Source: Sulfurimonas sp. (lineage in GTDB: Bacteria > Campylobacterota > Campylobacteria > Campylobacterales > Sulfurimonadaceae). Taken from it: a DNA stretch of 64,000 nucleotides. Every line of letters starts with the position of its first letter. Position 1 is the first letter of the stretch. Both the position numbers and the translations under genes were made by a program. The notes under the pieces were generated by a model, which saw only the letters and a list, made by a program, of their open reading frames with translations, was not told where the DNA came from and searched no databases. Positions 1 through 64,000 of the stretch are shown here, in pieces. Location: positions 1,353,405 to 1,417,404 of the forward strand of contig NZ_CP093397.1 of NCBI RefSeq assembly GCF_029027585.1. The letters run 5' to 3'.

Positions 1-2
1 AT

Positions 3-374
3 CTTTTTGTATGGCTTCATAAAACAGGTTGTGGTTATTGTCAAACTATGGAAGAATTTACTTTAGACAATGAAAAAGTAAAAGCACTACTTAAAAAGAA
101 GTTTGTTGAAGTTCATATCAATATTTATGAAAAAGACAAGGTAAGATATAAAGACTTTATTGGAAGTGGACGAGATTTTGCAAAATCGGTTGGTTATAAC
201 TTCTATCCAACTTCTCTGTTTTTTGATAAAAATGCAAAGTTAGTTTATGCTGTCCCTGGCTATAAAGATGAAAATGTATTTTATACTATTTTAAAATATA
301 TTGACTCTAAGTCATACAAAAAGGTTGATTTTGAAATCTATGAAAATGACTTTGAATTTAAAGAGGAGAAATAG
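3..374 (+). CDS. Thioredoxin-fold thiol-disulfide protein, 5' end cut by window
   Basis: The reading frame is open from base 3, so the gene begins before the window. A CGYC redox motif is encoded at bases 30-41, preceded by Trp and Thr-Gly, which is the classic active site of the thioredoxin fold. The ATG at base 48 lies downstream of this motif and cannot be the true start. The remaining part has a VGYNFYPTSLFF stretch resembling the cis-proline region of thioredoxin-like proteins that act on thiols in the periplasm. The stop codon TAG overlaps by one base the GTG start of the MOSC gene, so the two are probably co-transcribed. The exact subfamily (SoxW-like or general thioredoxin_2) cannot be settled without the N-terminus. 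Confidence 0.8.
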   Translation, partial: LFVWLHKTGCGYCQTMEEFTLDNEKVKALLKKKFVEVHINIYEKDKVRYKDFIGSGRDFAKSVGYNFYPTSLFFDKNAKLVYAVPGYKDENVFYTILKYIDSKSYKKVDFEIYENDFEFKEEK

Positions 375-808
375 TGAATAAAAATTCTGGAAATGTTTTA
401 GAACTATTTATTTCTAAAAAAGAGCAAAGTGATAGAATCAATAAGGCGGAGATAACAGTAGATGCTAAGGGTGTGAAAGAAGATAAGTATTATGCAAATA
501 ATCCAAATAGAGCTATCTTAATAACTTCAAAAGAGAGTTATGATTTGGCTAAAGACAATGGCATAGATGCCGTGTATAGTTCTTTAGGTGAGAATATTTT
601 ACTTGATGTAAACCCTTATCACCTAGTTCCTGGAGATAGATTGCAAATCGGTCAAACTATTTTAGAGATAACTCAAAACTGTACGCTGTGTAATTCTTTA
701 GCAAAAGTAGATGCAACTTTGCCAAAACTTCTTGAAAATGATAGAGGAATTTTTGCTAAGGTTATAGATGGCGGAGTAATTAAAAAAGGTGATATAGTTA
801 AGTTTTAA
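374..808 (+). CDS. MOSC domain protein
   Basis: This 144-residue protein looks like a stand-alone MOSC domain, a beta-rich fold found at the C-terminus of molybdenum cofactor sulfurases and in YiiM-type proteins. The visible signature is SLGENILLDV followed by VPGDRLQIG and the cysteine-containing segment NCTLCNSL, then the closing GVIKKGDIV strand. The start is GTG, overlapping the stop of the upstream thioredoxin-fold gene. MOSC proteins are linked to handling sulfur on molybdenum or other metal cofactors, but a stand-alone copy has no proven reaction. moaC and mobA lie 3.3 kb downstream on the other strand. The family call is fairly sure; the substrate is unknown. Confidence 0.75.
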   Translation: MNKNSGNVLELFISKKEQSDRINKAEITVDAKGVKEDKYYANNPNRAILITSKESYDLAKDNGIDAVYSSLGENILLDVNPYHLVPGDRLQIGQTILEITQNCTLCNSLAKVDATLPKLLENDRGIFAKVIDGGVIKKGDIVKF

Positions 809-853
809 AACTATGTTAAACTATTGGCATTAGATGTCAGATAAGGATAAAAA

Positions 854-1804
854 ATGAAAAAAACAAATAATCTCATAACAATTGTTTTTATGTCAATAAT
901 TTTAAGTGCTGTATCAGCATTTGGAGCAGCGGCACAAAGTGTTCAAGTATTTACATCAAATAATGCAGACGGCAAAATCACAGCTAAGTCAATAGACGAA
1001 GCATTTGGAAAAAGTGGTTTAATCATAGATGGTAACAATGATATGAACAAACCTTTTAAACTTAGGTTTAAAAATACTTACTACAAAACATATAACTTAG
1101 CGATGTTTCGTAATAAAGAGGTTACTTTAAAACTATTAAAAAAATATCCAACTTTTGGTCTTTTAACTCCTTTAACTATGTCTATTTGGTCAGACAAAGG
1201 AACTATGAATATTTCCACATTAACATTAGCAGGTATCGCAAGAGCTGGTGAAATTCCTATTGATGACCCAGATTTAGTCGCTTATTCTAAGTCTATTGAA
1301 AAAGCATTAAGAGCGGCTATGCCAAAAGGACACTTCAAAAAATTAAACCATATAGTACAGTTTCCTAAAAAATCTTTTCAAACAAGATATACAATGGAAC
1401 TTGAGATAGATGCAGATACAGATATCGAAGAGTTAAAAGAAGATTTTGAAGCAGAGTTTGAGGGCGAGATGGAGCCTATTGGTTTTTTAATGCCAGGTTA
1501 CCTAAACCTTGTAGATGAAGCTTTTGAGCCTAATGGATATGATGCTTATGATTTTTATGATACATATTCTGTTTGTAAATTTGATGTAATCTATCCTGTT
1601 TCAAAGTTGCATCCTGAAGCTGGTGCTTATGCTCCTTGTGCTTTTTACTTGTATAAGAAAAAAGGTGAAAACAAGATGCATATGGGGTGGTTAGGTGTAG
1701 ATAATTGGATTACTACTTTGGATATAAAAGATGAAGAATCAATCAAGCCTCTTCGTGCGGCGCATAAGATGATTGAGGATATTATCAAGGAAATTATAGA
1801 GTAA
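854..1804 (+). CDS. Secreted DUF302-like protein, first of paralogous pair
   Basis: A 316-residue protein with a clear Sec signal peptide (residues 1-28, Lys-rich start, hydrophobic core, AFGAAAQS cleavage region), so it should be periplasmic. The C-terminal half (about 165-316) resembles DUF302-like domains: an acidic IDADTDIEELKEDFE stretch, then YAPCAFYLYKKKGENK and a WITTLDIKDEESI helix. It has an AAGGATAAAA ribosome site seven bases before ATG. The next gene follows four bases after the stop and is a clear paralog, so this is a tandem duplication transcribed together. No catalytic motif is recognised. DUF302 is a weak family match from memory, and function is unknown. Confidence 0.65.
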   Translation: MKKTNNLITIVFMSIILSAVSAFGAAAQSVQVFTSNNADGKITAKSIDEAFGKSGLIIDGNNDMNKPFKLRFKNTYYKTYNLAMFRNKEVTLKLLKKYPTFGLLTPLTMSIWSDKGTMNISTLTLAGIARAGEIPIDDPDLVAYSKSIEKALRAAMPKGHFKKLNHIVQFPKKSFQTRYTMELEIDADTDIEELKEDFEAEFEGEMEPIGFLMPGYLNLVDEAFEPNGYDAYDFYDTYSVCKFDVIYPVSKLHPEAGAYAPCAFYLYKKKGENKMHMGWLGVDNWITTLDIKDEESIKPLRAAHKMIEDIIKEIIE

Positions 1805-1808
1805 TACA

Positions 1809-2792
1809 ATGAGATTTTTTATAATAAACTTCATTTTTAGTATAGTTTTTTTAAGCTTAGCATCTGCGAGTGATAATCTTGCAGTTGTTTATACTTTTGA
1901 TAAGCAAAATGATAAAAGATTTAATGAGTTTACAAGTAAAGATCTTAGAGAGATAGGTTATTTTTTAAATGACCCCCACCATAGAGTAAATGATGCTTAT
2001 GAAGTTCAGTTTGGAAAAACAGACCTTGAACTTATAGGTTTTTCATCCATTTTAAATGAAGAGGTGGTTCGTCCACTTTTAAGTATTGACCCACGACTTG
2101 GTGGGTTTAGTCCCTTCAATCTCCTAAACTATAGAAAAAAATCAGATAATGTAACGGTAGTAGCACACTTAACACCTGAGGCTATATTAGATATTTTAGA
2201 GATTAAAGATAAAGAGATACATAAAAAATATATAGCTTCTTTTAAACCACTTGATGATTTAATACAAAAAAGACTTGGCGGTAAAAAAAGTTATATACCT
2301 GTAAAAGGTCGTGCGAAAAATACTATGATGCACTTTGAGATTGCTTTTGAAGAACCTGAAGATATAGATGATTTTTTAGAAGAATTTCAAGAAAAATTTG
2401 AATTTGCTTTTGAAACACAAGGTTTTGTAATCGCTGGTTTTTACAATATAAAAGAGAGTTTTTATTCTGAGGAAGATGCCATGCCAATGTACACATCTTT
2501 TTGGTCTTATGCCTTGTGTCATATACCATATTCTTATACTGTTTTTGATGGTAAAGATGCTTTTCCAGTTGCTGGGATTTTCGCACCTTGTTCTATGTAC
2601 ATTTATGTAAAAGAGGGTGAAAATAAATTAGTGATTGGTATGCCGACATTATCTGCTTGGGCAAGTGCTTTGGGAATTACAAATCAAAAAAAACTAAATT
2701 ATATAAATCAGCTAGATGAAGATATACCAGCTATTTTAAAAGGTCTTGGTGCAAAAGTAGTGGCAAATGGAAATCCACTACTTCGCAAATAA
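1809..2792 (+). CDS. Secreted DUF302-like protein, second of paralogous pair
   Basis: A 327-residue protein with a Sec signal peptide (1-20, ending SLASASD). It shares with the preceding gene the order of an acidic DIDDFLEEFQEKFEF segment, a GFVIAGFYN strand, a Tyr-rich PYSYTVFDG segment and the signature IFAPCSMYIYVKEGENK near residue 255. The single cysteine of the APC motif is kept in both paralogs and may matter for ligand or metal binding, but this is inference. It ends two bases from a convergent gene. Function is unknown. Confidence 0.65.
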   Translation: MRFFIINFIFSIVFLSLASASDNLAVVYTFDKQNDKRFNEFTSKDLREIGYFLNDPHHRVNDAYEVQFGKTDLELIGFSSILNEEVVRPLLSIDPRLGGFSPFNLLNYRKKSDNVTVVAHLTPEAILDILEIKDKEIHKKYIASFKPLDDLIQKRLGGKKSYIPVKGRAKNTMMHFEIAFEEPEDIDDFLEEFQEKFEFAFETQGFVIAGFYNIKESFYSEEDAMPMYTSFWSYALCHIPYSYTVFDGKDAFPVAGIFAPCSMYIYVKEGENKLVIGMPTLSAWASALGITNQKKLNYINQLDEDIPAILKGLGAKVVANGNPLLRK

Positions 2793-2793
2793 A

Positions 2794-3852
2794 TTATTTT
2801 TTATCTTTATCAATAGCATCTTTGGCAGTTTTTATAGCACTGCCTAAGGCTACTCGAGCTACTTCAAGTGCTTGTTTACCCATTCTTTTTGCTTCTTGTG
2901 CAGTTTTAGATTTCATAGCAGTATCGGCTTTTTTAACTGCTGTTTTTGCAAAACTAGAAAATCTATCACGCATTATGTCTGCTGTTTCTTTAGAGATATG
3001 AACTAACTCTTGTAAATCATAACGCATATTTTTATTTATTTCTACAAGTAATTTATTTGTTTCTTGGTTATTTTCACTTGCTTTACTTTGAACAACTTGA
3101 GAAAAAAGAGTATCTGATTGATTTAAATCTTCCATGATAGTATCATAGTCTTCTATAAGAATGTGCTTTGCTTCAACAGGCATAAAAGCTAAGCGTTTTT
3201 TAAATCTATCAATAGAACGAACAAGACCACTTCTCATTCCCCTTAGCGTTGCATTTAAAATTTCATCTGCTTTTGTTGGCGTTGCTTCTGCAATATCTAT
3301 GGAAGATTGTAAAATAGTTGATAGGATTTTTCTTACTCTAATGGTATTTAGTGAGCCTTCTTTTATAGCTTCGTAAGTTATATCTTTGATTACTTCAACT
3401 GTTGTTTGCGTTATGTCCCCATCATTGTCTTTTTCTAAGGCAGTTATGATTGCAGACTCTACCATTTCACTTAGCATATCATATAAGTCAATAGATTGAA
3501 GTTTTACTTGATGTAGTTTAGATAATGCATCTTCTTGATTTTCAAGGGAATTTTCAATTGCATTAAAAATTGAATATTTTGACTCTTGAAGCTCTTGAGC
3601 TTTTTTCTCTAAATTTCTTTCTAAAACTTCTTTTTGTGCTAAAAGTGATTCAACATCATTTTTTAGTGATGATGTTTCAATATCTAAAATAGTTATTGCA
3701 ATACCTTTAATCTCACTCAAATTTAATTTATTTAGTTCAAGGTTTAAATCATCATTTAGATAATCCATCGCATGTTTTACTCTTTTATCAATACTTTTAA
3801 ATCTATGATTATAAGCGGTAGTTAAATCACTGTTTATTTTTTCTATATCCAT
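2794..3852 (-). CDS. Coiled-coil helical protein of unknown function
   Basis: A 352-residue, almost wholly helical protein without signal peptide or membrane segment. Residues about 55-110 are heptad-rich (LLAQKEVLERNLEKKAQEL), and the C-terminal 50 residues are a Lys/Ala-rich amphipathic tail (TAMKSKTAQEAKRMGKQALEV) resembling apolipoprotein or phasin-like helices. The middle contains a conserved-looking segment LNATLRGMRSGLVRSIDRFKK. It may bind membranes or granules, but no family is confidently recognised. It is the last gene of the minus-strand run leuC/ompA/mobA/moaC/DUF493, only 16 bases after the DUF493 gene. Confidence 0.6.
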   Translation of the reverse strand: MDIEKINSDLTTAYNHRFKSIDKRVKHAMDYLNDDLNLELNKLNLSEIKGIAITILDIETSSLKNDVESLLAQKEVLERNLEKKAQELQESKYSIFNAIENSLENQEDALSKLHQVKLQSIDLYDMLSEMVESAIITALEKDNDGDITQTTVEVIKDITYEAIKEGSLNTIRVRKILSTILQSSIDIAEATPTKADEILNATLRGMRSGLVRSIDRFKKRLAFMPVEAKHILIEDYDTIMEDLNQSDTLFSQVVQSKASENNQETNKLLVEINKNMRYDLQELVHISKETADIMRDRFSSFAKTAVKKADTAMKSKTAQEAKRMGKQALEVARVALGSAIKTAKDAIDKDKK

Positions 3853-3868
3853 TTTAAAATCCTTAAGT

Positions 3869-4177
3869 TTATAGTACCATTTTTATGTTTTGATGAGCTT
3901 TTAGAGCTTCATATATAAAGTTTCTATCATCTTCATTGTGAACAAGTAGGTCAAGACTCATGCTTATATATTTCCCCGCCTTTGAGTTTTTAGAGTGAAC
4001 TAGCGTATACCCCAGGGCACCTTCTCTGGCTTCGCCATTCACCTTGTGTTCTCTTTCCACAATTACATCATGAACGGCTTTTTGTAAAGCTTCTTTATCT
4101 AAAGAGATAAGCTTATATGTCCAAGAACATGGATATTGGAGTTCTAGTTTTTCACTTTTATCGTTTAAAATCTCCAC
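3869..4177 (-). CDS. DUF493 (YbeD-like) family protein
   Basis: A 102-residue cytosolic protein matching the DUF493/YbeD family, a small ferredoxin-like fold resembling ACT regulatory domains. Visible family features are the [11 protein letters not shown] opening, the [23 protein letters not shown] core and a closing helix before IKMVL. The start overlaps the 3' end of moaC by 20 bases, so translation is coupled. Function in this phylum is not known; E. coli YbeD has been linked to lipoate metabolism only by neighbourhood. Confidence 0.75.
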
Positions 4178-4628
4178 TTTTACCTCCTGATTTTTTTTCT
4201 AGTTGAACATTACGGATAATCATACCCTTATCTATGGCTTTAACCATATCATAGATTGTTAGCAAACCGATACTAGTTCCTGTAAGCGCTTCCATTTCTA
4301 CGCCAGTTTGCCCTGTTAGTTTGGCTGTTACACTTAGTTTAAATCCAGGAAGTTCAGGAAGTTCTTCAACATCACAGTTTATACCACTAAGATTTAATGG
4401 ATGACACATAGGGATTAGTTCGCTTGTTTTTTTAACACCCATAATCGCTGCGATTACAGCAGTTTGTAAAACAGGTCCTTTTTTTGTTTTCTCGCTTACT
4501 ATTGCATCATAAGCATCTTGACTCATCTCTATTATACCTGAGGCTACAGCAACTCTTGTTGTATTGTCTTTGTCGCTTACATCGACCATCTTAGGTCTTT
4601 GGTTTTCATCTAAATGTGTTAAATTCAT
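4158..4628 (-). CDS. moaC: Cyclic pyranopterin monophosphate synthase MoaC
   Basis: Full-length (156 residues) MoaC, which together with MoaA converts GTP to cyclic pyranopterin monophosphate, the first step of molybdenum cofactor synthesis in the cytosol. Hallmarks are [15 protein letters not shown] near the N-terminus, the active-site segment [12 protein letters not shown] (about 75-86), [11 protein letters not shown] (about 110-120) and the catalytic lysine region MVKAIDKGM. It lies 40 bases downstream of mobA and overlaps the DUF493 gene. The cofactor would serve SorA at 31-32 kb. Confidence 0.95.
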
Positions 4629-4668
4629 GTTTAATCTTTATATTTTTTTATATTATAGCGTTTTGAGG

Positions 4669-5241
4669 TTAAATACGGTCTAAGGCTTCTTGATATTCAT
4701 GAGGATGATTTAAATTACAAAAGGCTATCTCATCATCAAAGTTGACATAGAGAGTGTTTGATGACTTTAGTAAAAATCCAAGCTTATGATTATCTTCTTG
4801 GAGCATTTTAGAAAAATCGGTTTCTAAAGAAGAGTGGTAGATGCCACACATTGGGTGAATGCCAAAGTTTGTTTTTGCAATAGTAGCATCTGTACTTTTT
4901 GTATCTGCACTAAATATTTCACTAATCTCTTTTTCACTAACAAAAGGAGCATCTACGCTAAGTACAAAAAAACGCTCTTCTTTTAATTTTTTAAAGACTG
5001 TAACAAATCCAGCAGTTGGAGCAAAAATATTATCTGTTTTTATATCTTCTATAAAATTTGCTTCAAAGTCAAACTTATTTTTGTCTTTACATGAGATATA
5101 TACAGTTTTAAAAATTTTACTAAGGCGAGAGTATTGATATTGTGCAAGGGTAGAAAAGCCAGCAAAAGGAAGAAGAGATTTATCTTCTTTCATTCTGCTA
5201 CTTTTTCCACCCGCAAAGATGATACAAGGTGTATCAATCAT
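4669..5241 (-). CDS. mobA: Molybdenum cofactor guanylyltransferase MobA
   Basis: A 190-residue nucleotidyltransferase that joins GMP to molybdopterin to form the bis-MGD or MGD cofactor. The N-terminal signature [20 protein letters not shown] gives the GGxSxRMGxDK GTP-binding loop. [11 protein letters not shown] segment near residue 95 carries the metal-binding aspartate, and [10 protein letters not shown] follows. The start abuts the stop of the upstream ompA-like gene. It forms an operon with moaC. SorA-type sulfite oxidases normally use unmodified Mo-pyranopterin, so MobA probably serves other molybdoenzymes outside the window. Confidence 0.92.
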
Positions 5242-6318
5242 TTATTGTTTTGTTAATTCTGCTTCAATTCTTCTATTTTGAGCACGACCTTCGCTTGTTG
5301 AGTTGTCAGCGATAGGATTATTTTCACCCATTCCTAGAGATGAGAGTCTATTAGCAGGCACTCCTCTTTCAAGTAGCATCCCTTTAACAGAATTTGCTCG
5401 TTTTTCTGATAGTTGTTGGTTGTATTTTTCACTTCCTCTACTATCTGTATAACCAATTATTTTAGCTACATATGAGTCATACTTGTTTAAAAAGTCTGCA
5501 TATTTTTCAATAATGTCATAAGACTCTTGATTTACAATATCAGAATTATTTTCAAAATTAACATTTAGAGTTACTTTTGCAGGACAACCATCACTATTTA
5601 CTGCTTCGTTTAAAGGAGTGTTTGGACATATATCTTTTTCGTTTAAAACACCATCTTTATCAGTATCTAAATCAACAATTGCTACTGCTGCAACAACTTG
5701 TTCTTCTATTTTTTCTTCAACGATTGGTTCTGGTTTTTCTTCTATTTTCTCTTGAACTTGAGCTTGTACCACTGGTGCTGCTTTGTCGGCTTTAGCTCCA
5801 AAAGCGATATTTAAACCAGCTAAAATCATTAAGTTATTATCATATCTTGCATCGTTATACTTTAGCATATAAACAGCTTCAAGTTTTAAAGCTATATTGT
5901 CGGTAAAAGGGATTTTAGCACCAATTCCAGCATCTACAAAAGCACTATCTGCATTTCCAGTGTCATGTGTATAACTACCATCATTCATGCTTTCATAACC
6001 TACTCCAGCTTTTATAAGTGGAGTTATAAAACCTAGTTTGTCATATTCATAAACACCATTTAAAGCAAATCTATAAACATCAGTATCTTTACTAATAGTA
6101 TTATAATCTGCTTTAGAGTAAAAGATAGATAGTTCAGGTTTTATAACAGAGTCTAAGCCATTGTATTGAACCTCTGCACCAAAAACTGCATAGTTATCCA
6201 AATCGATATTGCCCTCAGCAATGTTATAGCCAATAAGAGGTGTTACCTCATAGTTGTAATCAGTAGCTAAAGCTACGCTTCCAAATAGAAGAGCTGGAAT
6301 TATAAGTAATCTTTTCAA
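5242..6318 (-). CDS. OmpA family outer-membrane porin/peptidoglycan anchor
   Basis: A 358-residue outer-membrane protein with signal peptide (1-18, ending SVALA). Residues 20-175 form an eight-stranded OmpA-type beta barrel (alternating aromatic strands such as KLEAVYMLKY). A Pro/Glu/Val-rich linker follows (175-215), then a thrombospondin type 3 calcium repeat (DTDKDGVLNEKDICPNTP), then a C-terminal OmpA peptidoglycan-binding domain with IIGYTDSRGS and LSEKRANSVKGML and NRRIEAEL. This architecture is that of OprF/CadF-like proteins that hold the outer membrane to the cell wall. It is followed directly by mobA, which may be coincidental read-through. Confidence 0.9.
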   Translation of the reverse strand: MKRLLIIPALLFGSVALATDYNYEVTPLIGYNIAEGNIDLDNYAVFGAEVQYNGLDSVIKPELSIFYSKADYNTISKDTDVYRFALNGVYEYDKLGFITPLIKAGVGYESMNDGSYTHDTGNADSAFVDAGIGAKIPFTDNIALKLEAVYMLKYNDARYDNNLMILAGLNIAFGAKADKAAPVVQAQVQEKIEEKPEPIVEEKIEEQVVAAVAIVDLDTDKDGVLNEKDICPNTPLNEAVNSDGCPAKVTLNVNFENNSDIVNQESYDIIEKYADFLNKYDSYVAKIIGYTDSRGSEKYNQQLSEKRANSVKGMLLERGVPANRLSSLGMGENNPIADNSTSEGRAQNRRIEAELTKQ

Positions 6319-6378
6319 GTTTGTCCTTTTTATTTTTAAAAAATTATATCTATAATTAGTGAGTAACTCGTGAGTTTA

Positions 6379-7641
6379 TTAAACTCTTGGGTCACTTATG
6401 TAACCAATGATTGCAGAAGTTGCAGCAACAGCAGAGTTTGCAAGATATACTTTAGAACTTCTTGAACCCATGCGTCCTACAAAGTTACGGTTAGTTGTTG
6501 AAACTGCTACTTCATTATCTCCAAGTATCCCCATATATCCACCAAGACAAGCTCCACAGGTTGGGTTTGAAACAACTCCGCCTGCATCTATGATGATATC
6601 CATATATCCAAGTCTATATGCTTCTTTTAAAATTCTTTGAGTTGCAGGAGTTACAATTAGGCGAACATCTTCATGAACTCTCTTGCCCTTTAGTATCTCT
6701 GCTGCAATTTTTAAATCACCTAAACGACCATTTGTACAGCTACCTATAAAAGCTTGGTCAATTTTGATCTTATCTTTTACTGCTTTGCTAATTGGATGCC
6801 CATTGGATGGTAAAAATGGGTAAGCTATAACAGGTTCAAGATTAGCAACATCGATTTCTAATACTCTTACATAAGAAGCATCTTCATCAGAGTAGTGAAT
6901 ACGAGGTTCTCTAGCTAAGTTCTTATCCGCAAGAAACTCTTTAGTTACATCATCATAAGCAATTATTCCACTTTTTGCTCCAGCTTCAATTGCCATATTA
7001 CACATAGAAAATCTATCATCCATATTTAGATATTCTATTGTAGAACCAGTAAATTCTAGTGTTTGATACAAGGCTCCATCAACACCAAGCATACGAATAA
7101 TTTCTAAAATAATATCTTTACCAGTTGTATGAGCTTTTGGTTTTCCACTTAGGTTTACTTTTATAGATTCAGGAACTTTAAACCAGTTTCCTCCGCTAAT
7201 CATTGCAAATGCTAAGTCAGTTGAACCCATACCTGTTGAAAATGCTCCTAAAGCACCATGTGTACAAGTATGTGAATCTGCACCGATGATTACATCACCA
7301 GGAACAACAAGTCCTTTTTCCGGTAAAAGTGCATGTTCGATTCCCATATCTTTTTCATCAAAAAAATTTTTAAGTTTATGCTTTTTTGCAAAGTCACGAG
7401 AGATTCTAGCTTGGTTTGCAGATGCAATATCTTTTGCAGGAATGAAATGGTCAAGAACGATTGAAAATCCATCAGGATTTGCTAAAACCTCTGCTCCACT
7501 ATCTTCAAATGCTTTTATTGAGATGGGAGTCGTTATATCGTTTCCGATAACCATGTCGATGTTTGAGCGAATAATTTCTCCCGCAAAAACTTCTTTGCCG
7601 ACATGCTCGGAGAATATTTTTTCTGTTATAGTTTGAGCCAT
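6379..7641 (-). CDS. leuC: 3-isopropylmalate dehydratase large subunit LeuC
   Basis: A 420-residue aconitase-family enzyme of the short (archaeal-type) LeuC/HacA subfamily, which isomerises 2- to 3-isopropylmalate in leucine synthesis with LeuD. The three [4Fe-4S] ligand cysteines are visible in FIGSCTNGR (about residue 300) and in NPTCGACLGG (about 358-367). Substrate motifs GADSHTCTHG and GSTDLAFAM are intact. The start ATG is preceded by AAGGTTC. The small subunit leuD is not in the window. The gene would depend on the iron-sulfur assembly pair nifSU 1 kb away. Confidence 0.94.
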   Translation of the reverse strand: MAQTITEKIFSEHVGKEVFAGEIIRSNIDMVIGNDITTPISIKAFEDSGAEVLANPDGFSIVLDHFIPAKDIASANQARISRDFAKKHKLKNFFDEKDMGIEHALLPEKGLVVPGDVIIGADSHTCTHGALGAFSTGMGSTDLAFAMISGGNWFKVPESIKVNLSGKPKAHTTGKDIILEIIRMLGVDGALYQTLEFTGSTIEYLNMDDRFSMCNMAIEAGAKSGIIAYDDVTKEFLADKNLAREPRIHYSDEDASYVRVLEIDVANLEPVIAYPFLPSNGHPISKAVKDKIKIDQAFIGSCTNGRLGDLKIAAEILKGKRVHEDVRLIVTPATQRILKEAYRLGYMDIIIDAGGVVSNPTCGACLGGYMGILGDNEVAVSTTNRNFVGRMGSRSSKVYLANSAVAATSAIIGYISDPRV

Positions 7642-7718
7642 AATGAACCTTTGAATGTATAATTAATGACGCGATTATAGCATCTAAGGTTTAAGTTTAC
7701 TTTGTAGGTTTTGTAGAG

Positions 7719-8228
7719 TTAGCTTTTTGGCACATACTTTAACGCTTTTTTAGTGTACTCTGTTGAACAAAATAACATTGCTACAAAGATAGGATTTAGT
7801 TTTACACAATTATCTTCAATAGATTCAAAAATTTTAAAATCAAAGCCAGTACCATTTTCTGGATTCTGCGGGGTTACAACAAAAGTGATGGGAGATAAAG
7901 TTTTAACCATATTTAGAATTTTTTTACTTTTTTTAGCATTGTCATTTTCTAAAATATTAAAGTTTTGACCTTCGTCACTTTTGTGAGAATGTATAACTTC
8001 TTCTAAGATATCAAGCTTATCTTTAAAAACGGTTTTATTCCATGTTATGCTTAGATGCTCAGAATTAATTTTAGTGCCTTTATGCGTAAGTGGATTTGGC
8101 TTGTTCTTTTTCATAGCTTCGATAAGTCCAAGTAAAAAGTTTGCTCCACCAACATTTTGGGCACATTTACTCAACAGCATATGGATAAGCAGTTTTGCAT
8201 CTTCATCTTGTTTATTAAAATTACACAT
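7719..8228 (-). CDS. Hypothetical protein, 169 residues
   Basis: A cytosolic-looking protein with no signal peptide or membrane helix and no family I recognise. It starts MCNFNKQDED, has a Gly-rich CAQNVGGANFLLGLIEAM helix (about 22-39) and a hydrophobic VKLNPIFVAMLFCSTEYTKKAL segment near the end. The ATG is at 8226-8228. It ends about 78 bases before leuC on the same strand, so it could be the first gene of that unit. Codon use resembles its neighbours. Confidence 0.55.
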   Translation of the reverse strand: MCNFNKQDEDAKLLIHMLLSKCAQNVGGANFLLGLIEAMKKNKPNPLTHKGTKINSEHLSITWNKTVFKDKLDILEEVIHSHKSDEGQNFNILENDNAKKSKKILNMVKTLSPITFVVTPQNPENGTGFDFKIFESIEDNCVKLNPIFVAMLFCSTEYTKKALKYVPKS

Positions 8229-8409
8229 ATTTTATGAACTCTCTTTTTTGTATATTTTTTATTGTTTTAGTTATGACATTATACATTATTTAGTTGCGTA
8301 TATGCTTATAATATCTAAGTATCAAATTAAAATTCAACCTTAAAATACCAAACAAGTTGTTTTGGCTTAAGCATATCGTAATAACAAACCTATTATTATG
8401 TCAAAAGTA

Positions 8410-8434
8410 AAACAAGACAAAATCTGTCCTGTTT
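8410..8434. promoter_or_regulatory. Interrupted palindrome upstream of nifS
   Basis: AAACAAGACA and TGTCCTGTTT face each other around AAATC, giving nine paired bases with one mismatch. It ends 17 bases before the nifS start codon. It could be a regulator operator or an mRNA hairpin controlling the iron-sulfur genes. The structure is visible; the regulator is not known. Confidence 0.45.
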
Positions 8435-8447
8435 AAAAATGAGGTAA

Positions 8448-9682
<1,235 letters not shown>

Positions 9683-9733
9683 GGCACCTACATCTATTTA
9701 TAACGAGAATTGAGCAAAAGCCCAACTCTCTGC

Positions 9734-9775
9734 GCTAGCCGCTAAGGCACTAAAGCTAGCTTCTGCGAAGCAGAA
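9734..9775 (+). other. Structured nifS-nifU intergenic RNA
   Basis: Two copies of GCTAGC (9734-9739, 9755-9760) can pair around a 15-base loop, followed at once by TTCTGC-GAA-GCAGAA (9761-9775). These would fold in the transcript between nifS and nifU, just before the nifU ribosome site AGAAGGA. They may tune the ratio of the two products; this is inferred from sequence alone. Confidence 0.4.
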
Positions 9776-9800
9776 AAGAAATTTAAAAGAAGGATACGAA

Positions 9801-10775
9801 ATGGCAAAAAGTGATATGTTAGGCGAAAGCCTTTGGGACGCGTACTCAGATAAAGTTACAACTCTTATGAACAACCCTCAGCACCAAGGAGAAATCTTTG
9901 AAGCAGAAGCAGAGCAAAGAGGTAACAAACTTATTGTTGCTGATTTTGGTGCAGAATCATGTGGAGATGCTGTTCGTCTTTACTGGGAAATAGACCCTAA
10001 AACAGACAAAATAGTAAATTCAAAATTTAAATCTTTTGGATGTGGTACAGCTATCGCATCTAGTGATGTAATGACTGAACTTTGTATTGGTAAAACAGTT
10101 CAAGAAGCTGTAAAAATTACAAATATTGATGTTGAAATGGCTCTTCGTGATGACCCTGAAACACCAGCAGTTCCACCGCAAAAAATGCACTGTTCTGTTA
10201 TGGCTTATGATGTTATCAAAAAAGCAGCAGGTCTTTACTTAGGTGTAGATTCCGAGAGTTTTGAAGATGAAATCATAGTTTGTGAATGTGCAAGAGTTAG
10301 TCTTGGGACACTTCAAGAAGTAATCCGTTTAAATGATTTAACAACAATTGAGCAGATTACCGACTATACAAAAGCTGGTGGTTTTTGTAAGAGCTGTATT
10401 AAGCCAGGGGGACATGAAAGTAGAGAGTATTATTTAGTAGATATTCTTAGAGATACAAGAAAAGAAATGGATGAAGAGAAAATGAAAGCAGCAGCAGATG
10501 CTGGTGCAGATGGTAACTTTTCCGCTATGACTTTAGTTCAACAAATCAAAGCAGTAGATGCTGTTATTGATGAGAGTGTTCGTCAATTCTTAGTAATGGA
10601 CGGCGGAGATATGGAAGTAATAGATATTAAAAATAGTGATGAGCATATTGATATTTATATTCGTTACTTAGGTGCTTGTAATGGCTGTGCGTCAAGTTCA
10701 ACAGGTACACTTTATGCAATCGAGTCAACTTTAAAAGAAAAACTTTCTAAAAATATCCGCGTTTTACCTATTTAA
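9801..10775 (+). CDS. nifU: Iron-sulfur scaffold protein NifU, full three-domain form
   Basis: A 324-residue modular scaffold that builds [Fe-S] clusters using sulfur from NifS. Residues about 10-150 are an IscU-like domain with cysteines in KSFGCGTAIASSD and KMHCSVMAYD. Residues about 160-210 are a BFD-like [2Fe-2S] domain with CECARVSL and FCKSCI. Residues about 245-324 are the NifU C-terminal domain with LGACNGCASSS carrying the CxxC. All expected cluster ligands appear to be present. An AGAAGGATACGA site precedes the ATG. A strong hairpin follows the stop. Confidence 0.94.
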   Translation: MAKSDMLGESLWDAYSDKVTTLMNNPQHQGEIFEAEAEQRGNKLIVADFGAESCGDAVRLYWEIDPKTDKIVNSKFKSFGCGTAIASSDVMTELCIGKTVQEAVKITNIDVEMALRDDPETPAVPPQKMHCSVMAYDVIKKAAGLYLGVDSESFEDEIIVCECARVSLGTLQEVIRLNDLTTIEQITDYTKAGGFCKSCIKPGGHESREYYLVDILRDTRKEMDEEKMKAAADAGADGNFSAMTLVQQIKAVDAVIDESVRQFLVMDGGDMEVIDIKNSDEHIDIYIRYLGACNGCASSSTGTLYAIESTLKEKLSKNIRVLPI

Positions 10776-10797
10776 TAGCGGGTTCTCCGCTATTAAA
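10771..10797 (+). terminator. Rho-independent terminator after nifU
   Basis: TTTAATAGCGG pairs perfectly with CCGCTATTAAA around a GTTCT loop, giving an 11-base stem, followed by a short T run. It begins at the nifU stop codon. Confidence 0.75.
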
Positions 10798-10857
10798 TTT
10801 CCTCACTAATTTTTCAACTCCTAAATTTTACTTTTAAATTCAGACTCTATTTTTTTC

Positions 10858-10905
10858 TTGACAACAGAAAAATTGTCAGATATAATGACAACAGAAAAAT
10901 TGTCA
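10858..10905 (+). promoter_or_regulatory. Consensus sigma-70 promoter with twin 20-bp operators
   Basis: A perfect -35 TTGACA (10858-10863), a 17-base spacer and a perfect -10 TATAAT (10881-10886) lie upstream of the ATPase pair. Two identical copies of TGACAACAGAAAAATTGTCA occur at 10859-10878 and 10886-10905, 27 bases apart. Each copy has inverted arms TGACAA and TTGTCA around eight bases. The first copy fills the spacer and overlaps the -35; the second begins at the last base of the -10 and covers the likely start site. This is the layout of a strong promoter held off by a dimeric repressor. The repressor is not identified. Confidence 0.85.
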
Positions 10906-10918
10906 AGAGGATTTAGTT

Positions 10919-12085
10919 ATGAAAAACTGCGTTGGACAAGTTGTCAGAGGTAATGATTTTTGGGATAGAAAAATAGAGCTAGAAAGTATTTGGGATGCTA
11001 TAGATTCTGGTAGCCATCTTCTTCTTGTAGCTCCAAGAAGAGTTGGTAAAACATCCATCATGCATAAGATTAAGGATGAACCAAAAGACGGCTATATAGT
11101 CATCTATATTGACACAGAATCTGCAGATAATGAGAATGAATTTTGGCATAAACTATTTAATGCAATGATAGAAGAAGATTTTATAAATAAATTAAAATCA
11201 AAATCAAAAGTTTTATATGAACAATTTAAAAATCTAAAGATAAAAAAGGTATCTATATCTGGAGTAGAGTTTGGAGATGGTCAAACTCTTGATTATGCAG
11301 TAGCATTTGAGAAAGTAGTCAAAGATTTAGATATAGATAAAAAATTAATTATTATGATAGATGAGTTTGCACAGACTATTGAAAATATCATAAAGTATGA
11401 AGATGTAAAAAATGCAAATTCTCTTTTAAAAGCACACCGTACTCTAAGACAAAATCCTAATATATCTAATAAAGTAACATTTATATATGCTGGTTCTATT
11501 GGTTTAGAGAGTGTTGTTTCTAAAATAAACTCTATTAAAATAATCAATGATTTAAATAGCATAAAAGTACTCCCCCTAATCGAAGCAGAAGCTTATAAAT
11601 TCACAAGTCAACTATGTTCAAGTGTAAAAATAAAAATGAGTGAAAATGCTATAAAGTACTTTTTACAAAAGATAGAATGGCTTATACCTTTTTATATCCA
11701 GTTATTAATTCAAGAGTTGAAAATATTATCAAGAGAGAATACGAATAGATTACTAAATGAGGATGTAATTGATGAAGCTATTGATAAAGCATTGGAACAT
11801 AGAAATTATTTTGAATCTTGGCAGACTAAGTTGAGAGAGTCTTTTTCTAATGATGAGTATCTTTTTACTAAAGAGATATTAAATATAATATCTGAAAGCA
11901 ACACTATGGACTCATCGCAGATAATAAACATAGCTACTAAGCATTCACTAAATGAAGATGAAGCTAAAGATATGCTTCGTACTTTGATTTATGATGGCTA
12001 TATCAATAATAATGAAAATCCAAAAATTTATAGATACAACTCTCCAATACTAAGACAATGGTGGAATAAAAATGTTGCAAACTAA
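10919..12085 (+). CDS. Archaeal-type P-loop ATPase, first gene of a two-ATPase operon
   Basis: A 388-residue cytosolic AAA-like ATPase resembling the PF01637 (ATPase_2) group. Walker A is APRRVGKTS (about residues 38-46), Walker B is KLIIMIDEF (about 140-148), and a sensor-like IYAGSIG follows near residue 190. The C-terminal part (about 320-388) looks like a winged-helix domain: SQIINIATKHSLNEDEAKDML then LIYDGYI. It begins MKNCVGQVVRGNDFWDR, typical of the family's bait for the P-loop. An AGAGG ribosome site lies eight bases before ATG. It overlaps the second ATPase by 14 bases. Role unknown; related paired ATPases occur in accessory and defence-like loci. Confidence 0.75.
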   Translation: MKNCVGQVVRGNDFWDRKIELESIWDAIDSGSHLLLVAPRRVGKTSIMHKIKDEPKDGYIVIYIDTESADNENEFWHKLFNAMIEEDFINKLKSKSKVLYEQFKNLKIKKVSISGVEFGDGQTLDYAVAFEKVVKDLDIDKKLIIMIDEFAQTIENIIKYEDVKNANSLLKAHRTLRQNPNISNKVTFIYAGSIGLESVVSKINSIKIINDLNSIKVLPLIEAEAYKFTSQLCSSVKIKMSENAIKYFLQKIEWLIPFYIQLLIQELKILSRENTNRLLNEDVIDEAIDKALEHRNYFESWQTKLRESFSNDEYLFTKEILNIISESNTMDSSQIINIATKHSLNEDEAKDMLRTLIYDGYINNNENPKIYRYNSPILRQWWNKNVAN

Positions 12086-14078
12086 TTATGTAAGATATAA
12101 ATACACTCCAGATGAGATGAGTGAAGATGAGTTTTTAGATAGGTTTGTTGTCAGAGAAGATGTGTTTAATGATATTTTTGAAGATTTAAAGTCATCAGAT
12201 GATAGCAATACAAATCAGCACTACATAATCATAGGTCAAAGAGGACAAGGAAAAACAACACTGCTAAGAAAACTACAGATAGAAGTTAAAAATGATGATG
12301 AACTGTCTAAATTTTTATTACCTATAAAGTTTGCGGAAGAACAGTATCAAATTCGTTCTTTGTGTAGGTTATGGGAAGAAGTTGCTGAGTATCTTCAGAC
12401 TTTATATGAAGATGAATTTAGCACTATATTAGACGATATGGAAAAGCATTTTGAAGATGATGATTATGATTTACAATGTTTTTCTTATTTGGAGTCAGTT
12501 GTAAAAACTAAAGGAAAAAAACTTCTCTTACTTATAGATAATCTAGATGAGTTGATAGGTAAACTTAGTGAAAAAGAGCAAAGACGATTAAGGGAGATTC
12601 TTATAAGTTCGTCTATCTTTCGTATAGTTGGTGGTTCTACTAAGATGCTAGAGCATCATCATGATTACTCTAAAGCTTTTTATGAGTACTTTAAAATCAT
12701 AAAACTAAAAAGTTTAAACGCAAAAGAGAGTAGGGAGTTTTTACTTAGCATCGCAAGAGATGAGCAAAAAGAGAAGATACAAAATGTTATAGAAAACTCT
12801 CCCGCTAGAATAGAAACACTAAGAAGAATAACAGGGGGAGTTCCTAGAACTTTAGTGATGCTGTTTGATATATTTTTAGATGAAGAGGGAAATGCTTTTG
12901 ATGATTTACTTAAAATACTAGATGAGGCTACACCTCTTTATAAACATCGAATGGATGATTTACCCTCAGGACTTCAAGAGATAGTTCATACAATTGCAAT
13001 AAACTGGGATGGGATGCTAACAAGTGAGATAGCTAAAAAGACTAGAGAATCAAGTAAGTCAGTCTCAGCTCAACTAAAAAAACTTGAAAAGTATGAGATA
13101 GTTGAGTCAGAGTCCATAGGGAAAAATAAGATATACAAGATAAAAGAGAGATTTTTTAACATCTGGTATCTTATGCGTTTTGGTCGTAAAAAAGATAGAC
13201 AGAGAGTTGAGTGGCTTGTTAAGTTTTTGGAGACTTGGTGTACACAAGAAGAACTAGAAGAGAGAGCGGTTAAGTTTATAAGTAGAGTTAAAAAAGGTGG
13301 AATAAGTTCATCTTTTGCATTTAATATGGCTGAGGCATATAGCTACCTTGAACTAGATATGGAGGTTGGATCAACATTAATGCTAGAAACTAAAAAATAT
13401 CTTCAAAACATGAATTCTGTACTTAGTGAGGAACTTTCAGTATCTGATAAAGATGTAGTGGATAAAGCATTAAATTTTTTAACTAAGAATCAAATAGATA
13501 TGGGACTCAATATTTTATTGAAATCTAATAAAAATAGTAAATATGTAATTTCACTAATTGGTAGCTTTTATATGTTAAAAGGTGAGTATAAAAATGCAGA
13601 AAAATATCTTTTATCAGGAGTAAAAAAAGGTTTTGTTGCAGTACAAGGTACCTTATCAGGATTATATTTTTTACAAGGAATTAATGCAAATAAATCACTT
13701 GAACTATTATTGAGTAATAGTTATATAAAAGATGATCCTAATAATAAATATCAATTGGCTATTGCTTTGTTATGGAATGAAAAATATTCAGATAGTTATG
13801 AAATTTTTATAAATTTAATAAAAAGTGAAATTTTTGTTACTGTTAGTAATTATTTAAGACTTCTTATCTCAAAAGGACAATACTACCAAGCAAAAAAATT
13901 CCTAGAGATGCCAGAGTATCAACTAAAAGAGAGATACAAACCAATTTGGTATGCATTGATGACACTAATGCAAGATGATTTCCCACATGAGATAAAGAAG
14001 ATGGGAAGCGAACTTAAAGAGAGTGTAGATGAAGTTCTTAAAGAGATAGAAGTTTATAAAAAGAAGTATGCTGTTTAA
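12072..14078 (+). CDS. P-loop ATPase with winged helix and TPR-like tail
   Basis: A 668-residue protein. Residues about 50-300 hold an ATPase core with Walker A IGQRGQGKTTL and Walker B KLLLLIDNLDEL, and a GGSTKM sensor region. Residues about 315-365 hold a winged helix (LTSEIAKKTRESSKSVSAQL then YEIVESESIG), followed by a helical region and, from about 470, TPR/Sel1-like repeats (YMLKGEYKNAEKYLLSG). NTPase plus winged helix plus repeat sensor is the STAND-like plan used by many switches. It is translated with the upstream ATPase (14-base overlap). The exact trigger or partner is unknown. The winged helix could bind the twin operators, but this is speculation. Confidence 0.75.
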   Translation: MLQTNYVRYKYTPDEMSEDEFLDRFVVREDVFNDIFEDLKSSDDSNTNQHYIIIGQRGQGKTTLLRKLQIEVKNDDELSKFLLPIKFAEEQYQIRSLCRLWEEVAEYLQTLYEDEFSTILDDMEKHFEDDDYDLQCFSYLESVVKTKGKKLLLLIDNLDELIGKLSEKEQRRLREILISSSIFRIVGGSTKMLEHHHDYSKAFYEYFKIIKLKSLNAKESREFLLSIARDEQKEKIQNVIENSPARIETLRRITGGVPRTLVMLFDIFLDEEGNAFDDLLKILDEATPLYKHRMDDLPSGLQEIVHTIAINWDGMLTSEIAKKTRESSKSVSAQLKKLEKYEIVESESIGKNKIYKIKERFFNIWYLMRFGRKKDRQRVEWLVKFLETWCTQEELEERAVKFISRVKKGGISSSFAFNMAEAYSYLELDMEVGSTLMLETKKYLQNMNSVLSEELSVSDKDVVDKALNFLTKNQIDMGLNILLKSNKNSKYVISLIGSFYMLKGEYKNAEKYLLSGVKKGFVAVQGTLSGLYFLQGINANKSLELLLSNSYIKDDPNNKYQLAIALLWNEKYSDSYEIFINLIKSEIFVTVSNYLRLLISKGQYYQAKKFLEMPEYQLKERYKPIWYALMTLMQDDFPHEIKKMGSELKESVDEVLKEIEVYKKKYAV

Positions 14079-14121
14079 ATTTTTATCAAGCATAGTGTAA
14101 AGTTTTGTTAAAATACTTTCC

Positions 14122-14715
14122 ATGTATGAAAAATTATATTCACAAATCACAGATGCTCTTGTAAATGACGGTTATGTAGTTATTACAAATGCGCTTGAAA
14201 AAGAACTCCCTTTAGCCCTTTTTAACGAAGCAAAAAATGAGCAAGACTTTAAAAAAGCAGGTATATCTAGTTTGGGAGATTTGCATCTAGATAGTGACAG
14301 ACGAAGAGATAAAATATCTTGGTTAAGTAGAAGTGCAGATGCTCAAGGGGATTTTTTAGATTTTACATCTGGATTACAAGAGTATTTAAACAGAGAGCTG
14401 TATCTTGGACTATCTTATTATGAGAGTCATTTTGCCATCTATGAAGAGGGTGATTTTTATGAGACTCACTTAGACTGCTTTAAAAACTCTAAAAATCGTG
14501 TTGTAACTACTGTTTATTATCTAAATGAAGATTGGAATGATAATGATGGTGGAGAGCTTGTTGTTTATGATGAAGATGATAATTTTTTAGCAAAAGTAAA
14601 ACCAGATGCTAACACACTCATAGTTTTTATGAGTGAGAAATTTCCACATGAAGTCCTACCAGCAAAGAGAAAAAGATACTCAATTGCAGGTTGGTTTAGA
14701 ATAGATAAAGTTTAA
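14122..14715 (+). CDS. 2OG-Fe(II) oxygenase, prolyl 4-hydroxylase-like
   Basis: A 197-residue non-haem iron dioxygenase of the EGL-9/SM-20 type. The iron facial triad appears as H and D in YETHLDCFK (about 110-118) and H in EKFPHEVLP (about 172-180); the 2-oxoglutarate arginine is in KRKRYSIAGWFR. A double-stranded beta-helix core is indicated by TTVYYLNEDWNDNDGGELVVY. Relatives hydroxylate prolines in proteins such as EF-Tu or ribosomal proteins; the substrate here is unknown. It starts 43 bases after the ATPase operon and ends by overlapping the convergent cytochrome gene by four bases. Confidence 0.85.
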   Translation: MYEKLYSQITDALVNDGYVVITNALEKELPLALFNEAKNEQDFKKAGISSLGDLHLDSDRRRDKISWLSRSADAQGDFLDFTSGLQEYLNRELYLGLSYYESHFAIYEEGDFYETHLDCFKNSKNRVVTTVYYLNEDWNDNDGGELVVYDEDDNFLAKVKPDANTLIVFMSEKFPHEVLPAKRKRYSIAGWFRIDKV

Positions 14716-15284
14716 AGTTCTTTTCCATGAATCATACTAGATATTAGTCCTTTTTCACCTCTGTGTTCTGCAATTATAACTCCGATGATATGAATAGGTA
14801 CAAAATACATAATGACTTGAAAAACTAACTCATGTATCTCTTTTATATCATGAGCAGTAGTTTTTAAAAGTCCTAAACCTTGATAGAAGTAAATGATAAA
14901 ACCACTAATACTCATAAAAATAAGAGTTCCATAGATAAAAAAGTATGATAAATAAACTGCTTTTTTGTGTAAATCTAAAGCGAAAAAACTCTTTTTATTT
15001 GAAGTGTCTTTAAACATTAAATAGATTCTAAAAGCAATCAATATAACAAGAGCATAACCCAAAATAATATGCCATTCCCACATACCAGCACGAACAGCTT
15101 TTGCTAAAACTTTTGCTTGAGTTGCTGTTATTTCTATATCAATATCTGCTAATTTATTTAACAGTATTTCAGAATTAGTTCTCCAACTCAAAAAAGTTTT
15201 GCGTAAAAATACAGTTGCTAGAAGTCCTAAGATGACGAGTGCATGAAGCCAATGCCAGATTCTAAAGTAGAGTGAGTATTTCAT
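14712..15284 (-). CDS. Membrane di-haem cytochrome b561-type protein
   Basis: A 190-residue inner-membrane protein with about four transmembrane helices, matching the prokaryotic cytochrome b561 / hydrogenase cytochrome b fold. Candidate haem ligands are H11 or H14 in RIWHWLHAL, H72 in WEWHIILGY, H147 in IKEIHELVF and H164 in VPIHIIG. Such proteins pass electrons between quinone and a periplasmic partner. The ATG overlaps by one base the stop of the CHAT protein gene (TAATG), so the two are translationally coupled. That pairing is unusual and suggests the CHAT protein and the cytochrome act together. Confidence 0.85.
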   Translation of the reverse strand: MKYSLYFRIWHWLHALVILGLLATVFLRKTFLSWRTNSEILLNKLADIDIEITATQAKVLAKAVRAGMWEWHIILGYALVILIAFRIYLMFKDTSNKKSFFALDLHKKAVYLSYFFIYGTLIFMSISGFIIYFYQGLGLLKTTAHDIKEIHELVFQVIMYFVPIHIIGVIIAEHRGEKGLISSMIHGKEL

Positions 15285-17806
15285 TATTTATCCATTCCTT
15301 GAAGTATAAATGCTCCATATATAGAAGGAGAGTAACCTTTGTCTTTTAAACTATCTCTTGCCATTTTATAACCCTTTGCATAGTTTCCATCTTTAGCGTA
15401 TGAGTGAAAAGTTATCATAAACTCTTTTGTTCCTTCATCATCGATAGCCCATAAAGAAGATAAAACAGCCTTGCTTCCTCCAAGAAAAAAGCTTCTACTT
15501 AGTCCTAAGTAATCATTTGCACTTGCACTACTTCCAAGACCACTTTCACACGCTGAGAGGACTACTAAATTTGCTTTTAGAGGTTTAGAGAAGATTTCAT
15601 CTGCACTAAGAGCATCTGCTTTTTTTCCATCACTTAAAAGTAATACCGATTTAAGAGGCTCGTTTTTTACAAATAGGCCATGCGTTGCAAAGTGAAGAAC
15701 ATTTACTCCTTTGCCAATAGCCTCTCTCATATTTGCCTTAGTAGCATCTGCATTTAACAGAGCTTTTTGATTGTAAACTTTTGCTAAAGCTATCGCTTCA
15801 TTTTGCGCACCTTGAAGTTGCACAGCATCACCACCAAAGTTAGGATTTCCGATAATTACAGCTTTGTTTGAGTTAATTTTTACATCTTTTAGGTTTATCC
15901 ATGAGGCTGTTGGCAAGAGTAGTGGAGTAAATTCAATGTCTAGCATTCCCCATGGAATGAAGTTTGTATCTTTGTTTGCTACGATAAAAATATTTTTACT
16001 TTTAGTTTTAAAAGTAAAGTTTAGAGTTAGTTTCTTTATCAAAGTATCTATGGAGTTTGGTTTTTTGATAGAGCTTTTTGTGAGAAGTTTTTGAAGACCT
16101 CTTGTTTTACTAGAATCAATACCAAGCAAATCAGACAATTCTTTAAGATTATCTCCAAGTTCTTCATATGTAATATCTAGATGCTCAAAAGAATAAGAGG
16201 AGTTTGATATAGATAAATAGGTGATTTTCTCACCCTTAGTAACAGGAAGAAAATATATAAGAGAGTTTTCACCAAGACTTTTCTGAGTTTGTTTTAGTGA
16301 ACTTGACCAAACCGATACAACACTTGAGAGTTTTGCATTATTTACTTTTAGTTCTTTTTTCTTTTTTTCTTTTTCTTGCATAAGAGTTTGTAGTTTTTTA
16401 ACACCTTTTGTATTATCAACTCCAACTGCTGTGTTTAAAATAATTAGTCTATTTATCTCTTTATCAAGTTTGTATATCTCTTTTAAAATAGGATTTTGTT
16501 CATTTAGTGTTCTTGAAGCGAGAATATCTACAAAAGCTCTAGCTCGACTCTCTTCAGCATCTACAAATAACTTCTCATAATCTTGTTTTTTGATGTCATA
16601 ACGAATCAAAGCAAGAACAATATCATCTTTGTTAAAACCAAATTTTCTTTTTGAGCTATCACTTGCTAAAGATGAACTAAGTGAGTTTACTGTGTTTGCT
16701 GCTCTAATGTAGGCTGCTTCAGCTTCATTTGGACGACCTAGTTTTTCAAAAGTTTCTCCACGAAGCATCTCGATGCGCCAAACAAAGTCTAAGAAGCCAT
16801 TTTTTAGTGAATAATTTAGTGCAATTTTTCCAGCTTCGTTACATTTGTCATATTGTCCTGTGCGATTAAATACTCTTGCTTTTAGTGCTAAAACAGTTGC
16901 TTTTCCTTTTGTGTAGCGTATTTTGTCAAAAAATGCTATGGCTTTTGCAAAGTTCTCGTCCGCTTCTTTATTTAAGTCAAGGGCAAGCTGAGCAGATGCT
17001 AACATTGTAAGGTTAGTTGCATCCCCATAGTAAGTATCAAGATGAAGTTTTACAAATTGTCCATATAACCAGTGGTTTGAAACAAAGCGAAGTGCGTTGT
17101 ACCTTTTGTCTGCTTCATTTGCAAAGTAATAAGCTCTTTCATAATCTTCTTTAAGAGTGTACATCGCTGCTAGTGCGGTGTATGAGCGAAGTTGAGCAGT
17201 AGTTGTTGCTACAAGTTCACTCATGTTTGATGGTGGCGACATATATGAGGTTGGGAGTTCCCAATTACCTATGCTTAGAAGTACAGACTCTAAATCTATT
17301 TTAGCATTTTTATAATCCCCCGCCCAAACGAAACTCTCACCTCTCAAAGCGATACAGTTTAGATTTGAGTTAAAGCTTAGTTTTTCATATTTTTGACAAG
17401 TTTTAGCTTCATTTATAGCGTCATATCCAAGTCCCATCATCATTAAAACTTTCATCTTTAGCATAGATGCTTGCCACAACATTTTGTTGTCTTTAGAAGT
17501 TTGTACGATTGTGTCAAGCGCTTTTAGTGCTTTTTGTCCATCTCCACCAAGATAGTTGTTGTATGCGATTTCTAAATTTGGAGTTACAGTTATTTCATAG
17601 GAGTTTAATTCACCTACTTTAGGAAATGATAGCTTTGCTTTTGAGATATTTTGTATCTCAACACTATCTTTAGGATATATCTTTAAAAAAGTTTGAATGT
17701 TATCAACTTTAGTTGGTTTAATTATTTTATTTTGTGGAATAGCCACACTTCCCCCATAACCACTAAGTAAAAATATTAACAGAGTTAGAGATATATATTT
17801 AAACAT
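15284..17806 (-). CDS. Exported TPR-CHAT protease
   Basis: An 840-residue protein. Residues 1-18 are a signal peptide or anchor (FKYISLTLLIFLLSGYGGS); the lipobox position has Tyr instead of Cys, so it is not a standard lipoprotein. TPR-like repeats fill about 80-400, then a coiled coil about 430-490 (KKLQTLMQEKEKKKKEL), then a CHAT caspase-like peptidase domain about 560-840 with the catalytic dyad in HFATHGLFV (H about 709) and VVLSACESGLG (C about 753). It is thus a likely active cysteine protease in the periplasm. It precedes a cytochrome b561 gene with a one-base overlap. TPR-CHAT proteins are known as caspase-like effectors elsewhere; the role here is open. Confidence 0.85.
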   Translation of the reverse strand: MFKYISLTLLIFLLSGYGGSVAIPQNKIIKPTKVDNIQTFLKIYPKDSVEIQNISKAKLSFPKVGELNSYEITVTPNLEIAYNNYLGGDGQKALKALDTIVQTSKDNKMLWQASMLKMKVLMMMGLGYDAINEAKTCQKYEKLSFNSNLNCIALRGESFVWAGDYKNAKIDLESVLLSIGNWELPTSYMSPPSNMSELVATTTAQLRSYTALAAMYTLKEDYERAYYFANEADKRYNALRFVSNHWLYGQFVKLHLDTYYGDATNLTMLASAQLALDLNKEADENFAKAIAFFDKIRYTKGKATVLALKARVFNRTGQYDKCNEAGKIALNYSLKNGFLDFVWRIEMLRGETFEKLGRPNEAEAAYIRAANTVNSLSSSLASDSSKRKFGFNKDDIVLALIRYDIKKQDYEKLFVDAEESRARAFVDILASRTLNEQNPILKEIYKLDKEINRLIILNTAVGVDNTKGVKKLQTLMQEKEKKKKELKVNNAKLSSVVSVWSSSLKQTQKSLGENSLIYFLPVTKGEKITYLSISNSSYSFEHLDITYEELGDNLKELSDLLGIDSSKTRGLQKLLTKSSIKKPNSIDTLIKKLTLNFTFKTKSKNIFIVANKDTNFIPWGMLDIEFTPLLLPTASWINLKDVKINSNKAVIIGNPNFGGDAVQLQGAQNEAIALAKVYNQKALLNADATKANMREAIGKGVNVLHFATHGLFVKNEPLKSVLLLSDGKKADALSADEIFSKPLKANLVVLSACESGLGSSASANDYLGLSRSFFLGGSKAVLSSLWAIDDEGTKEFMITFHSYAKDGNYAKGYKMARDSLKDKGYSPSIYGAFILQGMDK

Positions 17807-17843
17807 ATGAGAACCTTTTTTTGTTTGTGCTATTATATCAAAT

Positions 17844-18623
17844 ATGAAATTGATTAAAATTGATACTATAAATATAGAAGAATTAAATATATATCATCAG
17901 CTAAGAGATAAAGCATTTACAAGTGATAATAGTTTTATAGCCGACTCCCCAAAGGTTGTAAATATTCTCTTAAAAACTAATATAGAAGTTAAAAGTATTT
18001 TAGCAACTTTAGAGTATTATGAAGAGTTTAAAGAGTTGATTTTACAAAAAGATATTGCTAAACTTTATGTTGCTACAAAAGAGCAGATGCAAGGTATAGT
18101 AGGGCATAAAATTCATCATAATTGTATGCTTCATGGCATCCGTCCGCCTGAGAGTTCTCTTAGTGAGTTGGGTGAGCAAATCATAATGCTTGATAATATA
18201 ACTTCAAGTGAAAATGTCGGCTCAATCGCTAGAAGTGCGGCAGGACTTGGTGTTGGCTCTTACTTGTTAGCAAAACAATCTCCTCATCCATTTGCAAGAC
18301 GAGCTTTGAGGGTTTCTATGGGTTATGCATCTAGACTTAAAATACATAGATATGCAGATATTTTTCAAACCATAAAAGAGCTAAAAAAAGATGCTTATAA
18401 AATATACGCGGCTGAAATAAGTCTAGATGCTACTAAGTTATCCCAAGTAAAACCGAGTGAAAAATGGGTACTTCTTATGGGGCACGAAGGACAAGGAATA
18501 TCTAAAGAAGTCTTAGAAATATGCGATGAAACTGTAAGCATAGAGATGAGTGAAGATGTTAAAAGTTTTAATGTAGGAGTTGCTGCTTCTATTATGATGT
18601 ATCAGTTTGTAAATAAGGTTTAG
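17844..18623 (+). CDS. SpoU/TrmH-family RNA 2'-O-methyltransferase
   Basis: A 259-residue SPOUT methylase that uses SAM to methylate a ribose 2'-OH in tRNA or rRNA. Motif 1 is DNITSSENVGSIARSA (about 118-133), motif 2 LLMGHEGQGIS (about 210-220) and motif 3 VKSFNVGVAASIMMYQF near the C-terminus; together they form the knot. The N-terminal about 100 residues are a substrate-binding extension. It is divergently transcribed from the CHAT gene with 37 bases between. The target nucleotide is not predictable. Confidence 0.9.
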   Translation: MKLIKIDTINIEELNIYHQLRDKAFTSDNSFIADSPKVVNILLKTNIEVKSILATLEYYEEFKELILQKDIAKLYVATKEQMQGIVGHKIHHNCMLHGIRPPESSLSELGEQIIMLDNITSSENVGSIARSAAGLGVGSYLLAKQSPHPFARRALRVSMGYASRLKIHRYADIFQTIKELKKDAYKIYAAEISLDATKLSQVKPSEKWVLLMGHEGQGISKEVLEICDETVSIEMSEDVKSFNVGVAASIMMYQFVNKV

Positions 18624-18681
18624 AGGTGCATTTAATCATAATAATACTAAAATATGTAAAGAATAAAATTGGGGGAAGAAT

Positions 18682-19926
18682 ATGAAAAGTGTTTACATAG
18701 GTCGCCAACCAATTTTAGATAGCTCAGGTAAGATTAGTGCTTATGAAATTTTATATAGAGATGGCTCAAAAGAGAGTAATTTTAGTGATAATCGTTTTGC
18801 ATCTGCTTCTGTTATCAGTAGTATTTTAAATAAATTTGGTACGAATTCTCTGCTTGGAAATCATAGTGCTTTTATAAAAATAGATGCAAAATTTCTTCTT
18901 CATGATATTATTTTTGATATTCCAAAAGAGTTTTTTATATTTTCAATTTTTGAAAGTATCGAACTAAGCGAGAGGGTTGTTGAGAGAGTAGAACAACTTC
19001 ATGAAAAAGGTTACAAACTTGCTTTAAATGATATAAGTTTAGATGCAACAAAAATGAAAAAATTTGCACCAATATTTAAAGAATTATCATATATTAAAAT
19101 CAATTTTAATGAAGAACTTGATAAAGATATAGAAGTTATGATAAGAGAGCTAAAAACACATAGCATACAAGTAATAGGTTCTAAAATAGAGACTAATGAA
19201 CGATATAAAGTGGCTGAAAATGTAGGCTGCGAGATGTTTCAGGGTTACTATTTTGCAAAGCCAAATATTATAAAAAATGCAAAATTTGAGCCTTCTCAAG
19301 CTAATGTTTTAAGACTTTATAATCTTCTTATAAATGATACAAATATAGATGAAATAACAAGAGAATTTGAAAAGAACTATGAGATAACAGTTCAGCTTCT
19401 ACGCTATATGAACTCTGCAATGTTTCATTTTAAAAAGCGTATCTCTACTATACATCATGTTCTTACTCTTATGGGAAGACAACCTCTAGCTAAATGGCTA
19501 ATGCTTATGATTTACTCAAAATCAGTAAGTAGAGATGCTAAACATTCGCCGTTGATGTTAATGGTAAAAAGTAGAACAGAGTTGATGGAAAACATCTTAA
19601 TAGCTGTAAAACCTGAAGTTAGAAGTAATATGTTAGGTGAAGCATATTTTATAGGAGTTTTATCTCTTTTGGATACTCTTTTTGGTGTTGAATTAGAGAG
19701 GATTTTAAATGAGATTTATGTAAGTCAAGATGTTAAAGATGTGTTACTTGGCTTTAATGAAGGTATTTTAAATGATGTATTTACTTTGGTTATGGATATA
19801 GAAGAGTTTGATGTGTTGGCTTTAGATAAATTTTCTTTAAAGTATAAGTTGGAACCAACAGTGATAAAAAAAGTTATCATTAAAAGCATACAAAATGTTA
19901 ATGAATTTGAAAAAGAGATGTTATAA
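18682..19926 (+). CDS. EAL-HDOD signalling protein (YuxH-like)
   Basis: A 414-residue cytosolic protein. Residues about 1-200 resemble an EAL domain (YIGRQPILDSSGKISAYEILYR), but the later EAL catalytic residues are largely absent, so it is probably a c-di-GMP sensor or inert scaffold. Residues about 205-400 form an HDOD domain (LRLYNLLIND then ALMGRQPLAKWLMLMIYSK). This EAL-HDOD pair is known from YuxH/CdgJ proteins that affect motility. A GGGGAAGAA site precedes the ATG. The following ywbE gene starts 10 bases after the stop. Confidence 0.9.
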   Translation: MKSVYIGRQPILDSSGKISAYEILYRDGSKESNFSDNRFASASVISSILNKFGTNSLLGNHSAFIKIDAKFLLHDIIFDIPKEFFIFSIFESIELSERVVERVEQLHEKGYKLALNDISLDATKMKKFAPIFKELSYIKINFNEELDKDIEVMIRELKTHSIQVIGSKIETNERYKVAENVGCEMFQGYYFAKPNIIKNAKFEPSQANVLRLYNLLINDTNIDEITREFEKNYEITVQLLRYMNSAMFHFKKRISTIHHVLTLMGRQPLAKWLMLMIYSKSVSRDAKHSPLMLMVKSRTELMENILIAVKPEVRSNMLGEAYFIGVLSLLDTLFGVELERILNEIYVSQDVKDVLLGFNEGILNDVFTLVMDIEEFDVLALDKFSLKYKLEPTVIKKVIIKSIQNVNEFEKEML

Positions 19927-19936
19927 AAGGGTATAG

Positions 19937-20128
19937 ATGAACGGCACAAAAAGAGCAAATATAAAACATGGAAAAAGTGTGGCAATAGTTTTAAAACAAG
20001 ACCAATCAAGTGGACTTTTAACAGATGGTATAGTTAGAGATATTTTAACTTCGTCACCATCTCACCCTCATGGCATTAAGGTGCGTCTTATGAGTGGTGA
20101 AGTTGGTAGAGTAAAGGAGATATATTGA
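19937..20128 (+). CDS. YwbE family protein
   Basis: A 63-residue protein matching the YwbE family (DUF2196): GTKRANIKHGKSVAIVLKQD, then LTDGIVRDILTSSPSHPHGIKVRL and GEVGRVKEI. It forms a small beta fold of unknown role, often beside RNA helicases. Its stop overlaps the TTG start of dbpA by four bases, so the products may be made together and act on RNA or ribosomes; the latter is inference. Confidence 0.85.
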   Translation: MNGTKRANIKHGKSVAIVLKQDQSSGLLTDGIVRDILTSSPSHPHGIKVRLMSGEVGRVKEIY

Positions 20129-21486
20129 AATTTTCTTCACTCCCATTATCAAAAGAGATGCTACATAACCTTAATGAGATAGGTTATAAAGAAATGACTG
20201 ATATTCAAGCAGAGTCTTTGCCTTTTATTTTAGATGGTAAAGATGTTATTGCCCAGGCAAAAACAGGTTCTGGAAAAACTGCTGCTTTTGGCATCGGGTT
20301 ACTAAGTAGGCTCAAAGTAAAAGAGTTTAGAGTTCAGTCACTTATACTTTGTCCTACAAGAGAGTTAGCTGATCAAGTTGCAAAAGAGCTTAGACTTTTA
20401 GCTCGTGGAACTCATAATGTTAAAATATTGACTCTTTGTGGAGGAGCTGCTTTTGGTCCACAACTAGGCTCACTTCGTCATGGTGCACATATCATAGTTG
20501 GAACTCCAGGGAGAATCTTAAAGCATCTGAAAAAAGAAATTCTTAGCTTAGAGCATCTAGAGATGCTAGTTCTTGATGAAGCAGATAGAATGTTAGATAT
20601 GGGTTTTAAAGAGGAGATAGATGAGGTTTTGAGTTTTTGTAAAAAGAGAAAACAAACGCTACTTTTTTCAGCGACATACGCAGATGATGTTATACAAGTT
20701 AGTAAAAATCTTCAGCATGAAGCAGTAAGTATTAAAACTATTTCGACAGAAAAACAAAACAATATACAAGAGAGATTTTATGAAAGCTCACAGCATCAAA
20801 AGTTAGAGATACTTATAGATATATTTAGTAATTTTAAACCTGAAAATGTTATTGTCTTTACAAACACCAAAATCCAAGCAAAAGAATTAGCTCAAAGTCT
20901 GCAAAAGAAAAAGATAGATGCTCTTGCTATTCATGGTGAACTAGAACAGTACGAGAGAAATGATGTTCTTGTTCAGTTTGCAAATAAAAGTTGTCCTATT
21001 TTAGTGGCAACAGATGTAGCGGCAAGAGGTTTAGATATAAAAGAGCTTTCAATGGTTGTAAACTATGATTTACCTCATTTAAGTGAAACTTATACACATC
21101 GCATCGGAAGAACAGGCAGAGCAGGTAAAGATGGTTTGGCTTTTACTCTTTTTTGCTCTCATGAGATAGAAAATATTGATGAGTATAAAAATGAAACAAG
21201 ACTTTTTGAAGACGCGTCGAGTTTAAAAAAGGTAAATGGTTTTGAGATGAAACCAAAGTATATTACGCTTGTAATAGAAGGTGGTAAAAAAGATAAGGTT
21301 CGTGCGGGAGATATCTTAGGAGCCTTAACGGGAGATGCTGGACTTCAAGGTAGTAGTATCGGAAAGATAGATATTTACGATAGACAAAGTTATGTAGCGA
21401 TTGAGAGTAAACTTATAGATGAAGCACATAAAAAACTAAACACGGGCAAAATAAAAAATAAAAATTTTTCTGTTTGGGCATTATAA
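20125..21486 (+). CDS. dbpA: DEAD-box RNA helicase DbpA
   Basis: A 453-residue ATP-dependent RNA helicase. Helicase motifs appear in order: AQAKTGSGKTAA (I), PTRELADQ (Ia), GTPGR (Ib), DEAD (II), FSATY (III), ARGLDIKEL (V) and HRIGRTGRAG (VI). Residues about 375-453 are a DbpA RNA-binding domain (YITLVIEGGKKDKVRAGDILGAL), which in E. coli DbpA recognises hairpin 92 of 23S rRNA during large-subunit assembly. The start is TTG behind a strong AAAGGAGAT site and overlaps ywbE. Glutathione peroxidase follows 17 bases after the stop. Confidence 0.93.
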   Translation: MKFSSLPLSKEMLHNLNEIGYKEMTDIQAESLPFILDGKDVIAQAKTGSGKTAAFGIGLLSRLKVKEFRVQSLILCPTRELADQVAKELRLLARGTHNVKILTLCGGAAFGPQLGSLRHGAHIIVGTPGRILKHLKKEILSLEHLEMLVLDEADRMLDMGFKEEIDEVLSFCKKRKQTLLFSATYADDVIQVSKNLQHEAVSIKTISTEKQNNIQERFYESSQHQKLEILIDIFSNFKPENVIVFTNTKIQAKELAQSLQKKKIDALAIHGELEQYERNDVLVQFANKSCPILVATDVAARGLDIKELSMVVNYDLPHLSETYTHRIGRTGRAGKDGLAFTLFCSHEIENIDEYKNETRLFEDASSLKKVNGFEMKPKYITLVIEGGKKDKVRAGDILGALTGDAGLQGSSIGKIDIYDRQSYVAIESKLIDEAHKKLNTGKIKNKNFSVWAL

Positions 21487-21503
21487 AAATTTAGGAGTGA
21501 GTA

Positions 21504-21986
21504 TTGAGTATATATGACTACAAGGTAAAGATGATTAATGGCAAAGAGATTTCTATGTCTAGGTATAAGGGTAAGGTTTTACTTATCGTAAATGTTGCAA
21601 GTACTTGTGGTATGACACCACAATATGAAGGGCTAGAGAAGCTTTTTAAAACTTACAAAAAGAAAGGTTTTATGGTTTTGGGTTTTCCATCAAATGAGTT
21701 TGGGCAACAAGAGAGTGAAGGAAATGAAGAAATTGCAAAGTTTTGTAAAAATACTCATCAAGTAAATTTTGATATGTTTGAGAAAATCAAGGTAAATGGA
21801 GATGATGCCATACCTCTTTATAAGTTCTTGAGAAAAGAACAAAAAGGGCTTTTGTGGAGTGAAAAAATCAAATGGAATTTTACAAAATTTTTAGTAGATG
21901 CTAAAGGAAATGTACTTAAAAGATACGCTTCACCAACAACTCCAGCTGGTATAGAGAGTGACATTAAGGAATTATTAGAAAAATAA
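21504..21986 (+). CDS. Glutathione peroxidase-like thiol peroxidase
   Basis: A 160-residue cytosolic peroxidase of the GPx family, using cysteine instead of selenocysteine. The peroxidatic cysteine is in VASTCGMTPQY (about residue 35), the catalytic Gln is in FPSNEFGQQE and the Trp-Asn pair is in KWNFTKFLVD. No Asn-Cys resolving pattern of plant-type enzymes was checked further. It reduces hydroperoxides with thioredoxin-like donors. The start is TTG after TTAGGAGTGA; no in-frame ATG fits better. Confidence 0.92.
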   Translation: MSIYDYKVKMINGKEISMSRYKGKVLLIVNVASTCGMTPQYEGLEKLFKTYKKKGFMVLGFPSNEFGQQESEGNEEIAKFCKNTHQVNFDMFEKIKVNGDDAIPLYKFLRKEQKGLLWSEKIKWNFTKFLVDAKGNVLKRYASPTTPAGIESDIKELLEK

Positions 21987-22045
21987 TCTTAAGAAATAAT
22001 TAATAACATCATAGATACAATAAATGTAATATAATTTTAGGTGAG

Positions 22046-23773
22046 ATGATGAATGATGAATTATTCTTTGCCCCTGAAGATGATAGTTGTCAGGTTGAGG
22101 AAAAAGAAAAATATAAAATTTTAATTGTTGATGATGATGATGAGGTACATGCTTTTACTAAACTTGCACTTAAAGATTTTTTCTATAAGGGGAAAGCTTT
22201 AGACTTGATTAGTGCTTACAATCAAGAAGAAGCTAGAGTGGCTTTGTTTCGAAGTGAAGATATAGCTGTAATACTTTTAGATGTAGTTATGGAAACAAAC
22301 ACTACTGGGCTTGATATCGCGAAGTATATACGAGAAGACTTACAAAATGATATGTGTCGTATTATCATAAGAACAGGACAGCCAGGAGAAGCACCTGAGC
22401 GTTTTGTGATAGACAACTATGATATAAATGATTATAAAGAAAAAACAGAATTAACAGCAGATAAGTTATATACAACAATCAGAACAGCTTTGGTTCAGTA
22501 CAATCAACTCATAGACCTACTAAATAAAAAAGATGAAATATATAAGCTTCTTACAACCGATAAGCTAACATCACTTCCAAATCGTGTAAAGTTAAACTAT
22601 GACCTTGATTCAGATGCTTATCAAACTTTGATGCTTATTGATATAGATAGATTTTCACTTCTAAATGATGCTTATGGTTTTGAGATAGGTGATAAAGTTT
22701 TAATCCATGTTAAAGATATATTAAAAAAACTTTTAAAAAAAGATATGACACTTTATAGGCTAGATGCTGATGTGTTTGCCATCTTGTTAAGTGATAGTAA
22801 AACAGAGTATCTCTCAGATGAGGTAGATGCGCTAAAAGCAATTTTAGATAATTCACCATTGGAAATAGGTACGCTTTCTTTGTATATAAATGTTAGTATA
22901 GGGATAGTTCATTATGAACTTGGAAACATAATCCAAAAAGCTGGAATTGCTCTCAGACAAGCAAGAAAAATTTCACGAAATAGAGTTGAGTACTATACAG
23001 ATGCCTCAGAGTTTACGAAAATTATAGAGTATAACAATCTTTGGACAGCGAGGATAGTAGAAGCTTTAGTAAATGACAAGATTTTAGCTTATTTTCAGCC
23101 AATAATAGAGTGCTCAAGTAACACAATTACAAAGTATGAAACTTTAGTAAGGTTAGAGTACGATGGAGAGATTTATTCTCCTTTTTATTTCTTAGATACA
23201 GCAAGACAAGCGGGTTATTTACATAAGATAACTTGTAGAGTTTTCCAAAAAGCTTGTCAAAAATTTCAAAATAATGACCTGATGTTTTCAGTAAATATAA
23301 CGGACCATGACTTAACTGAGAGTGGTTTTATAAGCTTTATAGTTCAAACAGCAAAAGAGTATAAAATACAAAGTTCTAGAATTGTTTTTGAGATTTTAGA
23401 AGAGGTAAGCATGAATGAAAACAAGCTTGCAACTGAAAATTTAGCAAGACTTGCAGAACTAGGATTCAACCTAAGTATAGATGACTTTGGGACGCAATGC
23501 TCAAACTTCGCGCAATTAGGCAGTCATAAATATGAAAGCATAAAGATAGATGGAAAGTTTATAAAAGATATAAATGAAAACAAAAATTCTAAAATTATTA
23601 CAGAGTCTATTTTATTTTTTACGAATAAAATTGGCTTTAAAACAGTCGCTGAGTATGTTCACTCTAAAGAAGTTTATGAAACCATAAAAGAGTTGGGTGT
23701 TGATTATGCCCAAGGTTTTTACTTTGGTGAACCAAAAGCAGACCTCATAGAGTTGACAAAAGAGTTAAAATGA
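22046..23773 (+). CDS. Response regulator with degenerate GGDEF and EAL domains
   Basis: A 575-residue cytosolic protein. Residues about 22-150 are a receiver domain with an acidic VDDDDEVH pocket and phosphoacceptor Asp in VILLDVVME. Residues about 172-310 are a GGDEF domain whose signature is replaced by RLDADVFAI, so it should not make c-di-GMP. Residues about 325-575 are an EAL domain with ETLVRL, SVNITDHDL, FEILEEV, IDDFGT and KIDGKFIK, keeping the metal and catalytic residues; a phosphodiesterase is likely. It begins the unit RR - YfiR - histidine kinase - TonB receptor remnant, overlapping the next gene by four bases. Confidence 0.9.
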   Translation: MMNDELFFAPEDDSCQVEEKEKYKILIVDDDDEVHAFTKLALKDFFYKGKALDLISAYNQEEARVALFRSEDIAVILLDVVMETNTTGLDIAKYIREDLQNDMCRIIIRTGQPGEAPERFVIDNYDINDYKEKTELTADKLYTTIRTALVQYNQLIDLLNKKDEIYKLLTTDKLTSLPNRVKLNYDLDSDAYQTLMLIDIDRFSLLNDAYGFEIGDKVLIHVKDILKKLLKKDMTLYRLDADVFAILLSDSKTEYLSDEVDALKAILDNSPLEIGTLSLYINVSIGIVHYELGNIIQKAGIALRQARKISRNRVEYYTDASEFTKIIEYNNLWTARIVEALVNDKILAYFQPIIECSSNTITKYETLVRLEYDGEIYSPFYFLDTARQAGYLHKITCRVFQKACQKFQNNDLMFSVNITDHDLTESGFISFIVQTAKEYKIQSSRIVFEILEEVSMNENKLATENLARLAELGFNLSIDDFGTQCSNFAQLGSHKYESIKIDGKFIKDINENKNSKIITESILFFTNKIGFKTVAEYVHSKEVYETIKELGVDYAQGFYFGEPKADLIELTKELK

Positions 23774-24285
23774 AAATTTTAACTCTTTTGTCAACTCTTT
23801 TTATTTTCAATACAGCTACTTTTGCAAGTGAAAAAGAAGATGTTTTAAAAGCGATAATGCTAAATAAAATAAGTCAATTTATAAGTTATGAAGAAAATCA
23901 AAAAGAGTTTGTTATTTGTATCTATAATGATGAGGATATGGCAGATACATTTAACGAGTTATATAAGGTAAGAAAATATAAAAAACTACCTATAAAAGTT
24001 ATAAATATAACATCAATAAAAAATCTTTCAGAGTGTGATATATTTTACGCAAAAGAACCATCCAAGCAAGATTTAAAAGTTATCTCTTCTTTAAAACAAC
24101 CATACACTCTTTTAGTTACAGATGAGCCAAAGTTTTTAGAAAAAGGTTTTATGCTATCGCTTTTTGTCCGTGATAGTAAAATCAGCTTTTCTATAAATCA
24201 ACAAGCACTCTTAGATGCAAACTTAAAAGTAAATTATAGACTTTTAAAAGTAGCATCTAAGGTTATAAACCCAGTAGAGCATTGA
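23770..24285 (+). CDS. YfiR-family periplasmic protein (DUF4154)
   Basis: A 171-residue protein with signal peptide (1-18, ending ATFAS). It matches the YfiR/DUF4154 family: VLKAIMLNKISQFISY near the N-terminus, FVICIYNDEDM, then SLFVRDSKISFSINQQALLDANLKVNYRLLKVA at the C-terminus. In Pseudomonas YfiR inhibits the diguanylate cyclase YfiN from the periplasm. Here the partner is probably the neighbouring histidine kinase, whose periplasmic domain would be contacted. It overlaps the response regulator by four bases and the kinase starts one base after its stop. Confidence 0.88.
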   Translation: MKILTLLSTLFIFNTATFASEKEDVLKAIMLNKISQFISYEENQKEFVICIYNDEDMADTFNELYKVRKYKKLPIKVINITSIKNLSECDIFYAKEPSKQDLKVISSLKQPYTLLVTDEPKFLEKGFMLSLFVRDSKISFSINQQALLDANLKVNYRLLKVASKVINPVEH

Positions 24286-24286
24286 T

Positions 24287-25918
24287 ATGTTACTCTTTAA
24301 TAATCTTTCATTTAAAAACCAGTTTTATCTAGCTTTTGCAAGTTTAATCTCTATCGTTATTTTTTCAGCTTTTTCATATAACATAGTAGCTTCTTACAAC
24401 TCTAAGGTTGATTCTTTTATACAAGAAAGTGAGCTTCAAGCCAGTCTGATAGCAGATAGCTCAGTTGCTCCGTTGATGTTTATGGACAGAGATGGTTTAG
24501 AAGCGATACTTTCTAAACTTGATAGGTATGAGAGTATTTTACAAGTGAAAATATTTGAACTTGATGGCTCATTTTTTGGAGAGTACAATAAAAACATAAA
24601 AATACAAAAAGTAGATATTAAAAATCAAAATGATCAATATTTCTTAGATGGTACAAATAAAAGTAGTGCATTTGACTCCACCTCATTTATCATAAAGCAA
24701 AAAATAATGTTAAATGATGAAGAACATGGTCTTATGTATATGCAAAAATCAACAATAAGTTTAAATAGTTTTATTATGAATTCTATTATAAATACTATGA
24801 TATTTTCTTTCTTTTTATTTTTGTTAATGTTATTGTTTATTTACGCAATTTCAAAAAAATTAATTACACCCTTAGTGACTTTATCCGAGAGATTAGGTGA
24901 AGTTTCTTTATCACAAGATTATAGCCAAAGACTAAAGTATGACTCAAAAAATGAGATAGGTAAACTTTATGATGCCTTTAATAATCTTTTTCATTCAATA
25001 GAGATACATCAAGATTCAAGAAATGAAGCTTTGGCACAAGCAAAAAATTATCAAGAGCATCTAGAGAGTTTAACTGCCCAACTTGAACATCGTGTGCAAG
25101 ATAGAACACAAGAACTTCAAGACTCACTAGATACTCTAAAAAAAGCACAATGGCAACTTGTAGAATCAGAAAAAATGGCAGCACTCGGTTCACTTGTAAG
25201 TGGAGTGGCACATGAGGTAAATACACCTCTTGGAAATGCCGTAATAGGAAGCACAATTATAAAAAGAGAGAGTGAAAAACTACTTAAAAGCATGAAAGAT
25301 GAAACTCTTAAAAAATCACAATTTGAAGAATCTTTGGAGTTTATAGATGAAACATCAAGACTTCTTTATAAGAGTATCAACACAGCAGCAAACCTCATTA
25401 AAAGTTTTAAAAGAATTTCTGTGGATCAAAGTATTGAGATAAAACGAGAATTTGATTTAGTCGAGTATATAGATGAAATCTTTAAAACATTTCACAATAA
25501 ACTAAAACATATCCCTATTCATATAGAAGTTATAGCACCGAAAGAACTTTATATAAACTCCTATCCAGGGGATTTTGCTCAACTTTTAAATAATTTTATT
25601 CAAAACTCTATTTTTCATGCTTTTGACTCCAAAGAAAATGATGCAAAAATTACCATAGAAATAAGTTTAGAAAAAAACAATTCTCTTTTATTTATATACA
25701 GAGATAATGGTGCTGGTATGAGTGAAGAGATACGAGTTAAAGCCTTTGAGCCTTTTGTAACAACAAAAAGAAACTCTGGTGGCACGGGGTTGGGTTTAAA
25801 CATAGCGTATAATATTGTAACTCAAAAGCTATACGGTATAATAAAACTAGAGTCAAAAAAAAATGAAGGTACTAGTTTTAAAATGAGCATACCTTTAGAT
25901 GAAAAGGCTAGTAAATGA
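24287..25918 (+). CDS. Sensor histidine kinase with CHASE8-like periplasmic domain
   Basis: A 543-residue inner-membrane kinase. Two membrane helices (about 10-32 and 165-188) frame a periplasmic sensor of the CHASE8 type (ADSSVAPLMFMDRDGLEAIL). A HAMP domain (about 190-245) and a coiled coil (RVQDRTQELQDSLDTLKKAQ) follow, then a HisKA with the phosphoacceptor His in SGVAHEVNTPLGN (about 306) and an HATPase with NFIQNSIFHAF, DNGAGMS and GGTGLGLNIAY. It should phosphorylate the upstream response regulator. YfiR is probably its periplasmic modulator. Confidence 0.9.
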   Translation: MLLFNNLSFKNQFYLAFASLISIVIFSAFSYNIVASYNSKVDSFIQESELQASLIADSSVAPLMFMDRDGLEAILSKLDRYESILQVKIFELDGSFFGEYNKNIKIQKVDIKNQNDQYFLDGTNKSSAFDSTSFIIKQKIMLNDEEHGLMYMQKSTISLNSFIMNSIINTMIFSFFLFLLMLLFIYAISKKLITPLVTLSERLGEVSLSQDYSQRLKYDSKNEIGKLYDAFNNLFHSIEIHQDSRNEALAQAKNYQEHLESLTAQLEHRVQDRTQELQDSLDTLKKAQWQLVESEKMAALGSLVSGVAHEVNTPLGNAVIGSTIIKRESEKLLKSMKDETLKKSQFEESLEFIDETSRLLYKSINTAANLIKSFKRISVDQSIEIKREFDLVEYIDEIFKTFHNKLKHIPIHIEVIAPKELYINSYPGDFAQLLNNFIQNSIFHAFDSKENDAKITIEISLEKNNSLLFIYRDNGAGMSEEIRVKAFEPFVTTKRNSGGTGLGLNIAYNIVTQKLYGIIKLESKKNEGTSFKMSIPLDEKASK

Positions 25919-26830
25919 TGAAAAAGGTCAAAATATAAGTAAAGAGTATAAAAATAATCTTGCAAAAATTTCATTATATAGTTGGTTTAAACTATGAGTA
26001 TGATAAAACAGACCCTATACTTTTTGTAGATCAAACAGATGGAAGTATTCACCCTTGGAGCCCTTTTCAAACAAAACATCATACTGATAACTTAGCTTTT
26101 TACGCAGAGTTGGAGTATAGATTTAGTAAAAATTTAGTAGGAGTTGGTGGTTTTAGACTTGAGTATAATGATGATACTTACATAAAATTTTTATATTCTG
26201 AAGCTTACAGAAGCCCTACTTTTTTAGAAAAATACGCAGATGTGCCTACTGTTGTAGTTGGAGATGTGAATTTAAAAAGAGAAAAAATTCAAACACTGGA
26301 ACTTGCAATAGACTCAAAAATAAACTCAAAAAATACTCTTCAACTTACTCTTTATATTTTGCGACTTAAAGATGAGATAACAAGACGAGCAGCAAGTGGT
26401 GGAGGTTCGGAGTATTATAACTCAAAAGGTTTACAAAACTATGGCGCAGAGTTAGCGATAAACTCTATACTAAATGCAAAAACAGAGCTGATGTTTAATA
26501 CCTCTTTCGTAGATGGAACAAATAAACAAACAGATGAGCATCTAAACTTTATAGCTCATTATACTGCTAATGCTATGCTTACATATCATTTTTCTAAATT
26601 CTGGAGTGCAACTTTCTCTGAGCAGTTTGTAGGAGAAAAACATTATCATACAACTAGTGGTGAAGAAGGTAGTATAGGAAGCTACAATCTTGCAAATTTA
26701 AGTTTAAGTTATTTTAAAAAATATTTTTAATGCGCAGTACACTTATCCTGAGCCTGTAAGACAAAATATAAAAGAGGTCCCCGGTGGAGCGGGAGCAAGT
26801 GTTTACCTAACTCTTCGTTACTATTTTTAG
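25915..26830 (+). pseudogene. TonB-dependent receptor remnant
   Basis: Only the C-terminal barrel of a TonB-dependent receptor survives. The longest open part (from about 25950 to 26730) encodes barrel strands including FLYSEAYRSPTFLEKYAD, a hallmark of these receptors. It stops at 26728-26730, then the frame shifts: from 26717 another frame reads KNIFNAQYTYPEPVRQNI and ends at 26828-26830 with the aromatic tail RYYF. The plug domain, TonB box and signal peptide are missing. There is no plausible start (the only candidate is TTG at 25960). A short ATG at 25915 is followed by a stop after seven codons. It overlaps the convergent ABC-F gene by four bases. Confidence 0.85.
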
Positions 26831-28662
26831 TCTAAGTCTGCTATCTTTTGCTCATATTCGCTTGTGAGTTCATCTAGTTTAGTTTGTTCAACTTCAAGCT
26901 CTTCAAATAACTCTTCAACTTCGGTTTCTTCTGCTGAAACTTTTTTTGATAACTCCATCAAACTTGAACTATCTCCAGAGTTTGAAAGTTCTATGAGTTC
27001 ATTATGATGAAGTTCTAAATCTTCTTCGATTTGCATGATTTTATCTTCTAGTTTTTGTACTTTTTTCTTAAGTGGTGATGTTTGTGTGTTTCTTTGTCTG
27101 ACCAATTCTGCTTTAAGTTTTTTGTTCTCTTTTTGGTTTATTTTTGGAGCTTTTTTTATTTTTGATTGTTCTTGTTCCTCATTTTCCCAACCTATTTTTT
27201 GTAAAAAGTCTTCATATCCACCATCAAAATACTCAGCAGAATCTTTAGCAAAGATGATAAGTCTGTCACAAACTCTTTTTAACAACTCTTCAGAGTGAGT
27301 TACGATAACAACAGAACCTTTAAAGCTTTTTATTGCCAAAGTTAAAGCCTCGATGGACTCCATATCTAGATGATTTGTTGGCTCATCAAGAAAAAGTAGG
27401 TTTACATTTTTAGCTAAAATCTGACCTAGCATAACACGACTTTTTTCTCCACCTGAGAGAAGTGAGATTTTTTTCTTTGCACTATCTCCACTAAACATCA
27501 TTGCACCACAGATGCTACGCACGCTTGCTTCACTTAGTTTAGGGTTACCTACATATATTTCATCTATAACTGTATTTTTATCACTTAGATGGGCTATGTT
27601 TGTTTGACCAAAGTGTGCGAATGATGTAGTTGTGTGGTAGTTTACTTCCCCCGTTGTTTGCTTTAACTCTTTGGCTATTGTATTTAAAAGAGTTGATTTT
27701 CCTTTTCCATTTTTACCAATTATCCCAAGACACTCGCCTTTTTCCAATGTAAAAGAGATATCTTTAAAAAGAATTTTATCAAGACTATAACCAAAGCTCA
27801 AATCTTTAACATCAAGTAAAACTTTGGCTGGAGTATCTTTAAAGTTAAAGTTAAACTCAAGAGAATTATCAAAGTTTAAATCTTCTAATAAATCCATCTT
27901 TTCTAATTGTTTTACCTTTGACTGAGCAAGAGCTGCTGTAGATGCACGAGCTTTGTTTTTAGCTATAAACTCTTGGAGTTCTTTTACTTTTTTATCTTGA
28001 GATATTTTTTGCTTTGTATGAAGCTCATCATTTGCTTGTAACTGCTCGTAAAACTTATGAGTGCTACCTTGAAGTAGTTTGACTGATTTACGCACTATGC
28101 CCATAGTATGAGTTGTTACATCGTCCATAAATTCTCTGTTGTGGGTTATGATGATAACTTCGCCCTCAAAAGCTCTTAAAAATGTTTTTAACCATCTAAG
28201 AGAAACAATATCAAGGTAGTTAGTAGGCTCATCTAAAAGTAAAAGATTTGGCTCGGTTACTAAAAGTTTGGCTAAATTTATGCGAATTTGATAACCACCA
28301 GAAAAAGAAAGAGGGTTCTTGTCTAAGTCATCTTGCACAAAACCTAAACCAAAAAGAATCTTTTCAACTCTGTAAACATCATATTGCATCTCTTCACCCA
28401 AGGCTAGAGAGGCTTCCTCTCTTAGTGTCGTTTGGCTAAAAGTTAGATGTTGTTTTAAAGTACCGATTTTGTAGTTTTTAGGGATGATAATATCACCAGC
28501 ATCTGCTACTTCTTCGCCTAAAATGAGTTTAAATATTGTAGATTTCCCACTTCCGTTTCTTCCTACTAAACCGATGCGATTACCAGTATTTACTTTAAAG
28601 TTTAGCTTATAAAAAAGTTCTTGTTTTGCGTAATTTTTTGAGATATTATTTAGTTGAATCAT
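26827..28662 (-). CDS. ABC-F family ATPase
   Basis: A 611-residue soluble protein with two ABC ATPase domains and no membrane segment. The first has GLVGRNGSGKST, LSFSGGYQIRINLAK and LLLLDEPTNYLD; the second has GIIGKNGKGKST, LLSGGEKSRVMLGQ and LLFLDEPTNHLD. A linker with the KFYEQLQ segment and a C-terminal coiled coil (about 515-611) follow the Uup/YheS pattern. ABC-F proteins act on ribosomes in translation or antibiotic protection. It stands alone, convergent with the TonB remnant and divergent from the FIST-GGDEF gene. Confidence 0.92.
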   Translation of the reverse strand: MIQLNNISKNYAKQELFYKLNFKVNTGNRIGLVGRNGSGKSTIFKLILGEEVADAGDIIIPKNYKIGTLKQHLTFSQTTLREEASLALGEEMQYDVYRVEKILFGLGFVQDDLDKNPLSFSGGYQIRINLAKLLVTEPNLLLLDEPTNYLDIVSLRWLKTFLRAFEGEVIIITHNREFMDDVTTHTMGIVRKSVKLLQGSTHKFYEQLQANDELHTKQKISQDKKVKELQEFIAKNKARASTAALAQSKVKQLEKMDLLEDLNFDNSLEFNFNFKDTPAKVLLDVKDLSFGYSLDKILFKDISFTLEKGECLGIIGKNGKGKSTLLNTIAKELKQTTGEVNYHTTTSFAHFGQTNIAHLSDKNTVIDEIYVGNPKLSEASVRSICGAMMFSGDSAKKKISLLSGGEKSRVMLGQILAKNVNLLFLDEPTNHLDMESIEALTLAIKSFKGSVVIVTHSEELLKRVCDRLIIFAKDSAEYFDGGYEDFLQKIGWENEEQEQSKIKKAPKINQKENKKLKAELVRQRNTQTSPLKKKVQKLEDKIMQIEEDLELHHNELIELSNSGDSSSLMELSKKVSAEETEVEELFEELEVEQTKLDELTSEYEQKIADLD

Positions 28663-28687
28663 AATTGTATTATGGCATAATGATTAT

Positions 28688-30370
28688 ATGAAAAGTTTTA
28701 ATACTCAGTTTGAAAATGAAAAAGCTTTAAAAGAGTTTGTAGAATCAAACGATATTGTTAAGTATGAAAATATTTTGATTCAAGTATTTACTGGCATTAT
28801 AGACGAGAAACATAGTTTAAAAATCTCTTCTTTATTAAAAAAATTACTTCCTCACTCTAGCATACTTGGAACGACAACAAGTGGCGAGATATATAAACAT
28901 AAGATTTACAATAAAACCACACTTATCTCTATTAGTGTATTTGAGAAGACAGTAGTAAAATCAAAGTTTTATAAACTAGATGGAAACTTTAGAACGAGTG
29001 ATATTAAAGATGATTTAATCACAGATAATACTAAAGCTTTAATCATATTTAGTGATGGACTAAAGAGTGATTCTGAGCGACTACTTAAAGAAATATCTCT
29101 TTTAAAACCTGATATTACCATAGCTGGTGGTAGAGCAGGAGATAACTTAGAGTTTAAAAAAACTTATGTATTTGATGGTGAGATTTATGGTGAAGATGCT
29201 TGTGTTATCGCAAGTTTAAACTCAGATGAGTTAATAGTAAATAGTGATTATCTATTAAACTGGACACCGATTGGAAGAGATATGATAGTTACCAAGGTTG
29301 AGGGTAATATTTTATATGAACTAGACCATACTCCTGTAATGGAAATATATAAAAAATATTTAGGTAAAGATATCATAAATGACTTCCCTTTTTCTTCTTT
29401 AGAGTTTCCACTTATTATAAAACGAGATAAGTTTTTAATAGCAAGAGGAGCTATTTCTTATACTCCAGAGCATGCTTTAGTTTTTGCAGGAAATTTTGAA
29501 CAGGGAGATGTTGTTAGATTTAGCATAGGTAATATGGACGATGTTATAAATGATACGGCTAAATATTTTAGTTATTATAAAAAGATACCAGCTGAATCTA
29601 TTTTTGTTTATTCATGCTCAGAAAGAAAACTTTTGATGGGAGATAAGCTTGAAGAGGAGATGAACATACTTGAATCTTTAGCCCCAACTGTTGGCTTTTT
29701 TACTTATGGAGAGTATTTTCATGATTCAAATATTGCAGAACTTTTAAATATAACAACGACTTTTTTAACACTTTCAGAAACAGCAAAAATTAAAAAAAGA
29801 ACCCTAAATAGCTCTTCTACACAAAAATATGATGTTGTAAAAAAAGCATTAATACACCTTATTAGAGTTACTACAAAAGAGTTAGAACATACTTCTACTT
29901 ATGACTTATTGACAGAAGTGCATAATAGAGCAGAATATATAAAGAGAATAGGTTTGAAATTAAAAAGTGCTTCAAGATATAAAGAAAGATTTGGCTTAAT
30001 TCTTGTAGATATAGACTACTTCAAGCTTGTTAATGACAACTATGGACATGCGGTTGGTGATAGTGTCTTACAAAAATTTGCATCTATACTTTCAAAAAAT
30101 GTTAGAGAAGATGATTTTGTAGCTAGATGGGGAGGAGAAGAATTTGTAATTATTGCTAATCATGTAAGTGTAAAAGATTTAGAAAGATTGACTAAAAAAC
30201 TTCAAAAAGTTATAGCAAAAACATCTTTTGCTCCTGTACTTAAACTAACAGCTTCTTTTGGTCTTAGCATCTATATGGAAAATGATAGTGAAGAGACACT
30301 TTTTAAAAGAGTAGATAATGCTATGTACGCTGCTAAAAAAGATGGTAGAAATACTTATATGATAGGTTAA
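28688..30370 (+). CDS. FIST sensor domain diguanylate cyclase
   Basis: A 560-residue soluble protein. Residues about 20-215 are a FIST N domain (GTTTSGEIYKHKIYN, then ITIAGGRAGDNL), about 220-360 a FIST C domain, thought to bind small molecules such as amino acids. Residues about 395-560 are a GGDEF domain with intact signature RWGGEEFVII and DYFKLVNDNYGHAVGDSVL, so c-di-GMP synthesis is likely. Its start lies 25 bases from the divergent ABC-F gene. It links nutrient or redox sensing to c-di-GMP. Confidence 0.9.
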   Translation: MKSFNTQFENEKALKEFVESNDIVKYENILIQVFTGIIDEKHSLKISSLLKKLLPHSSILGTTTSGEIYKHKIYNKTTLISISVFEKTVVKSKFYKLDGNFRTSDIKDDLITDNTKALIIFSDGLKSDSERLLKEISLLKPDITIAGGRAGDNLEFKKTYVFDGEIYGEDACVIASLNSDELIVNSDYLLNWTPIGRDMIVTKVEGNILYELDHTPVMEIYKKYLGKDIINDFPFSSLEFPLIIKRDKFLIARGAISYTPEHALVFAGNFEQGDVVRFSIGNMDDVINDTAKYFSYYKKIPAESIFVYSCSERKLLMGDKLEEEMNILESLAPTVGFFTYGEYFHDSNIAELLNITTTFLTLSETAKIKKRTLNSSSTQKYDVVKKALIHLIRVTTKELEHTSTYDLLTEVHNRAEYIKRIGLKLKSASRYKERFGLILVDIDYFKLVNDNYGHAVGDSVLQKFASILSKNVREDDFVARWGGEEFVIIANHVSVKDLERLTKKLQKVIAKTSFAPVLKLTASFGLSIYMENDSEETLFKRVDNAMYAAKKDGRNTYMIG

Positions 30371-30455
30371 GAAAAAGTATAAATTAGTTCCACACTAAAT
30401 TAACATTCTTTTTTGCTATAATGATTAAATAATAAGGAAAAGGAGGACTAAGATA

Positions 30456-30923
30456 ATGCAAGTTTCAAGCCAAACAAATAATTTTGCAGCAATGAACGCT
30501 TATCAACAACCTGTTCAACAGATTGCACCAAAACCTGAGCCTACGCACAGTAACGAAGATATTTACAAAGCTAGTAATGGCAATTTGGTAGCAGGAAAAG
30601 ATGGTGGAGTTGCACTCACACCACAAGGTGAGTTAAATGTTGCAAACAAACAAGAAGAAAAAGCTACACAAGCAAGCGATGAAGAGCAAGCTACAAAGGA
30701 TGCACAAAGAGGCGTTGCAACTGATTATTTAGGTACGCAATCTAAAAAATCTCAAGTAGAAATTTACTTAGCAGTTACAAGCGATAGTAAAGTTTCTTTA
30801 GGCGAAAATGATACAGCAAGTATAATTGAAACACTTCGTGATGTTCAAAAACAAAACAATGCGGTTCAAGCTTATTCAACTTACCAAGAAAATCAAAAAG
30901 GTGGACATCCAGCTCTTTTTTAG
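30456..30923 (+). CDS. Hypothetical protein, 155 residues, low-complexity
   Basis: A soluble, Gln/Ala/Lys-rich protein without signal peptide (MQVSSQTNNFAAMNAYQQ). The middle is disordered (KQEEKATQASDEEQATKD), while the C-terminal half (about 85-140) contains a more ordered SKKSQVEIYLAVTSDSKVSL and a helix DTASIIETLRDVQKQ. A very strong ribosome site AAGGAGG precedes it. A shorter gene at 33.5 kb has a similar Gln/Ser-rich opening, so the two may belong to one family of disordered proteins. Function unknown. Confidence 0.6.
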   Translation: MQVSSQTNNFAAMNAYQQPVQQIAPKPEPTHSNEDIYKASNGNLVAGKDGGVALTPQGELNVANKQEEKATQASDEEQATKDAQRGVATDYLGTQSKKSQVEIYLAVTSDSKVSLGENDTASIIETLRDVQKQNNAVQAYSTYQENQKGGHPALF

Positions 30924-30937
30924 GAGCTAGTTGTTAC

Positions 30938-31234
30938 TTACTTCTTCCCGTAGTGCTTAAATAAATACTCTGTAATTATCTTCTCATCTCTGTCTGTTAT
31001 GGGTGCTTTATAAACGGCTCTCATTTTAACAACAACCTTGTTCCAAAACTTTTTTGATTGATTACCTTGGTTTAGTATATATCCATAAGAGTGACACCAC
31101 TGACAATTTCTCTGCATAGCTGTAAAGTTTTTATCTTTTGCCATAACAAAAGTAATGTTAGGTAGTTTTATATTTTTAGTATATTCTGCTGATAAACTCA
31201 TAAAAGTTAATAATGTTAATAATAATATTTTCAT
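30938..31234 (-). CDS. sorB: Sulfite dehydrogenase cytochrome c subunit SorB
   Basis: A 98-residue periplasmic monohaem cytochrome c. Signal peptide is about 1-17; the haem site is CQWCH (about residue 43-47), and a distal Met is available in VVKMRAVYKAPITDRD. It lies six bases downstream of sorA in the same direction. SorB accepts electrons from SorA during sulfite oxidation and passes them to the respiratory chain. The short length fits SorB proteins. Confidence 0.85.
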   Translation of the reverse strand: MKILLLTLLTFMSLSAEYTKNIKLPNITFVMAKDKNFTAMQRNCQWCHSYGYILNQGNQSKKFWNKVVVKMRAVYKAPITDRDEKIITEYLFKHYGKK

Positions 31235-31240
31235 TTGTAT

Positions 31241-32437
31241 TTATACCACTTCAATAGTAGTGCTATCGATTCCGTTATATCTATATCCACCATGATTCCA
31301 AGCAATATCTTTAGAAAAAGGTTGAGCTTCTCCAAGATTATTAATAGCTTTTGCCATTAATGTGAGTTTTCCTTTATGTTTTACTCTAAAGGCAAAACTA
31401 AAGGCTCTAAAAGCGTGAAGAGATAGTTCTTTTTCAAGCCCGGCCTTATGCCAAGTCTTACCAGCATCTATGGATATTTGAACCTCTTTTATCCCGCTAC
31501 CACTATCAAAAGCAACACCTTTTAGTTTAATATTAGAATTTATTTTAAAAGTATCTTCAGAGTTTGGATAAGCAATAATTGACTTAACATTCATCTTTTG
31601 GATTGCTTTAGTTTTGAGAACTAAAGCATCGGGGCTTTCACATTCGCACTCATTATCTGGGATACGGTAAGCTCTATCCATATAAAACATCTCTTTGTAT
31701 TCTTTTGAGATAGTTATATTACTTAGCATCTTTACCCAACTATCTGCATAGTTTCCCGGTATGATAAGACGAACAGGGTAACCGTTCAAAAAAGGTAATT
31801 CTTCATCGTTCATTTCATAAGCAATAATGACATCGTCTTGGATTTCATCAAGTTTTAACTCTCTTACAAAGTTTGCAGTTTTGTGAAAAGCGGCTTTGTC
31901 ATCACCATTTAAACCTACCCAACTTGCACCTTTAGAAGTTTTTGCATCTTTTAAAACATCATTTAATCTCACACCTTTAAATTTTGCACAACCCATAGCC
32001 CCACTTCCCCACTGAATGCCACCAGTTATTGGTGAAAATGCTGAACGAGAATTTCCTCCGCATTGTACAACAGCTGTAATTTCTACTTGTTCGTAGTTTT
32101 GTTTTAAATCTTTTATGGATAGATAAAGAGGATTCTCAACAAAACCATTTATGCTAATTCGATACATATCAATATCTTTATGTGTAGGAATTTTAGGCAT
32201 ATGCCATCTAACAAAAAACTCATCATTCGGAGTGATGGCTTTTGTAAAAAAATCAATAGGAGTTTCTAAGATAGGAGGTCTGTCAGAGTAAGTAATAAGT
32301 GGTTTTTTTTCAGGGAATGCAATTTTTGAAACTCTTTGAGAACTTCGAGGTTGAGATGTAAAACTAGCAAGGGCAGATGAGCCAAAAAGCAGGGAAGAAG
32401 CCACTACAGAGAGTTTTAAAAAGTTGCGTCTTTGCAT
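31241..32437 (-). CDS. sorA: Sulfite dehydrogenase molybdopterin subunit SorA
   Basis: A 398-residue molybdoenzyme oxidising sulfite to sulfate in the periplasm. The Tat signal RRNFLKLSVVASSLLF lies at residues 3-18. The sulfite-oxidase fold follows: FFVRWHMPKIPTH, the molybdenum-ligating cysteine in AVVQCGGNSRSAF (about residue 119), GVRLNDVLKDA, GYPVRLIIPG and WVKMLSNITI. A C-terminal Mo-co dimerisation domain (about 280-398) is present. moaC in this window supplies an early step of the cofactor. It supports a sulfur-oxidising lifestyle. Confidence 0.9.
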   Translation of the reverse strand: MQRRNFLKLSVVASSLLFGSSALASFTSQPRSSQRVSKIAFPEKKPLITYSDRPPILETPIDFFTKAITPNDEFFVRWHMPKIPTHKDIDMYRISINGFVENPLYLSIKDLKQNYEQVEITAVVQCGGNSRSAFSPITGGIQWGSGAMGCAKFKGVRLNDVLKDAKTSKGASWVGLNGDDKAAFHKTANFVRELKLDEIQDDVIIAYEMNDEELPFLNGYPVRLIIPGNYADSWVKMLSNITISKEYKEMFYMDRAYRIPDNECECESPDALVLKTKAIQKMNVKSIIAYPNSEDTFKINSNIKLKGVAFDSGSGIKEVQISIDAGKTWHKAGLEKELSLHAFRAFSFAFRVKHKGKLTLMAKAINNLGEAQPFSKDIAWNHGGYRYNGIDSTTIEVV

Positions 32438-32534
32438 ATATATCCTTAAGAGTTTTTTAATGATTTTAGCATAATTTATAAGAAAAAGTTTTAATTCTTA
32501 CAAAAAGAGTATAATACGAAAAAAAGGTTTTTAG

Positions 32535-32978
32535 ATGGACATTTCATGCCCAATTGCATTTAGAGAAATAGATGGAACTATTGTTAGAATAGGAGCATTT
32601 TTTGTTTCAGTTGTAGTTATTATTTATCTATTTACATCTCAAATCTTTTTACTCATTTTTTTAACTGTTGATTTTGCTATTCGCATCTATGGACATAAAC
32701 CATATAGTCCTATCTATCAACTCTCTCATCTTGTAAAACGGATATTTAGATTTAAAGCAAATATGACAGATGCTGGAGCAAAAAGATTAGCTGCTCAGTT
32801 TGGGCTTCTTTTTTCAGTAATGTTGGTTATAGAAGGTTTGCTTGATTTAACACTTCTTTTGCATATAACTGCTGCGGCACTATTGGCTTGTACTTTTTTA
32901 GAAGTTTTGTTTGGTTATTGTGTTGGTTGTAAGATTTACTTTATTATCAAAAAAATCTATCCAAACTTTATGAGTTGA
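32535..32978 (+). CDS. DUF4395 membrane protein
   Basis: A 147-residue inner-membrane protein with about four hydrophobic helices (20-40, 42-58, 90-110, 112-132). It matches DUF4395: MDISCPIAFREIDGTIVRIGA at the N-terminus and GYCVGCKIYFI near the end. The conserved cysteines (residue 5 and the CVGC pair) suggest a redox role, and such proteins often sit beside sulfur-metabolism or thioredoxin genes. It is divergent from sorA with about 100 bases between. Confidence 0.85.
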   Translation: MDISCPIAFREIDGTIVRIGAFFVSVVVIIYLFTSQIFLLIFLTVDFAIRIYGHKPYSPIYQLSHLVKRIFRFKANMTDAGAKRLAAQFGLLFSVMLVIEGLLDLTLLLHITAAALLACTFLEVLFGYCVGCKIYFIIKKIYPNFMS

Positions 32979-32987
32979 AGTTTAGTT

Positions 32988-33542
32988 TTAATCCATCCAT
33001 TTTCTAGGGTCATAACCATCACTTGGTCTAACAATCTCTTTTTTGATGAGTTTTTTAAGCATGGTAATAACAGGTTTGTCGTCAACAATACTAAGGGCAT
33101 CTAAGCCTTCAACTTTACTAAACCCAAATTTTTCATAAAATCTTATAGCATCTGAGTCTTTAACAACACTAAGACTTATTTGCTCAAAACTAGCTGCCGC
33201 TTCTATGAAAAATTGTTCCATCATCGCAAAACCTATGCCTTTGTTTCTAAGCTCAGGTTTTACAGCGATTTGTAAAACAGGAGTATCAGCATCTATAAAA
33301 GCATTTGCTTTATCTTCTTTTTTTAGCAGTCTAATCCAAACTGCTCCCGCGATTGTATTGTTATCAAGTGCATATAAGCCCAAATCTTTACTTGATAAAC
33401 CATAAAATTTATAGTAAATATCTAATTCAGAAAAATCTTGAACTGTTTTATTGAGAGTGTCGAGCCTCATTGCATAATGGAGTATATCTTTAGCGATTTT
33501 ATTCTCAGAAGACCTAAGAAAGTAGAGGGTTGGTTTAGGCAT
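32988..33542 (-). CDS. GNAT family N-acetyltransferase
   Basis: A 184-residue acetyltransferase. The acetyl-CoA loop is in LQIAVKPELRNKGIGFAMMEQF (about 92-113), and the later VVKDSDAIRFYEKFGFSKVEG is the usual GNAT beta5-alpha4 region. The C-terminus KKEIVRPSDGYDPRKWMD is an extension of unknown role. It overlaps the small upstream gene by eight bases. Substrate unknown. Confidence 0.85.
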   Translation of the reverse strand: MPKPTLYFLRSSENKIAKDILHYAMRLDTLNKTVQDFSELDIYYKFYGLSSKDLGLYALDNNTIAGAVWIRLLKKEDKANAFIDADTPVLQIAVKPELRNKGIGFAMMEQFFIEAAASFEQISLSVVKDSDAIRFYEKFGFSKVEGLDALSIVDDKPVITMLKKLIKKEIVRPSDGYDPRKWMD

Positions 33543-33759
33543 ATATGTCTAAAGTGCGTCCAGAATCAATAGTTGGTTCAACTTCTTTTGTTTGACTTAC
33601 TTGAACAGTTTTAGAATCTGAGATTATAGAGGTTGTATTGCTTGAAAGTTCAGAATCATCTGTTGATGTTGAATCATTTTTCTGCGAACTAGGGTCTGGT
33701 CTTCCCATTTGAAACTGATTTGGTGAAGGTGATTGAAATGTATATTGAGTAACATTCAT
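33535..33759 (-). CDS. Small disordered Ser/Thr/Gln-rich protein
   Basis: A 74-residue protein dominated by Ser, Thr, Asp and Gln (PDPSSQKNDSTSTDDSEL), without signal peptide or recognised fold. An AAGGAGATGTC site before the ATG supports translation. It overlaps the GNAT gene by eight bases. Its N-terminus (MNVTQYTFQSPSPNQFQ) is reminiscent of the 155-residue protein at 30.5 kb. Function unknown. Confidence 0.55.
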   Translation of the reverse strand: MNVTQYTFQSPSPNQFQMGRPDPSSQKNDSTSTDDSELSSNTTSIISDSKTVQVSQTKEVEPTIDSGRTLDIYA

Positions 33760-33800
33760 GACATCTCCTTTAATTCATCTTACTAAATTATAGCACAATT

Positions 33801-34337
33801 TTAGTTATTTTGTAGTTTTTCTAGCATCCAAGTCCACTCTCCAAAGCCACTATCAGCGTTTAGATGCCCAGCGTTCTTCACTAAATGCATCTCTATATTC
33901 AGTTCTTTTTGTAAAGATTTTGCCTCATCTAAACTCATATATGGGTCATTACTAGAGCAAACTAGAAGTGCTTGCTTAGCATTTAAGTTTTTTGGAACAG
34001 AGATAGGAAAAAAGCTCTCTATTTCATCTATTTTAGAGTTTAAACTAGGTGGAGCCACTAAAAAAAGCTTTTTTACACTCTGTATATTCTCTTCATTACA
34101 AAGATGAAACCACAAACTATTTGCTAAAGAGTGGCAAATTACTATATCTGGTTTAAAATCATCAAGTTCTTTGATTAACTCGTTTTTCCAATCATCTTTA
34201 TTTGGAAAATCAAAGTTTGAGAACTTTAAAAAGCTAACCTTACCATAATCCTTAGCTAACTCCCCAGCAAGCCAACTTTGCCAATGAGGAAAATCACTTC
34301 CTCCCCAACCATGTAGAAGTAAAACTTTTTCTTTCAT
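33801..34337 (-). CDS. Small alpha/beta hydrolase (RBBP9/YdeN type)
   Basis: About 178 residues, alpha/beta hydrolase fold without lid. It opens KEKVLLLHGWGGSDFPHWQ (oxyanion region), has the nucleophile serine in VICHSLANSLWF (about residue 70) and a likely acid/His pair in SSNDPYMS and NAGHLNADSGFGEW. This is the RBBP9/YdeN serine hydrolase pattern. I choose ATG at 34335-34337 rather than the upstream in-frame TTG. It starts two bases past the DUF234 gene stop. Substrate unknown. Confidence 0.85.
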   Translation of the reverse strand: MKEKVLLLHGWGGSDFPHWQSWLAGELAKDYGKVSFLKFSNFDFPNKDDWKNELIKELDDFKPDIVICHSLANSLWFHLCNEENIQSVKKLFLVAPPSLNSKIDEIESFFPISVPKNLNAKQALLVCSSNDPYMSLDEAKSLQKELNIEMHLVKNAGHLNADSGFGEWTWMLEKLQNN

Positions 34338-34339
34338 AA

Positions 34340-34999
34340 TCAAACCAACTTTATTAAGTTTTTAAGAGTAAAGAGTTTTAAATTATCTCCCTTTAGTGCT
34401 TTAAGTTCGCTAGAGAAACCTTTTTTTGAGGATATAACAAATATATCAGCTTTTATTTTTGCTTTTTCGCATTTTTCTTGGAGTTTTGTAAGTTCACTTT
34501 TTTTGATTTTAGCATTTGAGTATCTACATGAACCGACTATGATTTTTCCAGATTTTGTTTTGGCATAGAGGTCTATCTCTACATCTTTATCCCAGTAACT
34601 TCCACTCTCAACAATTGGGTCATTTTTAAATTCAAGTTTTACTAACTCTAAAGATAGTTGCTCAAACATAAAACTTATAAAATCAGCTTGTTTATTTTCA
34701 AACCTTTTTTGAACTTCTTTATAATCTCCATCTTTTATGCCTTTAAAAATAGGCGATACAAAAGCAAACCAAAAACGCATAAATGGTGTGTTAAAAAGAA
34801 GTTTGTCTGAGATTTTATAGTCATCTGCCCAAGTTGTAAACTCTTTACGAGAAGCCTCTAGTCTTATAATCCCTATTTCGCAAAGTTCATTTACTGCTTT
34901 CATGCCAACTTCATGAGTAACACTTGCCTTTTTAAATGCAGAGTGAGTTCTTCCATCTCCAAGGGCAATACCGCTTAGTATTGAGTGGAAAAGAGGCAT
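34340..34999 (-). CDS. DUF234 domain protein, start uncertain
   Basis: The first ATG gives 219 residues that match the DUF234 region seen downstream of archaeal-type ATPase domains: HSILSGIALGDGRTHSAFKKA, then SDKLLFNTPFMRFWFAFVSP and a nuclease-like VEIDLYAKTKSGKIIVGSC (a D-ExK-like pattern). The same frame is open upstream to 35239 and reads on with recognisable family sequence (RALELFSVFGGEEWGD), but contains no ATG, GTG or TTG. Either a start codon has been lost or a rare one such as ATT is used. The full frame would be about 299 residues, the size I would expect. The C-terminal part resembles a PD-(D/E)XK fold. Confidence 0.6.
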   Translation of the reverse strand: MPLFHSILSGIALGDGRTHSAFKKASVTHEVGMKAVNELCEIGIIRLEASRKEFTTWADDYKISDKLLFNTPFMRFWFAFVSPIFKGIKDGDYKEVQKRFENKQADFISFMFEQLSLELVKLEFKNDPIVESGSYWDKDVEIDLYAKTKSGKIIVGSCRYSNAKIKKSELTKLQEKCEKAKIKADIFVISSKKGFSSELKALKGDNLKLFTLKNLIKLV

Positions 35000-35285
35000 T
35001 CCTGTTGTCGTGTCACTTATATCATTACGAATATAAGTATAATCATTTAAAATGAGTTTTTTTATAAGTTCAAAAGTTGGAGTTTTGGTATCAATATCTC
35101 CCCACTCTTCTCCTCCAAAAACACTAAAGAGTTCTAATGCTCTATCAAGGTTATCAAGTTTGTTGTCTGTGTAAAAAGTGCTAAATTGTTTTGTTAAATT
35201 TGAAGTGTCTAAGCTGATGGTAAAGCCTTTAATAAATTTTCAGTATTATACATTAATAAAGTATTTATTACATAAGGATAGTTTT

Positions 35286-35891
35286 ATGAAAGAGTTTGAA
35301 TTTTTCACTAAGTTAGAAACAAAGAATCAGGAAGAACTTTTAGCATCATCAACTTTTATGAAAGTTCCAGCTGGAATGCAACTTTACTCTCAAGGAGATA
35401 TTTGTTCTACGATTTTATTTTTAACAAAGGGGCGCGTTCGTGTAGTTCGTCAGCATGAAAATGGTCAAAGTGTTTTACTTTACTATTTTGAGCAGGGCGA
35501 GCAGTGTAATGTAAACTTTACAAGTACATACAATAGTGCTCCTGCGGTTGGAACTGCCATAGCTGAAACAGAGTTGGAAGGTTACGATATTCCCGTAGAA
35601 CTTATAGCAAGACTCTTTGTAGAAGATAAAGAGTTTCAAAAATTTGTGTTTGACCAATATACTTCAAGGTTAGAAGCGATGGCAACGATGATAGAAGATA
35701 TTCGTTTTTCATCTTTAGACACTCGCATACTTCACTGGTTACAATCTCAAGATGAAAATATAGTTCATATTTCTCATGAGGAATTGGGAGATATTATCGG
35801 AACTTCTCGTGAGGTAATAAGTAGAATATTAAAAGGCTTTGAGAACAATAATATAGTTAAGCTTTCACGATTACAAATAGAAATCTGCTAA
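35286..35891 (+). CDS. Crp/Fnr family transcriptional regulator
   Basis: A 201-residue regulator. The cyclic-nucleotide-binding-like domain fills about 10-130 (VPAGMQLYSQGDICSTILFLTKGRVRVV); two cysteines in GDICS and GEQCN may sense redox or metal, since no FNR-type cluster motif is seen. The dimer helix follows, then a helix-turn-helix HISHEELGDIIGTSREVISRILKGFE whose REVISR resembles the RETVGR of CRP. The start is ATG 35286 with GGATAGTTTT upstream; the longer open frame to 35178 lacks a ribosome site. A palindrome TATGTAAC-N4-GTTACATA lies just past its stop. Confidence 0.9.
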   Translation: MKEFEFFTKLETKNQEELLASSTFMKVPAGMQLYSQGDICSTILFLTKGRVRVVRQHENGQSVLLYYFEQGEQCNVNFTSTYNSAPAVGTAIAETELEGYDIPVELIARLFVEDKEFQKFVFDQYTSRLEAMATMIEDIRFSSLDTRILHWLQSQDENIVHISHEELGDIIGTSREVISRILKGFENNNIVKLSRLQIEIC

Positions 35892-35901
35892 ATACTATAC
35901 T

Positions 35902-35921
35902 TATGTAACATTGGTTACATA
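35902..35921. promoter_or_regulatory. Crp/Fnr-type operator upstream of Cys-repeat peptide gene
   Basis: TATGTAAC and GTTACATA form perfect eight-base arms around ATTG. The centre lies 30.5 bases upstream of a candidate -10 TACAAT (35942-35947), which corresponds to about -41, the class II activator position of CRP/FNR proteins. The adjacent Crp/Fnr gene is the obvious candidate binder. The same right arm occurs again upstream of doxX. Confidence 0.75.
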
Positions 35922-35976
35922 GGTGTTAGTTACTTTTATGTTACAATCATTTTAGATTAAATTTTAAAGGATTCAA

Positions 35977-36321
35977 ATGAAAAAATTAAACTTAGTAGCA
36001 TTACTTTTAGGTGCAGCTCTTTTTACAGGATTAGGCGCAGTTTCTCTAACTGCTGAGGGCATGAAATGTGGTGCTGGTAAATGTGGAAGTTCTATGAAAA
36101 AATCTGCTTCAAAATGTGGTGGTGACAAAAAAGCTTCTAAAAAAGCGATGAAATGTGGCGCAGGTAAATGTGGTGCTTCTATGGAAAAACCGCTTAAAGC
36201 GAATGGTAAAACTTGTACAAGTTGTAAAGGCGATAAAAAAGCGTCTAAATGTGGAGATGGAAAGAAAGCTTCTAAAAAAGCGATGAAATGTGGCTCTGGA
36301 AAGTGTGGCGGTAAAAAATAG
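35977..36321 (+). CDS. Secreted Cys-Gly-Lys repeat peptide (HvfA/bufferin-like)
   Basis: A 114-residue protein with a Sec signal peptide (1-27) and a mature part built from KCGxGKCG and KKASKKAMKCG repeats; ten cysteines are spaced in nearly regular order. This strongly resembles HvfA/bufferin-type precursor peptides, whose EGKCG-like cysteines are modified by MNIO (DUF692) enzymes to bind copper. No MNIO or HvfC partner is visible within the window. A DoxX gene (HvfX-like) and a shared operator lie 2 kb away. An AAAGGATTCAA site precedes the ATG. The similarity is by sequence pattern; copper binding is inference. Confidence 0.75.
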   Translation: MKKLNLVALLLGAALFTGLGAVSLTAEGMKCGAGKCGSSMKKSASKCGGDKKASKKAMKCGAGKCGASMEKPLKANGKTCTSCKGDKKASKCGDGKKASKKAMKCGSGKCGGKK

Positions 36322-36333
36322 TCTTTCTTTTTT

Positions 36334-36357
36334 ATAGCAGAGATTATTCTCTGTTAT
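36334..36357. terminator. Bidirectional hairpin after Cys-repeat gene
   Basis: ATAGCAGAGA pairs with TCTCTGTTAT around TTAT, with one G-T pair. It lies between two convergent genes and overlaps the stop region of the MBL remnant. Confidence 0.6.
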
Positions 36358-36978
36358 AATTTCAACTTCATCCTATCCTCTGCAAAAAGTACTTTTCCTT
36401 TAAAAACTTTTTTTATAATATTTAGACTTTCATCTTCATTTTTTAAAGTTCTTTTCATTCGGTGAGTTAAAACTACTTTTTTTACATTTGCATCTTTAGC
36501 AACTTGGGCGATGATAGAAGGTTGCATATGCAAATCTTTTGCGAATCTTCCTGAATGTTGTGTTATGGCGTGATGAGCTATAAATATATCTGCATTTTTT
36601 GCTATCTTTTGCAGGTTTTTATCTTCGTTATTTGTATCTCCACTTATAAGGATACTTTTTTTATCCACTTCAATCCTAAGTGCAAGTGCAGGGACTATGC
36701 CATGATGTACCCTTATAAGTTTTAGAGTAAAGTCTTTGTATTTTTTTGTAATAATTTTATTTGCTTTTATCTCAAAAGGAATAATCTCAAATGAGTCACT
36801 TTGTGGTGCAATAATTTTTAAACTCTTTTCTCTAGAAGTAAAAAAAACAGCTTTTACAAATGTAGGTTTGTAAGTAGAAATAACAAGAGGATATATTTCA
36901 TTTAAATTTCCAGTGAGTATTTACTCCGCTTGGAGAAACTGCAACATTACAATAGCTTTTTAAGTGATTTATGTTCAT
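36354..36978 (-). pseudogene. MBL-fold metallohydrolase remnant
   Basis: The start ATG at 36978 reads MNINHLKSYCNVAVSPSGV and stops after 26 codons. A different frame then continues with NEIYPLVISTYKPTFVKAVFF and joins the intact C-terminal part (SGDTNNEDKNL, FIAHHAITQHSG, KKVVLTHRMKRTL), typical of RNase Z-like MBL hydrolases. The N-terminal HxHxDH zinc motif is absent, so a deletion plus frameshift has destroyed it. The ATG overlaps the stop of the upstream HD-GYP gene by one base. Confidence 0.75.
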
Positions 36979-38078
36979 TATAAGTCTTTAAACTTATCGC
37001 GTATTTTTAAAAATATATCTAGGTTATCTAAAAAAAGTTTTACAAGTTTTGGATCAAAATGTTTACCACTTTCATCTTTAAAAAGTTCTAAGATTTTGTC
37101 TAATTCCCAAGCTTTTTTATAAACTCTATGTGAGCCAAGAGCATCAAATACATCCGCAATTGCTGTTATACGACCATATATATGTATATTTTCTTGTGAA
37201 GTTCCATTTGGATAACCACTTCCATCATATTTTTCATGATGTTCATTTGCTACTATGGCTGCTGCTTGGAGTATTGGTTTGTTCGAACTTTTAAGCATAT
37301 CATAACCCATAGATGCATGTGTTTTCATGATTTGGAACTCGTCTTTAGTTAATTTTCTAGGAGCATTTAAGATAGCATCTGGGATTCCGACTTTACCGAT
37401 ATCATGCATAGGAGATGCCATTTCCAGTTTACTTGCTTCCTCGTAAGATAAACCATATAAAAGAGCTAGTTCTTTAGAGTAAAGTGCTACTCTTTTTACA
37501 TGATTTCCTGTTTCTTTTGAGCGTGTTTCGCCAATTTCTCCCATGGCATAGATAACCTCTTTTTGAGTGTCTTCTATGGCATCATTTAACTCCATGATTT
37601 CGGTTACATCTGTTAGATAAGCTAAAACAAATTTTTCCCTTGAGATACCTTTTAAATCAATCTTATAAAATTTTTCTTCATATTTAAACATAGAATTTTC
37701 TAGAGTATTTTTACTAATGATTTTTTCATACTCTTTTATGCACATATCTGAGATAGAGTTAATATTTGGAAGTTCTTTTTTTGCCGTTTGATTTTGAAAT
37801 ACAATATTTCCGTTTATGTCAAATATAAAAACAGGAGATGGACGATGTTTTGGTAAAAGAGATAGATAATAGTTCTCAACACTAAATTTTTCGTTTATTT
37901 TAAATATATAGTAAATAAAACAAAACTTTTTAAAACCTGTGTAGTAAATAAGTAAGCTAAAAAGAGCTAAAAAAATAGAATTGTTAATAACACTAAAAAA
38001 AAGTATAAGAGTAGCTAAAATTATTCGTAGATAAGATTCAGTAGGTTTCATATTGCAACGGTGCTTTTCAAACATCAT
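36978..38078 (-). CDS. Membrane PAS-HD-GYP c-di-GMP phosphodiesterase
   Basis: About 367 residues. It starts MMFEKHRCNMKPTESYLRI, with two membrane helices (about 16-55) resembling a DUF2892 segment, then a PAS-like domain (PSPVFIFDINGNIVFQNQTAK) and an HD-GYP domain with HDIGKVGIPD and HHEKYDGSGYPNG, all key residues intact. I choose the start at 38075-38078 (ATGATG behind AAGGGG) over a longer frame to 38159. It is divergent from doxX, with a Crp/Fnr-type palindrome between them. The broken MBL gene follows. Confidence 0.85.
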   Translation of the reverse strand: MMFEKHRCNMKPTESYLRIILATLILFFSVINNSIFLALFSLLIYYTGFKKFCFIYYIFKINEKFSVENYYLSLLPKHRPSPVFIFDINGNIVFQNQTAKKELPNINSISDMCIKEYEKIISKNTLENSMFKYEEKFYKIDLKGISREKFVLAYLTDVTEIMELNDAIEDTQKEVIYAMGEIGETRSKETGNHVKRVALYSKELALLYGLSYEEASKLEMASPMHDIGKVGIPDAILNAPRKLTKDEFQIMKTHASMGYDMLKSSNKPILQAAAIVANEHHEKYDGSGYPNGTSQENIHIYGRITAIADVFDALGSHRVYKKAWELDKILELFKDESGKHFDPKLVKLFLDNLDIFLKIRDKFKDL

Positions 38079-38132
38079 CAATCCCCTTGTACAAATATGC
38101 AAGTAGTATAACACAAACAAAATAGTAACTCT

Positions 38133-38152
38133 TATGTGATTAAGGTTACATA
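38133..38152. promoter_or_regulatory. Second Crp/Fnr-type operator, between HD-GYP gene and doxX
   Basis: TATGTGAT-TAAG-GTTACATA has the same right arm and N4 spacer as the site at 35902, with two changes in the left arm. Its centre lies 29.5 bases upstream of a candidate doxX -10 TAAAAT (38172-38177), again about -41. For the divergent HD-GYP gene a candidate -10 (TATACT, minus strand 38105-38110) lies 32.5 bases away. Confidence 0.7.
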
Positions 38153-38202
38153 CAGGCATACACTTATGTGTTAAAATACGGATACTAACAAATAAGGAGT
38201 TT

Positions 38203-38646
38203 ATGATGAATTTTAAAAATTTATATTTAATGTTTAGTGATTTAACAAAACATCTTCAAGCACCAGCTTTACTTTTTGCAAGGATAGCAGTTGCTTATGG
38301 TTTTTACGAACCAGCGATGAACAAGTGGGCGGATATAGACTCAGTTGCCCAGTGGTTTGGTTCTATGGGGATTCCGATGCCTCTTTTAAATGCCTATATG
38401 GCGGCAAGTACGGAACTTTTAGGAGTCGTTTTACTGACTCTTGGATTTTTAACGCGTTTGATTTCTTTACCTTTAATAGTTATCATGATAGTAGCTATTG
38501 TAACTGTGCATCTACCAAATGGTTTTTCAGCAGGTGAGAATGGTTTTGAGATACCTTTATACTATATGCTATTTTTGTCGATATTTGTTTCTAGTGGAGC
38601 AGGTAAGTTCTCACTTGATAGAAAAATATTTGGCGATAAAAGCTAA
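38203..38646 (+). CDS. DoxX family membrane protein
   Basis: A 147-residue inner-membrane protein with about four helices. Family signature: LLFARIAVAYGFYEPAMNKWADIDSVAQWFG, then a second half with TELLGVVLLTLGFLTRLISLPL and a C-terminal GAGKFSLDRKIFG. DoxX members of the HvfX/BufX type accompany MNIO-modified copper-binding peptides. Its promoter shares an operator with the Cys-repeat peptide gene, which links them. AAGGAG precedes the ATG. The small gene after it is only 12 bases away. Confidence 0.88.
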   Translation: MMNFKNLYLMFSDLTKHLQAPALLFARIAVAYGFYEPAMNKWADIDSVAQWFGSMGIPMPLLNAYMAASTELLGVVLLTLGFLTRLISLPLIVIMIVAIVTVHLPNGFSAGENGFEIPLYYMLFLSIFVSSGAGKFSLDRKIFGDKS

Positions 38647-38658
38647 AAAGGAGATATT

Positions 38659-38841
38659 ATGTGTATGCCTCATGGTGGCGGAAGCCGAAGTAATGGTTAT
38701 ATCGAAATTAACAAAGTCAAAAAACATATACAAAAAGTTTCACAAGAGCAGTTTGAAAAAGGTGACCCTAATTTCATAGATGAGAGAAAAAATGAGTATG
38801 TACCTAAAAAGAAAAAAGCCTTTTTTTCTTTTTTTGAATGA
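38659..38841 (+). CDS. Small His/Cys-start protein downstream of doxX
   Basis: A 60-residue protein beginning MCMPHGGGSRSNGYIE, with Cys and His close to the N-terminus that could bind metal, followed by a basic helix (VKKHIQKVSQEQFEKGD) and a Lys-rich end. Its AAAAGGAGATATT ribosome site is excellent and it lies 12 bases after doxX. It has no signal peptide. I do not recognise the family. Its sharing of a transcript with doxX makes a role in the same metal or thiol response plausible. Confidence 0.65.
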   Translation: MCMPHGGGSRSNGYIEINKVKKHIQKVSQEQFEKGDPNFIDERKNEYVPKKKKAFFSFFE

Positions 38842-38934
38842 GTCTTTTGGTATCGTAATTGCTATAATATTTAAACGGGTACAAGGATATTCCCAAAATT
38901 AAAGTAGTCAAGGATGATACAAAAAGGCTACATC

Positions 38935-39960
38935 ATGAAAATAAAGTCACATGAGATTGCGATGCAATCACAACACTCCTTCTCAAGAATTGAGTTAGAA
39001 ACTCAGTTTAGTTTTTCCACCTTTTTTACTCACGAACCAGTGACAAAAGAGCAAACAAAATTGCTGGGTGAAGATGGAATCAAACCTAATGATGGTTTTA
39101 ATAGTTACTTTAGTGACACCACAAAAACTATCAACTCAATCATACAAAACCTCCTTCAGATGCTTCAAGACAAAAGTCAAAAAGAGCCCGAAGAAAATCA
39201 AGAAACTTTTGGTTATACACATTTTTCAATGATGCAACGATATGAAGAGCATGAGAGTTTGAACTTCTCTACATTAGGACATGTCAAAACAGATAAAGGG
39301 ACAATTGATTTAAATCTAAACTTTTCTATGAGTAGAAGTTTTGCTATTGAAAATCGTATTGATATTTATAGTAGCTTTGACCCTCTTGTCATTAATCTTG
39401 ATGGCGATATTCCATCTTTAAGTACAGACACTTTTTCCTTTGATTTAGACAATGATGGAAAGAGTGACCAAATCTCTCAACTAGCAAGCAGAAGTGGTTT
39501 TTTAGCTCTTGATAAAAATGGTGATGGCATTGTAAATCAAGGAAGTGAACTTTTTGGAACTATGACAGGTAATGGTTTTGGAGAACTAAGTGCTTATGAT
39601 AGCGATGGTAACCATTGGATAGATGAAAATGACAGTATCTTTGATAAACTTCAAATCTGGCTAAAAAATGATGATGACAATGAAAAAGAGTTGGTTGGAC
39701 TAGGAGAGATGGGTATAGGAGCTATCTTTTTGGGTTCAAGCAGTAGTGAGTTTACTTTTAAAACAGCGACCAATCAAACTCTAGGAGAGATGAAGAGTTG
39801 CGGCATCTTTTTAAATGAAGATGGCTCATGCGGAAATATCTCACAAATTGATTTTGCATCTAGAGAGATTCAAGAAGATAAAAATGCGGAGTTTAGATTA
39901 GCTGAGGCAAAGGCTGATAAATCTTATTCTCACCCATTAGCTGAACTTTTACAAGCTTAA
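38935..39960 (+). CDS. EF-hand-like calcium-repeat protein, hypothetical
   Basis: A 341-residue soluble protein. Start at ATG 38935 (AAAAAGGC seven bases before) is preferred to ATG 38914, whose AGG is too close. The second half has repeated acidic loops typical of calcium sites: DLDNDGKSDQ, DKNGDGIVNQGSELFG, DSDGNHWIDENDSIFD. The GSELFGTMTGNGFGEL segment resembles repeats in bacterial adhesins and type I-secreted proteins. Function unknown. A 12-base hairpin follows the stop. Confidence 0.65.
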   Translation: MKIKSHEIAMQSQHSFSRIELETQFSFSTFFTHEPVTKEQTKLLGEDGIKPNDGFNSYFSDTTKTINSIIQNLLQMLQDKSQKEPEENQETFGYTHFSMMQRYEEHESLNFSTLGHVKTDKGTIDLNLNFSMSRSFAIENRIDIYSSFDPLVINLDGDIPSLSTDTFSFDLDNDGKSDQISQLASRSGFLALDKNGDGIVNQGSELFGTMTGNGFGELSAYDSDGNHWIDENDSIFDKLQIWLKNDDDNEKELVGLGEMGIGAIFLGSSSSEFTFKTATNQTLGEMKSCGIFLNEDGSCGNISQIDFASREIQEDKNAEFRLAEAKADKSYSHPLAELLQA

Positions 39961-39962
39961 AC

Positions 39963-39991
39963 AAAAGAGGTGCTAAAAAAGCACTTCTTTT
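39963..39991 (+). terminator. Terminator hairpin after EF-hand-like gene
   Basis: AAAAGAGGTGCT pairs with AGCACTTCTTTT (one G-T pair) around AAAAA, with an AT-rich tail. It starts three bases past the stop codon. Confidence 0.65.
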
Positions 39992-40055
39992 AATTTAAGT
40001 TTAGATTATAATAAATATTCTTATAATATATAGAAATCACTATTAGTGAGATAAA

Positions 40056-41456
40056 ATGCAAAAGCATAGTATAAAGAATATTACACTTACCCAATTGTTA
40101 AAAGTATTTCTTGTATCCATACTTATTGTTGGGGCTGTTATTGGACTGAGCTATAGAAGTTTCTTTGAGTTCGTTATAAAAAAACAAATTGTCTCAGTAT
40201 CAGAAATAGTTAAAGCTGGTCTAACCTCGCATATGAAAGCTGGTTTTATGGATGAACGAGCTTACTTCTTAAATGAGGTCTCTTCGATATATGAGATAAA
40301 ATCTATAAAAATTATTCGTGCTGAGTCTGTAAATGAACAGTACGGAGAATCTACTTTAAATGAAAAAAAACTGACACCTTCCCTTAGAGAAATTTTAAAG
40401 AAAAAAGAAATTTTTATCTTATTTGATGATATGAACAGTACAATCGAAGCTGTTATTCCATACATTGCTAGTTCACAAGGAACTTTAAACTGTTTAGAGT
40501 GCCATAATGCAAAAGATGGAGAAGTTCTTGGTGCAGTTGACATTACTATGAATATCAACTCATATCAGGTTGCTGTTTTACAAAATAGTTATATGATAGG
40601 TGGCATATTGTTGTTTTTAGCAATTATAATAATGCTAAATATGTTCCATGTCATCGAAAGATATATTCGTAAACCGCTATCACATATTATTCAAGATGAA
40701 GAAAATGCTTATAAATTTCAAAGAACTATAGACAGTTCAAAATATGAAAGTAAAGAGTTTGAAGATGTTGTAGAAAATATCAACAAGTTTAACGACCATA
40801 TATTAGAAAAAGAAGAAGAATTATTTAAAAAAAATATAGAACTACAAAATCTAAATGAAGAAATAGAGTTGACTCTAAAAGAAGTTATGTTAGCAGTAGG
40901 GCGCATTGAAGAATTTCGTTCAAAAGAAACTAGACTACATACAAAGCGTGTTTCACTTATAAGTGCACTTATTGCAAAAGAGTATGGTTTGAGTGAAGAA
41001 GAGGTAAGTCTTTTAGAGTTCGCATCTCCACTACATGATATTGGAAAAGTCGGAATAAGTGATTCTATTTTAAACAAACCTGGAAAACTTACTAGTGAAG
41101 AGTATGAGGTAATGAAAGAACATGCTACTTTAGGATATAAAATTTTAAATCATTCAGATCGTAAGATTTTACGAACAGCGGCAATAATCGCTTACGGGCA
41201 TCATGAAAAATATGATGGCACAGGATATCCACAAGGTTTAGTAGGTGAAAATATATCTATATATGCCCGTATTGTTGCTATTGTAGATGTTTTTGATGCA
41301 CTTCTTTCTCAGCGTGTATATAAAGAGAAATGGTTGTTAGAAGAAGTCATAAAAGTACTTCAAAAAGAGAGTGGTAAACATTTTGACCCAAAACTAGTGG
41401 ATATTGTTATAGACAACAAAGATAAATACCAAAAGATAATCACAGAGTTATCATAA
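40056..41456 (+). CDS. HD-GYP phosphodiesterase with periplasmic haem-binding sensor
   Basis: A 466-residue membrane protein. Helices at about 12-35 and 178-198 frame a periplasmic domain that contains CLECH at 146-150, a c-type haem attachment motif like those of DUF3365/Tll0287-type sensors. A HAMP-like segment and coiled coil follow, then the HD-GYP domain (about 275-460) with HDIGKVGIS, HHEKYDGTGYP and intact metal ligands. It should degrade c-di-GMP in response to redox or a small gas. It stands between two hypothetical genes and overlaps the convergent PPOX-like gene by six bases. Confidence 0.88.
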   Translation: MQKHSIKNITLTQLLKVFLVSILIVGAVIGLSYRSFFEFVIKKQIVSVSEIVKAGLTSHMKAGFMDERAYFLNEVSSIYEIKSIKIIRAESVNEQYGESTLNEKKLTPSLREILKKKEIFILFDDMNSTIEAVIPYIASSQGTLNCLECHNAKDGEVLGAVDITMNINSYQVAVLQNSYMIGGILLFLAIIIMLNMFHVIERYIRKPLSHIIQDEENAYKFQRTIDSSKYESKEFEDVVENINKFNDHILEKEEELFKKNIELQNLNEEIELTLKEVMLAVGRIEEFRSKETRLHTKRVSLISALIAKEYGLSEEEVSLLEFASPLHDIGKVGISDSILNKPGKLTSEEYEVMKEHATLGYKILNHSDRKILRTAAIIAYGHHEKYDGTGYPQGLVGENISIYARIVAIVDVFDALLSQRVYKEKWLLEEVIKVLQKESGKHFDPKLVDIVIDNKDKYQKIITELS

Positions 41457-41981
41457 GTTCTTTAGGTTTGGCGGAGTGAAGTATTTTTCTTTGAACTCTT
41501 CTAGTTTTTGATTTTTGTCCATTTTAACAGCCCATTTTTTTAGTGACATTCTATCTTCTATATAGTCCATTTTTGGAACTGACTCACCGCAACTAGACTC
41601 AACAGCGTAGATGTGAAACTCAAAGAAGTTTCTAACAATACTCTCTTGCTCGCCAAACAGTTCTGAGTACTTAACGAATTTTTCGTTCTTTGCATCTATG
41701 AGGGTAGCTTTACAAAAGATTCTAGTTATGTTTGCTTTTCCCTCAAAGGCGTTAAAGACCAGAGTAAACTCGCCATCATTTTTAGCATCTGTATAGGTAC
41801 GGTTTCCACTTCCTGGATAACTCATAAAAACTAATGTAGAGTTGTCCAAAACTCTGATGGAATCATAACCCTTAGGAGAAAGATTTACCTCTTTCCCAGA
41901 TGAACTAGCAAGATAAAAAAGCTTCTGTGCTTTTATAAACTCAATGTCTGAATCTTTTAAGTTTTTGTATTGTGAACCCAT
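41451..41981 (-). CDS. Pyridoxamine 5'-phosphate oxidase-like flavoprotein
   Basis: A 176-residue protein with the split-barrel FMN-binding fold: KLFYLASSSGKEVNLSPKGYDSIRVLD, then LVFMSYPGSGNRTYTDAKNDGEFTLVFNAFEGKANITRIFCKA. This matches the PPOX-like family. Such proteins bind FMN and may use F420 or haem; the activity here is not known. The start is ATG at 41981. It is convergent with the HD-GYP gene. Confidence 0.85.
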   Translation of the reverse strand: MGSQYKNLKDSDIEFIKAQKLFYLASSSGKEVNLSPKGYDSIRVLDNSTLVFMSYPGSGNRTYTDAKNDGEFTLVFNAFEGKANITRIFCKATLIDAKNEKFVKYSELFGEQESIVRNFFEFHIYAVESSCGESVPKMDYIEDRMSLKKWAVKMDKNQKLEEFKEKYFTPPNLKNL

Positions 41982-42109
41982 TTTTTTGCCTTGTGTTTGG
42001 TTTATAAGATTATAGCGGAGAAGTGGTCTTTTAATTTTGAAGTTGGTTTCAAGGGCTATTCTTACTTGTGCTATAATATTTTAAAATATATTATATATGG
42101 ATTATAAAT

Positions 42110-43009
42110 ATGGATAATAACTTTATAGAACTTTATGAAAGAGATGTTCAGTCAGATATTAATAACTTAAAAAGCAAGGTCAAAAGTGCTGAAAACAAGC
42201 ATAATACTTTGAGCTATGGCTTGCTATTTATATTGATAGGAATGTTAGTTTTATCAAATCAATATAATTTACATAAAATGTTCTTTATTATGGCACTTTT
42301 TTCTTCTGCAATGATATATTATATTGGTTCAATTGCTTTTAGATATGAATACCATGAGATACTAAAAAGAACAATTTTTCCGAAAATATTATTAGCTATT
42401 AATAAAGATGCAGAATTTATAAAATATATAGAACTCAAATCAGATGCTCAAGAATCTAATTTCTTCAATTTATATAATTATATTGTTGCATCTATGACAA
42501 TAATGAAAATTTGGGCTTTTAAATATAGAGTCGATAACAATACTGTTAAAATTGCTTCTACTTATTTAGATTATAGTTCATTAAAAGACCCTGTTTTACC
42601 ATTTTCTTTACATCAAATGGATCATGGATTATTTATATCTATTGAAAATATACATTTATCTAATTTTCCTATTTATGTATATTCTAAAAAAGTAATACCT
42701 TCATTAAAGCAAATATCAAATGGACTAAAAAATGGCTTTACAACTAATACAGAATACAGTGATAAGCATGTTGTAGTATCTCAATTACTAAGTAATATGG
42801 AAGAAGAAAAAATATTAAAAATATTAAATTTAATTGAAGATGATATTTCTTTGACATTTGTAAATAACAATATATATATGTTTATGTCAAAGAAATTTTC
42901 TTGTTTTGACTCACAAAGCTATAAAGATGGAAAAATTCCAAGTTATTTTGATTATCAAGATATTGTAAAACTTCAAAATATAATAAATGATATTTACAAT
43001 ATTAAATGA
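42110..43009 (+). CDS. Hypothetical membrane protein, 299 residues
   Basis: Two adjacent membrane helices (about 35-51 and 55-73) follow a coiled-coil N-terminus (DINNLKSKVKSAENKHNTL). The rest is a cytosolic domain with no family I recognise (HQMDHGLFISIENIHLSNFP). It is very AT-rich and uses AUA-type codons more than its neighbours, which could mark recent acquisition. It ends six bases from the convergent cusA gene. Confidence 0.55.
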   Translation: MDNNFIELYERDVQSDINNLKSKVKSAENKHNTLSYGLLFILIGMLVLSNQYNLHKMFFIMALFSSAMIYYIGSIAFRYEYHEILKRTIFPKILLAINKDAEFIKYIELKSDAQESNFFNLYNYIVASMTIMKIWAFKYRVDNNTVKIASTYLDYSSLKDPVLPFSLHQMDHGLFISIENIHLSNFPIYVYSKKVIPSLKQISNGLKNGFTTNTEYSDKHVVVSQLLSNMEEEKILKILNLIEDDISLTFVNNNIYMFMSKKFSCFDSQSYKDGKIPSYFDYQDIVKLQNIINDIYNIK

Positions 43010-43015
43010 GCATTA

Positions 43016-46000
43016 TTACCTCTTCATCCCCCACTTAGCATAAATCTCAAAAAGTATAGGAATAATAACTAAACTTAAAACTGCAGAACTAACAACTCCA
43101 CCTAACATCGGTGCGGCGATTCTTTGCATCACTTCACTTCCTACTCCGTTTGTGTACATGATAGGAAGTAGTCCTGCTAAGATTGCAAATACTGTCATTA
43201 GTTTTGGTCTTACTCTTTGAACTGCACCTTCGTATATCGCTGCATTTAACTCTGTAAGTCCAAACTTTTCTTTGTACTTTTCTTTTGCTTCATCCACCGC
43301 TTCTTGTAAGTAAACTATCATAACTATGGCGGTCTCCGCTGCAACTCCAAGAAGGGCTAAAAAACCTACTACCACTGCGATACTCATGTTAAAATTGAGT
43401 ATATCAATATATAAAAGTCCACCTAAAAGAGCAAATGGTAGAGTGAAAAACACTATAAAAGTTGGTACTAACTCTTTTAGTGCAAAATATATTAATATCA
43501 AGATTACTATCAAAACAGTTGGAACTATCCAGATGATTTTTTGCATCGCTGAGTCCAAATACTCACTTTGTCCTGCCCAGTCTATATAGTACCCAGCAGG
43601 TAGTTTTATGGATTCAAGTAACTTTTTTGCACCTTCTTTATACTCAGTTGCACTGATACCAACATTTGGAGTTATATATATAAAGGTTACCGGAGATGCC
43701 ATCTCGCTTTTTATGACAGATGCACTTTCCCTGTAAGTTACTTTTGCAAAGTTACCAAGTGGTACAAAACCAAGAGGAGTCTTTATCTGTAAATCTTTTA
43801 TAGACTCTATGCTTCTTCTCTCATCTTCTTCAAATCTCAACGCGATTGGGTATCTCTCGATGCCTTTGTACATAGTAGATATTTTCATTCCACCAACACC
43901 AGATGCTACATAATCAAGTAGATAATCTTTTGTTATAGAGTATCTTGCTAACTCTTTTTCATCGATATTTATATCGAGATAATATCCAGCACTTGCTTGG
44001 TCAGCAAATACTGAAAGAGTTTTATCGTAAGTTCTAAGTTTGCTCTCTATCTCTAAAGCATATTTTTGTAAGCCTTGTGCATCTTGACCGTAAAGTTTAA
44101 TACCAAGAGGTGTACGGATTCCGCTTAAAAGCATATCGATACGACCACGAATCGGATAAGTCCAAGAGTTTATAAGACCTGGAACTTGAAGAGCATCTTC
44201 GAGTTCATTCATCAGCTTCTCATGTGTCATACCCTCTCTCCATTCACTTTTTGGTTTGAAGGTAATGATAGTTTCAATCATGCCAAGTGGAGCAGGGTCA
44301 GTTGCAGAATTTGCTCGACCGCCTTTACCAAAAACGATATCTACTTCAGGAAAAGATTTTATGATAGCATCCGTTTTTTGAGTAAGTATCTTACTTTGAT
44401 CAACACTAATCCCATAAGGAGTAACAGGCATATACATCACAGTTTGCTCATTAAGTGGAGGCATAAACTCCCATTTTAAACCTTTGTAAAGTGGATACAT
44501 ATAACCAAGGGATAGAACAACAGCTACAATAACTATATATTTTAGTTTCAGTCCATAAACTATAACAGGGTGATAAAGCCAGATAAAAAATCGATTTAAT
44601 GGGTTTTTGTTCTCATCTAAAATCTTACCTTTTACAAAAAATAGCATTAAAACAGGAACTAAGGTTATAGACAAAATTGCTCCAGCTGTCATAGCAAAGG
44701 TTTTTGTAAAGGCAAGTGGAGTAAAGAGAAGTCCCTCTTGTCCTGAAAGTGCAAAGATAGGTAAAAATGAAACTACAACAAGAGAAAGAGCAAAAAATAT
44801 AGGACGACCTACAACTTTTGATGAACTTGATATGGCGTCAAATCTTTCTTGTTTTGTTAATGAACTACCTTTCTTTTTTTCAAGTTTTACTATGGTTTTA
44901 TGAGCATTTTCTATCATAACTATAGTGGCATCTACCATCGCACCAATGGCAATAGCAATTCCCCCAAGACTCATGATATTTGAGTCAATTCCAAATAGTT
45001 TCATAAGTAAAAAAGTTGTTCCTATTGTTAGAGGTAAAACTATAAGAACTATAATGGAAGAGCGTAGATGCATCAAAAATAGAGCAATGATGATGATAAC
45101 AATAACACTCTCTTCAATAAGAGTAAACTTAAGTGTATCTACTGCTTTTTCTATCAAGTCAGAACGGTTGTAAGTCTCAACAACTTCAACTCCATCTACT
45201 TTTAACTCTTTCATCTTCTTTTCTATGCGTTTTATGGTTGAGTAAACATCTTCGCCATAACGAACCATGACTATACCGCCAACTACTTCACCTTGACCAT
45301 TTAAATCAGCCATACCTCGACGGGGAGCAGGAACTAACTCAACTCTACCAATATCGCCAATAGTTACAGGAGTACCTGCTTTTGTAGTTACAACTAAAGA
45401 ACGAATATCATCTAAGTCTTTTAAGTAACCTTTTGCTTGAACCATCCATTCGTAACCGTTTTGTATAACGATTCGCCCACCTGTATCGTTGTTGTTTTCT
45501 TTTAGAGTTTTTGCTATATCTTTAATGCTTAGGTTATATCTTACAAGGGTGTCATTTTTAACACTAACTTCGTAAGTTGGAATAAAACCACCGATGGAAG
45601 CGACTTCACTAACTCCATCAACTCCTAGTAGAGCGTATTTGTAGTAGTAATCTTGTAGAGTTCTAAGTTCACTTAGATTTTTAGTTTTTGAAACAAGGGC
45701 ATACTCATAAACCCAACCAACACCACTAGCATCTGGACCTAAGCTGACTTCCATAGAAGATGGAAGCTGCGATTGTATAGATGCTAACTGCTCTAGGACT
45801 CTTGTTCTTGCCCAGTAAAGGTCAGTCCCTTCTTTAAATATGATGTATATAAGAGCATTTTCATAAGTTGAAAAACCTCTTACCGTTTCTATGTTTGCTA
45901 TCGCTAAAAACTGAGAAACTAAAGGGTATGTTCCTTGGTCTTCTATAATTTCAGGAGATTGCCCTGCCCAATTTAGCTGAACTATTACCTGAGGAGGAGA

Positions 46001-46126
46001 TAGGTCAGGAATAGCATCTAGAGGTGTATTTTTTATAGCCCAAAAAGAGCCAAAAGTTATAAACAGCGCTGCCATTAAAATAAGAAATTTGTTTTTTATG
46101 CTAAAGCTTATTATATTTTCAATCAT
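43016..46126 (-). CDS. cusA: CusA-type heavy-metal RND efflux pump
   Basis: A 1036-residue inner-membrane pump with 12 transmembrane helices and two large periplasmic loops. It fits the HME-RND family for monovalent ions: motifs SPPQVIVQLNWAGQSPEIIEDQ, GAMVDATIVMIENAHKTI in helix 4, ATDPAPLGMIETIITFKP and RIDMLLSGIRTPLGIKLYG. The methionine-rich pore positions of CusA appear present, so copper or silver is the probable substrate. cusB and cusC homologs are 1.6 kb upstream on the same strand, separated by two unrelated genes. Confidence 0.93.
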   Translation of the reverse strand: MIENIISFSIKNKFLILMAALFITFGSFWAIKNTPLDAIPDLSPPQVIVQLNWAGQSPEIIEDQGTYPLVSQFLAIANIETVRGFSTYENALIYIIFKEGTDLYWARTRVLEQLASIQSQLPSSMEVSLGPDASGVGWVYEYALVSKTKNLSELRTLQDYYYKYALLGVDGVSEVASIGGFIPTYEVSVKNDTLVRYNLSIKDIAKTLKENNNDTGGRIVIQNGYEWMVQAKGYLKDLDDIRSLVVTTKAGTPVTIGDIGRVELVPAPRRGMADLNGQGEVVGGIVMVRYGEDVYSTIKRIEKKMKELKVDGVEVVETYNRSDLIEKAVDTLKFTLIEESVIVIIIIALFLMHLRSSIIVLIVLPLTIGTTFLLMKLFGIDSNIMSLGGIAIAIGAMVDATIVMIENAHKTIVKLEKKKGSSLTKQERFDAISSSSKVVGRPIFFALSLVVVSFLPIFALSGQEGLLFTPLAFTKTFAMTAGAILSITLVPVLMLFFVKGKILDENKNPLNRFFIWLYHPVIVYGLKLKYIVIVAVVLSLGYMYPLYKGLKWEFMPPLNEQTVMYMPVTPYGISVDQSKILTQKTDAIIKSFPEVDIVFGKGGRANSATDPAPLGMIETIITFKPKSEWREGMTHEKLMNELEDALQVPGLINSWTYPIRGRIDMLLSGIRTPLGIKLYGQDAQGLQKYALEIESKLRTYDKTLSVFADQASAGYYLDINIDEKELARYSITKDYLLDYVASGVGGMKISTMYKGIERYPIALRFEEDERRSIESIKDLQIKTPLGFVPLGNFAKVTYRESASVIKSEMASPVTFIYITPNVGISATEYKEGAKKLLESIKLPAGYYIDWAGQSEYLDSAMQKIIWIVPTVLIVILILIYFALKELVPTFIVFFTLPFALLGGLLYIDILNFNMSIAVVVGFLALLGVAAETAIVMIVYLQEAVDEAKEKYKEKFGLTELNAAIYEGAVQRVRPKLMTVFAILAGLLPIMYTNGVGSEVMQRIAAPMLGGVVSSAVLSLVIIPILFEIYAKWGMKR

Positions 46127-46216
46127 TATTTAGCCTATTTGTTTAATAGTTAGATTGTATCAATAGTTTGTGAGAGGTTTGTGAGGTTTGAGTATTTTAG
46201 ATCTATGTGAGTAAGC

Positions 46217-46648
46217 TTATGCTTTTCTTGTGAACTTCCCAGCTATTGCTTGTTCTTTATTCTTAAATATAGCCATTGCTGTATTCATTCTATCAAATCC
46301 TAGTTTAGAATAAAATTCTTCTTTCCCTGGATTTGAATATAAGATTATTTTATTATGTCCTTTGGAAAATTCAATAAGTTTGTTAACAATATCTTTTCCA
46401 ATACCTTTGCCTTGATAATCAGGGTGTATAGAAACATCACAAATATATGAACAATCAACTCCATCTGCTAAAGCTCTACCTACACCAATAAGAGTTTTGT
46501 CTGCATAAACAAAACATTTAAACATACTGTTTGAAAATGCAATTTTTAAATCATTTGGTTTTTTATTTCCAAGTGGTGCTATCTTATATAAGTTTGATAA
46601 TTCACTCCAATTGACATTGTCATTTTGATATATCCATTTTAAATTCAA
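46217..46648 (-). CDS. GNAT acetyltransferase in cus insert
   Basis: A 143-residue acetyltransferase with the acetyl-CoA loop in DVSIHPDYQGKGIGKDIVNKL (about 73-93) and FYSKLGFDRMNTAMAIFK near the C-terminus. It is close to small aminoglycoside-like or general GNAT enzymes; the substrate is unknown. It lies between cusA and cusB with the same orientation and looks like inserted cargo, being unrelated to metal efflux. Confidence 0.82.
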   Translation of the reverse strand: MNLKWIYQNDNVNWSELSNLYKIAPLGNKKPNDLKIAFSNSMFKCFVYADKTLIGVGRALADGVDCSYICDVSIHPDYQGKGIGKDIVNKLIEFSKGHNKIILYSNPGKEEFYSKLGFDRMNTAMAIFKNKEQAIAGKFTRKA

Positions 46649-46795
46649 TTGTTTATTCCCTTTTGATTTTCGAATAGGTCATCCTAATGGCTGTTAAAAC
46701 TACTTCTTTATAACTTTTAAAATGATAGCTTAAAGCGCTTTAAAAGCCTATGGGTGATTTATTTGTCTTCTCTAACTTGTTATGTAATTATGTTG

Positions 46796-47272
46796 CTATT
46801 GCTTAAGAAACTTCATGCTTGTGGCATTTATTGTAAGTTTATAAGTTTTTATTTCATTTTGAAGTGCTTTATTATAGATTAATGCTTCTTTTGTATATTT
46901 GTTGACTTTAATAATGATAATTACAGTATCGATTAATTCCGTATATTCCCATTTATAATCAATTATTTCACCTAATAAATTTAATTTATATAATTTATTT
47001 AGAGGACTATCATCTAGTTGTGAACTCGTTATGTAGTAATTAAGCTGACAAACCCCATGTGATTCAGGAAAACAGTTGTTTTGTTTATCGCTGGGTAGTG
47101 AATAAATTTTTATCCATAAGTTTTTTTCAAAATTAGTTGAGATAGTATTTAAGTCGTGTTTGTCTCCAACTGCCAAAATATCAACAAAAGGTATATCGAT
47201 ATTTTTTGTTTCTAATTGTTTTGCACATGATATATTTAAAAATAAAAATAGTAATAATAAAATATTTTTCAT
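46796..47272 (-). CDS. Small lipoprotein in cus insert
   Basis: A 158-residue lipoprotein: signal MKNILLLLFLFLNISCAKQ with lipobox NISC (cleavage before Cys17). The mature part is not recognised (KQNNCFPESHGVCQLNYYI contains two Cys that could pair). AGAAGGG lies just before the ATG. The longer open frame starting at 47512 joins this to an unrelated fragment; the internal ATG at 47270-47272 is the true start. Confidence 0.65.
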   Translation of the reverse strand: MKNILLLLFLFLNISCAKQLETKNIDIPFVDILAVGDKHDLNTISTNFEKNLWIKIYSLPSDKQNNCFPESHGVCQLNYYITSSQLDDSPLNKLYKLNLLGEIIDYKWEYTELIDTVIIIIKVNKYTKEALIYNKALQNEIKTYKLTINATSMKFLKQ

Positions 47273-47574
47273 ATTTTCCCTTCTTCCTGGGTAGGATTCA
47301 AAGTTTATTTGTATAGCATTAGTGATTACAGTTACTTTAGAATCTTGTTTGTAATGAACTGACATTCTCAAGCCATTTATTCTTGAAATATCTACGGCTT
47401 TACCTTTTCCTTGCATATGTCTACTTGGATATTTATGAGAATCATGTGCCGATGAAATATAAATTGATTCTAATATGTGATTACCTATACTGGAAGTAAT
47501 ACATCGTTTCAATGCTGTAATTAAAGCTTTATCAACATTCAGGTTTGCTGTTGGTGGAGAGACTACTTAAACAC
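47273..47574 (-). pseudogene. Peptidase M15-like endolysin fragment
   Basis: The frame upstream of the lipoprotein carries SSAHDSHKYPSRHMQGKGKAVDISRINGLRMSV, with the His-x6-Asp arrangement (SRHMQGKGKAVDI) of D,D-peptidases of the M15/DUF882 type, followed by NAIQINFESYPGRREN. There is no start codon and the C-terminal HxH half is missing, so it is a fragment. It has become fused in frame to the lipoprotein gene. It suggests an insertion event or phage remnant in the cus operon. Confidence 0.6.
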
Positions 47575-47722
47575 CTTTTCATTTTTTAGCATTGTATTTT
47601 ATTTTTTATTAAAATAATATAAATTGAATGATATTTTCAATTTATTCCATGCTCTAAGTACTATATAACGGTTGAGTACAAAAATATAATGTTTTTTTCT
47701 AACGAATTACTAGACACATCAC

Positions 47723-48718
47723 TTAATATAATCCATTTACTTGAGCATCACTATCCATCATAAACAGAGCGTTGTTTACAACTTCATCACCTGCATTTAA
47801 CTCACTTTTAACTATGTAAGTATTTGGATTTAAGACTTCTACCTGTATCTCTAAAGGTTCGTACTCTCCTTCATATTCACCAACTATAAAGACATAAAAC
47901 TTGCCATTTTTTCTTATAACGGCAGTTGATGGAAGGGTTAAGTAGTTCTTTGAACTTTCTCTCATAATCGCTGTTATGTACATACCTGGTTTTAGTAGGT
48001 TTTGTTTATTATCGAGTAAAAGTCTGAGAGTGAAACTTTCTTCTTTTGGGTCAAGTTCAGGATAAACACCTGCTTTTGTCGCTTTAAATGTTTGTTTTAG
48101 AGCAGGAGTTGATAAGGTGAAATCATCTATATTTTTAACTAATGAGAGTTGGTTTTGATGTATTTTTAATTCAACCCAAATTTTATCTAGATTTACAATT
48201 TTAAAGAGAACTTCTTTAGCATTAAAAGCAGAATTATTGTTTATAGATTTTTTAAATATATAACCATTTGCAGGAGATATTATAGTTGTAAAAGAAGAAG
48301 TTTTTTTATTATTTGTAATTTGATTTATCTCATTTTTAGATACATTTAAAAGTGAAAGTTTTACAACTGCACTTTTAAGCATAGTTTTATTTGGTCTAGA
48401 CTTTGTGTAGTTTATAGTATTTAAGTAATCATCTTTAGCTTTTAGAACTTCAGGTGAGTAAACAAGTGCTAGTTTTTCACCTTTTTCCACTTTTTTATAT
48501 GTAGTGTTTGCGTATAATTTTTCCACGAAACCACCAAATCTAGGAGTGACATTGTAAACTCTAGCTTCATCAACTTTTACAAAACCAAAACTTTTTATGC
48601 TTTTAGCATCTGAGATTAGTTTCACCTTTGTTGTTTGAACATTAAAAAGTTGTTCTACTGTTTTTTCTTTTGCATTTGCTTGTATTAAAAACATGCAGAT
48701 AATTAGTAAGTATTTCAT
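47723..48718 (-). CDS. cusB: RND efflux periplasmic adaptor (CusB-like)
   Basis: A 331-residue periplasmic membrane-fusion protein with signal peptide (1-16). Features are VTPRFGGFVEKLYANTTYKKVEKGEKLALVYS (lipoyl/barrel-sandwich), an alpha hairpin (LKAKDDYLNTINYTKS) and the second barrel (SPANGYIFKKSINNNSAF, TLRLLLDNKQNLLKPGMYITAIM). It bridges CusA and the TolC-like CusC. Its ATG overlaps cusC by four bases. Confidence 0.9.
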   Translation of the reverse strand: MKYLLIICMFLIQANAKEKTVEQLFNVQTTKVKLISDAKSIKSFGFVKVDEARVYNVTPRFGGFVEKLYANTTYKKVEKGEKLALVYSPEVLKAKDDYLNTINYTKSRPNKTMLKSAVVKLSLLNVSKNEINQITNNKKTSSFTTIISPANGYIFKKSINNNSAFNAKEVLFKIVNLDKIWVELKIHQNQLSLVKNIDDFTLSTPALKQTFKATKAGVYPELDPKEESFTLRLLLDNKQNLLKPGMYITAIMRESSKNYLTLPSTAVIRKNGKFYVFIVGEYEGEYEPLEIQVEVLNPNTYIVKSELNAGDEVVNNALFMMDSDAQVNGLY

Positions 48719-49908
48719 TTCATTTCTCCCACAAGAGCATCTAGGGATGCAGTTGCTTTATGAAAAGCTGCAACGGCTTGGATGCTTTGTTCATCTAGTT
48801 GTAATTTTTTTGCTAAAAGGTCTATATATATAAAAAGTTCCGAACCACTTTTTATAGCAGTATTTGTTAAATCAAACATATGTTTTATCTGAGGTAAACT
48901 CTCTTTTTCTATGATGTTATAAACTCTAAATGAGTCTTGAAGTTCGGCATAATATTTACCTATTTGTGAATGAAGTGAGTTTTTAAAGTCCATTGCTTCA
49001 CTCTTTGAAGCAAGAGATATTTTTCTTGATAATTCTTCTTTTGAGTTCTGAGTTCCATAGATTGGCAAAGAAAAGCCAACATTGATATTCATATAGTCTT
49101 CATATGCTTCACGATGATAGTATCCCACTTGAACAAAGGGGTCAACATTACCAGCTAACTCTTTGATTTTTACATCAGCATCTGCCTCTTTAACCTTTGC
49201 TTCTTTAACCTTGTAAGCACTACTTTGTTTACTCGCATCTAAATAGTGAGTTAATTTTTTTGGAGTGTTTACTTTCATTGGCATCTCTATGCTTTGTACA
49301 TTCATAGCACTTAGATAACTGATATTTTTATACAAACCAACTTCTAAACTTTGAAGTTTACTTTTTTTTATTTTAAGTTGAGAAAGTGAAAGTTCAGCTG
49401 ACATTATTCCCATATGAGCTTTTGTATCACTTGTGCTATAAGAGGTATATAACTCAATGTTTTGATTTGTGAGTTTTATATAATCGTCTGTGATTTTTAG
49501 TTGCTCTTGGACTTGCCAAATATTATATGCTGTAAGTTTTATAGATTTTACAAGAGTGACTTTTGCCTCTTCTAAGCTAAAGGTTAATCTCTCTTTTTTA
49601 GCTTGTGCTTTTTTTGAAGATGCATCTCTTTTACCAAAATATGGAATCTTTTGTTTAAAGTTTATTGCAGAGTATTGCATTCGCTCTAGTGAGCGATTTG
49701 TTGGGTCATTAAACTGAATATCGCTTATACTAAGAGAGAGTTCAGGGTCTGCGAAATTTCTTGTTATTTGTATCTCATTATCAATTGCACTTAGTCTTTT
49801 TTCAATGGCTTCTAAAGAAGTATGAGTGTTAGTAGCATTGTGTATAAGTGAAGATAGAGAAGCCGCACTTAAAAAAAAAGGAAATAGTAGTAAGATATAG
49901 GCTCTCAT
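48715..49908 (-). CDS. TolC family outer-membrane channel (CusC-like)
   Basis: A 397-residue outer-membrane efflux protein with signal peptide (1-16, ending FLSAAS) and two OEP repeats of long helices (EAIEKRLSAIDNEIQITRN; LKIKKSKLQSLEVGLYKN; SELFIYIDLLAKKLQLDEQ). It completes a Cus-type tripartite pump. It is preceded by the FixH-like gene, 11 bases away. Confidence 0.9.
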   Translation of the reverse strand: MRAYILLLFPFFLSAASLSSLIHNATNTHTSLEAIEKRLSAIDNEIQITRNFADPELSLSISDIQFNDPTNRSLERMQYSAINFKQKIPYFGKRDASSKKAQAKKERLTFSLEEAKVTLVKSIKLTAYNIWQVQEQLKITDDYIKLTNQNIELYTSYSTSDTKAHMGIMSAELSLSQLKIKKSKLQSLEVGLYKNISYLSAMNVQSIEMPMKVNTPKKLTHYLDASKQSSAYKVKEAKVKEADADVKIKELAGNVDPFVQVGYYHREAYEDYMNINVGFSLPIYGTQNSKEELSRKISLASKSEAMDFKNSLHSQIGKYYAELQDSFRVYNIIEKESLPQIKHMFDLTNTAIKSGSELFIYIDLLAKKLQLDEQSIQAVAAFHKATASLDALVGEMK

Positions 49909-49918
49909 GGTTAAATCC

Positions 49919-50299
49919 TTAGATGTTTATAGAAGTTTTTGCTCTGATTTTTTTGCCAGTTTTTGGAGTAATAAAAATATGTACTTGCCAAGTTCCACTC
50001 ATAGCAAGGTTTACATCTGCTGTATATTTGCCATTACCCATATTTTTAGCGTCTGCTACACTTTCCATATATGGCATACCTGGCATCGCTGGCATAAAGA
50101 CTTTAATACTAACACTTGAACCCGCAAATTTTTCTCCTGCAACACTAATGTTTATAGTATTGTTCCCAGTAGTTAAAGGTTTCTGTGAACTTATTACAAC
50201 TTTTGTTGCTCTTGTTTTTGCCTGTTTCTCAAATGCCGCAGCTTGAAGAAGAGAAACTCCTAAAATCGCAATGATAAATATTTTTGCTATTGTTTTCAT
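49919..50299 (-). CDS. FixH/YtkA-like periplasmic protein
   Basis: A 126-residue exported protein with signal peptide (1-22) and an immunoglobulin-like fold of the FixH/YtkA type: TGNNTINISVAGEKFAGSSVSIKVFMPAMPGMPYME, then MGNGKYTADVNLAMSGTWQVHIFI. The MPAMPGMPYM methionine cluster could bind copper. It heads the cus operon, and such proteins often occur in copper-resistance clusters. Confidence 0.85.
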   Translation of the reverse strand: MKTIAKIFIIAILGVSLLQAAAFEKQAKTRATKVVISSQKPLTTGNNTINISVAGEKFAGSSVSIKVFMPAMPGMPYMESVADAKNMGNGKYTADVNLAMSGTWQVHIFITPKTGKKIRAKTSINI

Positions 50300-50374
50300 T
50301 TTTAAATCCTTTGTTTGATTAAAGAATTATATTGATTGTTTGTGAGGGGTTTGTGAGGGGTTTGTATTCTTATA

Positions 50375-51876
50375 CTAAAGTAAATTCTTTTTTATCCAAA
50401 CACTTAAAACATAAAGCCCCCAGACATGTTGTTTGAAGCCTCCATTTGATGTACTATTTATATACTCATCTAACTCTTTTGTTTTAAAAAGTCCTGTTTG
50501 TTGATTGACTTCTTTTATAAGGGAGATTTTTTTTGAGTTTATTAGGTACTCCATATACGGATTTGAGAAGCCCTTTTTCTTTCTTTGTAGTATCTCATTG
50601 TTAAGGTGAGGTTTCATTATTTGTTTTAGAAGTGATTTTGTAACGCCATCTTCATAACGAAGTTTAGGGTCTATACTAAAGATAGTAGATGCTAGTAAAT
50701 GGTCTAAAAAAGGTGTTCGTGATTCAATGGAGTGAGCCATACTAACTCGGTCAAGTTTTGTTAAAAAATGCTCTGCTTGAAAAAGGTTTAGGTCGATGTA
50801 ACTGTACCAGATGCTTTCATCAAAATGTTTAGATGCCTCAAACCTATCTCTATAACTCTTTAGATATTTTAGTGCATGGTTATCTTTTATATTTTGTTTC
50901 ATTAGAGAATTTTTTTGAAGGTCTGTAAAGCTTTCTCCTGAAGTACGAAACAAAAGAGTGTTATCAAAGATTCTTTTGTAGTGTTCCCACTCTCTATTTT
51001 CAGAGAAGTTTGAACGAAAATATTTCTTTAACCAGTTTTTATTTTTGAGCGTAGAAGCACTTTGAATATCTAAGTATTCAAAGTATTGTCGATATCCTAA
51101 AAAAAGCTCATCACTCCCTTCTCCACTTAAAACTACTTTGTAACCATCCTTTTTTATTTCTTTAAAAAGTAGATATAAAGGTATAGATGCTGGGTCGTTT
51201 AGTGGCTCATCTAAAGTGTCTAAAACAAGTTCACTTGCATCTATAAAATCCTCCCCAGATATCTCAATAGCTTTGTTTTTTAAACCTAAAAAGTCAGCAC
51301 TTCTTTTTGCATTTTCTCTCTCATCATATTTTGAAAAATCTTTGTATCCTATGGTATATGTTTGAAGGTTTAAGCCTTCTTGTAAAGCGTAGTAGTTTAT
51401 AGTTGCACTATCGATGCCTCCTGAGAGTAGAGAGGCAATCGGCTCTTTTGTTCTTAGTCGCATAGAGATAGATTCTTTTAAAACTTTTTCTAAAGTATGA
51501 ACTGCTTCATCTTTGTCTGTTATGATATTTGGTTTAGCATCTAGGAGGTCAAAATATCTCTGTACTTTAGAAGTTCCATTTTTGTAAGTTAAATATTCTC
51601 CAGTAGCTAATTTCTTTATGCCTTGAAAAAATGTATGAGGAGGCGAGGGAGATAAAAAAGAGAGGTAACTTAAAAGTGCGTCTTCATTCATTTGAGTTTT
51701 TTGTAAAAAAGGTTTAAGTGCTTTTATCTCAGATGCAAATATAAAACTTTTAGCATCTAGGTAAAAGAGAGGTTTTTTACCAAGTCTATCGCGAAAGAGA
51801 TATAAAGTGTCTTTATCCTTTAAAGCGATAGCAAACATACCGCGTAGATGCTCAACAAAGCTAGTTCCCCATTTAA
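50375..51876 (-). pseudogene. asnB: Asparagine synthase 3' part, cut by IS element
   Basis: Codes for the end of the glutaminase domain (WGTSFVEHLRGMFAIAL) and the whole synthetase domain with PP-loop SLLSGGIDSATIN and VVLSGEGSDELFLGY. The 5' part lies 1.8 kb away on the other side of an inserted IS. Together the parts, after removing the IS and one target copy, give 1801 bases (600 codons plus one extra base). It would have amidated aspartate or a sugar/peptide substrate using glutamine. Confidence 0.88.
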
Positions 51877-53648
51877 GAGACTGTGAAATAACTACTATTT
51901 CCAGTCTCATTCATATAAACACATCCAATCAAGCAATTTAAAATCAATTTTTCAGTATAATAACACCAAACAAAGCCCTGTATTTAGGCTTTTAAGGCAA
52001 CTAATGAGTGAACTATATAAACAAGGTTTAAATAGAAATCAGCAATTATTATTTCCACCAAGTATTGATGATTATGTAGATGAAGATAACAATGTAAGAG
52101 CAATAGATTCTTATGTAGAATTATTAGACTTAACTAAACTGCAGTTTTCAAATACAAGAAAAAGTGATAGAGCAGATGGACAAAAAGCTTATAGTCCTAA
52201 ACTACTGTTAAAAATATATATTTATGGTTATCTAAATAAGATAAGAAGTTCAAGAGCATTAGAAAAAGAGTGTAAAAGAAACCTAGAACTAATATGGCTA
52301 GCACAAGACTTAAAACCAACATATAGAACTATATCAGAGTTTAGAGCAAGGAATCCAAAAGCACTAAAACAAGTATTTAAAGAGTTTGTAGTTTTATGTA
52401 AAAATATAGATTTAATAGGGGATGGATTAAAAGCTGTTGATGGAGCATTTTTAAGAGCGAATGCCTCTAAAAATCAACTAATATTGAAAAAGACACTGGA
52501 TAAAGATTTAACTAAAATTGAAACTGAAATAGAAGAGTATCTCAAATCACTAGAGTATGCAGATAAAGAGAAACAACCATCAAGTATCATTAATAAACTA
52601 CCAAAAGATTTAAGAAAACTAAAATATCAACAAGAAGAGTTATCTAAAAACTTAAAACTTTTAGAAGAGATGGGTAAAACTCAATATAATAAAACAGATT
52701 CAGATGCTTCTCTTATGAAAAAACCTGCACATAACCTTATGGCATATAATTCACAGATAGTTGTAGATGATTCATTTAAATTCATAGTAGCTACTGATAT
52801 TTCAACAGTAGGTAGCGATAGAGCACAACTGCATAAGATGGCAAAAGAGACTAAAGAAAATTTAGGAGTAGATAAACTAAAGATAGTAGCTGATACAGGA
52901 TATTATAGTGCTAAAGAATTTAAAAAATGTAGTGAAGATAATATTAATGCTATTGTTCCTTTAGCAAATATGAGACAAGTTCAAAAAGACAAAGGTAAAT
53001 TTACAAGAGATGAATTTATTTACAATGATAACAATGATTGCTATATATGTCCTAATAATTATCAACTAAAAAAAAGAATTGCACCACAAATAAAGAATGA
53101 TAAAGTTAATTTCATTTATACAGGTACAAGTGCAATATGTAAAGCTTGTCCTCTCAAAGATAAATGTATACCTACAAAAGCACCATATAAACAAATATAT
53201 AGATGGGAACATGAGTATATAACAGAAGCACATAATAAAAAGATGCAAACTGAAGAATCTAAAGTAATAGTCAAAAAAAGAGGTTCAATAGTTGAACATC
53301 CATTTGGAACAATTAAAAGAACTTTAGGTTGGGATCATTATCTTGTTCGTGGCAAAGAAAAAGTATCAGGTGAAAATGCACTTATCATGTTTAGCTATAA
53401 CTTTAAAAGACTTTTAAATTTGATAGGTATAAATCTATTTCAAAAACTGATGATAGCTTTAAAAGATAGAGATATAAGTTCCATAAAAGAAGAAATAGCT
53501 CAATATATAGCTAACTCTTTATTATATGTAGTTTGTTTTTTTAGAATTTACTTTATGCTTAAATTTAAAAGTAGAAAAGCTATAATTTTAAGATAAAAAA
53601 TCATCCCATTGGAGACCGTAAAATAAACTGTTGTTATTTCACAGTCTC
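51877..53648 (+). mobile_element. IS1182-family insertion sequence
   Basis: A 1772-base element bounded by 16-base perfect terminal inverted repeats GAGACTGTGAAATAAC (51877-51892; inverse at 53633-53648). It is flanked by a three-base TAA repeat (51874-51876, 53649-53651), which is the apparent target duplication. Each end can also fold into a hairpin (51877-51908 and 53612-53648). It carries one intact transposase gene and splits asnB. Confidence 0.9.
52004..53596 (+). CDS. IS1182-family transposase
   Basis: A 530-residue DDE transposase. The N-terminal DUF772-like domain (NRNQQLLFPPSIDDYVDEDN) is followed by DDE residues in KAVDGAFLRANASKNQ, IVADTGYYSAKEF and EHPFGTIKRTLGWDHYLVRGK. A Cys-rich insert CYICPNNYQ and CKACPLKDKC is the usual zinc segment. 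It looks complete, so the element may still move. It runs against the direction of asnB. Confidence 0.93.
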   Translation: MSELYKQGLNRNQQLLFPPSIDDYVDEDNNVRAIDSYVELLDLTKLQFSNTRKSDRADGQKAYSPKLLLKIYIYGYLNKIRSSRALEKECKRNLELIWLAQDLKPTYRTISEFRARNPKALKQVFKEFVVLCKNIDLIGDGLKAVDGAFLRANASKNQLILKKTLDKDLTKIETEIEEYLKSLEYADKEKQPSSIINKLPKDLRKLKYQQEELSKNLKLLEEMGKTQYNKTDSDASLMKKPAHNLMAYNSQIVVDDSFKFIVATDISTVGSDRAQLHKMAKETKENLGVDKLKIVADTGYYSAKEFKKCSEDNINAIVPLANMRQVQKDKGKFTRDEFIYNDNNDCYICPNNYQLKKRIAPQIKNDKVNFIYTGTSAICKACPLKDKCIPTKAPYKQIYRWEHEYITEAHNKKMQTEESKVIVKKRGSIVEHPFGTIKRTLGWDHYLVRGKEKVSGENALIMFSYNFKRLLNLIGINLFQKLMIALKDRDISSIKEEIAQYIANSLLYVVCFFRIYFMLKFKSRKAIILR

Positions 53649-53950
53649 TAAGATATGAAGCGATTATTACTTCACTTTCGCTTTGTGTTTTAAACTCAAA
53701 ATCTTGTGAAAGTTGGACTCTTAATTCTTTGTAGTTATATATTTCTCCGTTAAATGAAAGTAAAATATTTTTGTATTTTATAGTTTTGAGTGAGTGAGTG
53801 TTTGTAATGGCAAGTTTTAGGTGCGAAAAGAAAAGGTTATTTTCTTGTGTGATGCTACTCTCATCAGGTCCTCGATGTGCTAGAAGTTGAAGCGCTTTTT
53901 TTTGCCTTTTTTTCATCATACTCTCCAATAATTCCAAAAATTGCACACAT
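53649..53950 (-). pseudogene. asnB: Asparagine synthase 5' part, frameshifted
   Basis: Starts ATG at 53950 and reads MCAIFGIIGEYDEKKA with the catalytic Cys2 nucleophile of class II glutaminases. A run of eight A (plus strand T8 at 53896-53903) then throws the frame; one A fewer restores KKALQLLAHRGPDESS and NGEIYNYKELR. The rest ends at the IS border. The first base overlaps the stop of the methyltransferase gene (TAATG). Confidence 0.88.
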
Positions 53951-54528
53951 TATTTAAAAAAACCTACTGTTATATCTGCATCTAGGTAGTCATCTTTTAA
54001 AACAACTTTTTTAACTCCTAAATCTTCGGCTATCTCTTGTATATCTTTTGTTGTGAAGTAGTTATAAGTTGGGCTCTTTTTAGTTCCGTGTAAGATATTA
54101 AAAACAAAGCCCTTCTGGGATGCCTCGAAACATTTTCGTATAAAAAGATGTGTTTCAAATCTTTGTAAGGTGTTCATAGCACCACTACAAATATAATAAG
54201 TTGCTTGTGGAATCTCATCTGTGCAGATGTCAGCTATTAAAATTTCACAACCTGTATTTTCACTTGCAATGGAGTACATATCTACAAGAGAGTCGATGCC
54301 TATATATGTGAACTCTCTTTTCTTTTTAAGTGCGTAGGTGTAAAAATCTCCAAAACCACAACCAGCATCTGCTATGCTTAAGTTTTCTAGGTTTTGAGGA
54401 AGCATCTGCAGTATCATCTTAAATCTGATGTTTTGAGAGTCTTTAGAGTTCCAGTTTACGCCCTTTGGAGTTATGCCATGAATATCGATAGCTGAAGTGT
54501 AAAACTTTTTATTATCAACGCGTGGCAT
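53950..54528 (-). CDS. SAM-dependent methyltransferase
   Basis: A 192-residue class I methylase. The SAM-binding motif I is LSIADAGCGFGDFYTYAL (about 54-71), followed by YIGIDSLVDMY (acidic motif II) and CEILIADIC. Target unknown. It is translationally coupled with asnB downstream, so the two once worked together, perhaps on a cell-surface or secondary metabolite. Confidence 0.85.
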   Translation of the reverse strand: MPRVDNKKFYTSAIDIHGITPKGVNWNSKDSQNIRFKMILQMLPQNLENLSIADAGCGFGDFYTYALKKKREFTYIGIDSLVDMYSIASENTGCEILIADICTDEIPQATYYICSGAMNTLQRFETHLFIRKCFEASQKGFVFNILHGTKKSPTYNYFTTKDIQEIAEDLGVKKVVLKDDYLDADITVGFFK

Positions 54529-54588
54529 CTATACTCCTTAAGTAAGACATTATATAATTTTAAAGATAATTTTTTGATAAGGTTAGAA

Positions 54589-55470
54589 ATGAGAATAGCA
54601 GTAATTGGGTTAGGTGGTGTTGGCGGTTATATTTGTGCGATGTTGTCTAAGACTTCTTTTGATGTAGTTGGTTTTGCAAGAGGTGAGCATCTGCAAAAAA
54701 TAAAAAAAGATGGCATAAAGATTGTAGAAGATGAAAAAAGCTGGGTTGCATCTATAGATGCTAAAGAGTTAAAAGATGCTCATGGTTACTTTGATGTGTC
54801 TATTTTTTGTGTAAAGAGTTATGATTTAAAAAATTCTTACGAGGCTATGAAAAGCAGTCTTGATGCTAAGAGCATAGTTTTGAGTTTATCAAATGGTGTT
54901 GAACATGGAGATGATTTAAAAAAATGGAGTGAGTCTGTTGTTTTAGACTCTTGTGTTTATATCATCTCTCATTTAGAAAAAGCGGGGGTTATCAGAAAAA
55001 AAGGTGATATTTTTGCACTTGTTTGTGGTGGAGATGATAAAAGTAGTGAAATTATAAAGTCTATTTTTGATGAAGCAAATTTAAGAGCCAAAATAGCTGA
55101 GGATATTAGAGAAGCTATTTGGAAAAAGTATATTTTTATCTCTGCTTTTGCAACATTAACTAGTTACTATGATAAGAGTATGTTTTATATTTATGAAAAT
55201 CATTTTGATGAGGCAAAGGCACTTTTAGTAGAGATAGCTGATGTTGCTTTTGCAAAAGGTATAGATATAAAAAATGAGGTGCAAAAAGCTTTAAATATTG
55301 CAAGTAAACTTCCTACGGACTCATCTACTTCTATGCATCTAGACTTTACAAATAAAAAAAAAGTTGAGTTAAAAACTTTGAGTAAGTTCGTTGTGGATGA
55401 AGCAAGAGCTTTTGAAATTAAGATACCGTTAATGGAAAAAATGTATAAAGAGTTAAACTCTAGGTTATAA
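54589..55470 (+). CDS. 2-dehydropantoate 2-reductase-like (PanE family)
   Basis: A 293-residue NADPH enzyme reducing ketopantoate to pantoate in coenzyme A synthesis, or a relative. N-terminal GLGGVGGYIC is the nucleotide loop; IFCVKSYDLKNSYEAM and LSLSNGVEH follow; the lysine/Asn active site lies in EAIWKKYIFISAFATL and the C-terminal SMHLDFTNKKKVELKTL is typical. I choose ATG 54589 with AAGG upstream. It overlaps the convergent gene by six bases. Confidence 0.88.
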   Translation: MRIAVIGLGGVGGYICAMLSKTSFDVVGFARGEHLQKIKKDGIKIVEDEKSWVASIDAKELKDAHGYFDVSIFCVKSYDLKNSYEAMKSSLDAKSIVLSLSNGVEHGDDLKKWSESVVLDSCVYIISHLEKAGVIRKKGDIFALVCGGDDKSSEIIKSIFDEANLRAKIAEDIREAIWKKYIFISAFATLTSYYDKSMFYIYENHFDEAKALLVEIADVAFAKGIDIKNEVQKALNIASKLPTDSSTSMHLDFTNKKKVELKTLSKFVVDEARAFEIKIPLMEKMYKELNSRL

Positions 55471-55833
55471 GTTTTTTAGCATACAAGGAATATCTGAAGT
55501 ATCTCGTATTTCACTAAACTTATCTATTTCTGCTTTCATAGTTTTAGTAAAATTAACGACAGATTGATTTAACTGTTCTTGTGCAGCATCTATGAGTTTT
55601 TGTTGAATTTTCTCGACACTTTTAAAATTTTTAACCGTTTTTAGGAAAAATTCTTTATCTTCTGTAAGTAAGACAATATCTTCTTTTTTAACCCATTTTC
55701 TTTCTGGTTTTCCATTTTTCATAAATTCAAAAATTACATTTGCATTGTTTTTAGATGCAATATATTTTGGAACAGGAAAGTATATAAAAGTTGATAATGG
55801 TGTTGCATGCTGTTTTTTTATTACATAGTACAT
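55465..55833 (-). CDS. Hypothetical protein, last gene of topA operon
   Basis: A 122-residue basic protein (start ATG 55833): MYYVIKKQHATPLSTFIYFPVPKYIASKNNANVIFEF, an RKWVKKEDIVLLTED segment and a C-terminal amphipathic helix (EKIQQKLIDAAQEQLNQSV). No signal peptide or family recognised. It is 28 bases after the AMMECR1-like gene in the same direction. Confidence 0.55.
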   Translation of the reverse strand: MYYVIKKQHATPLSTFIYFPVPKYIASKNNANVIFEFMKNGKPERKWVKKEDIVLLTEDKEFFLKTVKNFKSVEKIQQKLIDAAQEQLNQSVVNFTKTMKAEIDKFSEIRDTSDIPCMLKNL

Positions 55834-55861
55834 ACTGAAATTATATAACAATATATAGTAA

Positions 55862-56233
55862 TTACATAGTTTTATGAGTTTTGGTATTCAAAATGGAGGT
55901 GTCTTTTTCGCTTAAAACTCCGTCTGGTGTGTTTAAAAGTAGTTCTATTTCACAGTCTAAATATTCACTTGTTGTAAGAGGAGAAAAGTTTTTGTCTTGA
56001 AAAGCTGACATTTTTGCGTTATGAACTATATCTTCAAGTAGAGTTTTTGTGGCATTTTGCGAACAAAAAGAGCCTCTTAACTTTTGATTTATATATAAGT
56101 TTACCGTAGTTGCGATTTTTTCTTTTAAAAGAGGATGCGAGGTTAGAAGTTCATTTTTATCAATACTTCTCTGGGCTTGTAAAACTTCTTGTATAGAATC
56201 ACGAGCGAGTTGAAGTAATACTGAACGACTCAT
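55862..56233 (-). CDS. Short AMMECR1-like domain protein
   Basis: A 123-residue protein that follows the AMMECR1 fold: SVLLQLARDSIQEVL, an IATTVNLYINQKLRGSFCS strand where the family usually has LRGCIGS, then EDIVHNAKMSAFQDKNFSPLTTSEY and CEIELLLNTP. Usual AMMECR1 domains are about 180 residues, so it is shortened at the C-terminus. Role unknown. It overlaps the antiporter gene by four bases. Confidence 0.7.
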   Translation of the reverse strand: MSRSVLLQLARDSIQEVLQAQRSIDKNELLTSHPLLKEKIATTVNLYINQKLRGSFCSQNATKTLLEDIVHNAKMSAFQDKNFSPLTTSEYLDCEIELLLNTPDGVLSEKDTSILNTKTHKTM

Positions 56234-57387
56234 GCCTCTTCCTTTTTTAGTTTATAGTTGTTGATAAGTTTGATAACAATCATAACACTTATAACCTGAA
56301 ATAAAGCCGCTAAGATAAAGGCATAGTAATGAAGTGTATCGATGCTAGATGCATGATAAGCAAGTGTTGCCATAGCGATAAGAAGGGTTAGCGGCATAGA
56401 GTGAGATAAGCCCATAAGTACAGAATCCCTTAATCCTATGTCTTTTATAAAAACCAAAGATGCTATGACTCTCATACAAATCATAGCTAAAGCGATGATA
56501 AAAGCTTTAGAGATTAAACCATCCATCATTAGAGCATCTAGATGAAAAGTACTACCAATATGGATAAAAAAGATAGGGATTAAAAAACCAAAACCATAAG
56601 AGGCAAGTTTTTCAGGAAGTTCATGTTTATGTTCAAAAAATGTTGGGATAAAGATACCAGCTAAAAAAGCTCCAAAAGCAAGTTCTAAATCAAGATAAAG
56701 CATCGCTCCTACAAGAAGAAAAAATATACCCATAGATAAACGAATGTCTTGTTCTTTGTTGTCTTCGTGAGGCATTAAGGCTGTTGAAACCCATGGGAAC
56801 CACCAAAAAAGTAATTCAACAGCACGAAATAGTACAAACATAAATAATAAAAATAGAACAAGAGCTAAGATTGTATGAGTTAAACTTGTACCAAAACCAG
56901 AATCAAGAGCAGAGGAAGTTAGAGTTAATAGACCAATGCTAACAACTTCTCCTATCCCTCCTGCTGTCATAGATAGGTTTAGCCAAGGAGTTTTCCCATA
57001 CTCTTTTGAGAGAGTTGCTACAAGTCCAACAGAAATAAGAGGAAGAAGAACCATAAAGATTTTGCCAAGGTCTAAATAAATAGAGATAGTTACGGAAAAC
57101 GAGTAAAGTATGATTAGGTAAAAAATGACATTTCGCATCACTATTTTTGGTGTTTTTAGAACTTTTTTTAAGTTGATCTCAGTACCTGCAATAAACATCA
57201 AATATAAAAAACCTAACTCTGCAACTATGACAAAAAGTTCTTGGTCGTGTATGAAACCAAAATAGCCAAGCAGTGAACCTAGAATGATTTCAATGGGAGT
57301 AGTTGGAAGTTTTAAAAGTTTTGCAAAAAATGGAGAGAAGATTATAATGAGTGAGATTGTAATGATTAAAATAACATTATCACTCAT
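56230..57387 (-). CDS. CPA2 monovalent cation:proton antiporter
   Basis: A 385-residue membrane protein with about 11-12 helices of the KefB/CPA2 type (LLKLPTTPIEIILGSLLGYFG; GFLYLMFIAGTEINLKKVL; LELAFGAFLAGIFIPTFF). It should exchange Na+ or K+ for H+. It lacks the C-terminal TrkA domain seen in longer KefB proteins. It is twelve bases downstream of bioB. Confidence 0.88.
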   Translation of the reverse strand: MSDNVILIITISLIIIFSPFFAKLLKLPTTPIEIILGSLLGYFGFIHDQELFVIVAELGFLYLMFIAGTEINLKKVLKTPKIVMRNVIFYLIILYSFSVTISIYLDLGKIFMVLLPLISVGLVATLSKEYGKTPWLNLSMTAGGIGEVVSIGLLTLTSSALDSGFGTSLTHTILALVLFLLFMFVLFRAVELLFWWFPWVSTALMPHEDNKEQDIRLSMGIFFLLVGAMLYLDLELAFGAFLAGIFIPTFFEHKHELPEKLASYGFGFLIPIFFIHIGSTFHLDALMMDGLISKAFIIALAMICMRVIASLVFIKDIGLRDSVLMGLSHSMPLTLLIAMATLAYHASSIDTLHYYAFILAALFQVISVMIVIKLINNYKLKKEEA

Positions 57388-57399
57388 AATAAGAACTCC

Positions 57400-58245
57400 T
57401 TAGTTTACAGTTTTGGCAATTTTTAGATTTAGTGATTGTAACATATCTAAATCTTTACTCATAACTCGACCACTTGTTGTTAAGTAGTTTCCTATCACTA
57501 TGGAGTTTGCTCCATGAGAAAATATTTCGCTCTGTCTATCTCCAAACATCAACTCTCTTCCACCTGCAACCATGATTCTCTGCGCATCTGGGAGGGTATC
57601 TCTTGTTAGTTGAATGAGAGAAAAAGCTTCATCAATGCTAAGTGGATTTGGTGATAACTCTAAAGCTTCATTGTGATGGTAAAAGTTTATAGGAACTGAA
57701 CTTGGGTTTAGTGAATTTAGAGATTTTAACATACTAATTCTATCTTTTTGACTTTCTCCAAGACCAAAAATACCACCTGTTATAAGAGTTAAGCCTGCCT
57801 CATTTACATTTAAACAGGTTTTATATCTCTCCCTCCAAGGGTGAGTTGTACAGATTTGAGAATAAAACGCTTCACTTGTTTCTAGGTTATGGTTATAAGC
57901 TTTAATGCCAGATGCTTTTAGTGTTAAGAGTTGTTTTAAGGTTGCTGTTCCATTACAAGCGATGAGTCTAAGTTGTGGTACTTCTTTGCTTAAAATTTTA
58001 GCGATGCTACAAACAAACTCTAAGGTTTTATCGTTTATGCCTTTATCTGCTGTAACTAAACAAAAACCTAAAGCACCATTATCTCTAGCAGTTTTTGCCT
58101 CTTTTAAAATCTCGCTCATCTCTTTTTGTTTATAACGCTCTATGTCAGCTTTATATCTTACACTTTGTGAGCAAAATTTGCAGTCTTCGTTGCATGTCCC
58201 ACTATTAATATTACAAATCGAGCATAAAAAAATTTCGTTATTCAT
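57400..58245 (-). CDS. bioB: Biotin synthase BioB
   Basis: A 281-residue radical SAM enzyme inserting sulfur into dethiobiotin. The [4Fe-4S] cluster motif is in CNEDCKFCSQSVRYKADI (CxxxCxxC), followed by LGFCLVTADKG, AYNHNLETSEAFY (the radical SAM barrel) and MVAGGRELMFGDRQ (second-cluster region). I choose ATG 58245 over a longer frame, because MNNEIFLCSICNINSG matches BioB. It overlaps the phosphodiesterase gene by eight bases. Confidence 0.93.
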   Translation of the reverse strand: MNNEIFLCSICNINSGTCNEDCKFCSQSVRYKADIERYKQKEMSEILKEAKTARDNGALGFCLVTADKGINDKTLEFVCSIAKILSKEVPQLRLIACNGTATLKQLLTLKASGIKAYNHNLETSEAFYSQICTTHPWRERYKTCLNVNEAGLTLITGGIFGLGESQKDRISMLKSLNSLNPSSVPINFYHHNEALELSPNPLSIDEAFSLIQLTRDTLPDAQRIMVAGGRELMFGDRQSEIFSHGANSIVIGNYLTTSGRVMSKDLDMLQSLNLKIAKTVN

Positions 58246-58771
58246 GGTTATTTCTTTCGTATGAGAAAGTTTGTTGTTTAAACTTTTCATCTTTTTTTGT
58301 TTTAGTTTTTTTTGTGTAGTGAGTTACTTCAAATGTAGCATCTGTTATTTTAAGCATCGCACATTCAGATACATTTTTACTTCTTGCACAAACTTCACCA
58401 GAATTTATAAAAAGAGAATTTCCTTTATAATCAACTTCAAACTGATGAGTATGCCCAAAGACAATCACATCTGCATCTGGGGACATATAATAAGGCATAT
58501 GCATAAGTTTAAATTTTGTGTCAGCTATTTTAAAGTTATGAGGCTCTTGGACTAAGTTAAACTTTGAATGATGCTCAGCTAGATGGGCGTCATTGTTTCC
58601 ATAAACAGCTATATACTCAAGTCCGCAATTTTTTAGAAGATTTAGTGTATTAAGCTCTACGATATCACCTGCATGAATAATAAACTCAGCACCATTATCT
58701 ATAAGTAAATTAAGCGCATCTTGCGCCATTTGTACTTTAGAATGAGTGTCTGAGATAATTCCTATTTTCAT
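58238..58771 (-). CDS. YfcE-type metallophosphoesterase
   Basis: A 177-residue phosphodiesterase of the calcineurin superfamily. Metal ligands are visible in IGIISDTHSKV (D-x-H), FIIHAGDIVE (GD), VYGNNDAHLAEH (GNND/H) and VIVFGHTHQF (GHTH). These enzymes cleave small phosphodiesters in vitro; the true substrate is not known. It lies three bases after topA and overlaps bioB. Confidence 0.9.
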   Translation of the reverse strand: MKIGIISDTHSKVQMAQDALNLLIDNGAEFIIHAGDIVELNTLNLLKNCGLEYIAVYGNNDAHLAEHHSKFNLVQEPHNFKIADTKFKLMHMPYYMSPDADVIVFGHTHQFEVDYKGNSLFINSGEVCARSKNVSECAMLKITDATFEVTHYTKKTKTKKDEKFKQQTFSYERNNHE

Positions 58772-58774
58772 AGT

Positions 58775-60994
58775 TTACTCTCCTCTTGGAGTCCTAGTTT
58801 TACATTTTACACACTCATAAACATCTTTATTTCTGTATGTTCTCTCAGCCACAACACCCTTACAGCCTTTTTCTTTACACTTTATTTTTGTTGGTTCAAA
58901 CTTTGATATAAATTTGCAATCAGGATAGTTTCCACATCCCCAAAATGGTCCGCGTCTAGAGTTTTTAAGAGAAATCTCTCCTCCACAATCAGGACAAGGA
59001 GTTTCACTTACTTGACTCTCTACATCAATACTTTTTGTGTTTTTACAATCAGGATAGGCACTACATGCTAAAAATTTGCCATTTCGACCATTTTTAACAA
59101 TCATCTCTTTGCCACATTTGTCACAAATCTGATCAGATGTTTCGACTTTAACTTCTACTTTGTTTCCATCTTCATCAACTTGTTCTGTATATTTACACTT
59201 TGGAAAACCACTACATGCTATGAAGTTGCCAAATCTACCAGAACGAAGAAGAAGTTCATTTTCATTACATTTTGGACAAGTTCTTCCAAGCGGTTTAGCA
59301 AGTTTAAGACTTACTATATTTTCTTTTCCTTGTGCAACTTGTTCCATAAATGGAAAGTAAAAATCACTTAAAAGTTTTTGCCAGTCACTATTGCCATTTG
59401 AAATCTCATCAAGTTTTTCTTCCATATTTGCAGTAAAAGAGATATCTACAATATTTGCGAAGTTTTTTTCTAAGATATCAGTTACAGTAAATGCCATCTC
59501 TGTTGGAACAATTTGTTTTTTTTCAATGTTTACATAAGTTCTACCACTAAGTGTTGCAATAGTTGGAGCATAAGTTGAAGGTCGTCCAACACCTTCAGCT
59601 TCTAGCTTTTTGATAAGAGATGCTTCAGAGTATCTAGCAGGAGGCTCTGTAAAGTGTTGTTCAGGTTTGATACTTTGTATCTCTGCCTTGTCTCCCTCAT
59701 TTAAAGAAGGAAGAAGCTTGTCTTTATCTTCAGTTCCAGTAAGAGCGTAAAAACCATCAAAGATTAGTTTTCTTCCACTTGCTCTATATTCATTTTCTTT
59801 ACCTTTAAAGATTATGCTTTGTTGCTCAAAAAGAGCGTCTGTCATTTGACAAGCCATAAATCTTTCATAGATTAAACGATAAAGTTTTATCTCATCAGCT
59901 TTTAAAAAACTCTGTGCAACTTCTGGTGTGAAGTTAAGCATAGTAGGTCGGATAGCCTCGTGAGCTTCTTGTGCATTTTTTGATTTTTTGTTGTAAGTTT
60001 TTGCTTGGGGCGGAAGATATTTAGCTCCAAAACGATTTTCAATGATTCCACGAACAGCATAGACAGCTTCATTTGCTAAGTTTAAAGAATCCGTTCTCAT
60101 ATAAGTTATAACACCACTTGTTCCATCTGGAGTTTTTACACCTTCATAAAGTGACTGTGCTACCATCATAGTTTTTTTAGGAGTAAATCCTAGTTTGGAC
60201 GATGCAGTTTGTTGAAGAGTTGAAGTCATAAATGGAGGAGGAGTTGAACTTTTTCTCTGTTTTGTTTCAATCTTTGAGATTATAAAAGAGTCAGCATCTA
60301 TACTTTTAGTTATAAGTGTTGCATCATTTTTGTTCTCGATAGAGAGTTTTGTAAGTTTATCTCCCATATGAGATATAAGAGTGGCATCTATATCTTTTGT
60401 AAAGATAGTATCGATTGACCAATACTCAACAGGAACAAAGGCTTTTATCTCTCTTTCTCTATCTACAACAAGTTTTAGAGTTGAAGACTGAACACGACCA
60501 CCTGAAAGACCTTTTTGAATCTTAGATGCTAAAAGAGGCGAGAGTTTATAACCAACAACACGGTCAAGCATACGACGAGCTTGTTGCGCATTTACCATAT
60601 TCATATCTATCTTTCGTGCAGAATCAAGAGCGTGTTTTATAGCTGTTTTTGTGATTTCATGAAAAACTATACGGGGAAGTTCCATAGGATCTTTTTTTAT
60701 TGCATGAGCAATATGCCAACCAATAGCTTCACCCTCGCGGTCCTCATCGGTCGCGATATAGATAGTGTCAGCTTTTTTGGCCAGCGCCTTTATCTCTTTA
60801 ACAATAGCAGAGTTTTCTTTTGCAACTGAATAAGCAGGAATAAGATGATTAGTATCTTCATCAATAGTTATACCAAATCTTGATTTTGGTAAATCTCGTA
60901 TATGACCTTTAGAAGCAATAACTTCATAACCTTTACCTAAAAAGTTCTTTATAGTTCTAGCTTTAGCGGGTGACTCGACAATAATTAAGTTCAA
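58775..60994 (-). CDS. topA: DNA topoisomerase I TopA
   Basis: A 739-residue type IA topoisomerase relaxing negative supercoils. The TOPRIM domain (1-135) holds NLIIVESPAKARTI and YIATDEDREGEAIGWHIA. The active tyrosine is in GVITYMRTDSLNL (about 297). At least three C-terminal zinc ribbons follow (CPKCNENELLLRSGRFGNF, CDKCGKEMIVKNGRNGKF, CPDCGGEISLKNSRRG), with a basic end. It heads the minus-strand operon topA-yfcE-bioB-antiporter-AMMECR1. Confidence 0.95.
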   Translation of the reverse strand: MNLIIVESPAKARTIKNFLGKGYEVIASKGHIRDLPKSRFGITIDEDTNHLIPAYSVAKENSAIVKEIKALAKKADTIYIATDEDREGEAIGWHIAHAIKKDPMELPRIVFHEITKTAIKHALDSARKIDMNMVNAQQARRMLDRVVGYKLSPLLASKIQKGLSGGRVQSSTLKLVVDREREIKAFVPVEYWSIDTIFTKDIDATLISHMGDKLTKLSIENKNDATLITKSIDADSFIISKIETKQRKSSTPPPFMTSTLQQTASSKLGFTPKKTMMVAQSLYEGVKTPDGTSGVITYMRTDSLNLANEAVYAVRGIIENRFGAKYLPPQAKTYNKKSKNAQEAHEAIRPTMLNFTPEVAQSFLKADEIKLYRLIYERFMACQMTDALFEQQSIIFKGKENEYRASGRKLIFDGFYALTGTEDKDKLLPSLNEGDKAEIQSIKPEQHFTEPPARYSEASLIKKLEAEGVGRPSTYAPTIATLSGRTYVNIEKKQIVPTEMAFTVTDILEKNFANIVDISFTANMEEKLDEISNGNSDWQKLLSDFYFPFMEQVAQGKENIVSLKLAKPLGRTCPKCNENELLLRSGRFGNFIACSGFPKCKYTEQVDEDGNKVEVKVETSDQICDKCGKEMIVKNGRNGKFLACSAYPDCKNTKSIDVESQVSETPCPDCGGEISLKNSRRGPFWGCGNYPDCKFISKFEPTKIKCKEKGCKGVVAERTYRNKDVYECVKCKTRTPRGE

Positions 60995-61081
60995 ATAGTT
61001 TTCCTATATATAGTATAGTGATTATTTTAGATTTGGAAGTGTAGCAAAAAAAAGTTAAATAAAAGAAATTGGTAAATTTAC

Positions 61082-61108
61082 TAAAGTAATAGTTTATAGT
61101 ACCGATAT
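61082..61108 (+). promoter_or_regulatory. Sigma-28 promoter of flagellin 1
   Basis: TAAAGTAA (61082-61089), an 11-base gap and ACCGATAT (61101-61108) match the FliA consensus TAAAGTTT-N11-GCCGATAA with correct spacing. It lies 78 bases upstream of the flagellin start codon. Confidence 0.85.
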
Positions 61109-61122
61109 ACATAATATATCAA

Positions 61123-61166
61123 GGCAAGGAAGCCAAGATACAAAATTAACTAGAGCGAAAGGCTCT
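61123..61166 (+). other. Flagellin 1 leader hairpins, CsrA-like site
   Basis: GGC-AAGGAA-GCC (61123-61134) shows a GGA in a loop, the usual CsrA site form, and AGAGC-GAAAG-GCTCT (61152-61166) forms a second stem. A further GGA is in the ribosome site AAAAGGATTT. Campylobacter flagellin leaders are bound by CsrA; the same here is inferred. Confidence 0.45.
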
Positions 61167-61185
61167 TACCCTAAAAGGATTTATT

Positions 61186-62364
61186 ATGGGATTTAGAATT
61201 AACACAAACATTGCGGCAATGAACGCACACAGAAACTCACAGATGACTAACTTAGGACTAGATAAGAGTCTTAACTCACTATCTTCAGGTTTAAGAATTA
61301 ACAAAGCAGCTGATGATGCATCTGGTATGGCTATTGCGGATTCACTTCGTCAACAATCACAAGGCTTAGGTCAAGCGATTGCAAATGCAAATGATGGTAT
61401 TGGTGTTACTCAAACAGCAGATGGTGCTTTAGATGAGTATATTAATATAGCAAACACTATTAGAACAAAAAGTATTCAAGCAGCTTCTGATGGTCAAACA
61501 TTAAATAGTAGAAAAGCTATTCAAGAAGATATTAACAGATTAATGGAAGAAGCTCAAAATATTGCTTCAACAACTTCATTTAATGGTCAAGCACTTTTAA
61601 ATGGTGGATTTGAGCATAAACAATTTCATATTGGTGCTTACTCTGGTGAAACTGTAAAACTTTCTATTGAAGATACTCAAACTGCTCAAGTTGGTAAATT
61701 TGCTTTGACTTCTGGTACAGTAAATGCCGCTAAAACAGTTGGAGATGGTGCTTCTGCTATTGTTCTTGATGTTACAGTAACAAATGCTGATGGTACAACA
61801 GACCAAGTTAGCGTTACAGGTTCAATTGCAACTGGTGCTACAACAAGTGCCCAAAATACACAAGCTATCGCTGATTTATTTAATGCAAAAGCTCAAACAA
61901 GTGGAGCAGATGTTAGAGCTAGTACTTATGAAACATCTACTGCAGGAGAGTATGCTCTTCGTTTAGATTCAGGTTCAGATATAACAGTTACTACTCAAAC
62001 TTTTGATGGTACAGGTATGGGGCTTGCAAGTACAGATAAAAGTTTAGACAATAACTTTAGTAAAATTGATGTAACAACTCAAGATGGAGCTGAAAAAGCA
62101 ATCATCACTTCTGATTATGCTCTAAGACATCTTGATAAAACAAGAAGTGACATTGGTTCTGTTCAGAATCAACTTGAATCTACAATCAGAAATATTTCTG
62201 TAACTCAAGTAAATGTACAAGCAGCGGAATCTCAAATTCGTGATGTTGACTTTGCAGCAGAAAGTGCAAACTTTGCAAAACTAAACATCTTAGCTCAGTC
62301 TGGTTCATATGCAATGAGTCAAGCTAATGCTGTTCAGCAAAATGTATTAAGATTATTACAATAG
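61186..62364 (+). CDS. flaA: Flagellin, first copy
   Basis: A 392-residue flagellin. The N-terminal D0/D1 (1-140, MGFRINTNIAAMNAHRNSQM, SSGLRINKAADDASGMAIAD) and C-terminal D1/D0 (about 300-392, ending NAVQQNVLRLLQ) are conserved, and the middle carries DVRASTYETSTAGEY and DITVTTQTFDGTGMG, a repeat-like D2 domain. It is secreted by the flagellar type III machine. Its N- and C-terminal DNA is nearly identical to the next flagellin, a sign of duplication and gene conversion. Sigma-28 promoter upstream, hairpin downstream. Confidence 0.95.
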   Translation: MGFRINTNIAAMNAHRNSQMTNLGLDKSLNSLSSGLRINKAADDASGMAIADSLRQQSQGLGQAIANANDGIGVTQTADGALDEYINIANTIRTKSIQAASDGQTLNSRKAIQEDINRLMEEAQNIASTTSFNGQALLNGGFEHKQFHIGAYSGETVKLSIEDTQTAQVGKFALTSGTVNAAKTVGDGASAIVLDVTVTNADGTTDQVSVTGSIATGATTSAQNTQAIADLFNAKAQTSGADVRASTYETSTAGEYALRLDSGSDITVTTQTFDGTGMGLASTDKSLDNNFSKIDVTTQDGAEKAIITSDYALRHLDKTRSDIGSVQNQLESTIRNISVTQVNVQAAESQIRDVDFAAESANFAKLNILAQSGSYAMSQANAVQQNVLRLLQ

Positions 62365-62383
62365 TAATTAATCTTTAACTTCT

Positions 62384-62408
62384 TATTCCCAAGTTTTACT
62401 TGGGAATA
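62384..62408 (+). terminator. Terminator between the flagellins
   Basis: TATTCCCAAG and CTTGGGAATA form a perfect ten-base stem around TTTTA, 20 bases past the first flagellin stop. It separates the two flagellin transcripts. Confidence 0.75.
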
Positions 62409-62446
62409 CATATAAAATTACTTTTCTCTTTACTCTTCAAATCTTT

Positions 62447-62461
62447 TGGAACACACATTGC
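62447..62461 (+). promoter_or_regulatory. Sigma-54 promoter of flagellin 2
   Basis: TGGAAC-ACACA-TTGC matches the RpoN consensus TGGCAC-N5-TTGC with one change and the exact twelve-base GG-to-GC distance. It is 36 bases before the start codon. Confidence 0.8.
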
Positions 62462-62497
62462 TTTAAATCATAATATACCTCTCAGAAAGGATTTATT

Positions 62498-63679
62498 ATG
62501 GGATTTAGAATTAACACAAACATTGCGGCAATGAACGCGCATAGAAACTCACAGATGACAAACTTAGGACTAGATAAGAGTCTTAACTCACTATCTTCAG
62601 GTTTAAGAATTAACAAAGCAGCAGATGATGCATCTGGTATGGCTATTGCGGATTCACTTCGTCAACAAGCTCAAGGCTTAGGTCAAGCGATTGCAAATGC
62701 GAATGATGGTATTGGTGTTGCCCAAACAGCAGATGGTGCTTTAGATGAATATATAAATATATCAAATATTATAAGAACTAAAGCTATTCAAGCGGCATCT
62801 GATGGACAAACACTTCAAACTCGTGCAGCTATTCAAAATGATATTAGCAGATTAATGGAAGAAGCACAGAATATCGCTTCAACAACTTCATTTAATGGAC
62901 AATCGCTTTTAAATGGTGCTTTTACAAATAAAGCATTTCATATTGGTGCGTACTCAGGTGAAACTGTAAAAATATCTATAGAAGACACTCAAGTAGCCAA
63001 AGTTGGAAAATTTGCATTAACCTCAGGTACAGTAATAGCCGCCAAAACTGCTGGAGATGGTGCTTCTGCTATTGTTCTTGATGTTACAATAACAAATGCT
63101 GATGGCACAACAGATCAAGTTAGCATTACTGGTTCAGTCGCAACTGGTGGAACAACAAGTGCTCAAAATGCACAAGTTGTTGTTGATTTATTTAATGCAC
63201 AAGCTCAATCAGTTGGAGCAGATGTTAGAGCTAGTGCTTACGAAACATCAACAGCAGGTGAATATGGAATTCGTTTAGATTCAGGATCAGATATAACAGT
63301 TACTACTCAAACTTTTGATGGTGCTGGTATGGGACTTACGGCAGATACAGATATAGACCTGACCAATAACTTTAGTACAATAGATGTTACAACCCAAGAT
63401 GGAGCTGAAAAAGCCATTATTATTGCGGATTATACTTTAAGACAGATGGACAAAACAAGAAGTGATATTGGTTCTGTTCAGAATCAACTTGAATCTACAA
63501 TCAGAAATATTTCTGTAACTCAAGTAAATGTACAAGCAGCGGAATCTCAAATTCGTGATGTTGACTTTGCAGCAGAAAGTGCAAACTTTGCAAAACTAAA
63601 CATCTTAGCTCAGTCTGGTTCATATGCAATGAGTCAAGCTAATGCTGTTCAACAGAATGTATTAAAACTACTTCAGTAG
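62498..63679 (+). CDS. flaB: Flagellin, second copy
   Basis: A 393-residue flagellin closely related to the preceding one, with the same D0/D1 ends and slightly different middle (TNKAFHIGAYSGETVKISIED; GMGLTADTDIDLTNNF). It has a sigma-54 promoter, unlike copy one, giving two levels of control as known from the flaA/flaB pair of Campylobacter. A 14-base hairpin covers its stop codon. The symbol is given by position and promoter class, not by ortholog test. Confidence 0.93.
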   Translation: MGFRINTNIAAMNAHRNSQMTNLGLDKSLNSLSSGLRINKAADDASGMAIADSLRQQAQGLGQAIANANDGIGVAQTADGALDEYINISNIIRTKAIQAASDGQTLQTRAAIQNDISRLMEEAQNIASTTSFNGQSLLNGAFTNKAFHIGAYSGETVKISIEDTQVAKVGKFALTSGTVIAAKTAGDGASAIVLDVTITNADGTTDQVSITGSVATGGTTSAQNAQVVVDLFNAQAQSVGADVRASAYETSTAGEYGIRLDSGSDITVTTQTFDGAGMGLTADTDIDLTNNFSTIDVTTQDGAEKAIIIADYTLRQMDKTRSDIGSVQNQLESTIRNISVTQVNVQAAESQIRDVDFAAESANFAKLNILAQSGSYAMSQANAVQQNVLKLLQ

Positions 63680-63688
63680 TTTTAATAC
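63659..63688. terminator. Bidirectional terminator after flagellin 2
   Basis: GTATTAAAACTACT and AGTAGTTTTAATAC form a perfect 14-base stem with a two-base turn. It includes the flagellin stop codon and the stop of the convergent gene, with A/T runs on both sides. Confidence 0.8.
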
Positions 63689-63999
63689 TCTTCATTTATA
63701 GTTTTATCTAACTCAATCTCGTACAATTCTATTAGTCTGTAGAGTTGTATTGTAATAATTTTTTTCATTTTCTTGATATGTTTTTTATGATTATTTAACT
63801 CTTTTGTATTAAAAATATCTATAACAGTTGAAGCGATACCTAAAAAATAAATAGTCAGTATCTCTCTTAACTCACTTTCATAAGAATTTAAAATATTTTG
63901 CATTAAATGCATATAATTTTGTAGAAAAATATCTTTATTTGAAGAAGCGCTTTGGGAAAATTTTTCTATGAAATTATGAAACTTTTTAATTTGTATTGC
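63682..63999 (-). CDS. Hypothetical protein, 5' end cut by window
   Basis: The frame is open to the window end, so the start lies outside; internal ATGs at 63912 and nearby need not be used. The visible part (about 105 residues) is helical (KKFHNFIEKFSQSASSN; ELREILTIYFLGIASTVIDIF) and ends in YRLIELYEIELDKTINEEY. It could be the ligand domain of a TetR-like regulator, but no DNA-binding part is visible. Function unknown. Confidence 0.55.
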   Translation of the reverse strand, partial: AIQIKKFHNFIEKFSQSASSNKDIFLQNYMHLMQNILNSYESELREILTIYFLGIASTVIDIFNTKELNNHKKHIKKMKKIITIQLYRLIELYEIELDKTINEEY

Positions 64000-64000
64000 T

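Follow-up and report, generated by a model that had tools for sequence, protein, structure and literature searches.

HvfA- and bufferin-type copper-binding RiPPs are defined by their MNIO enzyme, an iron enzyme that normally matures such peptides. In Haemophilus, the hvf operons group the gene of the precursor HvfA with those of HvfB (the MNIO enzyme), HvfC (the partner of HvfB) and HvfX (PMC13419390). The locus described here lies in a stretch of 64,000 nucleotides (the window, to whose first letter positions refer) in the 2.6-Mb single-contig genome (completeness 99.87) of a sulfur-oxidising marine bacterium of the Sulfurimonas group. It shares with the Haemophilus influenzae hvf operon (hvfA-hvfB-hvfC-hvfX, oxazolin) and with Buf_EGKCG/oxazolin clusters (PMC13419390, PMC12452194) a secreted KCG-repeat precursor and a DoxX-type HvfX, and in one relative (G167) the full gene set is found beside the same regulator. 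However, the source genome has no HvfB, its precursor is of the MKCG type, and hvfA and hvfX stand in separate units that carry a predicted Crp/Fnr operator. Bufferin/GIG operons with DUF2282 precursors (the Caulobacter sigma-F regulon and the GIG operons of Legionella and Cupriavidus) likewise combine a peptide with DoxX in a context of metal stress, but their precursor family differs and the Caulobacter operon is controlled by an ECF sigma factor and not by a Crp/Fnr activator.

Regarding its regulation, the locus resembles class II activation by E. coli CRP in the R-E-x3-R helix, the TGTRA-N6-TYACA site and the distance of 29.5/30.5 bp between site centre and -10, whereas the regulator, named HvfR here, lacks the GEL...RS segment that contacts cAMP, has two invariant cysteines and is predicted to govern a local regulon. 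NssR of Campylobacter, which shares the Campylobacterota context, and HcpR/HcpR2 are Crp/Fnr proteins with palindromes of related core (TTAAC-N4-GTTAA and GTAAC-N4-GTTAC). However, NssR carries A180-Q181 and HcpR2 R180-P181 (PMC1274295) where HvfR has R180-E181, and their targets are globins or hcp and not hvf genes. The open-access literature searched contained no account of hvf or bufferin genes under the control of a Crp/Fnr protein, and we read the system as an MNIO-less Hvf variant with its own Crp/Fnr activator.

An HvfA-Like Peptide, HvfX and Their Neighbours

At 35977..36321 (+) the window encodes a Cys-repeat peptide of 114 aa with a signal-peptide-like start and eight KCG motifs of the MKCG type. 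It scored 23.8 bits against NF050137 (HvfA family RiPP metallophore; cut-off 19.5); a search of the whole genome with NF050137 did not list the peptide at the E threshold of that search. The KCGxGKCG repeats are kept, that is, the KCG-x-x-KCG repeats that characterise a secreted peptide of this kind, and the peptide is assigned on these grounds to the HvfA RiPP-metallophore family. The DoxX membrane protein of 147 aa (38203..38646, +; PF07681) reached 120.4 bits against NF050144 (HvfX family; cut-off 80), assigning it to HvfX, the usual partner of HvfA. HvfA and HvfX are known to belong to a single system, which is an independent reason to expect an operator shared by their genes. A small gene of 60 aa (38659..38841, +; MCMPHGGG...) starts 12 bp after doxX and is expected to be co-transcribed with it; NCBIfam and Pfam models gave no family match for it, and its homologues have a palindrome copy of their own in four relatives (G081, G138, G137, G042).

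Between hvfA and a divergent HD-GYP gene lie the remnant of a metallo-beta-lactamase-fold (MBL) gene (36354..36860, -; N-terminus missing, an internal gap, a weak PF12706 match) and a nine-residue match to a Zn-ribbon-like gene (36901-36927, -; E 0.028), which is suggestive only. The MBL remnant matches the gene after HvfX in a complete operon of a relative (tblastn 8e-42, residues 90-287 of 288), and intact counterparts of both adjoin the hvf operon of G167 (L200). Near the hvf genes are also found a molybdopterin oxidoreductase (31241-32437, -; PF00174/PF03404) and a DUF4395 membrane protein (32535-32978, +); PF00174 genes have been reported from a small number of Buf_EGKCG clusters (PMC12452194). 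The window also contains a DUF234/Mrr_cat-type ORF (34340-34999, -), the start of which seems shortened. Several relatives (G039 L182, G136 L171, G001 L173, G034 L167, G206 L183) share another KCG peptide, lipoprotein-like and of ~125 aa (GMKCGAGKCGANMFDG...), which forms a separate branch among the HvfA-like peptides.

Putative Palindromic Operators and Promoter Geometry

The initial annotation had described two 20-bp palindromes at 35902 and 38133 with identical right arms and an N4 spacer, and their coordinates hold. Operator 1 (35902..35921; TATGTAAC-N4-GTTACATA, full site TATGTAACATTGGTTACATA) stands before hvfA and operator 2 (38133..38152; TATGTGAT-N4-GTTACATA, full site TATGTGATTAAGGTTACATA) between the HD-GYP gene and doxX, and in relatives the sites are kept before hvfA and doxX, respectively. 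A pattern search of the whole 2.6-Mb genome for exact matches to TATGTNAYN4GTTACATA returned the two operators only. The core TGTNAYN4RTNACA gave 21 genome matches compared to 10 for the backwards control, and among the 15 of these 21 that were inspected only three, those of hvfA, doxX and dsbD, are intergenic and have an extended -10 at 29.5/30.5 bp.

The extended -10 of hvfA (TGT-TACAAT, 35939..35947, +) lies 30.5 bp from the operator centre and that of doxX (TGT-TAAAAT, 38169..38177, +) 29.5 bp, placing the predicted transcription starts near 35954 and 38184, respectively; the gap of about 30 bases to a plausible -10 that had been noted before is thereby measured. For CRP sites of class II in E. 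coli, centred at -41.5, the corresponding distance is 29.5 bp. From the spacing to the predicted -10 boxes, both promoters are putatively class II, as had been proposed, with the operator predicted at about -41. Among 56 aligned Sulfurimonadaceae promoters, 50 have their best -10 hexamer, in most cases after a TG, at a distance of precisely 29.5 or 30.5 bp from the centre of the palindrome, compared to 6.2% in shuffled sequence.

Conservation in Sulfurimonadaceae

The search covered 228 genomes of the family, the named ones being from Sulfurimonas, Sulfuricurvum and further Sulfurimonadaceae, and hvfA, doxX, MNIO and regulator loci were taken from many of them. The palindrome was sought before the orthologous genes, as had been proposed, and was found for the peptide, doxX and the small downstream gene; across Sulfurimonadaceae it is seen again upstream of hvfA and hvfX and of complete hvfA-MNIO-HvfC-HvfX operons. 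A palindrome score of at least 14 was observed before 72% of the hvfA genes in genomes with an HvfR orthologue, 45% of those in genomes with intermediate homologues and 20% of those in genomes with none, compared to 2.8% of 1078 control genes. In G167 (L200), a 6-kb stretch unites an HvfR orthologue, HD-GYP, the small gene, the Zn-ribbon-like gene, a palindrome-bearing hvfA, MNIO, HvfC, HvfX and MBL, an arrangement that looks ancestral.

The divergent HD-GYP gene (36978..38078, -; PF13487/PF01966) had been proposed as a possible further target of operator 2. Its start was placed by homologues, the longest ORF beginning at 38159. In five relatives (G081, G160, G138, G083, G165) its -10 lies at 29.5/30.5 bp, in line with this proposal, whereas in the window the -10 TATACT (38105-38110) is 32.5 bp from the centre of operator 2, making the case for HD-GYP weaker there. 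Outside the window, dsbD (134218-135627, -), encoding a protein-disulfide reductase (NF001419 382 bits, PF11412, PF02683), carries the third intergenic class II-type site of the source genome, again 29.5/30.5 bp away from an extended -10, and is likely a further HvfR target in this genome. The same arrangement precedes dsbD in two genomes of other genera (G002, G008) and possibly in G034, but the site is absent in most congeners; dsbD was therefore rejected as a general member of the regulon and kept as a variable one.

The Regulator HvfR

HvfR (35286..35891, +; 201 aa) combines a cNMP-binding-like sensor domain (PF00027, 39.6 bits) with a Crp-type HTH (PF13545, 40.5 bits), both above the gathering scores, which places it in the Crp/Fnr superfamily. 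Its recognition helix GTSREVISR is CRP-like, as had been read from the sequence beside the sites: S-R-E-V-I-S-R aligns with S-R-E-T-V-G-R of CRP at Arg180, Glu181 and Arg185, and all HvfR orthologues have a helix of the form G(T/S)SREV(I/V)S(R/K). Among the four Crp/Fnr proteins of the genome, HvfR is the only one with R180-E181, i.e., with a CRP-type Arg-Glu-Arg helix, the other three (SPETLSR, QPETLSR, QPATLSR) having Pro at 180. In a comparative study Arg180 was linked to G3 of the half-site (PMC1274295); all 56 sites have this G3 in the left arm and its partner C in the right arm.

Against the NCBIfam CRP equivalog HvfR reached 64 bits (cut-off 266). The residues of CRP that contact cAMP are G71-E72 and R82-S83. 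The segment GEL...RS containing them is absent from HvfR, in which the aligned segment is CNVNFTSTYNSAPAVGTA with the replacement CNVNFTSTYNSAPAVG. By the missing contact residues and the score below the cut-off HvfR is not CRP, and cAMP is an unlikely ligand because these residues are missing. Nor is it FNR, the oxygen sensor whose Fe-S cluster is bound by cysteines of which several are N-terminal: the sensor domain of HvfR has just two invariant cysteines, C40 and C74, and the N-terminal Cys cluster motif is absent. Both are present in 18 of 18 aligned HvfR homologues, two of them sister-clade proteins, and it is reasonable to suppose that HvfR uses C40/C74 to sense a thiol or a metal. An AlphaFold2 model of HvfR (mean pLDDT 73.8, pTM 0.49), least confident in the segment 76-87 that follows C74, was not the basis of any conclusion.

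The HvfR orthologues (59-82% identity, the G167 orthologue 76%) form a clade of 17 sequences, and the sister clade also comprises 17. Genomes with HvfR or a sister-clade protein have a class II-type site upstream of an hvf gene in 24 of 28 cases, compared to 15 of 78 others (Fisher 6e-10, in a test that ignores kinship and with some sister-clade members placed manually on the basis of identity and tree), and genomes with an HvfR orthologue have one in 13 of 15; no site before hvf genes was found in 51 of 62 genomes without HvfR relatives. The assignment of the sites to HvfR, originally drawn from proximity, is backed by this co-occurrence, by synteny and by the sole R180-E181 helix among four proteins. 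Upstream of the regulator gene itself, no site scoring above 11.4 was found within 250 bases, i.e., no sign of autoregulation. In G053, G051, G057, G039 and others (L094-L099), members of another Crp/Fnr subfamily that share 36-42% identity with HvfR are encoded beside a TCTGTAAC-N4-GTTACAGA palindrome of their own.

Sites also occur without HvfR. The complete genome G099 (L085) has perfect sites before hvfA and doxX, and neither a Crp/Fnr protein with R180-E181 nor, in the loci searched, an HvfR remnant was found there; about ten further genomes have a site without a gene of the HvfR clade. In G103 (L102 7323-7610, -) HvfR is a pseudogene with two in-frame stops and ~75 codons deleted, and the adjoining hvfA and its operator are intact, pointing to a recent decay of the regulator; G226 keeps a short HvfR remnant beside doxX. 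Other Crp/Fnr proteins may use the palindrome, or the palindrome may outlive its regulator. The assignment is accordingly strong for the source genome, and the palindrome is not exclusive to HvfR in the family as a whole.

Alternative Explanations and Peptide Maturation

In an AT-rich genome two palindromes might resemble operators by chance. Chance would indeed account for roughly every second core match in the genome, and the loose pattern with 3 mismatches shows no enrichment in the window (12 found, 7.8 expected), so that the case must rest on position and conservation. However, position, gene association and -10 spacing are conserved in dozens of relatives, and we consider a chance origin exceedingly improbable and, given the conserved 29.5/30.5 bp spacing, ruled out in practice. 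If the operator is real, its main user might still be another Crp/Fnr protein, for example a nitrosative or redox regulator of the Nss- or HcpR-type, with HvfR as one of several. The motifs of HcpR2 and NssR are similar, HcpR2 with its R180-P181 recognising GTAAC-N4-GTTAC; similar TCTGTAAC-N4-GTTACAGA sites lie by the own genes of sister subfamily C; and four genomes (G136, G075, G211, G025) have hvf sites and no HvfR, while encoding other R180 Crp/Fnr proteins (TVRHVIER, TVRKVLNR, SVRKVVNR). In the source genome, however, all three candidates for such a user have Pro at 180, and across the family the sites track the HvfR clade and its sister in the proportions given above and HvfR adjoins them in many genomes, making another main user unlikely. 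HvfR is retained as the probable regulator acting on both palindromes.

The remaining alternative concerns the peptide, which could be a conventional HvfA precursor that receives thiooxazole modifications from an MNIO missed by the model or from a non-homologous enzyme. Its match to the HvfA model, its KCGxGKCG repeats and the retention of HvfX would fit such a precursor. However, the MNIO model PF05114 had no match in the complete source genome, yet it finds the enzyme in 16 of the 228 relatives at E below 1e-85; the MNIO maturase (HvfB) with HvfC that accompanies the HvfA family is accordingly not present in the genome. A DoxX homologue is found in 108 of the 228 relatives, and 95 of these 108 genomes with HvfX have no MNIO, a count obtained by intersecting lists in which part of the genomes are incomplete. 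In a published survey, only 67 of 2583 complete genomes had Buf_EGKCG precursors but no MNIO (PMC12452194), by which measure Sulfurimonadaceae are unusual. Furthermore, the MKCG motif occurs in 0 of 11 peptides beside MNIO compared to 62 of 83 from MNIO-less genomes (Fisher 2e-6, kinship ignored). The simplest reading would be a peptide lineage that works without the MNIO enzyme, and as the genome has no MNIO maturase the peptide probably acts unmodified; a modified precursor appears quite unlikely, even slightly more so than another main user of the operator.

A Proposed HvfR Regulon

The palindromes, their spacing and the genes first noted are confirmed as real; the HvfA and HvfX identities, the missing MNIO and dsbD as a likely further target go beyond what had been foreseen. 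Site conservation, spacing, gene families, MNIO absence, the recognition-helix match and co-occurrence were all computed. Activation as the direction of control, the ligand, and the metal or other target bound by the peptide are what we infer from these data. Very probably, a dedicated Crp/Fnr switch activates, via a conserved palindrome, an exported Cys-rich peptide and its membrane partner DoxX. In the proposed mechanism, HvfR would respond to a thiophilic or redox signal by binding each palindrome at about -41/-42 and would activate sigma-70-type promoters with extended -10 boxes. The first promoter would yield the secreted Cys/Met-rich peptide of the HvfA family and the second the HvfX-family DoxX with the small gene behind it, and the same regulon would include dsbD at its distant locus and, perhaps, the HD-GYP gene divergent from doxX. 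In the periplasm, the peptide would most likely serve as a buffer for copper or some other thiophilic stressor, probably in unmodified form, with DsbD keeping its cysteines reduced. That the palindromes are class II HvfR operators of a regulon of hvfA, doxX with the small gene, dsbD and perhaps HD-GYP, centred on an unmodified buffering peptide, is a reading that we hold to be probable. The wider generalisation is more tentative: HvfA-HvfX of Sulfurimonadaceae might as a whole be an MNIO-independent buffer for metal or sulfur based on an unmodified Cys/Met-rich peptide, with its own two-cysteine, thiophile-sensing Crp/Fnr activator and with DsbD recruited as the reductant of the peptide.

Most genomes of the family keep the peptide and HvfX and not the enzyme, suggesting that these two serve some function independent of it, and Sulfurimonadaceae could allow work on the uncharacterised HvfX in isolation from maturation. 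With its precise operator, a dedicated activator would moreover give a handle on the inducing signal, and the operator offers a route to further members of the system by their promoter and not by homology.
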